From contig JAJCYO010000077.1 of assembly GCA_029262875.1 (NCBI GenBank), forward strand, positions 1 to 32,046: a stretch of 32,046 nt of DNA, in the 5' to 3' direction. A model generated the notes under the pieces. The model saw only the letters and a program-made list of their open reading frames with translations, made no database searches and was not told the DNA's origin. Source of the DNA: Flavobacteriales bacterium. GTDB lineage: Bacteria; Bacteroidota; Bacteroidia; Flavobacteriales_E; Vicingaceae. A program made the position numbers and the translations under genes. Below are positions 1 through 32,046 of the stretch, piece after piece. Every line of letters starts with the position of its first letter. Position 1 is the stretch's first letter.

Positions 1-191
1 GCTTGAGGACAATAACCACAGTCTTCTGGACAACCACCGGTCTTAATAGATATTAATTTACTCACCTGAATTTTTAATGGATCATGATGTTCTCTATGTA
101 CTTTAGAAGCATCATAAATTAATTCCATTAATGGTCTATTATAGATTTCAAGAATCTCTTCTTTTGTCCAGCTGTGATTTGTTTCAGTCAT
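1..191 (-). CDS. bioB: Biotin synthase, N-terminal part (gene runs off the window)
   Basis: Only the first 63 codons are present; the gene continues beyond base 1. BioB is the radical SAM enzyme that inserts sulfur into dethiobiotin in the last step of biotin synthesis. The visible part has the family's N-terminal helix region and the radical SAM cluster motif CPEDCGYC, with Cys54, Cys58 and Cys61 spaced CxxxCxxC, in the typical context [14 protein letters not shown]. The ATG at 191 is the natural start because the family normally begins about 50 residues before this motif. A CAAAAATA at 209-216 reads TATTTTTG on the minus strand and matches the Bacteroidota -7 element, but I see no good -33 element. 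The next gene diverges from it. Identification is firm from the motif; the rest of the gene cannot be judged. Confidence 0.93.
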
Positions 192-310
192 AGTAGAATT
201 TTGAAAAACAAAAATAAGGTAAATCTGAATCATAAATGTTGAAATCTGAAGTGAAGTTGGAATAATCCTAATTTGATTACTTTTATATTGGCTATAATCG
301 ACAATTCACA

Positions 311-862
311 TTGACCTTTTTAAAAAAAACATATTTGGGAATCTTATTTATGACAAATAAAAAAGGGTTCTTTTTTGTAATACTGTTTATCGTGTTTCAA
401 GCTTTTTTCACTTACAAAGGTGTTCAAACAGTACCTTTTTTCAATTATGGAATGTTTTCTGAGCCGTACCCTGCGGATAAAGTTTCTGAAAAATACATCA
501 TAAAATTAGATGGAGAAGTTCTTGATATTGAAAATTCCGGCAACATCTTCCCATATATGCTCTATGAAAACCTGAGGATTTATAAAAAATTAGTAGATCC
601 AAACTATGACGATGTTGTATTAAAAGCAATTCATCGGAGATTTGAAAAACGAGTCAGTCAAGCTACCTTAGACCAATTGGTAAAAAAAATATGGAACGAT
701 GAACAAAGTATAAAAAAGTTTCCGGAATGGTTATGTCAGTTTATAGCAAAAAGAACAGAAAGGAAATTTGAAACCTTAGAGTTTGATGTGGAGTATTACA
801 CATATGCTGACAAAAAGTACAATTTAATAGGCACTGAATCAATTATGAAACATGAGCATTAG
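311..862 (+). CDS. Unknown membrane-anchored protein, paired with next gene
   Basis: I do not recognise this 183-residue protein. It has one N-terminal hydrophobic segment (about residues 19-36) and then a hydrophilic, Lys/Glu-rich domain with a short motif PFFNYGMFSEP just after the membrane segment, so it is probably a single-pass inner membrane protein with its bulk outside. The start is uncertain: ATG at 311 gives the full length, while ATG at 350 (MTNKKGFFF) begins closer to the hydrophobic segment and is equally plausible. Its 3' end overlaps the next membrane gene by 11 bases, and that gene abuts trmD, so the three are probably co-transcribed. The overlap suggests that the first two products are made together and may form a complex (inference). 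Confidence 0.7.
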   Translation: MTFLKKTYLGILFMTNKKGFFFVILFIVFQAFFTYKGVQTVPFFNYGMFSEPYPADKVSEKYIIKLDGEVLDIENSGNIFPYMLYENLRIYKKLVDPNYDDVVLKAIHRRFEKRVSQATLDQLVKKIWNDEQSIKKFPEWLCQFIAKRTERKFETLEFDVEYYTYADKKYNLIGTESIMKHEH

Positions 863-1691
863 CCCTATTAACGACATAAAAAAAATACGTTATTTGTATT
901 ATGGCTTCGTTTTGATAGTACTGGTTCGATTTTACGATCTCAATTTATTATTGCATCAATTTGAAAGTCCAGTATTAAATTTTCCTGATGCTGACAATAC
1001 ATTCTGGTTTATTCTTTATACTGGAATTCCTCAATTCTTAGTTAAAAACTTCACCATTTCTTTGCTTTTCGATTTATCACTTTTTATTGTCCCCGTATTA
1101 TGTCTTATTTTTAATAGAACCCGAATTTTCCCCGTTCTTTTTTCAATTATTTTCTTTCTTTATTTCATTACCGTAAGTAATTTTCAAGCTCATCATGCCC
1201 ATAATTTGAATGGAATTTTAATGTTGTCGATATTGTTTTATTGTACGCCAAAAACATTTGCATCGGTCCTTTATTTTTTCAGGTATTACGTTTTATTTGT
1301 TATGGTTTCTGCAGCACTATGGAAAATTTTTAGGGGAAGCGTTTTTCACTTGGACCATATGTCAAACACTTTTTTATTACAACATTTATATGTTTTAACA
1401 GATCATCCTTCATCAACCTACAGTACAGTTATCAAATACTTAATGGATCACCCCATCTTATCACATCTTATATTCATAATGGGAACTTTGTTGGAGTTTG
1501 TATTTTTAATAGGATTTTTTACAAAAAAATATGATAAACTATTAATAATTTTGTTTTGTTGTTTTTTCATTGGTGATTATGCTATTAATCAGCTTCCTTT
1601 TTTTGAATTTTACATCTTTTTAATCCCATTATTACATTGGAAAGAAATAAATGAATTTTATAATGCTAATAACAAATTATTAATTGCATAA
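852..1691 (+). CDS. Unknown multi-pass membrane protein (possibly HTTM-like)
   Basis: A 279-residue, very hydrophobic protein with about seven or eight membrane segments spread over its whole length and short loops. Aromatic residues and His are frequent in the loops (for example SNFQAHHAHNLNG and GSVFHLDHMSN). The general look, with an ALWK segment followed by a loop and a C-terminal helix pair, recalls the HTTM/vitamin K carboxylase-like membrane domain found in Bacteroidota, but this is a weak resemblance and I would not assign a function. It starts 11 bases inside the preceding gene and its TAA is directly followed by the trmD ATG, so it is likely translationally coupled on both sides. 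Housing two envelope proteins in the trmD operon is unusual. Confidence 0.75.
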   Translation: MSISPINDIKKIRYLYYGFVLIVLVRFYDLNLLLHQFESPVLNFPDADNTFWFILYTGIPQFLVKNFTISLLFDLSLFIVPVLCLIFNRTRIFPVLFSIIFFLYFITVSNFQAHHAHNLNGILMLSILFYCTPKTFASVLYFFRYYVLFVMVSAALWKIFRGSVFHLDHMSNTFLLQHLYVLTDHPSSTYSTVIKYLMDHPILSHLIFIMGTLLEFVFLIGFFTKKYDKLLIILFCCFFIGDYAINQLPFFEFYIFLIPLLHWKEINEFYNANNKLLIA

Positions 1692-2372
1692 ATGATGAGA
1701 ATTGACATTATAACTGTGTTGCCCGGTTTATTAGAAAGCCCTTTAAACACCTCTATTTTAAAAAGGGCTCAAGACAAGGGTCTTGTTGAAATCAAAACAC
1801 ATAATTTACGAGATTATTCTACGAACAAGCAAAAAAGTATTGATGATTATGCTTTTGGTGGTGGAGCAGGAATGGTCATGCAAATTGAACCTATTGCTTC
1901 CTGTATAGAAAAACTTCAATCGGAAAGAACCTACGATGAAATCATATACATGACTCCAGATGGAGAACAGATGAAACAAGGTATGATCAATACGCTTTCT
2001 TTAAAAGATAACATTATCATACTCGCTGGTCATTACAAAGGTGTTGATGAGCGAATTAGAGAATTATTTATCACTAAAGAAATCTCAATTGGTGATTTTG
2101 TTTTGACTGGTGGAGAGTTACCAGCTGCCATTCTAAGTGATGCTATTATTCGGTTAATTCCTGGTGTTATTAATGATGAGACTTCGGCATTGACAGATTC
2201 TTTCCAAGACGGATTGTTAGCTCCTCCTGTTTACACAAGACCCGAAGATTACAAAGGATTAAAAGTACCTGAGATCCTTTTAGGAGGAAATCACAAAGAG
2301 ATTGAAAAATGGCGTGAAGAAAAAGCCTTAGAACGTACAAAGGAAAGAAGGCCTGATTTGTTAGACGATTAA
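1692..2372 (+). CDS. trmD: tRNA (guanine37-N1)-methyltransferase
   Basis: TrmD uses S-adenosylmethionine to methylate G37 next to the anticodon of tRNAs reading CNN codons, which prevents +1 frameshifting. The 226-residue length is normal for the family. Landmarks in order are the N-terminal [21 protein letters not shown], the SPOUT trefoil-knot segments [10 protein letters not shown] and [13 protein letters not shown], then DSFQDG and the C-terminal [13 protein letters not shown] and GGNHKEI. All SAM- and tRNA-binding motifs seem intact. The gene begins at the base after the previous stop. In many bacteria trmD sits with rpsP, rimM and rplS, and none of these is here; instead it follows two unknown membrane genes. 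Its TAA overlaps the stop of the opposing gene in a shared TTAA. Confidence 0.97.
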
Positions 2373-2578
2373 GCAGCTTCCTCTACTTCGTCACTTTTGC
2401 ATTTTTCAGCAGGAAGAGCACCACAAAACCCACACGGCTTTCCATCTTCTTCATCAAAAATACGGCTAGCACTTGCACAAGTCTTATCAAACTTTCCACC
2501 TTTTTTAAAAATGATCTTGACTGCCATTCCAAAAACACCAATGGCCAATAACCCTGTTATTAAAAGAAATAATTTCAT
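2369..2578 (-). CDS. Small Cys-rich membrane protein, NqrM-like layout
   Basis: A 69-residue protein with one N-terminal membrane helix (about residues 3-22) followed by a short basic stretch and four cysteines: TCAS, then CGFC, then a final KC. Similar proteins in flavobacteria are usually annotated only as 'membrane or secreted protein'. The layout of one helix plus a small Cys cluster recalls NqrM (DUF539), a maturation factor for the sodium-pumping NADH:quinone reductase, but the exact Cys spacing differs, so this is a hypothesis. The gene lies 21 bases after the flippase stop and may be co-transcribed, but it also has its own possible promoter whose -7 box ends four bases before the ATG. 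It ends tail to tail with trmD. Confidence 0.8.
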
Positions 2579-2582
2579 GGTA

Positions 2583-2613
2583 CAAAGGTAAGACTTAATT
2601 TACTTTTTAAGAC
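2583..2613 (-). promoter_or_regulatory. Possible promoter of the small Cys-rich gene
   Basis: On the minus strand TACCTTTG (2583-2590) matches the Bacteroidota -7 consensus TAnnTTTG exactly. A TTG lies 23 bases upstream, a slightly long spacing. With a start site about five bases after the -7 box, the transcript would begin at or next to the ATG at 2578, that is, leaderless. Confidence 0.35.
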
Positions 2614-4090
2614 CAATAACACCTAAGGTTTTATCGATTAATCCATTAAATTCATTAGACACTTTTAGAAAGTACATTGGAGGGATAAAGATAACTGTTA
2701 TAATAACTGACCTAATAATTAGGTCTACAATAAATGATTCAAAAGGAGGCACAAAATAGACAGCAGCATAAGTTATTGCCCCTATAATTGGTATATAAAT
2801 TGATTTCATCGTAAATGGGAGAATTCCCATCTTTACTTTTATAATGATTAGGCGTATGGTATTTACAATAACAATAGAGATTAAGGTTGCTAAAGCAGCC
2901 CCTTCAATGCCGTATTTTGGAATTAACAAGAAGTTAGTACCTATTAAAAGTAGTATTAACAACACATTAAAATAAAGCATTAATTTGAAAAATTGAGAAA
3001 ACTGAATAATGGTGGCATTGACCCCAGTGGAAACATCATAAAGTTTGGCAATACATATAAACAATAATACGTATTTAGCAACGCCATATTCTTCTGGTAG
3101 AAGTTTAAATATATTGTCAGCATTTAACCATACACCTAAAAATAATAATGAGCCGATTAGCATTAAATTAGTAGATGTCTGTTTATATATTTTATCAATT
3201 TTTTTAGTGTCATTTTCTTTCCATGCCTCTGATATTATTGGAGTAGCTATTCGTATTATCGAACCATAAGGAACCATTATCATTATACCAATGTACATGG
3301 CAATCGAATAATAACCTACATCCGCTAATCCATTGTCAGTTAAAGCTCCAATCATTAAAGAATCTATAGTTCCTGAGACCATTCCAGAACTTGCTCCCAA
3401 CACCACAAAAACAGCAAAAACAGCAATGTTCCGTACCATTTTCTTATCGAACTTCTTAAATTGTGGAAGAATAAATAATTCTTTAAGGTAAGCAACATAA
3501 AGTATTTCTATCAGCAACAGAAGTGCATAGACGTTTACATAATAAAATATAAATTGATCGAAATTTAAATAATCAAAATAGTACATGACAATTAGTGCCA
3601 TCCATAAAACTCTTAGTACTACATTTTGCAAAAAAGTAAAAAGCACTGTTTTATATAGTGATCGCAGATAGGCATCAAAAACATTAAAATAAACTAAGTA
3701 TATGGTTAACAATGCGATGTAATTGTAATAATCTCCGAAAAGCGTAGACGTATCAGCATAATACCCTACAATGTTATCTTTAAAAAGATAGGATACTCCC
3801 ATTAAAATGGCATACCCTATTAATGGGACACTCAAGATAAAAAACAAAAATCCATTGTGTTTTTTTTCCTTATCTCTAAAAAATGGAAAGAATTTTAAAC
3901 TGACGTTTGGCGTGCCAAAAGAACCAAAAGAAGCAATTAAAAGCGAAGCGGCTCCTAATACTCGGGTTAAACCAAATTCATCCGCTGAGAATACATTAGG
4001 AAACAGTAATATAGTATTTACAGCTCCTATTATTATTCCTAAATAAGACGCTATTGAATTATATATACTTTGCTTTGCTACTATTCCCAT
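2600..4090 (-). CDS. Oligosaccharide flippase family protein (MOP/Wzx type)
   Basis: A 496-residue integral membrane protein with roughly 14 hydrophobic segments, typical of the polysaccharide-transporter branch of the MOP superfamily, which flips lipid-linked oligosaccharides across the inner membrane. The N-terminal stretch MGIVAKQSIYNSIASYLG is the usual beginning in Bacteroidota members, so I start at the ATG at 4090. The open frame extends upstream to an ATG at 4186, but the extra 32 residues look unlike this family. The substrate cannot be told from the sequence, and no glycosyltransferase genes lie nearby, so this is an isolated flippase rather than part of a visible O-antigen or capsule cluster. 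The small Cys-rich gene follows 21 bases downstream. Confidence 0.88.
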   Translation of the reverse strand: MGIVAKQSIYNSIASYLGIIIGAVNTILLFPNVFSADEFGLTRVLGAASLLIASFGSFGTPNVSLKFFPFFRDKEKKHNGFLFFILSVPLIGYAILMGVSYLFKDNIVGYYADTSTLFGDYYNYIALLTIYLVYFNVFDAYLRSLYKTVLFTFLQNVVLRVLWMALIVMYYFDYLNFDQFIFYYVNVYALLLLIEILYVAYLKELFILPQFKKFDKKMVRNIAVFAVFVVLGASSGMVSGTIDSLMIGALTDNGLADVGYYSIAMYIGIMIMVPYGSIIRIATPIISEAWKENDTKKIDKIYKQTSTNLMLIGSLLFLGVWLNADNIFKLLPEEYGVAKYVLLFICIAKLYDVSTGVNATIIQFSQFFKLMLYFNVLLILLLIGTNFLLIPKYGIEGAALATLISIVIVNTIRLIIIKVKMGILPFTMKSIYIPIIGAITYAAVYFVPPFESFIVDLIIRSVIITVIFIPPMYFLKVSNEFNGLIDKTLGVIGLKK

Positions 4091-4228
4091 CGCTAATACG
4101 AAACTAACAAAGTTTATGGTAATTTGTTGTTTATGATATCTATCATTTTGTAATAAATTATTATTTTTTAACATTACATATAGCAAGAAATGATTTCTGC
4201 TAAATCTTTTTAATAATTTTGTTTACAT

Positions 4229-4882
4229 ATGAGAAAGATTCTATTCATTTTTTTATTAGGTACTTCCTGCATGAGTTTTGCTCAAAACGACACTGCTGAA
4301 AAAGTAGTGCAAATTACAGGTGCAATTGTGGAAGGGGATAGTTTAAGAACTATGCCATTTGTTCATGTAACTGTTAAAAATACACGTATTGGGACAATAA
4401 GTGATTATTATGGCTTCTTCTCCTTAGTTGCGGAAGAAGGAGATACTATTGAATTCTCTAGTGTTGGGTATCATCGGAATCAATTTATTTTACCTGATTC
4501 ATTAAAAAATAACTCTTTTTCCATTATTCATGTTATGCTAAAGGATACCATCCAACTTAAAGAATTTTCTGTATTTCCATGGCCTACCAGAGAACAATTT
4601 AAATATGCTTTTATGCATGAAGATATTCCTGACAATGGTGCAGAAAGGGCAAAAAAGAACCTAAGTCGACAAGCTTTAATGGCTGCTGCAAGTGGAGTTC
4701 CTATGGATGGAAGTACCACTTACAAATATGAACTTCAAAACAGGTACACTAGATTATACCAAGGAGAAGGTTTTCCTCCGAATCGATTATTAGACCCTAT
4801 TGCTTGGAGCAAGTTTATCAAGGCATGGAAAAATGGAGATTTTAAAAAGAAAGAGAATATTAATTATTTACCGAGCGAATAG
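4229..4882 (+). CDS. Secreted carboxypeptidase-regulatory-like domain protein
   Basis: A 217-residue exported protein. A signal peptide covers about residues 1-18, with a likely cut after SFA. Residues about 28-105 form a CarboxypepD_reg-like beta-sandwich domain, the same fold that begins TonB-dependent SusC-type receptors; its typical end SVGYHR and the following MLKDTIQLKEF are visible. The rest, with FPWPTREQFKYAFMHE, matches a family known in Bacteroidota only as a hypothetical periplasmic or outer-membrane-associated protein. No receptor barrel follows, so it is not a broken TonB receptor. A TAATTTTG (4214-4221) lies seven bases before the ATG and could be a -7 box for a near-leaderless transcript, though I see no -33 element. 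A strong terminator follows the stop. Confidence 0.85.
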   Translation: MRKILFIFLLGTSCMSFAQNDTAEKVVQITGAIVEGDSLRTMPFVHVTVKNTRIGTISDYYGFFSLVAEEGDTIEFSSVGYHRNQFILPDSLKNNSFSIIHVMLKDTIQLKEFSVFPWPTREQFKYAFMHEDIPDNGAERAKKNLSRQALMAAASGVPMDGSTTYKYELQNRYTRLYQGEGFPPNRLLDPIAWSKFIKAWKNGDFKKKENINYLPSE

Positions 4883-4890
4883 TTAAAAAG

Positions 4891-4919
4891 AAAAGCCCCT
4901 CAATCATGAGGGGCTTTTT
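4891..4919 (+). terminator. Rho-independent terminator
   Basis: An 11-12 bp stem built on AGCCCCTCA and TGAGGGGCT with the four-base loop ATCA is followed by a run of Ts. It begins eight bases after the TAG of the secreted protein gene. A-runs on the other side mean it may also stop minus-strand transcripts from the PspC gene. Confidence 0.9.
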
Positions 4920-5064
4920 GCACTAACTAAACAGGTAGGTTGTTTATGGAGGTATTTACTAACTAACTATAAAACTACTTATCTATTGCCTTGCCTTTTA
5001 TGTCTTTTACATTAGTGGTAGCATAAAGTGATAATTGGAAACCACTCATCACATATACTACTGT

Positions 5065-6702
5065 CTATTCTTCTTCAATGATTGGTTCATATAATCTTAT
5101 TGAATCTAATTCTGAGGTGGTAACACCATCAATATCATCACAATCTAAACAGGTTAATCCATCTTCAAGCATCACCCATTTCTCCTCTAACATATCATAA
5201 TCCCATGTATTTGTCACATTTTCTATCCCATAAAGAATTCGTTTTAATGATCTATCCAAGTAAATAGACTTTCCAACTGGTAAATATAATTTCATCCTTA
5301 CCTGTTGCCCTCTAATTTTATTTTCTTTTATCGTTGCTAAAAAATTATTTAAGAAAATTGAGCTATCATTAATGGCATAACCATAAGAAATCATTTTTGC
5401 GTTATTGGTAGCATCTTTTCTTGATTTCCCACTGGAACTCTTAATCACTTTAAGCTCCATACTATCTGTTTTGCTTTTATAGATGTTCAATTTAATGTCA
5501 TTGATATAAATAGAGTCTTCATCTAACGATATAATCGAATATCGGTCTTCTAAAATCCCTTCTCCAGGATTCTCATCCGTATTTGCACTAATGTAAAAAT
5601 CATCTATTTCATCACTAATCACTTCAACATCGTTTACAGATTCATCCTGTGTCAATTCAGTAGCCATTCTTATACCAATCATTCCACACATAGCCACTCC
5701 AATAATCCAAAATATAAACAATCCAAGACCAATGCTATAGTGCGTTTTTATCTTAAACAACAATCTTACTCCAGCATATAATAAGGTAATAATGGGTATT
5801 CCTACAGCTAACATAATTCCAACCATTGCCATGTGGAATTGATTTTCTGAAACAAATATTAGGTTAAAGAAATCACTCGATTCTATAGAGAATATACCAT
5901 CAGAAGTAATTGAAAAAATTGTTTCAGAACCTATCAACATCCCTACTAATCCCACTAACCAAAACGTTCCTACAATAATAAATAGGACTCCAAAAACTTT
6001 CCCTAATACTTTAAAAATTCCATTGAATATCTGTAATAAAAAGCTAAAAAAGCCCTCTAATATAGATTCTGCCTTCTTACCATACTGTTGACCATTTTTT
6101 TTTAAATCATCACTAATTTTAGTCGCTTCATCTTTAAATGTTTTCCCAATGTTATCAATATTCACATCATCTCCTTTCATTTGAAGTTTATCTGAAGCTG
6201 TTTTAGCTTCAGGAATAATTGCCCATAAAATAAAGTAAGTCACAAAACCAAAACTTACTGTAAGTGCAAAACCTAAACGAACCCATATTGGATTAATACC
6301 AAAGTAAGCAGCTATACCCGATGCAACTCCACCAATCATTCGCTCATCTGGATCTCTAAATAGTTTCTTCGCAGTTCTATAAGGTTTTCTTTTCTGATTA
6401 GAAGAGTTCTGTTCTTTTTGTTGTTGTTCCTCTTCATCTTCATCCAAGTATTGCTCAGGTTTCCCCATTATACCCACTACCTCTTCAACATCATTCGAAT
6501 TAATTACCTGATTGTCTGAAGTAATCTTTTCACTAAACAATTCTGCAATTCTTGCCTCAATATCTGTCATTATTTCATCACATCCCTCAGAATTTTTGAA
6601 ATAACTTTTAATCTTATTTAAATATTTTTTTAATTCTTCATAAGCATCAACTTCTATATGAAAAACTATTCCGCTAATATTTACTGTTACTGTTTGATTC
6701 AT
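5065..6702 (-). CDS. PspC domain-containing membrane protein
   Basis: A 545-residue protein in several parts. Residues 1-90 form a small acidic N-terminal domain beginning MNQTVTVNISGIVFHIE, common in Bacteroidota PspC proteins. Residues about 111-170 are the PspC domain, with FRDPDERMIGGVASGIAAYF and a first membrane helix. A linker and three further hydrophobic segments (about 218-260, 285-310 and 318-345) follow, and the last 190 residues form a beta-rich extracytoplasmic domain ending in a CLDCDD motif. PspC in enterobacteria senses envelope stress, but here it is coupled to a PadR regulator rather than to a psp operon, an arrangement common in flavobacteria. The PadR gene ends 24 bases upstream, so the two are very likely one operon. 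Confidence 0.92.
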   Translation of the reverse strand: MNQTVTVNISGIVFHIEVDAYEELKKYLNKIKSYFKNSEGCDEIMTDIEARIAELFSEKITSDNQVINSNDVEEVVGIMGKPEQYLDEDEEEQQQKEQNSSNQKRKPYRTAKKLFRDPDERMIGGVASGIAAYFGINPIWVRLGFALTVSFGFVTYFILWAIIPEAKTASDKLQMKGDDVNIDNIGKTFKDEATKISDDLKKNGQQYGKKAESILEGFFSFLLQIFNGIFKVLGKVFGVLFIIVGTFWLVGLVGMLIGSETIFSITSDGIFSIESSDFFNLIFVSENQFHMAMVGIMLAVGIPIITLLYAGVRLLFKIKTHYSIGLGLFIFWIIGVAMCGMIGIRMATELTQDESVNDVEVISDEIDDFYISANTDENPGEGILEDRYSIISLDEDSIYINDIKLNIYKSKTDSMELKVIKSSSGKSRKDATNNAKMISYGYAINDSSIFLNNFLATIKENKIRGQQVRMKLYLPVGKSIYLDRSLKRILYGIENVTNTWDYDMLEEKWVMLEDGLTCLDCDDIDGVTTSELDSIRLYEPIIEEE

Positions 6703-6726
6703 TATATATAGATTATATTATTCTAA

Positions 6727-7056
6727 TTATTTTGCTTTTCTTGTTAGTTTCACTGCTTTCACCAAATCGTCCCAAGTGGTTTCTAGCTCCTTTAAAAACT
6801 CCTCTCCTATTTTGGTTAATTGATAGTACTTTCTTGGTGGACCAGATTTTGACTCTTCCCATCTGTAAGAAAGTAAACCGGCATTTTTTAGTCTAGTTAA
6901 CAAAGGATAAAGTGTTCCCTCTACCACAATGAGCTTTCCTGCTTTTAGTTTCTCTATTATTTCTGAAGGGTAAGCTTCTCCGCTTTTTAAGATGGATAGA
7001 ATACAATATTCTAATACTCCTTTTCTCATCTGTGCTTTTGTATTTTCTATCTTCAT
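6727..7056 (-). CDS. PadR family transcriptional regulator
   Basis: A 109-residue winged-helix regulator of the PadR family. Visible family features are MRKGVLEYCILSILKSGEAY at the start, then YPSEIIEKL, the recognition-helix region VVEGTLYPLLTRL and the wing GLLSYRWEESKSGPPRKYYQ. PadR proteins bind as dimers to inverted repeats, often in their own promoters. I start at the ATG at 7056 because MKIENTKAQMRKG is the usual N-terminus; the frame extends ten codons further to 7086, but this would run into the promoter. The PspC gene follows 24 bases downstream and is the likely target. An inverted repeat overlapping the promoter upstream is a good candidate operator. Confidence 0.94.
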   Translation of the reverse strand: MKIENTKAQMRKGVLEYCILSILKSGEAYPSEIIEKLKAGKLIVVEGTLYPLLTRLKNAGLLSYRWEESKSGPPRKYYQLTKIGEEFLKELETTWDDLVKAVKLTRKAK

Positions 7057-7079
7057 ACTTGCATTACATATTAAATTAC

Positions 7080-7119
7080 AATACAAAGATATAGGTTTTA
7101 AATTGTATTATGCAATACA
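7080..7119 (-). promoter_or_regulatory. padR-pspC promoter with candidate PadR operator
   Basis: On the minus strand TATCTTTG (7084-7091) matches the -7 consensus, with TTG (7113-7115) 21 bases upstream. The perfect inverted repeat TGTATT-4 nt-AATACA (7104-7119) overlaps the -33 box, and a third AATACA half site (7080-7085) overlaps the -7 box. This is the layout expected for autorepression by PadR. Confidence 0.6.
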
Positions 7120-7167
7120 TAGTACTAAGGTAATTCATAACTGACTGATTCACAGATAGAATAATTT

Positions 7168-7215
7168 TAAATTAAATGTTGATTATTTCTTTTTTACCTA
7201 AGAATTTAGGTTTTT
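7168..7215. repeat. 48-bp direct repeat, distal copy (copy B)
   Basis: This copy differs from 9297-9344 at one base. Read on the minus strand it encodes the same C-terminal peptide KPKFLGKKEIINI and stop as the sanA gene, but it lies after the M48 gene and belongs to no intact gene. It contains the inverted repeat ACCTAAGAATTTAGGT followed by Ts on the plus strand. Confidence 0.9.
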
Positions 7216-7240
7216 ACAAACAAAAATTAGATGGATAATA

Positions 7241-9211
7241 TTACCTAAACTTCTTATCTTTTAGGTGAATCTTATTTTTTAGTTCGAAATTTAATTGATC
7301 AAATAATACCGATCTATATTTCAATGAGACCTCACCACCATAATACCTCGTCTTCATCACACCATTTTCTACCTCTCTTAAACTAGAAATATAAACCTCA
7401 AGAAATCTAGTTCTTTTAGTCTGTTTTAATAAATCTGAATAATTCATATTCATTGCTTCCATATACTCTTCAATTTTCCCTTCTCCTTTTCTACTCTCCA
7501 CATAGAGATAATTAATAAATTCTATCTCATTAACATCATACTCGTAAAAAATTCTAATATATCGGGGGTCAAGTATATGCAGTTTTGTTTTACTCCCTTT
7601 CGTTATTGTCGTATAAAAAGAAAATAATTCCAACTCTTTAAGAAGAGTAAATTTTTCCAAATCTGAGTATTTCAAATTAGTAAAATACATCGATTTTCTT
7701 GTAGGAAAACTTGTTATAACACTATCAAATAATTGCAACAGGGCAGTTGTGTCACTCAAACCATGGAACCTTATTGGAATCTTTTCACTTCCTTGTTTTA
7801 TATATCCTTTTAAATCATTATAAACTAAAAGTTTATTATTGCTCAACTTCTTTTGAACACTATCGTTCATTAGATCAATAGCGAACTGTCTGAATTCAAT
7901 ATTCTCATGCTCTATATATTTTTTAAGTAATTTATTTTTGGCTTCTTTATTATTTATTCGACTTAATGCATTAGATAAATCACATTCCTTACATTTCAAA
8001 ACCTCTCCAAGTTTAGAGTAAAAATCAAAGGCTTGTTCATTTGTAACAAACTTAGGAGTATCCTTCCAATAGAATTTCGCATTTACTTCATTAAGATCCT
8101 TCGGCCCCATAGCGAAAATATCTAAATCAAATTTTTCAAATAAGTTAGATTCCATTTTTGGTTTAGGTTTTTTCGTCATATAATCAACAAAATACCTTGA
8201 CGTATAAAAATTTTCTTCCCATGAATCTGAATTTATGTAACATTTTCTTCTAATTGATTCCATTAAATAATAAACATAAATCGAATTATCTGGATCTATA
8301 AGATGGAACTTAAAAGCTTTCTCAAGACATTCATTAAACTCAAAGTTGAATAAGTGAGCCTTTAAGATTTCTGGTTTACTTTTTTCTTTAAATTTTTTAA
8401 ATTGCTCCTTTCCAATCAAAAATAAACTACCAGACTCTTTACTGTGTTTTCGAAAGAATTGGGTAAAATTTTCAAGTCTCTCCTTAGAAAGAGGGTGAGT
8501 TGTACTCTCAATTTCATCTTTATATTTTGATTGACGAACCTGCTTTTTTTCCAATCTTTCCATTATTCTATATGAACTCAACAGTCCCTTAACATCATAT
8601 CCAGATTGATACAGCCATTCCAAAGCCAATGAGTCAGATTCTACCTCCATTTCAATAGAAAATTGTCGTTTTCTTTTTTTCCCAATATTAAAAAGTTCAA
8701 TATTAAATCTACCTTTTTCTTGTTGAACAAATAAGTGCAATGAATGCCGTTTATAATAATGTGCCAATTCATGAGCCATAATAGCAGCAATAGTGGCTTC
8801 ATCATGAACATACCCAAATAAACCAATATTAAAGAAAGTATATCCAGAACCTGTCATAAACGCGTTATAACTCCCATCCCGAACAAGATAAGCATGAACG
8901 CCTTTATCTTTCTTTAATTCCTCTGGCATAACTTTTTCAAGTATCTTATTCAAGTAATTTTCGAATTCTTCCCAGTCTCGATATGTTTGCCCCTCAGAAA
9001 CAATATTTGAAATCGCCATTGCCTGACCATCAGCATATCGATAGGTCATCCTTTCATATTTTCCAATTCTATAAAAATCAGGTAATCCTTTATAAATATG
9101 GCTTCTTAACTCAGGAATATCAATATCAGATAATTTTTGCTCTATTTCTAACTGAGATACAGCTATTTCTGGAATTAAAAAGAGCAAAAGATATAAGCAA
9201 AGTATTTTCAT
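7241..9211 (-). CDS. M48 family metalloprotease, exported
   Basis: A 656-residue protein with an N-terminal signal peptide (MKILCLYLLLFLI... to about residue 19) and an M48 zinc protease domain. The zinc site is HELAH (His147, Glu148, His151), with the third ligand Glu189 in EVESD. Related exported M48 proteases (BepA/YfgC type) process or degrade misfolded outer membrane proteins. The roughly 440 residues after the protease domain are not recognised; they are charged and lack obvious TPR repeats. The ATG at 9211 is chosen because it directly precedes the signal peptide, and because a good promoter lies just upstream; an earlier ATG at 9262 would sit inside that promoter. The gene is flanked by the two 48-bp repeats and may have arrived separately from its neighbours. 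Confidence 0.88.
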   Translation of the reverse strand: MKILCLYLLLFLIPEIAVSQLEIEQKLSDIDIPELRSHIYKGLPDFYRIGKYERMTYRYADGQAMAISNIVSEGQTYRDWEEFENYLNKILEKVMPEELKKDKGVHAYLVRDGSYNAFMTGSGYTFFNIGLFGYVHDEATIAAIMAHELAHYYKRHSLHLFVQQEKGRFNIELFNIGKKRKRQFSIEMEVESDSLALEWLYQSGYDVKGLLSSYRIMERLEKKQVRQSKYKDEIESTTHPLSKERLENFTQFFRKHSKESGSLFLIGKEQFKKFKEKSKPEILKAHLFNFEFNECLEKAFKFHLIDPDNSIYVYYLMESIRRKCYINSDSWEENFYTSRYFVDYMTKKPKPKMESNLFEKFDLDIFAMGPKDLNEVNAKFYWKDTPKFVTNEQAFDFYSKLGEVLKCKECDLSNALSRINNKEAKNKLLKKYIEHENIEFRQFAIDLMNDSVQKKLSNNKLLVYNDLKGYIKQGSEKIPIRFHGLSDTTALLQLFDSVITSFPTRKSMYFTNLKYSDLEKFTLLKELELFSFYTTITKGSKTKLHILDPRYIRIFYEYDVNEIEFINYLYVESRKGEGKIEEYMEAMNMNYSDLLKQTKRTRFLEVYISSLREVENGVMKTRYYGGEVSLKYRSVLFDQLNFELKNKIHLKDKKFR

Positions 9212-9232
9212 AAAATAGAAGAGAGTCCATTT

Positions 9233-9263
9233 CAAAGCTAACAATATCAACTTGGATTCCAAA
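9233..9263 (-). promoter_or_regulatory. Promoter of the M48 protease gene
   Basis: On the minus strand TTTG (9260-9263), a 19-base spacer and TAGCTTTG (9233-9240) match the Bacteroidota consensus exactly at both boxes. The expected start site leaves a leader of about 15-20 bases before the ATG at 9211. It lies inside the repeat-bounded segment, so the segment carries its own promoter. Confidence 0.7.
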
Positions 9264-9296
9264 AAAATCCTACTATCAAAAATTAATAATACTCGA

Positions 9297-9344
9297 TAAA
9301 TTAAATGTTGATTATCTCTTTTTTACCTAAGAATTTAGGTTTTT
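9297..9344. repeat. 48-bp direct repeat, sanA copy (copy A)
   Basis: This copy forms the last 13 codons and stop of the sanA gene plus a few bases beyond. The single difference from 7168-7215 falls in a third codon position (GAG here, GAA there), so both encode the same peptide. Confidence 0.9.
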
Positions 9345-9975
9345 TATGTATAATATAGAGGTCAATTACTGCTTTCGTTTTCGCAAAATATTCTCGAACT
9401 CGAGTTTTTAATGAGTACTTTTCTGGTGGATCTTTTGCAGCAAACCCCACAGCATCTATTTCATACTTTGCAGCAATAAATAATGCACGCTCAACATGAA
9501 ACCGTTGTGAAACAATAATAAACTTACTTTGTCCAAATACTTTTTTACACCTTACCACAGAATCTAAGGTTCTAAATCCTGCAAAATCGAGTGTAATAGC
9601 ATTTTCTGGAACGCCTTTTTCTATCAATGCTTGTAGCATTTGTTTGGGCTCATTGTATTCTTTTAGACTATTATCACCACTTACAATGATGTGTTTGATT
9701 TTGCCAGTATGATACAACTTAGCTGCGGCATCAATCCTATACTTAAAATATAAATTAGTTGTTCCTCTTGTTGTATATCTACTTGTCCCTAATAGTAAAG
9801 CTACATTATTATCTTTAGGAGTATTAGATACAACATCATAAACATTCTCTTTAGCTGAATGGATAATTATCCAATTAGAAAAAATAATAAAACCTATTAA
9901 CAATAATGTTGCACCAATCGTCCATTTGTTAAAAAAGAGTTTTTTTATTTTGATAAATAGTGACTTGATCTTCAT
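9301..9975 (-). CDS. sanA: SanA/YdcF-like DUF218 membrane protein
   Basis: A 224-residue protein with a single N-terminal membrane helix (about residues 19-37) and a periplasmic DUF218 domain. Motifs shared with SanA are VALLLGTSRY, FKYRIDAAAKLYHTGKI, IVSGDNSLKEYNEP, then LDFAGFRTLDSVVRCKKVFG and VSQRFHVERALFIA. SanA in enterobacteria affects envelope barrier function (vancomycin exclusion at high temperature); the biochemical reaction is not known. The gene follows the UbiA gene by 18 bases and is probably co-transcribed with it. Its last 13 codons are duplicated downstream of the M48 gene, so its 3' end looks like an insertion site that was restored. Family assignment is firm; a role in the envelope is inferred. 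Confidence 0.93.
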   Translation of the reverse strand: MKIKSLFIKIKKLFFNKWTIGATLLLIGFIIFSNWIIIHSAKENVYDVVSNTPKDNNVALLLGTSRYTTRGTTNLYFKYRIDAAAKLYHTGKIKHIIVSGDNSLKEYNEPKQMLQALIEKGVPENAITLDFAGFRTLDSVVRCKKVFGQSKFIIVSQRFHVERALFIAAKYEIDAVGFAAKDPPEKYSLKTRVREYFAKTKAVIDLYIIHKKPKFLGKKEIINI

Positions 9976-9993
9976 TTAATGATAACGCTATTC

Positions 9994-10929
9994 TTAAAGG
10001 ATTATGTATAAATCAAGTAAAACAAATATTGCAAACAATACACTCGCAATACCATTAGTGGTGAAAAATGCTAAATTGACTTTGCTCAAATCGTTAGGTT
10101 TCACTAAAAAGTGTTGATAGGATAACAAACCAATAAACAACCCACTTCCAATCCAATAAAATAGTCCTAATTCTGCATAATAACCAGCATATAGTATAAA
10201 CATTGCTGTAATAAAGTGTAGAAAATTAGATAGCATTAATGCATTCTTCTTTCCCAATAAAACTGGTATCGAATGTAATTTTTGCTCCTTATCAAATTCT
10301 TCATCTTGTAAAGCATAAATGATATCAAAACCACTTACCCAGAACAATACTGAAAAAGAAAAGAATAAGGGTAACCAATCAAACTGGCCCGTTACGGCTA
10401 AATAAGCTCCAATTGGAGCTAATGACAAGCCTAAGCCCAATACCAAATGACAAAGAGCTGTAAAACGTTTGGTTAAACTGTAGCCCAAAACAACGGCTAA
10501 CGCAACCGGAGATAAATAAAAACAAAGCGGATTAATAAAGTAGGTAGTTATAATAAACAAGACACAGTTTACTATCACGAAAATCAGGGCCGACTGAGAT
10601 GATATTGTACCATTTGGAATTTCCCTTACCTCAGCAGTTCGGGGATTAGCCAAATCTATTTTTCTGTCAATAAATCGATTAAACGCCATAGCCGCACTTC
10701 GAGCAAATACCATACATAAAACAACAAGTACCAATTTCACCACCATAAAACTGCCTGGAAAAATAGTGGAATGCCATCCTGGAGTAATAGATGAGACCCA
10801 ATCTCCAACAGATGAAGTTTCAAGAAAAATTGAAGATCCCTTTGTTAATGCCAAAAAGAAACCAATTAGCGCAAATGGTAGAGCAAAAATGGTATGGCTA
10901 AATTTTATGAGGGATAGGTAATTTTTCAT
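9994..10929 (-). CDS. UbiA family prenyltransferase (possibly MqnP)
   Basis: A 311-residue multi-pass membrane enzyme of the UbiA family, which attaches a polyprenyl chain to an aromatic ring. The first Asp-rich motif is NRFIDRKIDLANPRT (Asp88, Asp92), the second YALQDEEFDKEQ (Asp208, Asp213). The close match to the 4-hydroxybenzoate type, with no ubiquinone genes here and mqnB and mqnD in the same window, suggests it prenylates the futalosine-pathway intermediate as MqnP. The ATG at 10929 gives the family N-terminus MKNYLSLIKFSHTIFALPFA; the longer frame to 11091 would overlap ettA. A loop of about 30 residues between the first two helices looks longer than usual. It heads the run towards sanA. 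Confidence 0.9.
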   Translation of the reverse strand: MKNYLSLIKFSHTIFALPFALIGFFLALTKGSSIFLETSSVGDWVSSITPGWHSTIFPGSFMVVKLVLVVLCMVFARSAAMAFNRFIDRKIDLANPRTAEVREIPNGTISSQSALIFVIVNCVLFIITTYFINPLCFYLSPVALAVVLGYSLTKRFTALCHLVLGLGLSLAPIGAYLAVTGQFDWLPLFFSFSVLFWVSGFDIIYALQDEEFDKEQKLHSIPVLLGKKNALMLSNFLHFITAMFILYAGYYAELGLFYWIGSGLFIGLLSYQHFLVKPNDLSKVNLAFFTTNGIASVLFAIFVLLDLYIIL

Positions 10930-11008
10930 TTTTTTATTCAAATGAACCTCAAAAATAAGAATACGCTGAATAAAATTTCGATATTTGTTGTAAAATAACC
11001 TTACAACT

Positions 11009-12694
11009 ATGAGTGACGACAAAAAAGTAATTTTTTCAATGAATAAAGTGGGCAAAACATTGCCTAATGGACAAGTAATTTTGAAAGACATTTACCTTTC
11101 TTTCTTCTATGGAGCTAAAATTGGAATCATTGGATTGAATGGTTCTGGTAAGTCAACTGTGATGAAAATTATTGCTGGTGTTGAAGAAAAGTATCAAGGT
11201 GATGTCACCTTCTCTCAAGGTTATTCTATAGGTTATTTGGAACAAGAACCTAAGTTGGATGAAACAAAAACCGTCAAAGAAATTGTACAGGAAGGTGCTC
11301 AAGAAACCATAGATGTTTTAGCAGAATACGAAGCTGTAAACAATAGTTTTGGAGACCAAGAGGTTTTAGACAATCCAGATAAAATGGAAGAAGTGATGAA
11401 GCGTCAAGCTGAATTACAGGATCAGATTGATGCACTTGATGCTTGGGAGCTGGATACAAAATTGTCACGTGCCATGGACGCTTTAAATTGCCCTCCAGAA
11501 GATGCATTAATTAAGAACCTCTCAGGAGGGGAATTAAGAAGAGTTGCATTATGCAGGTTATTATTAAAAAATCCTGACATCTTATTATTAGATGAACCTA
11601 CCAATCACTTAGACACAGAATCCGTTTACTGGTTAGAACAACATTTACAACAATATAAAGGAACAGTAATAGCAATTACCCACGATCGATATTTCTTGGA
11701 TAATGTTGCCGGTTGGATTTTGGAATTAGACCGAGGACATGGTATACCATGGGAAGGAAATTATTCTTCTTGGTTAGATCAAAAATCGAAACGATTGGCT
11801 CAAGAAGAAAAAACCGAAAGCAAACGTAGAAAAACATTACAACGTGAGTTAGAATGGAGCCAAATGAATGCTAAAGGAAAACGTACAAAATCAAAGGCTC
11901 GTTTAGCAAATTACGACAAATTGTTAAGTGAAAGTGCCAATGAAAAAGAAGCAAAATTGGAGTTGTTTATTCCTAATGGGCCTCGTTTAGGAAATGAAGT
12001 CTTAGATGTAGAAAATATTTCTAAAGGATATGACGATAAGCTGTTATATGAAAATTTGACATTTAAATTACCCCCTGCAGGGATTGTCGGAATTATCGGT
12101 CCAAATGGTGCCGGTAAAACAACATTGTTCAGAATGATCATGGGAGAAGAAACTCCAGACCAGGGAAGCTTTAAGGTTGGTGAAACAGTAAAATTAGGAT
12201 ATGTTGATCAATCTCATGAAGACTTAATCGCAGATAAAACCATTTTTGAAGTGTTTTCTGGAGGAACAGAAATGATGGAATTTGGGGGAAGAACAATTAA
12301 TTCAAGAGCTTATTTATCGCGATTTAATTTTCAAGGTTCGGATCAAAATAAAAAAGTAGGAATCCTATCTGGTGGAGAAAGGAACCGGTTACACTTAGCG
12401 ATGGCCATTAAGCAAGAAGCCAATGTTTTACTGTTAGATGAGCCTACTAACGATTTAGATGTAAATGCCATCAGAGCCTTAGAAGAAGGCTTAGAACACT
12501 TTGCTGGCTGTGCAGTTGTCATTTCTCACGACAGGTGGTTTTTGGATAGAATTTGTACACACATCTTAGCATTTGAAGGAAATTCTGAAGTAGTTTTCTT
12601 TGAAGGATCTTATTCTGATTATGAAGAAAATAGAAGAAAACGATTAGGGAACGAACCTACAAGATTTAAGTATAAAAAGCTCGTTAAAAGTTAG
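11009..12694 (+). CDS. ettA: Energy-dependent translational throttle protein, ABC-F ATPase
   Basis: EttA binds the ribosomal E site and gates the first steps of elongation according to the ATP/ADP level. The 561-residue length is typical. Two ABC domains without membrane segments are visible: Walker A GLNGSGKST (about 42-50) and GPNGAGKTT (about 363-371), signature LSGGE (about 171 and 454), and Walker B LLLDEPTNHLD and LLLDEPTNDLD. Between them lies the linker with KGKRTKSKARLANYDKL, which is characteristic of EttA rather than of Uup or the resistance ABC-F proteins, and a complete C-terminal FFEGSYSDYEENR. The gene diverges from the UbiA gene with 79 bases between them; I see no clear promoter match there. 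A weak AT-rich hairpin (12675-12703) spans its stop codon. Confidence 0.97.
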   Translation: MSDDKKVIFSMNKVGKTLPNGQVILKDIYLSFFYGAKIGIIGLNGSGKSTVMKIIAGVEEKYQGDVTFSQGYSIGYLEQEPKLDETKTVKEIVQEGAQETIDVLAEYEAVNNSFGDQEVLDNPDKMEEVMKRQAELQDQIDALDAWELDTKLSRAMDALNCPPEDALIKNLSGGELRRVALCRLLLKNPDILLLDEPTNHLDTESVYWLEQHLQQYKGTVIAITHDRYFLDNVAGWILELDRGHGIPWEGNYSSWLDQKSKRLAQEEKTESKRRKTLQRELEWSQMNAKGKRTKSKARLANYDKLLSESANEKEAKLELFIPNGPRLGNEVLDVENISKGYDDKLLYENLTFKLPPAGIVGIIGPNGAGKTTLFRMIMGEETPDQGSFKVGETVKLGYVDQSHEDLIADKTIFEVFSGGTEMMEFGGRTINSRAYLSRFNFQGSDQNKKVGILSGGERNRLHLAMAIKQEANVLLLDEPTNDLDVNAIRALEEGLEHFAGCAVVISHDRWFLDRICTHILAFEGNSEVVFFEGSYSDYEENRRKRLGNEPTRFKYKKLVKS

Positions 12695-12719
12695 TTAGCT
12701 TTTCTCTAATCTAATATTT

Positions 12720-12752
12720 TTTGTCAAAAATTTAACAAATTTTTTATATTTT
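12720..12752 (+). promoter_or_regulatory. Probable promoter of the T9SS type B protein gene
   Basis: TTTG (12720-12723) and TATATTTT (12745-12752, one mismatch to TAnnTTTG) are separated by 21 bases. The transcript would have a leader of about 60 bases that contains the hairpin at 12781-12797. Confidence 0.5.
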
Positions 12753-12780
12753 CACGCAACCATTAAAGCGTAAAATGAGT

Positions 12781-12797
12781 CTTAACCAAAGGTTAAG
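12781..12797 (+). promoter_or_regulatory. Perfect hairpin in the leader of the surface protein gene
   Basis: CTTAACC-AAA-GGTTAAG is a perfect 7-bp inverted repeat with a 3-base centre, located 20 bases before the ATG. There is no T-run, so it is not a terminator. It could be an operator or a leader structure. Confidence 0.4.
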
Positions 12798-12817
12798 CAA
12801 TATTTAAACACTGAAAA

Positions 12818-14971
12818 ATGAAAAAATTATCTCTACTTCTATCCCTTTGTGCAATCTTCTTAAGCTCTCAAGCTCAGGTAACTGTAAGTAATGTAGCTCC
12901 GTACAACACTCCTACTTTTTTAGTAAATAATGTACTATTGGGAAGTGGTGTAACCGCTTCTAATATAACTTTTGCGGGACAAGGTGCTCAAATAGGTTTT
13001 TTCTATGGAGGGTTAAATGGAACTCCTGCTTTAGGAATTGACTCTGGTATTGTACTTTCTTCTGGAGATGTAAACGATATTCCTCCTGGAGGAAACCAAC
13101 CTGATCAAGGACAATATGGGGGGCCTGGAGATCCTGACTTAGTGACCATTGCTCAATCTGTAATTCCTGGTATTACATCTTCTGCAGATGGTGCTTTCCT
13201 TGAATTTGATTTTACACCTGTAGGAGATTCTGTTAAATTTAATTTTGTTTTTGCTTCTGAAGAGTACCCTACATATATTAATTCCCCCTTTAACGATATT
13301 TTTGCCTTTTTTATTAGTGGTCCTGGAATAGTTGGACCATATGCTTCACCCGGAGCATTCCCAAATGGTGCTGTAAATATTGCACAGGTTCCTGGCACTT
13401 CAATGCCAATAACCATTAGCACCATATACAATGACCCTGCTCAAACTCCACCAACTATGAACCCTCAGTATTACATTAGCAATACCAGTGAACAAAGTCA
13501 TGAATTTAATGGGTTTACAACTGTGATAAGTGCATCTTATGGTGTTCAGTGTGGAGGAACCTACCACTTTAAATTAGCAATAGCAGATTGCCAAGATGAT
13601 TGGCTCGATACAGGTGTATTTTTAGAAGCTGCCAGTTTTAGTTCTGATGAGCCAGTACAAATAGATGTAACTACGGTAACTGGAGATTCTACTATCATTG
13701 AAGGGTGCGCTGGTGCTGTTTTAAACTTCACCAGACCAGATACAGCTGGTCAGTATACCGTTCAATTTAATATTGGTGGTAATGCTATAAATGGAACAGA
13801 TTATAATTTCTTAATCGATAGTGTAACTTTTCAACCAGGATTTGACACAACAAGTTTAACCATTACACCTATTTTAGATGCTTTAGCTGAAGGACAAGAT
13901 ACCATTGTCATTACCGTTTTTACAATTAATGCTTGTGGAGATACCACCATATCAGTCGGTGTCATATATATCTTAGATTTACCAGATATGCAGACCTTTG
14001 CACCTGACACGACTTTGCTTTGTCCATTATCTACACTTCCTATTACTGCTTCGGCTTCTGGTGCAGCTCCTCCATTTACGTATTCATGGACAGATTCTCA
14101 GGGGAACCCTATAGGAAACGGCTCAACAATTAATGTTCAAGGATTACAAACAGATACATTTTATGTCAATATAACGGATAGTTGTAATTTGATAACCTTA
14201 ACCGATACCGTCATTCTCACATTGACTATCCCTCCACTTACGTTAACAGTACCAAACGACACCTTAATATGTCCTGGAGATCAAGTCACAATAACAGCTG
14301 TTGGTGGTGGTGGACAACCAGGCTATACTTATCAGTGGAACCCTGGAGGAATCAATGATTCAACAATAACAGTAAACCCACTTGTCACAACAAGCTATGT
14401 TGTTTCTATGGTTGATGTCTGTAATACCGTAACCATGTTTGATACTGTTGAGGTCAATGCAGATTATACACCAATGACGGTAACAATCCCTCCTGTGGAT
14501 TGGGTCTGTGTTGGTATCCCAATGGAAGTCTCTGCAATTGTCAATGATGGTAGACTAAACTATTCATACAATTGGTCTGACGGAATAAATTCATTTAGTG
14601 GGAATCCTTTCATGTATCCAACCGATGATCCTGCTATGCTTACGTTAAATTTGGTAGTTACTGATTTATGTGGGAATCAAGAAATTGGAACAGTTGATAT
14701 TGAGGTAGTTGCTTGTGCTGTTATCGTTCCAAACGTTATTACACCTAACGGTGATGGTATGAATGACTTCTTAGTTTTTGAAAATTTAGAACATTTCCCG
14801 AACAACCGTTTAGTAATCTATAACCGTTGGGGGCAAAACTTATACGAAGTTAATGGTTATCAAAACAACTGGAATGGAGATGGCAATGCGGATGGAACAT
14901 ACTTCTACTTGCTTGAATTAAACAATTCTGACAACACGATTCACAAGGGAACATTTACCATATTTGAATAA
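12818..14971 (+). CDS. Choice-of-anchor L surface protein with T9SS type B domain
   Basis: A 717-residue exported protein. Residues 1-20 are a signal peptide. Residues about 28-275 form a choice-of-anchor L domain (FVFASEEYPTYI, NDIFAFFISGPG, FKLAIADCQDDWLDTGVFLE). Residues about 280-385 resemble a Calx-beta domain (NGTDYNF, VTFQPG, EGQDTIVITV). Three Ig/PKD-like repeats follow (about 390-470, 471-550 and 551-632), each with a Cys near its start and a DxC near its end. Residues about 634-717 are the gliding-motility type C-terminal domain (VPNVITPNGDGMNDF, YNRWGQNLYE, DGTYFYLLEL), which sends the protein through the type IX secretion system to the cell surface. Likely an adhesin or matrix protein; the binding partner cannot be told. 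Confidence 0.93.
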   Translation: MKKLSLLLSLCAIFLSSQAQVTVSNVAPYNTPTFLVNNVLLGSGVTASNITFAGQGAQIGFFYGGLNGTPALGIDSGIVLSSGDVNDIPPGGNQPDQGQYGGPGDPDLVTIAQSVIPGITSSADGAFLEFDFTPVGDSVKFNFVFASEEYPTYINSPFNDIFAFFISGPGIVGPYASPGAFPNGAVNIAQVPGTSMPITISTIYNDPAQTPPTMNPQYYISNTSEQSHEFNGFTTVISASYGVQCGGTYHFKLAIADCQDDWLDTGVFLEAASFSSDEPVQIDVTTVTGDSTIIEGCAGAVLNFTRPDTAGQYTVQFNIGGNAINGTDYNFLIDSVTFQPGFDTTSLTITPILDALAEGQDTIVITVFTINACGDTTISVGVIYILDLPDMQTFAPDTTLLCPLSTLPITASASGAAPPFTYSWTDSQGNPIGNGSTINVQGLQTDTFYVNITDSCNLITLTDTVILTLTIPPLTLTVPNDTLICPGDQVTITAVGGGGQPGYTYQWNPGGINDSTITVNPLVTTSYVVSMVDVCNTVTMFDTVEVNADYTPMTVTIPPVDWVCVGIPMEVSAIVNDGRLNYSYNWSDGINSFSGNPFMYPTDDPAMLTLNLVVTDLCGNQEIGTVDIEVVACAVIVPNVITPNGDGMNDFLVFENLEHFPNNRLVIYNRWGQNLYEVNGYQNNWNGDGNADGTYFYLLELNNSDNTIHKGTFTIFE

Positions 14972-14994
14972 ATAGTCCTCTTTATAGATAAATT

Positions 14995-15025
14995 AAAAAA
15001 GCCTGAAGTTTACTTCAGGCTTTTT
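14995..15025. terminator. Bidirectional terminator overlapping an end codon region
   Basis: GCCTGAAGT and ACTTCAGGC (9-bp stem, extended by an A-run and a T-run, two-base centre) lie between two converging genes. The right arm and T-run encode the last codons and stop of the minus-strand HD-domain gene. Confidence 0.88.
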
Positions 15026-15588
15026 AGATAGTGATAATATTCTAATTTGCTTGGTCGCCTTAATTGTAAAGAAGAGGGAGTATGGTATTCATGTTTTTTT
15101 AAAAACTTAATTTGAAGCCCATTCCAATCTTCCTCTGAAAGATGAAAACCATATTCACCAAGTTCCTTATGCAATGTCTGTGCAATTTCACCTACATCGC
15201 TTCTTCCTAAATAATCGTAATCGGCATCACTCATTATTTTCTCAAGTAATGAGATTGGTCTCGCTTTTATTCTCGTGGTTAAAATAACATCTCCTATTGT
15301 TTTAATTTGTTTCTCATTGTATCCGAATTTAGGCAACACTTCTTCTATCATTTTAACTGCTAACTCTTCATTGTGTTCGTACCGAAAGATGAACCCTGCA
15401 TCATGATACAATGCAGCAGTATTGATAATCAATTTTTCTTCTTGAGGAACATCTTCTAATTCAGCTATTTTAATGGATACTTCATAAACATCCATGGTAT
15501 GGTGAATCCCATGGTAATATAGATTGGGACTTAATTCAGTCTCCAATCGCTCAATAATGTATTTCTTAGCTCCTTTAAAATCTACCAT
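15010..15588 (-). CDS. HD domain-containing protein (metal-dependent phosphohydrolase)
   Basis: A 192-residue soluble protein of the HD superfamily. The metal-binding residues are visible: an HH pair at 29-30, the YHDAG motif (His62, Asp63) and a later Asp121 in SDADYDYLGR. HD proteins hydrolyse phosphate esters, often of nucleotides; the substrate here is unknown. The ATG at 15588 overlaps the TGA of the cyclase gene by one base (TGATG), and a GTG one codon earlier would give a four-base overlap. Either way the two are translationally coupled. That coupling makes a nucleotide-related role, such as cyclic nucleotide turnover, worth testing, but it is not a HD-GYP protein and the idea is inference. 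Its 3' end forms part of a terminator. Confidence 0.88.
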   Translation of the reverse strand: MVDFKGAKKYIIERLETELSPNLYYHGIHHTMDVYEVSIKIAELEDVPQEEKLIINTAALYHDAGFIFRYEHNEELAVKMIEEVLPKFGYNEKQIKTIGDVILTTRIKARPISLLEKIMSDADYDYLGRSDVGEIAQTLHKELGEYGFHLSEEDWNGLQIKFLKKHEYHTPSSLQLRRPSKLEYYHYLKSLK

Positions 15589-18500
15589 CACAAATTAATT
15601 CGTTTCCTAAATGCAGCATTAGGAACCTTACCGTCCTTATCTTCTGCATACTTTTTATTAATGCCTTTGACAAAGTACATTGCTATCTTCCCTTTATTTT
15701 TCGCTTCAACATCTCCTCTATGCTCGCAATCAAAATAATCCTTTATTACTTTATAAGTTACTTCTGATACGTTTACCATTCCCGCTTGACCACTACTCTC
15801 CAAACGAGCGGCAGTATTTACCGTATCGCCCCAAACATCATAGGCAAACTTTTTCTTCCCCACTACTCCTGCTATCAAATCACCAGTATGAATTCCTATC
15901 CTTAACTCAAAATAAGGCAAGTTGTTTTTCTTTCTATCAGCAATATGTGCTTCCATAAATTGAGCTATTTCCAATCCTGCTAAAGTGATCAATATAGGGT
16001 TATTAGAATCTTCTACTGGAATACCAGAAGCACACATATAAGCATCTCCAATGGTTTTAATTTTCTCTACATGATATTTCTCAACAATGTCGTCAAAATG
16101 AGAGAAACAATAGTCAATTTCTTTAACCAAATCAGCAGAGGTCAATTTTTCAGCTAAGAAAGTGAACCCTTTAAAATCGGTAAACATTACTGAAGCATAA
16201 TCATAATGTCTTGCTTTAGCTTTACCATGTTTTTTAAGCTCTTCTGCTGTTTCTTTAGGCAAAATATTAAGCAGCAATTCTTCTGTTTTCCCTTTCTCTT
16301 TTTTCAATTGTTTCGTTCTTACTTCAATCTTATCTTCCAGCATTTTCTGCTTTCTTTTCAGTTGTTTTTCTCTTAACCTTATAATGAACCATATAATACC
16401 AAATAGCCCAATTGCACATAATAGGTAAAACCACCACTTTTTATAATAAGGAGCATCAATAGAAAAGTTAAATGTTTTTACTGTAGTTTCCTTTCCTAAA
16501 ATGTTTTTTGCTTTGATGTGTAAAACAAAATCTCCATCTGGCAAATAAGGCAAGTCTATGTAATGGTTTTGACTCCATTCTGACCATTCACTCCTTAAGC
16601 CTTCAATGTAATACTGAAAATTAATCGCATTGGATTTCACAAAATAAGGAGCTGAAATATTAAACCTCAACGAATTGTGATCAGCATCTAATTCAAGATC
16701 TTCCATAGGAAGCAGATTCCCATCTTTTCCGACAATAAAATTTAAGTATATATCAAATATTTCATCATAATCCTTTCTGATGTTCAAGATCTTATATATT
16801 GAATTATTGTTATCAATAATCCAGATATTGCTTTTAGAATCAACATATATGTTACTAACATCATCAAATAATTCTAAAAACTCTTCTGGCAAATTGGCAT
16901 ATTGAGAACGTTCATGCCAACTCACCCACTTAGATTTATTAAACACCCAAGTGATGTCTTTTTGAGAAAAAATATACTTTGATTGTCCAGTAAAACCTTC
17001 GTTTATTTCCTTCTTATAAAGTATAGAATCCTTTTTCTCATTGTAGCTATACAAACCTGTTGAAAGGAAAAAATAAGGAATATTAAAAATACTTCTTACC
17101 AATATTCTTTCTGTAAAATCTGTTTTAAAGGTATATGGTTTAATGTTAACGGGATAGCCCGCATTATCAAACAATATATTGTAAGCTACATTCTCACACC
17201 CTACCCATAAATTACTTTTATCCAACTCTAAAATTGAATAAACATTCTCTTTGAAATCAGCTAACTTATCTTCTATAACCCATTCATTATTTCGGTTTTC
17301 TATAACAAGTAATCCTTCTGTAGTTCCAACATAGAATTTATTCGGGTTTATTTTAGATTCGTATATAAAGTTAATGTATTTGTCTGCAATTATTTGAGAA
17401 GATGCATAATCTTTAACCTGGTATAAGCCAGTATTTGCAGCAACCAATAAACTATTTTTGTAATGTAAGAGCTGTTTTGCTTTCCCTTCTATCCCTTCTA
17501 TTTTATTGTACTTATGACTAATCGATTGAAGTGCATATACTTTTTTAGATTCATACTTTGACGCTGTTTTAACAGGTTGAGTTCTTTTTGTTGTTTCTTC
17601 TTCGGGTTCTTCAATTACTTCTTGAACTTCGGGTTCCTCTTCAACCACTTCTTCAGGTTCCTCTTCCTCTATATACTTTGATTTTTTCTTTTTCTTCTTC
17701 CTTCTCTTAAAAATTTTATTCCAGACTTTTTCTTTCTTTTCTTCCTCTTCCTCAATTTTTTTGTCCTCCCCTTTTTTTAATCCAAAAAATGATTTTTTCT
17801 TTTTCTTAGGTTCTCCGCCTTCTTCTTTATCTCTTTTAACCTCATTTAATTTTACGAGTACCTCTATCTCTTCATAATTCTGAACTTCAGTCAAGTAATA
17901 AACTCCCTCGCTTGTAGAAACATAAATAGTAGAATCAACGTCTATAATTGAGGTTAAGTTCCCCTCCAATCCAGGATAGTGATTGACGTTTCGAATAGGT
18001 AACTTTAAATCTACCCTGCTCATTCCATATTCATGTAGTAACCATAACCCTTTATTTCTATCAATCCCCATAGAATATATTTCATCATCTGGTAATCCCG
18101 TTTGATAATTTAAGGTATAGGTCGTTTTTTTAGTTTCTTTATCAATCACCAGACACCCTCCAGTAACTGTAGAAATCACAAAATTAGAGGCATCAATGTT
18201 TATTCCTCCAGCTAAAATGCTTTCCTTAATGTAACCATTAGATTCATATTGGTAAGGGTGTAGTTTAGATCCACTAAATAAATACAGTGAATCTGAGCTC
18301 GTTCCAATAAGTACTTGAGATTTAGAATAATTAAAATAGAATAAGATATTGACATCAAATAATTGATCTCCACCTTTTACAGGCACCTTCAAATTCTCTT
18401 TTAACTTATGTAACCCAAGCTGACTTACGTTAACGTAAACATCTGCCTTATTGATAAAAAATCCCGTATAAGGTTCTCCAGCTTGAGCTGGCCATTGTTT

Positions 18501-18959
18501 AATTTTTTTTGTCTTTAAACTAAACCGGGTAATGTAATTAGAGCTATAAAAATAAATGTCTCCGTTTAATTCGGCAATGGATTCTATATCTCCTACGTTT
18601 CTTTTACCAGCAACCAAAGAAGCATATTTGTATACTCCATCAGCTCCCTTTATTAAAAACCCTATATTATTCTTGCATCCAACAAAAATTTGATTGGAAT
18701 TGTCATCAAAAAATAGGCTTAGTGGAGCACTTGGAGTAAGAATGGTATTCCATTTAATTCCGTCAAATGAAACAATTCCTCGTCTATTGGCAAACATCAT
18801 ATGCCCCTCTTCATCCTGAGCCATGGCCCAAGACTCATTATCAATGCTTGTTTCTCCGAATGTAAAGTTGGTAATTAAGGGAGTTCCTTCCTGACTAAAT
18901 ACACTAAGGCTCAATAAAATAGATGCAAGAATTAAGAAAAGCCTTGTCATTTTTAGCAT
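15588..18959 (-). CDS. Receptor-type adenylate cyclase with periplasmic propeller
   Basis: A 1123-residue membrane receptor. A signal peptide (about 4-22) precedes a large beta-propeller resembling the two-component regulator propeller domain, a Lys/Glu-rich low-complexity insert (about 374-471), more propeller, a Y_Y_Y-like domain ending near WSEWSQ, one membrane helix (WWFYLLCAIGLFGIIWF) and a coiled coil. A class III cyclase domain follows. Metal ligands are Asp928 (MFTDFKG) and Asp972 (IGDAYM); Lys968 and Asp1045 (VWGDTVNTAARLES) are the residues that select ATP, and Asn1048 and Arg1052 are present, so it should make cAMP. The start is the ATG at 18959 or 18950, just before the signal peptide; the earlier frame start at 19022 is unlikely. 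The HD-domain gene is coupled downstream. Confidence 0.92.
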   Translation of the reverse strand: MLKMTRLFLILASILLSLSVFSQEGTPLITNFTFGETSIDNESWAMAQDEEGHMMFANRRGIVSFDGIKWNTILTPSAPLSLFFDDNSNQIFVGCKNNIGFLIKGADGVYKYASLVAGKRNVGDIESIAELNGDIYFYSSNYITRFSLKTKKIKQWPAQAGEPYTGFFINKADVYVNVSQLGLHKLKENLKVPVKGGDQLFDVNILFYFNYSKSQVLIGTSSDSLYLFSGSKLHPYQYESNGYIKESILAGGINIDASNFVISTVTGGCLVIDKETKKTTYTLNYQTGLPDDEIYSMGIDRNKGLWLLHEYGMSRVDLKLPIRNVNHYPGLEGNLTSIIDVDSTIYVSTSEGVYYLTEVQNYEEIEVLVKLNEVKRDKEEGGEPKKKKKSFFGLKKGEDKKIEEEEEKKEKVWNKIFKRRKKKKKKSKYIEEEEPEEVVEEEPEVQEVIEEPEEETTKRTQPVKTASKYESKKVYALQSISHKYNKIEGIEGKAKQLLHYKNSLLVAANTGLYQVKDYASSQIIADKYINFIYESKINPNKFYVGTTEGLLVIENRNNEWVIEDKLADFKENVYSILELDKSNLWVGCENVAYNILFDNAGYPVNIKPYTFKTDFTERILVRSIFNIPYFFLSTGLYSYNEKKDSILYKKEINEGFTGQSKYIFSQKDITWVFNKSKWVSWHERSQYANLPEEFLELFDDVSNIYVDSKSNIWIIDNNNSIYKILNIRKDYDEIFDIYLNFIVGKDGNLLPMEDLELDADHNSLRFNISAPYFVKSNAINFQYYIEGLRSEWSEWSQNHYIDLPYLPDGDFVLHIKAKNILGKETTVKTFNFSIDAPYYKKWWFYLLCAIGLFGIIWFIIRLREKQLKRKQKMLEDKIEVRTKQLKKEKGKTEELLLNILPKETAEELKKHGKAKARHYDYASVMFTDFKGFTFLAEKLTSADLVKEIDYCFSHFDDIVEKYHVEKIKTIGDAYMCASGIPVEDSNNPILITLAGLEIAQFMEAHIADRKKNNLPYFELRIGIHTGDLIAGVVGKKKFAYDVWGDTVNTAARLESSGQAGMVNVSEVTYKVIKDYFDCEHRGDVEAKNKGKIAMYFVKGINKKYAEDKDGKVPNAAFRKRINL

Positions 18960-19016
18960 TAGATTGATTAGTTTTAGGTTAATAAATTTAACGACTAATA
19001 TATTAAAAGGTTTCCA

Positions 19017-19046
19017 TTGCAATCAATTATTAGATTATTAATTTAG
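19017..19046 (+). promoter_or_regulatory. Possible hisS promoter
   Basis: TTG (19017-19019), a 19-base spacer and TAATTTAG (19039-19046, one mismatch to TAnnTTTG) lie just before the ATG at 19064. Confidence 0.4.
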
Positions 19047-19063
19047 CGGCAGATTTTAAATAA

Positions 19064-20479
19064 ATGAGTAGCAAACCAAGTATACCAAAAGGCACAAGAG
19101 ATTTTTCTCCCATAGAGATGGCGAGAAGAAATTACATTTTTGATACCATTAAAAAGGTGTACAAAAGATATGGTTTCCAGCAGATAGAAACGCCTGCCAT
19201 GGAAAATCTTAATACTTTAATTGGAACTGGTGGTGATGAAAGTGACCAACTCATATTTAAAATCTTAAACAGTGGAGATTACCTTTCCAAAGCTGATGAA
19301 AAAGCATTAGCGGATAAGAACTCAAATGGGTTAACGAGGTCAATCGCTGAAAAAGCCCTAAGGTATGACTTAACTGTTCCTTTTGCACGTTACGTAGTGC
19401 AAAATCAAAATGACATTACTTTTCCATTCAGGAGATATCAAATACAACCTGTTTGGAGAGCAGACAGGCCACAAAAAGGTCGTTATCGAGAATTTTATCA
19501 ATGTGATGCAGATATTATTGGTTCAAATTCTTTACTCAACGAAGTAGATTTAATTAAGATTATCGATGATGTTTTTACTGAACTGTTTCGAGGAAAATTA
19601 GATTATACCGTTTCTATTAACAATAGGAAAATACTGCAAGGAATTATTGAGTCTGTTGGAGAACAAGATAAATTCGAACAAATTGTTGTAGCGATTGATA
19701 AATATGATAAGATCGGAAGTGATGGTGTAATTAAAGAGTTATACAACTTAGGGTTTGATGAGAAATCTGGAGAGAAGCTTTTACAGTTACTGGGTGTGAA
19801 AGAGGCAAGTGATAGCTTTAAAAAACTTTCTTTTGAAGAAACTTTTAAGATTATTACTCTTCAGTTAGAGTTTTTCGAGAAGAGTATTGCAGATACTATT
19901 AACGGTCAAAAAGGAATTGAAGAATTAGAGTTTGTCTTTGAGAAACTAAAAAGCTTAGGAATAAGAACAGCTAACATCAAATTTGACCCAACATTAGCTC
20001 GTGGCTTAGGGTATTACACTGGAACCATAATAGAAGTGAAAGTAGATAATTTTCCAAGTATTTGTGGTGGAGGCAGGTATGATGATTTAACCGGTAAGTT
20101 TGGGTTAAAAGATGTATCTGGTGTTGGTATTTCTTTTGGAGCTGATCGTATATACGATGTGTTGTTAGATAATAATTTATACCCTGAATTTAAATGAGAT
20201 TCAACCGAAGTCTTATTCATCAACTTTGGTGAAAAAGAAGAAGCTTATTGTTTGCCTTTATTGTTTCAATTAAGAGATGCCGGCATCAATTCTGAAATAT
20301 ACCCTTCAGCTGCTAAAATGAAAAGACAAATGGCTTTTGCCAACAACAAAGGAATTAAATATGTTGTTTTGGTAGGAAGTGATGAAATGGAATCAGGAAA
20401 TCTCACTGTTAAAAATATGGAAACAGGAGATCAAGAAAGCCTAACAATAAAAGAATTAGTATCTTTAATAAATAAATAA
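19064..20479 (+). CDS. hisS: Histidyl-tRNA synthetase, interrupted by an in-frame TGA
   Basis: HisRS charges tRNA-His. The frame from 19064 gives the complete class II catalytic core: [13 protein letters not shown] (98-110), motif 2 with [20 protein letters not shown] (about 125-144), the histidine-binding ARGLGYYTG (312-320) and motif 3 GGGRYDDL (about 335). Codon 378 is TGA (20195-20197). The same frame then continues without a break for 93 codons ([20 protein letters not shown], then [15 protein letters not shown]), which is the normal anticodon-binding domain, and ends at TAA. Total length, 471 residues, is normal for Bacteroidota. No ATG or good restart lies directly after the TGA; the first ATG is deep in the domain. 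It may be a sequencing error, a nonsense mutation or stop readthrough. hutH follows 75 bases downstream. Confidence 0.93.
20195..20197 (+). other. In-frame TGA within hisS
   Basis: This TGA follows AAA and precedes GAT. It sits at the linker between the HisRS catalytic core and the anticodon-binding domain, a position that varies among homologues. Frame is kept on both sides, so this is a substitution rather than a frameshift. Confidence 0.9.
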
Positions 20480-20554
20480 TCGTCATTGTGAATTGATTGT
20501 CGTTTAGACAATTGATAAATTGATTCGTTCCTACAATGCAAAAACAATTAAAAT

Positions 20555-22072
20555 ATGGGAACGCATCAGATCAACAAAAACTGGTTAACGTTAGAAACTA
20601 TCAATGATATTGTTTCTAATAACAAACAACTCCAACTTTCAGAAGAAGCAACAGATTTAGTAGTCAAGTGTAGAACTTACTTAGACCACAAAATGTCTAC
20701 CAATGACAAACCTATCTATGGTATCAATACTGGGTTTGGCTCATTGTGTGACACTGAAATATCAGCAGATAATTTAGAGGATTTACAACGTAATTTGGTC
20801 ATGTCACATGCTTGTGGAATGGGTGAAGAAGTTCCTCAGGACATTGTTAAATTGATGTTGTTACTCAAAATTCAAGGGTTAAGTTATGGGCATTCAGGAG
20901 TTCAACTTGTTACCCTACAACGGTTAGTTGATTTTTATAATAACGATGTCTTCCCTGTGGTTTACCAACAAGGTTCATTAGGTGCTTCAGGAGATTTAGC
21001 TCCATTGGCCCACCTTTCCCTCCCATTATTAGGATTAGGAGAAGTCAACTACCAAGGAAAAAAGATTACAGGTGCAGCTATCAATAAACAATTTGGTTGG
21101 GATGAAATTCACTTGCAATCAAAAGAAGGATTAGCACTGTTAAACGGCACCCAATTTATGAGTGCTTATGGAATCCATGCCTTATTGAGAGCAACAAAAC
21201 TAAACACATTAGCCGATTTAATTACTGCTGTTTCTATTGATGCTTATGATGGCAGGATTTCTCCATTTAACGATTTAGTGCACAAAGTTCGTCCTCATGA
21301 TGGTCAGTTCCTAACTGCTCGAAACATCCAAAAAGCATTGGAAGGAAGTGAAATTATAGCCCAAGAAAAAGCACACGTTCAAGATCCGTATTCTTTTAGG
21401 TGTTCACCTCAAGTTCATGGTGCTAGTAGAGATGCTATAGCTCATGTTCAAAGTGTATTTGAAAAAGAAATTAATGCTGTTACAGATAACCCAACAGTTT
21501 TTCCAGATGAAGATGAGATCATTTCAGCGGGGAATTTTCATGGTCAACCTTTAGCTATATCTTTAGATTATTTAGGAATAGCCATCGCGGAATTAGGCAG
21601 TATTTCTGAGAGAAGAACGTATAAACTAATTGGTGGAGAACGAGGATTACCTGCCTTTTTAGTGGCAAACCCAGGGCTAAATAGTGGTTTAATGATTGCC
21701 CAATACGCTGCAGCATCGGTAGTCAGTCAAAACAAGCAATTAGCAACTCCTTGTTCAATAGACACCATTGACTCTTCTAATGGTCAAGAAGACCATGTAA
21801 GTATGGGGGCAAACGCTGCTACAAAAGTCTATCGAATGGTAGATAATTTAGAAAAAATACTGGGTATAGAAATACTAAATGCTGCACAAGGGTTGGAGTT
21901 TAGAAAACCATTAAACTCATCTTCTATAATTAGTGATTTCATCACTGCGTATAGAAATTCCGTTCCCTTTATTCAAAATGATATTGAAATGCATCCATTA
22001 ATTGAAAAAAGCATCCAATTTGTGAAACAGCATTCATCTAAACTATCCACCAAAGGGTTTTTTCATAAGTAG
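20555..22072 (+). CDS. hutH: Histidine ammonia-lyase
   Basis: HutH removes ammonia from L-histidine to give urocanate, the first step of histidine breakdown. The 505-residue length is normal. The self-forming MIO cofactor triad Ala144-Ser145-Gly146 lies in GSLGASGDLAPLAHL. The catalytic Tyr55 in YGINTGFGSL and the SHACGMGEE segment with Ser84-His85, typical of histidine rather than tyrosine or phenylalanine lyases, are present, as are later motifs NGTQFMSAY, QDPYSFRCSPQVHG and ATPCSIDTIDSSNGQEDHVSMG. No hutU, hutI or hutG gene is next to it, so the rest of the pathway lies elsewhere. It follows hisS by 75 bases in the same direction. The leader has three AATTGAT copies and a small inverted repeat (20496-20512) of unknown meaning. 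Confidence 0.96.
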   Translation: MGTHQINKNWLTLETINDIVSNNKQLQLSEEATDLVVKCRTYLDHKMSTNDKPIYGINTGFGSLCDTEISADNLEDLQRNLVMSHACGMGEEVPQDIVKLMLLLKIQGLSYGHSGVQLVTLQRLVDFYNNDVFPVVYQQGSLGASGDLAPLAHLSLPLLGLGEVNYQGKKITGAAINKQFGWDEIHLQSKEGLALLNGTQFMSAYGIHALLRATKLNTLADLITAVSIDAYDGRISPFNDLVHKVRPHDGQFLTARNIQKALEGSEIIAQEKAHVQDPYSFRCSPQVHGASRDAIAHVQSVFEKEINAVTDNPTVFPDEDEIISAGNFHGQPLAISLDYLGIAIAELGSISERRTYKLIGGERGLPAFLVANPGLNSGLMIAQYAAASVVSQNKQLATPCSIDTIDSSNGQEDHVSMGANAATKVYRMVDNLEKILGIEILNAAQGLEFRKPLNSSSIISDFITAYRNSVPFIQNDIEMHPLIEKSIQFVKQHSSKLSTKGFFHK

Positions 22073-22267
22073 TTCTACACTAATCAGTTAAGTAGTCCTA
22101 CCTATCTCCTTAGGAGTCTTATTCTTTATGAGTTTTTTAAGCTAAAACTAGCAACCTTTTGGGGTATTTTTACGTTTTACTATTGTTCATCACAATATTT
22201 TAACAGTTGGTCTAATATATTTTAAAAAATTGGGGCTAATTATTACCTTTAACGAAACGACTTTATT

Positions 22268-25171
22268 ATGAAAAAACTTTTACCATTTTTTATCATCATT
22301 GGATTAATATTTACTTCAAACTATACCTTCTCTCAAGCTATACGAGAAGTTTCTTTTAATAGTCGTGTAAATCAATCTCAACTAATTGTAGAAGGAAAAG
22401 TAATAAGTAAAAGGTCCTTTTGGGACGTTCAACAGCACAACATATATACGGCAAATAAAGTTGAGGTATATAAAGTATTTAAAGGTGGAAATATTTCTAC
22501 CACTGTCCTCGAAGTAATCACCCCAGGTGGTACTGTTGGGATGCATAGAGAAGAAGTTCATCCAAGTCTTGAATTGAATGTCAATGATATTGGGATATTT
22601 ATGCTGAAAAGCAACACTGTGAATACGACAAGTATTAGAGCCATTCCTTTATATGAACCTTATGCAAGTGTTCAGGGTTTTCTTAAATATGATATGGTCG
22701 ACAAACGGGCCACAAGTGTATTTGATTTATTCAATAATATAGATGTTAATTTATACAATTCTATTACCAACATTACAAGTACGTCTTATGTTGAGGTAGA
22801 ACCTTTTTCGATTAATACTAAAGGAAAGGTCATAAATAAAATGGCTCCTGTTATTTCGGGGTTTTCTCCAGGAACTGTAACTGCAGGAACTCAGACACAG
22901 TTGACCATTAATGGAAGTGGCTTTGGTGCTACGCAAGGAAGCAGCACAGTTGAATTTGCAGATGCCAATGATGGTGGAGCAGGATTTGTCGCTGCACTAA
23001 CAACAGAAACCGTTTCTTGGTCAAACACTCAAATTATAGTAGAAGTAACAACACAAGCTGGTACGGGTAATTTTCGTGTAATAAATGGAAGCGCGGGTTT
23101 AAGTCCTTCGTCACTTACTATTTCTTACAATGAAAGTAATGTTCATTTTGATCCAGGAAGTGGTACCGAAGCATACCAACCAAGGCATATAGACAGAGAT
23201 GGAAGTGGAGGGTATGTCTGGCAAATGTTTACTGGATTTGATGCCAATACAAATGCTAATGCCTCTTTTGTAAGATCATTGGAAACATGGAGATGTAGTG
23301 GAACTAGTGTTAACTGGACAATAGGGAGTACCACAACTACCAATACTATAGCTAATGATAATGTTAACGTTGTACGATTTGATATAGGAAGTGAATTACC
23401 AGTTGGTGTTTTAGGAAGATGTACCAGTAGATGGTCAGGATGTGGCTCTCCTATTAATTGGTATGTCGAAGAATTAGACATCGCTTTTGATGATGGAGCA
23501 TCTTGGGAATTTGGTCCAGCACTTCCTTCAGGAGGTGATTTTGATTTTGAGACTGTGTCTTTGCATGAGTTAGGTCATGGTCATCAGTTAGGACACGTAA
23601 TAAGTCCAGGAGCAGTAATGCATTATGCCATTGCACCAAATACAAACAATAGGGTATTAGGAGCCAATGATTTAGCAGGTGGTAATGACGTTCATTCAAG
23701 AAGTACTAGTCCAGGTGTTTGTAGCTTTAGCGCTATGACAAATTACTCCTCTTGTGGCGCAGCTCCAGTGGCAGAATTTAGTGGAACACCAACTACTTTA
23801 TGTGAAGGAAACACAGTAGCTTTCACTGATTTAAGTACAAATACTCCAACTTCTTGGAGTTGGACATTTACTGGAGGTACCCCTTCATCATCAACTTCTC
23901 AAAACCCTACTATAACATATAATACATCAGGAACTTATCAAGTTGTATTAACGGCAACAAACGCAAGTGGTAGTGATATAGAGACCAAAGTGGGATATAT
24001 TACAGTTGATCCTCTTCCTGCAGCAGCAGGAACAATTACAGGATCTTCTTCTGAATGTGAAAATGAAACAGGAGTTCCCTACTCTATCTCGGCCGTAGCG
24101 GATGCCACAAGTTATGTATGGGCAGTTCCTGTTGGAGCGATTGTAGCAACTGGACAAGGAACTACAAGTATTACCGTTGATTTTGGCACAACAAGTGGAA
24201 ATGTGACCGTTACACCAAATAACAGTTGTGGAAACGGGGGGACAGGAATTAAGGCTGTGACAATAACTAACTGTGTAACACCTCCAACAATTCGACCAGG
24301 TCATTGCGGAACAATTATGAGTCAAGTTAACCAGCAAGTTTATGCCTCTGCGGTAACTGGAGCAACTCAGTATGAATTCCAATTAATTCCACACGGCGGG
24401 GGGGGTACATTAAACTATGTTAGTTGCTGCTCTTTTAGGTTTAACTTCGCTTGGTTCTTTGGATGGAATTATAACACTACATATGATGTTAGTGTAAGAG
24501 CTTTTGTTGGAGGTACTTGGACAGCCTATGGAGCTTCATGCCCAATTACATCTCCTCCTATTCCAATTGTTCAAATTCGCCCTGGTTACTGCAACTCTAC
24601 ACTTTCATCTATACATGATGAAATAAGATCAACCACTGCATCAAATGCTACACAATATGAATTTAGATTAATACCTCAAGGCGGAGGACCTCAGATTAAT
24701 TACGTTAGTTGTTGCTCTTTTAGGCTTCGTTTTGTATGGTTCGGAGGTTGGGCCGTTAGCACCACTTATGATGTGAGCGTAAGGTCTTTTATTGATGGAT
24801 CATGGACTGCTTATGGCCCTGATTGCCCTGTAACCTCTCCACCTTCTTTAAGCGCAAGGTTTGGTATCTTCCCAGAAGATAATGTTGAGGTAGAGTCAAT
24901 TGATGAAATTCATTCCAACTTTGAAATGAAAATATACCCTAACCCTAATCAAGGTGAATTTGTATATTTAAATTTACAAGGACTAAACGGTGATGCAGGA
25001 TTAATGGTAAATGACATTTTTGGAAAAACAGTCTTGAGCCAGCAACTAAACGGTGAATATGGAAACTATAATAAAACATTAAGGTTTAATAAAAAACTTG
25101 ATCCCGGTTTCTATTTGATAACTGTGGTGTCAGGTAATCAGAAAATAACTAAAAAACTGATCGTACAATAA
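22268..25171 (+). CDS. Secreted metzincin-like metalloprotease, T9SS type A
   Basis: A 967-residue exported protein. Residues 1-23 are a signal peptide. An IPT/TIG domain covers about 194-288. The protease domain (about 290-490) has the zinc motif HELGHGHQLGH (His433, Glu434, His437, His443) and a Met-turn VMHY (Met451). The usual metzincin Gly at the eighth motif position is Gln here, a variant I know from other flavobacterial proteins. A PKD domain (about 500-582), an Ig-like region (about 583-670) and two tandem modules of about 87 residues (676-762 and 771-857), each with YVSCCSFR, follow. The last 80 residues form the T9SS type A sorting domain (KIYPNPNQGEF to the end). It is likely released or cell-surface attached and degrades external protein. 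Confidence 0.9.
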   Translation: MKKLLPFFIIIGLIFTSNYTFSQAIREVSFNSRVNQSQLIVEGKVISKRSFWDVQQHNIYTANKVEVYKVFKGGNISTTVLEVITPGGTVGMHREEVHPSLELNVNDIGIFMLKSNTVNTTSIRAIPLYEPYASVQGFLKYDMVDKRATSVFDLFNNIDVNLYNSITNITSTSYVEVEPFSINTKGKVINKMAPVISGFSPGTVTAGTQTQLTINGSGFGATQGSSTVEFADANDGGAGFVAALTTETVSWSNTQIIVEVTTQAGTGNFRVINGSAGLSPSSLTISYNESNVHFDPGSGTEAYQPRHIDRDGSGGYVWQMFTGFDANTNANASFVRSLETWRCSGTSVNWTIGSTTTTNTIANDNVNVVRFDIGSELPVGVLGRCTSRWSGCGSPINWYVEELDIAFDDGASWEFGPALPSGGDFDFETVSLHELGHGHQLGHVISPGAVMHYAIAPNTNNRVLGANDLAGGNDVHSRSTSPGVCSFSAMTNYSSCGAAPVAEFSGTPTTLCEGNTVAFTDLSTNTPTSWSWTFTGGTPSSSTSQNPTITYNTSGTYQVVLTATNASGSDIETKVGYITVDPLPAAAGTITGSSSECENETGVPYSISAVADATSYVWAVPVGAIVATGQGTTSITVDFGTTSGNVTVTPNNSCGNGGTGIKAVTITNCVTPPTIRPGHCGTIMSQVNQQVYASAVTGATQYEFQLIPHGGGGTLNYVSCCSFRFNFAWFFGWNYNTTYDVSVRAFVGGTWTAYGASCPITSPPIPIVQIRPGYCNSTLSSIHDEIRSTTASNATQYEFRLIPQGGGPQINYVSCCSFRLRFVWFGGWAVSTTYDVSVRSFIDGSWTAYGPDCPVTSPPSLSARFGIFPEDNVEVESIDEIHSNFEMKIYPNPNQGEFVYLNLQGLNGDAGLMVNDIFGKTVLSQQLNGEYGNYNKTLRFNKKLDPGFYLITVVSGNQKITKKLIVQ
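24293..24838 (+). repeat. Tandem coding repeat, two modules of about 261 bases
   Basis: Two in-frame units (24293-24553 and 24578-24838) start 285 bases apart and encode modules beginning RPGHC and RPGYC and ending in SCPITSP and DCPVTSP. Both share the rare double cysteine in NYVSCCSFR and the stretch TTYDVSVR. Confidence 0.85.
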
Positions 25172-25193
25172 CATAAATAAATTATTACATTTA

Positions 25194-25225
25194 ATCCCGT
25201 ATTTGAATTCAAATACGGGATTTTT
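25194..25225 (+). terminator. Strong Rho-independent terminator
   Basis: ATCCCGTATTTG and CAAATACGGGAT form a perfect 12-bp stem with loop AATT, followed by Ts. It ends only nine bases before the ATG of the next gene. Confidence 0.93.
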
Positions 25226-25234
25226 ATTTACGAT

Positions 25235-25654
25235 ATGAAACAAATTATTCTACCAACACTAATATTATTAATGATGTCTTGTAGTAATAGTATTGATGAA
25301 AAAGAGGCCATTTTAAATGTAATGAATAGGCAAGAAGAAGCTTGGAGTAATGGCGATGTTGAAACTTTCATGGAAGGTTATTGGCGATCAGATTCATTAA
25401 TGTTTATCGGTAAAAATGGAATTAAATACGGTTGGCAAACGACATTGGATAATTACAAAAAATCTTACCCCGATAAAGCTGCCATGGGGAAATTAGAATT
25501 TGAAATATTACAATTAGAAGTAAATGGAAATACTGCCTATATGTTGGGCACCTGGAGCTTGATTAGAGAAGAAGACAATCCTAATGGCCATTTTACTTTA
25601 TATTGGAAGAAAATAGATGGAAAATGGGTGGTTACAATCGACCATACCAGCTAA
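25235..25654 (+). CDS. NTF2-like (DUF4440) lipoprotein
   Basis: A 139-residue protein with a lipoprotein signal: a hydrophobic start ending in LMMSC, so Cys16 would be lipidated after cleavage. The rest is an NTF2/SnoaL-like fold of the DUF4440 type, with ILNVMNRQEEAWSNGDVETFM at its start, a central GWQTTLDNYKKSYPD and the final YWKKIDGKWVVTIDHTS. Members bind small ligands or act as minor enzymes; no specific function can be given. The ATG lies directly behind a strong terminator, leaving no room for an ordinary promoter between them. A TACATTTA at 25186-25193, one mismatch from a -7 box, would place the start site inside the hairpin. The stop overlaps the next start by one base (TAATG). 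Confidence 0.88.
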   Translation: MKQIILPTLILLMMSCSNSIDEKEAILNVMNRQEEAWSNGDVETFMEGYWRSDSLMFIGKNGIKYGWQTTLDNYKKSYPDKAAMGKLEFEILQLEVNGNTAYMLGTWSLIREEDNPNGHFTLYWKKIDGKWVVTIDHTS

Positions 25655-26457
25655 TGTTCCGGAATATCTGGAATACCGTTTTTGTCAATACTTTTAAAGA
25701 AGTAGAAGCTCAAAAATCAAATCATCCTGGTTTAGATAAAAAGGTTTTACTGATTCTATTCGCTGTTGCCTTTTCATTGGCATTTATCCAATATTTTGGC
25801 AATTTCCAATTCTTAACTGAAGCCTTAAAAAATATTAAATTAGATGGTTTAGCTGACTGGCTATATTCCCTTCAAGATTATTTTCCAAACAACAGGTTGT
25901 TCCAACTTACTTATTGGGTAGCAACATTAATTACATTCTATTTTATCGTCCCTATTTTTATTATTAAGCTGATTTTTAAAGACAGGTTGAGTGATTACGG
26001 ATTATCTCCAAAAGGCTTATTAGGCAATTACAAAACCTATATCATTTTCTTTTTATTTATGATTCCATTGATATTGTTGGTTAGTACAACAAATAGTTTT
26101 CAGCATAAATATCCTTTCTATGATCCAAGAGGAGAAAACCTGTGGCCCAATTTTATTATTTGGCAATGCCTTTATTTATCTCAATTTTTTGCACTAGAGT
26201 TCTTTTTCAGGGGGTTCATGTTACATGGAATTAAGAAACGATTTGGCTTTTATTCTATCTGGATTATGATGATTCCTTATATGATGATTCACTTTCAGAA
26301 GCCTATGCCTGAAACAATAGGGGCTGTTTTTGCAGGAGTTATTTTAGGAGCATTAAGTTTAAAAAGTCGTTCCATTTGGTTAGGAGTGGCTATTCATTAT
26401 TCTGTCGCCATTACCATGGATTTAGCAGCACTGTACCAAAAAGGTTACTTTGATTAA
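25654..26457 (+). CDS. CPBP family intramembrane protease-like protein
   Basis: A 267-residue protein with about seven membrane helices. The C-terminal part has the CPBP (Rce1/abortive-infection) motifs: ALEFFFRG (Glu182, Arg186), then FxxxH-type MMIHFQ (His213) and the final AIHYS (His248). The family motif EExxxR normally has two glutamates; here the first is Leu181, so catalysis may be altered. CPBP proteins in bacteria include proteases and bacteriocin immunity proteins; the role here is open. I start at the ATG at 25654, which overlaps the previous stop as TAATG; an earlier ATG at 25603 would lie inside the lipoprotein gene. Its TAA shares a TTAA with the stop of the opposing DUF423 gene. 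Confidence 0.88.
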   Translation: MFRNIWNTVFVNTFKEVEAQKSNHPGLDKKVLLILFAVAFSLAFIQYFGNFQFLTEALKNIKLDGLADWLYSLQDYFPNNRLFQLTYWVATLITFYFIVPIFIIKLIFKDRLSDYGLSPKGLLGNYKTYIIFFLFMIPLILLVSTTNSFQHKYPFYDPRGENLWPNFIIWQCLYLSQFFALEFFFRGFMLHGIKKRFGFYSIWIMMIPYMMIHFQKPMPETIGAVFAGVILGALSLKSRSIWLGVAIHYSVAITMDLAALYQKGYFD

Positions 26458-26849
26458 TTTAATTTCAGTTTTGCTCCTCCAATCACGATAAAAATCCACC
26501 CCCCAATAATTAAAAGCCCACCTATTGGAGTTATTGGCCCAGCAAACCTCAACACCTCAAATCCCATAATATTTTTCAACGTAAGCAAATAAATAGAGCC
26601 AGAAAATAGAATGACTCCCCAAAAAATTAAATGAGAAGCAATTTTAAATTGCTTCGATTCAAACCTAGCCATCAACAAAAACAAGCAAAATAAGACAATT
26701 GCATGTAACATTTGGTAGCGAACGCCTGTCAGAAAACTTGTCAATTGCTCTAAGGTTAAAATTTCCTTTAATGCATGAGCACCAAAAGCTCCTCCGAGAA
26801 CTGCAATTACACCGAATACTCCAGCTTTTATCAATATACTTTTTGTCAT
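26454..26849 (-). CDS. DUF423 small membrane protein
   Basis: A 131-residue membrane protein with four hydrophobic segments. It matches the DUF423 (YgdD) family: GVFGVIAVLGGAFGAHALK near the start, VRYQMLHAIVLF in the second helix region, and GSIYLLTL followed by ITPIGGLLIIGGWIFI near the end. The family is widespread and its function is unknown. The gene stands alone on the minus strand between two plus-strand blocks. It ends tail to tail with the CPBP gene and diverges from the saccharopine dehydrogenase gene over 112 bases that hold no clear promoter match or other feature. Confidence 0.93.
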   Translation of the reverse strand: MTKSILIKAGVFGVIAVLGGAFGAHALKEILTLEQLTSFLTGVRYQMLHAIVLFCLFLLMARFESKQFKIASHLIFWGVILFSGSIYLLTLKNIMGFEVLRFAGPITPIGGLLIIGGWIFIVIGGAKLKLN

Positions 26850-26961
26850 AATTTTTGCTGTTAATTTATCATTAATATTTGTTAGTAAAATTCGCTAAAA
26901 ATAGTTAGGAAAACTTAAATAAATAACGAAATTCGAACCTCTTGTTAGAACAACAATTTAT

Positions 26962-28308
26962 ATGAAAAAAATACTCTTAATAGGTGCTGGAAGATCAACG
27001 TCTTCACTAATTCAATATTTATTATTTAATGCTGAAAACGAAAATTGGTTTATAACCATAGCCGATCAATCTAAAGATTTAGCGACCGAGGCAGCTGATA
27101 ATCATAAAAATGCCAAAGCAATTGCTTTTGATGTAAACAATGATGAAGAAAGAGAACGCTTAATTGATGAAGCGGATTTAATTATTTCAATGCTACCAGC
27201 GAGCATGCACATGTCAGTTGCAAGAGATTGTGTCAAATTCAAAAAGCACATGGCAACGGCTTCTTATGTTTCTGAAGAGATGAAAGCATTGGATAATGAA
27301 GCTATAGCTGCTGGTATTGTAATGATGAATGAGATTGGTGTGGATCCAGGAATTGACCATCTCTCTGCTATGAGAGTAATTGACGATATAAGAGAAAAAG
27401 GTGGTGATTTAGAAGCTTTTGAAACATTTACTGGTGGTTTAGTTGCCCCAGAAAGCGACAACAATCCTTGGGGTTATAAATTTACTTGGAATCCAAGGAA
27501 TGTTGTTTTAGCTGGACAGGGAACTTGTAAATTCATACAAAACAAACAATACAAGTACATCCCCTATCACAAGTTGTTTAGAAGAACAGAAATCATTGAC
27601 ATCGACAATCATGGTAAATTTGAGGGTTATGCTAACAGGGATTCTTTACAATATAGAGAAATTTATGGTTTAGAAGATATCCCTACGATGTACCGAGGAA
27701 CGTTAAGAAAGCCTGGATTTTGTAAGGCTTGGCACTACTTTGTAAAAATGGGTGCTACCGATGACACGTATGTAATGGAAGGTTCTGAAAACATGACTAA
27801 CCGCCAATTTATCAATTCATTTTTACCATATAACCAAAACGACTCTGTCGAATTAAAATTCAAACATTACTTTAACATTAGGCAAGATGATGTTGAAATG
27901 TTTGACAAGTTTGTTTGGCTGGGAATATTTGAAGATACAAAAATAGGATTGAAGGATGCTACTCCGGCCCAAATTTTACAGCATATTTTAGAACAAAAAT
28001 GGACTTTAGAAGATGACGACAAAGATATGATTGTAATGTGGCACCGCTTCCGCTATAAAATGAATGGGAAGGATAATGAACTTCATTCTTCTATGGTGGT
28101 TAAAGGCGATGATCAAAAGTATACCGCAATGGCAAAAACAGTTGGACTACCTCTTGCTATCTCAGTTAAAATGATTTTAAACGGAACCATTTCTACTCCT
28201 GGAGTTCATGTGCCTATTCTAAAAGAAATTTATAACCCTATTTTAGACGAATTAGAAAATTATGGGATTAACTTTATCGAAAAAGAAGTAGAACCTTCAT
28301 ATTATTAA
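26962..28308 (+). CDS. Saccharopine dehydrogenase family protein
   Basis: A 448-residue cytoplasmic oxidoreductase. The N-terminus MKKILLIGAGRSTSSL is the NAD(P)-binding Rossmann start; MLPASMH, NEIGVDPGIDHLSAM and the central FTGGLVAPESDNNPWGYKFTWNPRNV match the saccharopine dehydrogenase (Lys9-like, glutamate-forming) family. In Bacteroidota this enzyme fits lysine breakdown through saccharopine, though carboxynorspermidine-type relatives exist and the sequence alone does not fully separate them. The C-terminus PGVHVPILKEIYNPIL is typical. It leads a tight plus-strand block: mqnB begins four bases after its stop, although lysine breakdown and menaquinone synthesis have no obvious link. Confidence 0.92.
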   Translation: MKKILLIGAGRSTSSLIQYLLFNAENENWFITIADQSKDLATEAADNHKNAKAIAFDVNNDEERERLIDEADLIISMLPASMHMSVARDCVKFKKHMATASYVSEEMKALDNEAIAAGIVMMNEIGVDPGIDHLSAMRVIDDIREKGGDLEAFETFTGGLVAPESDNNPWGYKFTWNPRNVVLAGQGTCKFIQNKQYKYIPYHKLFRRTEIIDIDNHGKFEGYANRDSLQYREIYGLEDIPTMYRGTLRKPGFCKAWHYFVKMGATDDTYVMEGSENMTNRQFINSFLPYNQNDSVELKFKHYFNIRQDDVEMFDKFVWLGIFEDTKIGLKDATPAQILQHILEQKWTLEDDDKDMIVMWHRFRYKMNGKDNELHSSMVVKGDDQKYTAMAKTVGLPLAISVKMILNGTISTPGVHVPILKEIYNPILDELENYGINFIEKEVEPSYY

Positions 28309-28311
28309 TAA

Positions 28312-28992
28312 ATGAATATTTTAATTGTATCAGCAACTTATTTAGAAATTGAGCCTTTGCTGTTGCAATTTAGGTTTGAAAAAGAGGTCAATCAAAAACT
28401 AAAAAGTTACACTCACAACAATCATCAAATAGATGTTTTAATTCCTGGTATCGGTATGACATGTACTGCTTACTGGATGGGAAAAACACTAAACTCAAAA
28501 TTGTATGACCTTTCTATTAATTTGGGGTTGGCAGGTAGTTTTGAGAATAATTTAGCTATAGGACAAACCGTTCATATCGTCTCTGATCGAATCTCAGAAT
28601 TAGGTGCCGAAGATGGCGAGTCATTTTTGTCCTTAATTGATATGGATTTGATTCAGGATGAGGACTATATCCTGAATCACGGTGAAATGGAAAATACCAT
28701 TGCATTAAAAAACCCTACAATTGATGCATTGGAAAATGTAAAGGGAATAACGGTTAACACTACCCATGGGGATGATGCCTCCATTCAAAAAATAAGAAAA
28801 CTCTTTAGTCCTCAAGTAGAAAGCATGGAGGGTGCAGCTTTTTTTTATGCTTGTTTATTGGAAGGAATCACATGTTCTCAAATCAGAACAATATCCAACA
28901 GGGTAGAAAAACGAAACAAAGCCATTTGGAACATTCCATTGGCAGTGCAACAGCTATGTTCAACTGGGTTCGAACTGATTAATTCACTGTAA
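28312..28992 (+). CDS. mqnB: Futalosine hydrolase
   Basis: MqnB cleaves the base from futalosine to give dehypoxanthine futalosine in the alternative menaquinone pathway. The 226-residue protein belongs to the nucleoside phosphorylase/hydrolase family: it has MNILIVSATYLEIEPL at the start, LGLAGSF (about 71-77), and the conserved VESMEGAAFFYA (about 169-180) with the Met-Glu pair that binds ribose. The following ISNRVEKRNKAIWNIPLA is characteristic of futalosine hydrolase rather than of MTA/SAH nucleosidase. The next gene, mqnD, begins at the base after its stop, which supports the assignment. The other pathway genes mqnA, mqnC and mqnE are not in the window. Confidence 0.94.
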   Translation: MNILIVSATYLEIEPLLLQFRFEKEVNQKLKSYTHNNHQIDVLIPGIGMTCTAYWMGKTLNSKLYDLSINLGLAGSFENNLAIGQTVHIVSDRISELGAEDGESFLSLIDMDLIQDEDYILNHGEMENTIALKNPTIDALENVKGITVNTTHGDDASIQKIRKLFSPQVESMEGAAFFYACLLEGITCSQIRTISNRVEKRNKAIWNIPLAVQQLCSTGFELINSL

Positions 28993-29829
28993 ATGGCTGA
29001 AAAATTGACCCTCGGATTTTCTCCCTGTCCTAATGATACTTTCATTTTTGATGCTTTGGTTCATCATAGAATAGATACAGAAGGGTTAGATTTTGAAGTT
29101 TATTTAGGAGATGTTGAAAACTTAAATAAAAAGGCTTTTAACCAAGAATTAGACATTACTAAAATTAGCTACCATGCTTATGGTTACCTAACTGATAATT
29201 ACGTTTTATTAAATGCTGGGAGTGCTTTAGGAAAAGGGTGTGGACCAATCTTAGTCGGAAATTCAGATGACAAATCGTTAGACCTGAAAACTTCAAAAAT
29301 TGCCATTCCAGGAAAATATACAACTGCTAATTTTCTACTCAGCATTGCGCATCCTGAAGCAGAAAACAAAGTAGAGGTGCTGTTTTCTGATATTGAAAGC
29401 AACATTCTCAATGGAGAAGTTGATGCAGGATTAATCATTCATGAAAATCGCTTTACATATCAAAGCAATGGATTAAAAAAGATAATCGATTTAGGAGAGT
29501 ATTGGGAAAATACTACGGAAAAACTCATCCCTTTAGGTGGGATAATTATCAAACGAGAATTACCAGTTGAGACTATTAATAAAGTAAATCGAGTACTAAG
29601 AAAAAGCATAGAATATGCTTTTAACAATCCAGATTCTCCTTTGGGTTATATGAAAGAGAATGCTCAGGAAATGGATAAAAGTGTAATGATACAACATGTT
29701 GATTTATACGTCAACAAATATTCTATTGATTTAGGTGTTGAAGGGAAAGATGCCATCACACAAATGTTTAACTTAGCACAGGAAAAAGAAATTATTCCAA
29801 AAATCAATAAATCACTATTTATAGATTAA
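28993..29829 (+). CDS. mqnD: 1,4-dihydroxy-6-naphthoate synthase
   Basis: MqnD converts cyclic dehypoxanthine futalosine into 1,4-dihydroxy-6-naphthoate, the ring of menaquinone in the futalosine pathway. The 278-residue length is normal. Family motifs are LGFSPCPNDTFIFDAL (about 7-22), then DITKISYHAYGYL, GSALGKGCGPILV, the lid-region GKYTTANFLL and VDAGLIIHENRFTY with the conserved His-Glu. The fold is that of a periplasmic binding protein, but there is no signal peptide, as expected for the enzyme. It follows mqnB with no gap and precedes the hldD-like gene by five bases, so it is part of one transcript with them. Confidence 0.96.
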   Translation: MAEKLTLGFSPCPNDTFIFDALVHHRIDTEGLDFEVYLGDVENLNKKAFNQELDITKISYHAYGYLTDNYVLLNAGSALGKGCGPILVGNSDDKSLDLKTSKIAIPGKYTTANFLLSIAHPEAENKVEVLFSDIESNILNGEVDAGLIIHENRFTYQSNGLKKIIDLGEYWENTTEKLIPLGGIIIKRELPVETINKVNRVLRKSIEYAFNNPDSPLGYMKENAQEMDKSVMIQHVDLYVNKYSIDLGVEGKDAITQMFNLAQEKEIIPKINKSLFID

Positions 29830-29834
29830 CAGTT

Positions 29835-30800
29835 ATGATAATAGTAACAGGTGCAGCAGGATTTATAGCAAGTTGTTTGGTTAGTAAACTAAACCAAGAG
29901 GGGTTTAAGGACATTGTTTTAGTAGATGACTTTTCTAATGAAGCAAAAAACGAAAATTTTAACGGAAAAACTTATTCTGACAAAGTGGATAGAGCCGTTT
30001 TTATTGATTGGTTAAAAGAAAATGAGCATTTAGTTCAATTTGTTTTTCACATTGGAGCGAGAACCGATACCACAGAATTTGATAAATCTATTTTTGACAA
30101 CCTTAATTTTAATTATACCAAAGACATTTGGAATATCTGTGTAGAATTTGGATTACCATTAGTTTATGCATCTTCTGCTGCAACTTATGGTTTAGGAGAG
30201 TATGGGTATGAAGACAATCATGAAGTAGTAAGTAAATTAAAGCCTCTAAACCCTTATGGAGATTCTAAAAACGATTTTGATAAATGGGCTTTAGCTCAAG
30301 AAAAACAACCTTATTTCTGGGCTGGATTGAAGTTTTTTAATGTTTATGGTCCTAACGAATTTCATAAAGGGAGAATGGCTTCTGTTATTTTTCATGCTTT
30401 TAATCAGATAAAAGAAACTGGTGCTATGAAGTTATTTGCTTCTCATAATCCAGACTATAAAGATGGTGAGCAATTACGCGACTTTGTTTATGTAAAAGAT
30501 GTCGTTGAAGTTTGTCTATTTCTATTGAATCACAGGAAAAATTCTGGTCTATATAACTTGGGTTCAGGTAAAGCACGTAGCTTCTTAGACTTAGTAACAA
30601 ACACTTTTAAAGCGTTGGGTAAAGATCCAGACATAAGCTTCATCCCTACTCCAGAGGACATTAGAGACAAATACCAGTACTTTACTGAAGCTAACATGGA
30701 TAAACTTAAATCCATTGGTTACGACAAACCTTTCTATACGTTGGAAGAAGGAGTGGAAGATTATGTGACCAATTATTTAATTGAGAAAAAATATTATTAA
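29835..30800 (+). CDS. hldD: ADP-glyceromanno-heptose 6-epimerase-like protein
   Basis: A 321-residue extended short-chain dehydrogenase. The start MIIVTGAAGFIAS is the NAD(P)-binding motif, with Ala at the third glycine position. YASSAATYG supplies the active-site Ser, and Tyr141 and Lys145 in NPYGDSKNDFD the YxxxK pair. FHIGARTDTTE, KFFNVYGPNEFHKGRMASV and GEQLRDFVYVKDVV are typical of HldD (RfaD), which epimerises ADP-D-glycero- to ADP-L-glycero-mannoheptose for the LPS core. No other heptose genes are here. Its TAA overlaps the start of the DUF1697 gene by one base. The HldD assignment is strong; a different NDP-sugar epimerase activity cannot be excluded. Confidence 0.91.
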   Translation: MIIVTGAAGFIASCLVSKLNQEGFKDIVLVDDFSNEAKNENFNGKTYSDKVDRAVFIDWLKENEHLVQFVFHIGARTDTTEFDKSIFDNLNFNYTKDIWNICVEFGLPLVYASSAATYGLGEYGYEDNHEVVSKLKPLNPYGDSKNDFDKWALAQEKQPYFWAGLKFFNVYGPNEFHKGRMASVIFHAFNQIKETGAMKLFASHNPDYKDGEQLRDFVYVKDVVEVCLFLLNHRKNSGLYNLGSGKARSFLDLVTNTFKALGKDPDISFIPTPEDIRDKYQYFTEANMDKLKSIGYDKPFYTLEEGVEDYVTNYLIEKKYY

Positions 30801-31333
30801 TGCCACGATACGTTTCCATATTGAGAGGAATAAACGTTGGTGGCCATAAAAAAATTAAAATGGTTGATCTGAAATCTCTTTATGAAGGGTTAGGGTTTAC
30901 CAATGTTCAAACTTACATTCAAAGTGGAAATGTTGCATTTGAATACAAAAAAACAAATGCTATTGCCTTACAAAAACTAATTTTTGAAGGCATAAAAAAT
31001 CACTATGGTTTTGAAGTCCCTAACCTTATTTTGACTTCAAAAGAAGTTGAATCAGCGATAAAAAATAATCCCTACCCCCATATAGAAAAGATATTTTTCA
31101 TCTTTTTATCTGACATTCCAACACAGATAAACATTGATGGATTAGTGAATTATGAATACGATGGTGAGTATTATACCCTTAAAGATAAAGTGGTCTATTA
31201 CTACAGTACAGGAGACTACAGTAAAGCAAAAATGGGAAACAACTTTTTCGAAAAAAAATTAAAAGTATCAGCAACTTCAAGAAACTTAAATACCGCTAAA
31301 AAGTTATTAGAAATGGCTAAATTTACTTCTTAA
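30800..31333 (+). CDS. DUF1697 domain-containing protein
   Basis: A 177-residue soluble protein of the DUF1697 family. The hallmarks are YVSILRGINVGGHKKIKM at the start (about 4-21) and TYIQSGNVAF (38-47); further on are an aromatic-rich strand and a C-terminal TSRNLNTAKKLLEMA helix typical of the family. The function is unknown. Its ATG overlaps the hldD-like stop (TAATG), so translation is coupled, and rarA follows 13 bases after its stop. Nothing in the sequence suggests export or membrane binding. Confidence 0.94.
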   Translation: MPRYVSILRGINVGGHKKIKMVDLKSLYEGLGFTNVQTYIQSGNVAFEYKKTNAIALQKLIFEGIKNHYGFEVPNLILTSKEVESAIKNNPYPHIEKIFFIFLSDIPTQINIDGLVNYEYDGEYYTLKDKVVYYYSTGDYSKAKMGNNFFEKKLKVSATSRNLNTAKKLLEMAKFTS

Positions 31334-31346
31334 ATTTAGCCTAACA

Positions 31347-32046
31347 TTGAACAATCTAACTCCATTAGCAGAACGCCTCAGGCCCAACACTTTTGATAAT
31401 TATATCGGGCAACAACATTTAGTTGGTGAAGGATGTACGCTTAGGAATTTTATAGAGAAAGGAGTTATCCCTTCTATGATCTTTTGGGGTCCACCAGGGG
31501 TTGGGAAGACTACTTTGGCCAATATCATTGCCAATAAATTAGAAAGGCCTTTTTATTCTTTAAGTGCCATTAATTCTGGCGTAAAGGATGTAAGAGACAT
31601 TATCGCTAAAGCAAAATCACAGCAATTTTTTGGCACCAATAATCCTGTTTTATTTATCGATGAGATTCATCGATTTAGCAAATCACAACAAGACTCATTG
31701 TTAGGGGCTGTGGAAAAAGGCATCATCACATTGATTGGTGCTACCACCGAAAATCCTTCGTTTGAAGTGATATCAGCATTGCTCTCTCGTTGTCAAGTTT
31801 ACATTTTAAAGGAACAAAGTAAAGAGGATTTGTTACAGTTAATCGACATTGCATTAACTACTGACGAAGACCTTAAAAAGAAGGATGTCACCATTAAAGA
31901 ATATGAATCACTATTACAATTATCTGGAGGTGATGCTCGCAAGTTATTAAATACTTTGGAGATTGTCGTCAACAGTTTTGATACAGCTAAAATTGAAATT
32001 ACCAATGATTTGGTGGTTGATATTGTACAACAAAACATTGTTCGCT
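31347..32046 (+). CDS. rarA: Replication-associated recombination protein A, N-terminal part
   Basis: The gene runs off the window after 233 codons. RarA (MgsA) is an AAA+ ATPase related to clamp loaders that acts at stalled replication forks. Visible are LAERLRPNTFDNYIGQQHLVG (family N-terminus, shown here only in outline), Walker A GPPGVGKT (48-55), Walker B VLFIDEIHRF (101-110), sensor 1 GATTENPSFE (131-140), the arginine finger region LLSRCQVY and GGDARKLLN of sensor 2. No ATG fits the family start: the TTG at 31347 gives exactly the expected N-terminus (MNNLTPLAERLRP), and no in-frame ATG lies between the upstream gene and the conserved motif. A TTG start is therefore likely. Confidence 0.94.
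   Translation, partial: MNNLTPLAERLRPNTFDNYIGQQHLVGEGCTLRNFIEKGVIPSMIFWGPPGVGKTTLANIIANKLERPFYSLSAINSGVKDVRDIIAKAKSQQFFGTNNPVLFIDEIHRFSKSQQDSLLGAVEKGIITLIGATTENPSFEVISALLSRCQVYILKEQSKEDLLQLIDIALTTDEDLKKKDVTIKEYESLLQLSGGDARKLLNTLEIVVNSFDTAKIEITNDLVVDIVQQNIVR

Follow-up and report, generated by a model that had tools for sequence, protein, structure and literature searches.

How did a single metallopeptidase gene come to lie between two copies of the end of its neighbour? The locus that raises this question is in a stretch of 32,046 bp (the window), which makes up the whole of contig C77 in a draft genome of 3.94 Mb and 173 contigs (G000). The gene order on the minus strand is a ubiA-type gene, a sanA-like gene (9301–9975; 224 amino acids, DUF218, PF02698), a repeat, an M48-family metallopeptidase gene, a second repeat, a padR-type regulator gene (6727–7086), which is the next gene downstream in the ancestral order, and pspC. 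The upstream repeat copy (9297–9344) and the downstream copy (7168–7215), both read on the minus strand, are direct repeats of 48 nt each and are identical at 47 of the 48 positions. Given only the base composition, a pair like this would arise by chance about 1e-16 times per window. The upstream copy consists of the last 13 codons of sanA, the stop codon and 4 nt more – the functional 3' end of the gene. The sole mismatch is GAG in the sanA copy and GAA in the downstream copy, a synonymous difference. Comparison of the copies thus agreed with an initial annotation of the window, which had described two 48-bp repeats with a single, synonymous mismatch around the M48 gene, one of them being the functional end of sanA.

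The segment between the repeats (7216–9296, minus strand) is 2081 bp long, and the M48 gene is the only recognised gene in it. Read from an ATG (7241–9211, minus strand), this gene encodes 656 amino acids with a HELAH motif and a hydrophobic, signal-like start; the longest reading, from a TTG, reaches 9262. It matches PF01435 with 60.9 bits, well over the curated cut-off of 20.3, and so belongs to Peptidase M48. The promoter consensus in Bacteroidota is TTTG-N17-23-TAnnTTTG, and the spacer before the gene reads TTTG, 19 nt, TAGCTTTG (9263–9233, minus strand), a candidate promoter that fits this consensus; a scan of the same spacer for sigma-70-type promoters gave no site.

The initial annotation had read the locus as the insertion of a cargo gene at the 3' end of sanA with the gene end restored, and had proposed aligning the sanA–padR interval from related genomes. 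This alignment found empty sites. Thirteen other genomes of the genus were compared, and 12 intervals were readable, as G004 has only a weak match to sanA. Ten of the 12 have no gene in the interval (G001, G003, G005, G006, G007, G008, G009, G010, G011 and G013); G010 has about 85 extra bp directly before padR, and the contig of G013 ends within padR. One more has a different gene, so the M48 gene is missing at this site in 11 of the 12 genomes. The interval in G030, from another genus, is likewise without an insert. The different gene, in G002 (L074, 3355–3711), is a small antisense gene of 118 amino acids that looks HTH-like by eye. A different gene between the same repeats had been envisaged, and this was not what G002 contains: no long repeats and no sanA-end repeats were found around its small gene, which suggests that genes have entered this interval along more than one route. 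The region upstream of padR (window 7054–7167, TAGTACTATGTATTGCATAATACAATTTAAAAC) is strongly conserved in the genus and is probably the PadR operator and promoter.

The comparison also polarises the two copies. The sequence past the downstream copy in the window is the ancestral sanA–padR flank. The downstream copy, being continuous with this flank, is the displaced original end of sanA, and the upstream copy is the new functional end. Past the stop codon, the two copies diverge after 4 nt. On the other side, the 70 nt before the downstream copy align to the matching part of sanA only as well as shuffled sequence does: 726 of 1000 shuffles reach the score for the window's own sanA, and 141, 797 and 686 of 1000 for sanA of G001, G006 and G009. 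As the flanks have no further likeness to sanA, the repeat ends are sharp. This bears on the main alternative given initially, in which sanA was duplicated in tandem and one of the copies was then mostly lost. Such a history would account for direct repeats of a gene end, but nothing like sanA precedes the 48 bp of the downstream copy, and the M48 gene and the insert-free relatives would be left unexplained. We consider it very improbable. The insertion itself was open to contradiction by an M48 gene at this site throughout the relatives or by traces of a longer sanA duplicate, and neither was encountered.

The one other genome with an M48 gene in the sanA–padR interval is G012 (a Vicingus serpentipes MAG). 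Its gene is the nearest to the one in the window, at only 59–60% identity, and behind it lies a decayed copy of the sanA end, with 38 of 54 aligned columns matching G012's own sanA end and 2 gap columns. When this remnant was compared to thirteen sanA ends, 0–2 of 500 shuffles reached the score for ten of them, but 116, 290 and 50 of 500 did so for those of G008, G005 and G003. Because the shuffle test failed for these three, a control was added with 20,616 windows, each 66 nt long and taken from 11 loci of the genus. The three best of these windows overlap one place, the sanA end of G006. G012's own sanA end scores 20.5 against the remnant, a score that 8 of the 20,616 windows reach: three overlapping windows in the G006 sanA end, one in the G011 sanA end, and four overlapping windows in an unrelated part of G008. 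The sanA gene of G012 (L064, 2251–2925) has an internal TAA in a frame that is otherwise conserved, either a real lesion or an assembly error.

An M48 gene with a duplicated sanA end is therefore present in two lineages; the duplication in G012 is old, and that in the window is either young or has been homogenised. The search for further genes flanked by sanA ends, also suggested at the outset, was productive in part: it gave the decayed copy in G012, while no second near-intact core was found in the other 45 genomes of the family, a pattern that a decayed copy like G012's escapes. The second lineage also speaks against an artefact of assembly. The draft state of the genome, with the window being a whole contig, makes an artefact conceivable, but the separate assembly of G012 has the same order with its decayed copy, and the G+C content of the segment (29.6%) is close to that of sanA (30.5%), though below the window mean (33.5%). 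An artefact is scarcely credible.

The M48 genes themselves have a patchy distribution. At an E value of 1e-40, the subfamily is found in 10 of 46 genomes of the order, all from one family, with G029 and G039 just short of this limit; at 1e-3, which admits weaker general M48 matches, 63 of 100 relatives have one. A tblastn search of the M48 gene against plasmid and phage collections (E 1e-5) gave nothing. Together, the confinement to one family and the lack of plasmid or phage matches suggest that the donors were probably relatives. A second M48 site lies beside a TPR–gyrA gene pair in G001, G004, G006, G010 and G011 (L086, L085, L089, L084 and L090). A TonB receptor gene is on the other side in G006, G010 and G011, while in G001 and G004 the contig ends before the other side can be read. 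The M48 gene is broken in G011. The TPR–gyrA site is empty in G000 (about 250 bp), G002, G003 and G005, and is not readable in G007, G008, G009, G012 and G013. No repeats like the sanA pair were found around the second-site genes, and seven M48 relatives elsewhere have only weak pairs of direct repeats (70–80%), none like the sanA pair. Relocation of the M48 gene from the gyrA site was considered and rejected: the two types are only 30–43% identical, so a simple move is not shown, though the site is empty in G000. Both types together were seen in none of the 14 genus genomes, which may well be chance given the numbers. The M48 family comes and goes inside this bacterial family.

Do the two occupied sanA sites record one event or two? 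The copies in the window share the same lineage-specific letters and differ at 1 of 48 sites, versus 5–12 of 48 between the copies and the sanA ends of eight relatives, which points to a duplication that is young or has been homogenised. The adjacent flank differs from that of G001 at 7 of 50 sites; set against 1 of 48, this gives a Fisher p of 0.06, which is no more than suggestive. In the M48 tree, G000 and G012 group together with support of 100/100. The concatenated tree without the TonB gene places G000 with G001 and G002 (ultrafast bootstrap 88); wider groups around G000 that exclude G012 have 78 and 71, and the group that includes G012 has 97. With the TonB gene, G000, G013, G008 and G012 form a group with support of 100. 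Two entries are moderately favoured by the tree without TonB and not by the tree with it. The M48 proteins of G000 and G012 are 59–60% identical versus 67% for their TPR proteins, and the corresponding values at the gyrA site are 57% versus 83% for G001–G006 and 64% versus 78% for G001–G010. The G000–G012 pair is thus, if anything, closer than expected under vertical descent.

These data can also be read as a single old insertion, made in an ancestor that both lineages share and passed on vertically, followed by several exact losses and by gene conversion between the copies in the window. Both lineages have the same site, a single M48 clade and a sanA-end copy behind the M48 gene, and only two losses are needed if the tree with TonB is right; in the tree without it, the groups that exclude G012 are moderately supported (71, 78 and 88), and about four losses are needed. 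Conversion is a requirement of this history, since at the 27% decay of the G012 copy the probability of at most one mismatch in 48 is 5e-6. The sanA–M48 spacers of the two genomes are not alike (282 of 300 shuffles score at least as high), which counts against a common origin but is uninformative if the spacers are saturated. We regard a single old insertion as doubtful, and as deserving serious consideration.

The end of sanA has a further feature, a palindrome in each repeat that had been put forward as a possible recombination site. It is present in both copies (9325–9340 in the sanA copy and 7196–7211 in the downstream copy) as ACCTAA-GAAT-TTAGGT, with perfect 6-bp arms and a 4-nt loop; with one mismatch allowed, the whole genome has one further ACCTAA-N4-TTAGGT site. 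The CCTAA/TTAGG arms are unbroken in the sanA ends of 13 of 13 genus genomes. As relatives without the insertion have the palindrome, it was not brought by an element. In the 13 genomes, 92 columns of sanA have the same degenerate amino acid throughout, and the codon is invariant in six of these; three of the six are P213, K214 and L216, the CCT AAA. TTA of the inverted repeat. The codon between K214 and L216 is TTC in 11 of 13 genomes, while TTT dominates at other invariant phenylalanines. Codon use in these related, and hence not independent, sequences is suggestive of a DNA- or RNA-level constraint on CCTAA-N4-TTAGG that is older than the insertion. The inverted repeat folds weakly as RNA (–5.2 kcal/mol; 5 of 200 shuffles are as good), and a scan found no intrinsic terminator at the repeat, so that this role was rejected. 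A XerCD dif-like site was dropped, as the arm spacing does not fit.

Integrative elements and CIMEs that use the 3' ends of genes restore the gene end and leave direct repeats. The sanA locus has both – direct repeats resembling attL and attR at a restored gene end, and an empty, attB-like site in 10 of the 12 readable relatives – and no recombinase or recognisable element. The statement in the initial annotation that the segment holds no recombinase stands: a Pfam scan of 25 window genes, which was also the scope of the search for serine recombinases, gave no match to a mobility family (two of these genes matched nothing, and the gene cut by the right end of the window was left out), and on the 13 sanA contigs, some only 3–4 kb long, no Phage_integrase match and hence no tyrosine recombinase was found. 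The exact 23-mer of the core had 0 matches in viral contigs. An integrative element proper, with its own recombinase or with a recombinase-bearing relative at the site, is not what these searches found. Nor does the locus look like a cassette array beside an integron integrase, as it holds a single gene and no integrase was found on the contig.

A remnant or non-autonomous, CIME-like element that carries only cargo, moved by a recombinase in trans through a 48-bp attachment site at the sanA end, would agree with the exactly restored gene end, the sharply bounded repeats, the inverted repeat in the core, the 11 Phage_integrase matches elsewhere in the window's genome and the use of the same site in two lineages. 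It is at odds with the lack of a recombinase in the window's segment and of a Phage_integrase on G012's contig, with the lack of the exact core in viral contigs and of a second near-intact core in the other 45 genomes of the family, and with the arms, which are 4 bp apart where tyrosine recombinases usually need 6–8. We judge it unlikely. Two lineages with nearly the same duplicated stretch nevertheless fit a site-specific mechanism too, which counts against the homologous route preferred below. A more specific proposal is quite unlikely: the sanA 3' end would serve as a site-specific docking point on the constrained CCTAA-N4-TTAGG core, and in each of the two lineages a recombinase in trans would have made a separate insertion of one M48 gene. 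If true, this would describe a cassette made up solely of one gene plus the end of the gene that it targets.

We tentatively prefer, at a little less than an even chance of being right, an accessory single-gene islet that homologous or one-sided homologous recombination brought in and perhaps also removed. In this reading, an accessory M48 gene was inserted between sanA and padR, and the final 48 bp of sanA were duplicated in the process: the upstream copy now terminates sanA, and the original has been displaced 2.1 kb downstream. Most likely, the incoming DNA came from a relative in which M48 already followed sanA, and its homology to the resident sanA let it pair there. Its far side could then have been joined illegitimately at a point just before the end of the resident sanA, a case of homology-facilitated illegitimate recombination; or, in the way suggested for Salmonella wzy, a circle with M48 and one repeat could have recombined with the 48 bp already present. 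Later recombination between the repeats would give exact loss and a clean empty site. That the DNA came from a relative, that RecA-type recombination was at work and that the exchange is reversible are parts that we infer, as is the preference for this route over a recombinase in trans. A length of 48 bp is short for RecA. The 59–60% identity of the nearest M48 gene also weighs against this explanation, as it means that the donor is not among the known genes, and a windowed comparison of the window's sanA with relatives gave no clear foreign tract, and thus no mosaic pointing to a donor.

Other direct repeats were sought as pairs of at least 35 nt, 0.3–9 kb apart, in 571,221 bases, made up of the window, the starts of 40 contigs and one other stretch. 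The scan gave 33 such pairs. One is the sanA pair, an array on contig C37 accounts for 20, and the remaining 12 are spread over nine other stretches. Six of the nine were inspected by eye and hold paralogous, tandem or internally repeated genes (L165, L174, L175, L186, L192 and L193); no second case like sanA was recognised in the stretches inspected, L169, L179 and L182 being left out. The C37 array (L199; positions 6570, 7402, 8105, 8847, 13543 and 14049) is different in kind from the sanA pair. Its genes are short and apparently unrelated, and each begins with nearly the same stretch of about 50 bp (ATGCTAAATAGACTATTCATACTACTAATTGGAATTGC..., a lipoprotein-like signal peptide), which often overlaps the stop of the preceding gene. 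A similar array is found on contig C19 of G006 (L212; positions 4353, 4699 and 6340), and single copies of the array start on contigs C115, C127 and C167 of G000, C89 of G010 and C85 of G013. The minus-strand genes of C37 have another common start (MKKLLTILI..), L214 and L165 show two more, and close to one end of C37 there is a fragment of Arm-DNA-bind_5 (recombinase N-terminal). From its sequence, the C37 type looks like a cassette array whose junction repeat encodes a signal peptide.

The sanA–padR interval is a polarised case with four states – empty, filled and young, filled and old, and filled with another gene – and it shows a single accessory gene entering a core-gene junction with no visible mobile element and with the neighbouring gene left intact. 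Gene-turnover hotspots without mobility genes are described as frequent (PMC5635113), and they too hold accessory genes between core genes; that study is a statistical one of 80 species, whereas the present case is one interval with three states. One-sided homologous entry that leaves an old gene end downstream has been proposed for the T6SS immunity arrays of Vibrio cholerae (PMC5361080). There too a new gene enters by one-sided homology and the displaced old end lies downstream, but whole immunity genes are left, versus 48 bp of sanA. The microcin H47 island of E. coli is a repeat-flanked segment without its own recombinase (PMC3191183); it differs as a 13-kb multi-gene system with extensive imperfect repeats, for which excision and integration have been demonstrated.

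The closest known case appears to be the wzy locus of Salmonella Typhimurium DT8/DT30, where a single gene between direct repeats is lost and regained (PMC12074656). Both loci have one gene between direct repeats and between two core genes (the deletion unit of wzy is 2558 bp) and an exact empty site in close relatives, and for wzy too the mechanism and the recombinase are undefined. Its authors leave RecA versus an integrase open, and cite minimal lengths of 23–27 bp and 44–90 bp for two RecA routes (PMC12074656). The wzy repeats are 113 bp, identical and intergenic, while those at sanA are 48 bp and hold the end of a coding gene; excision, circle and reversion have been demonstrated for wzy (PMC12074656), and the sanA locus is known from sequence alone. 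If the exchange at sanA is reversible, it would add an example from the Bacteroidota to repeat-flanked loci without a recombinase such as wzy.
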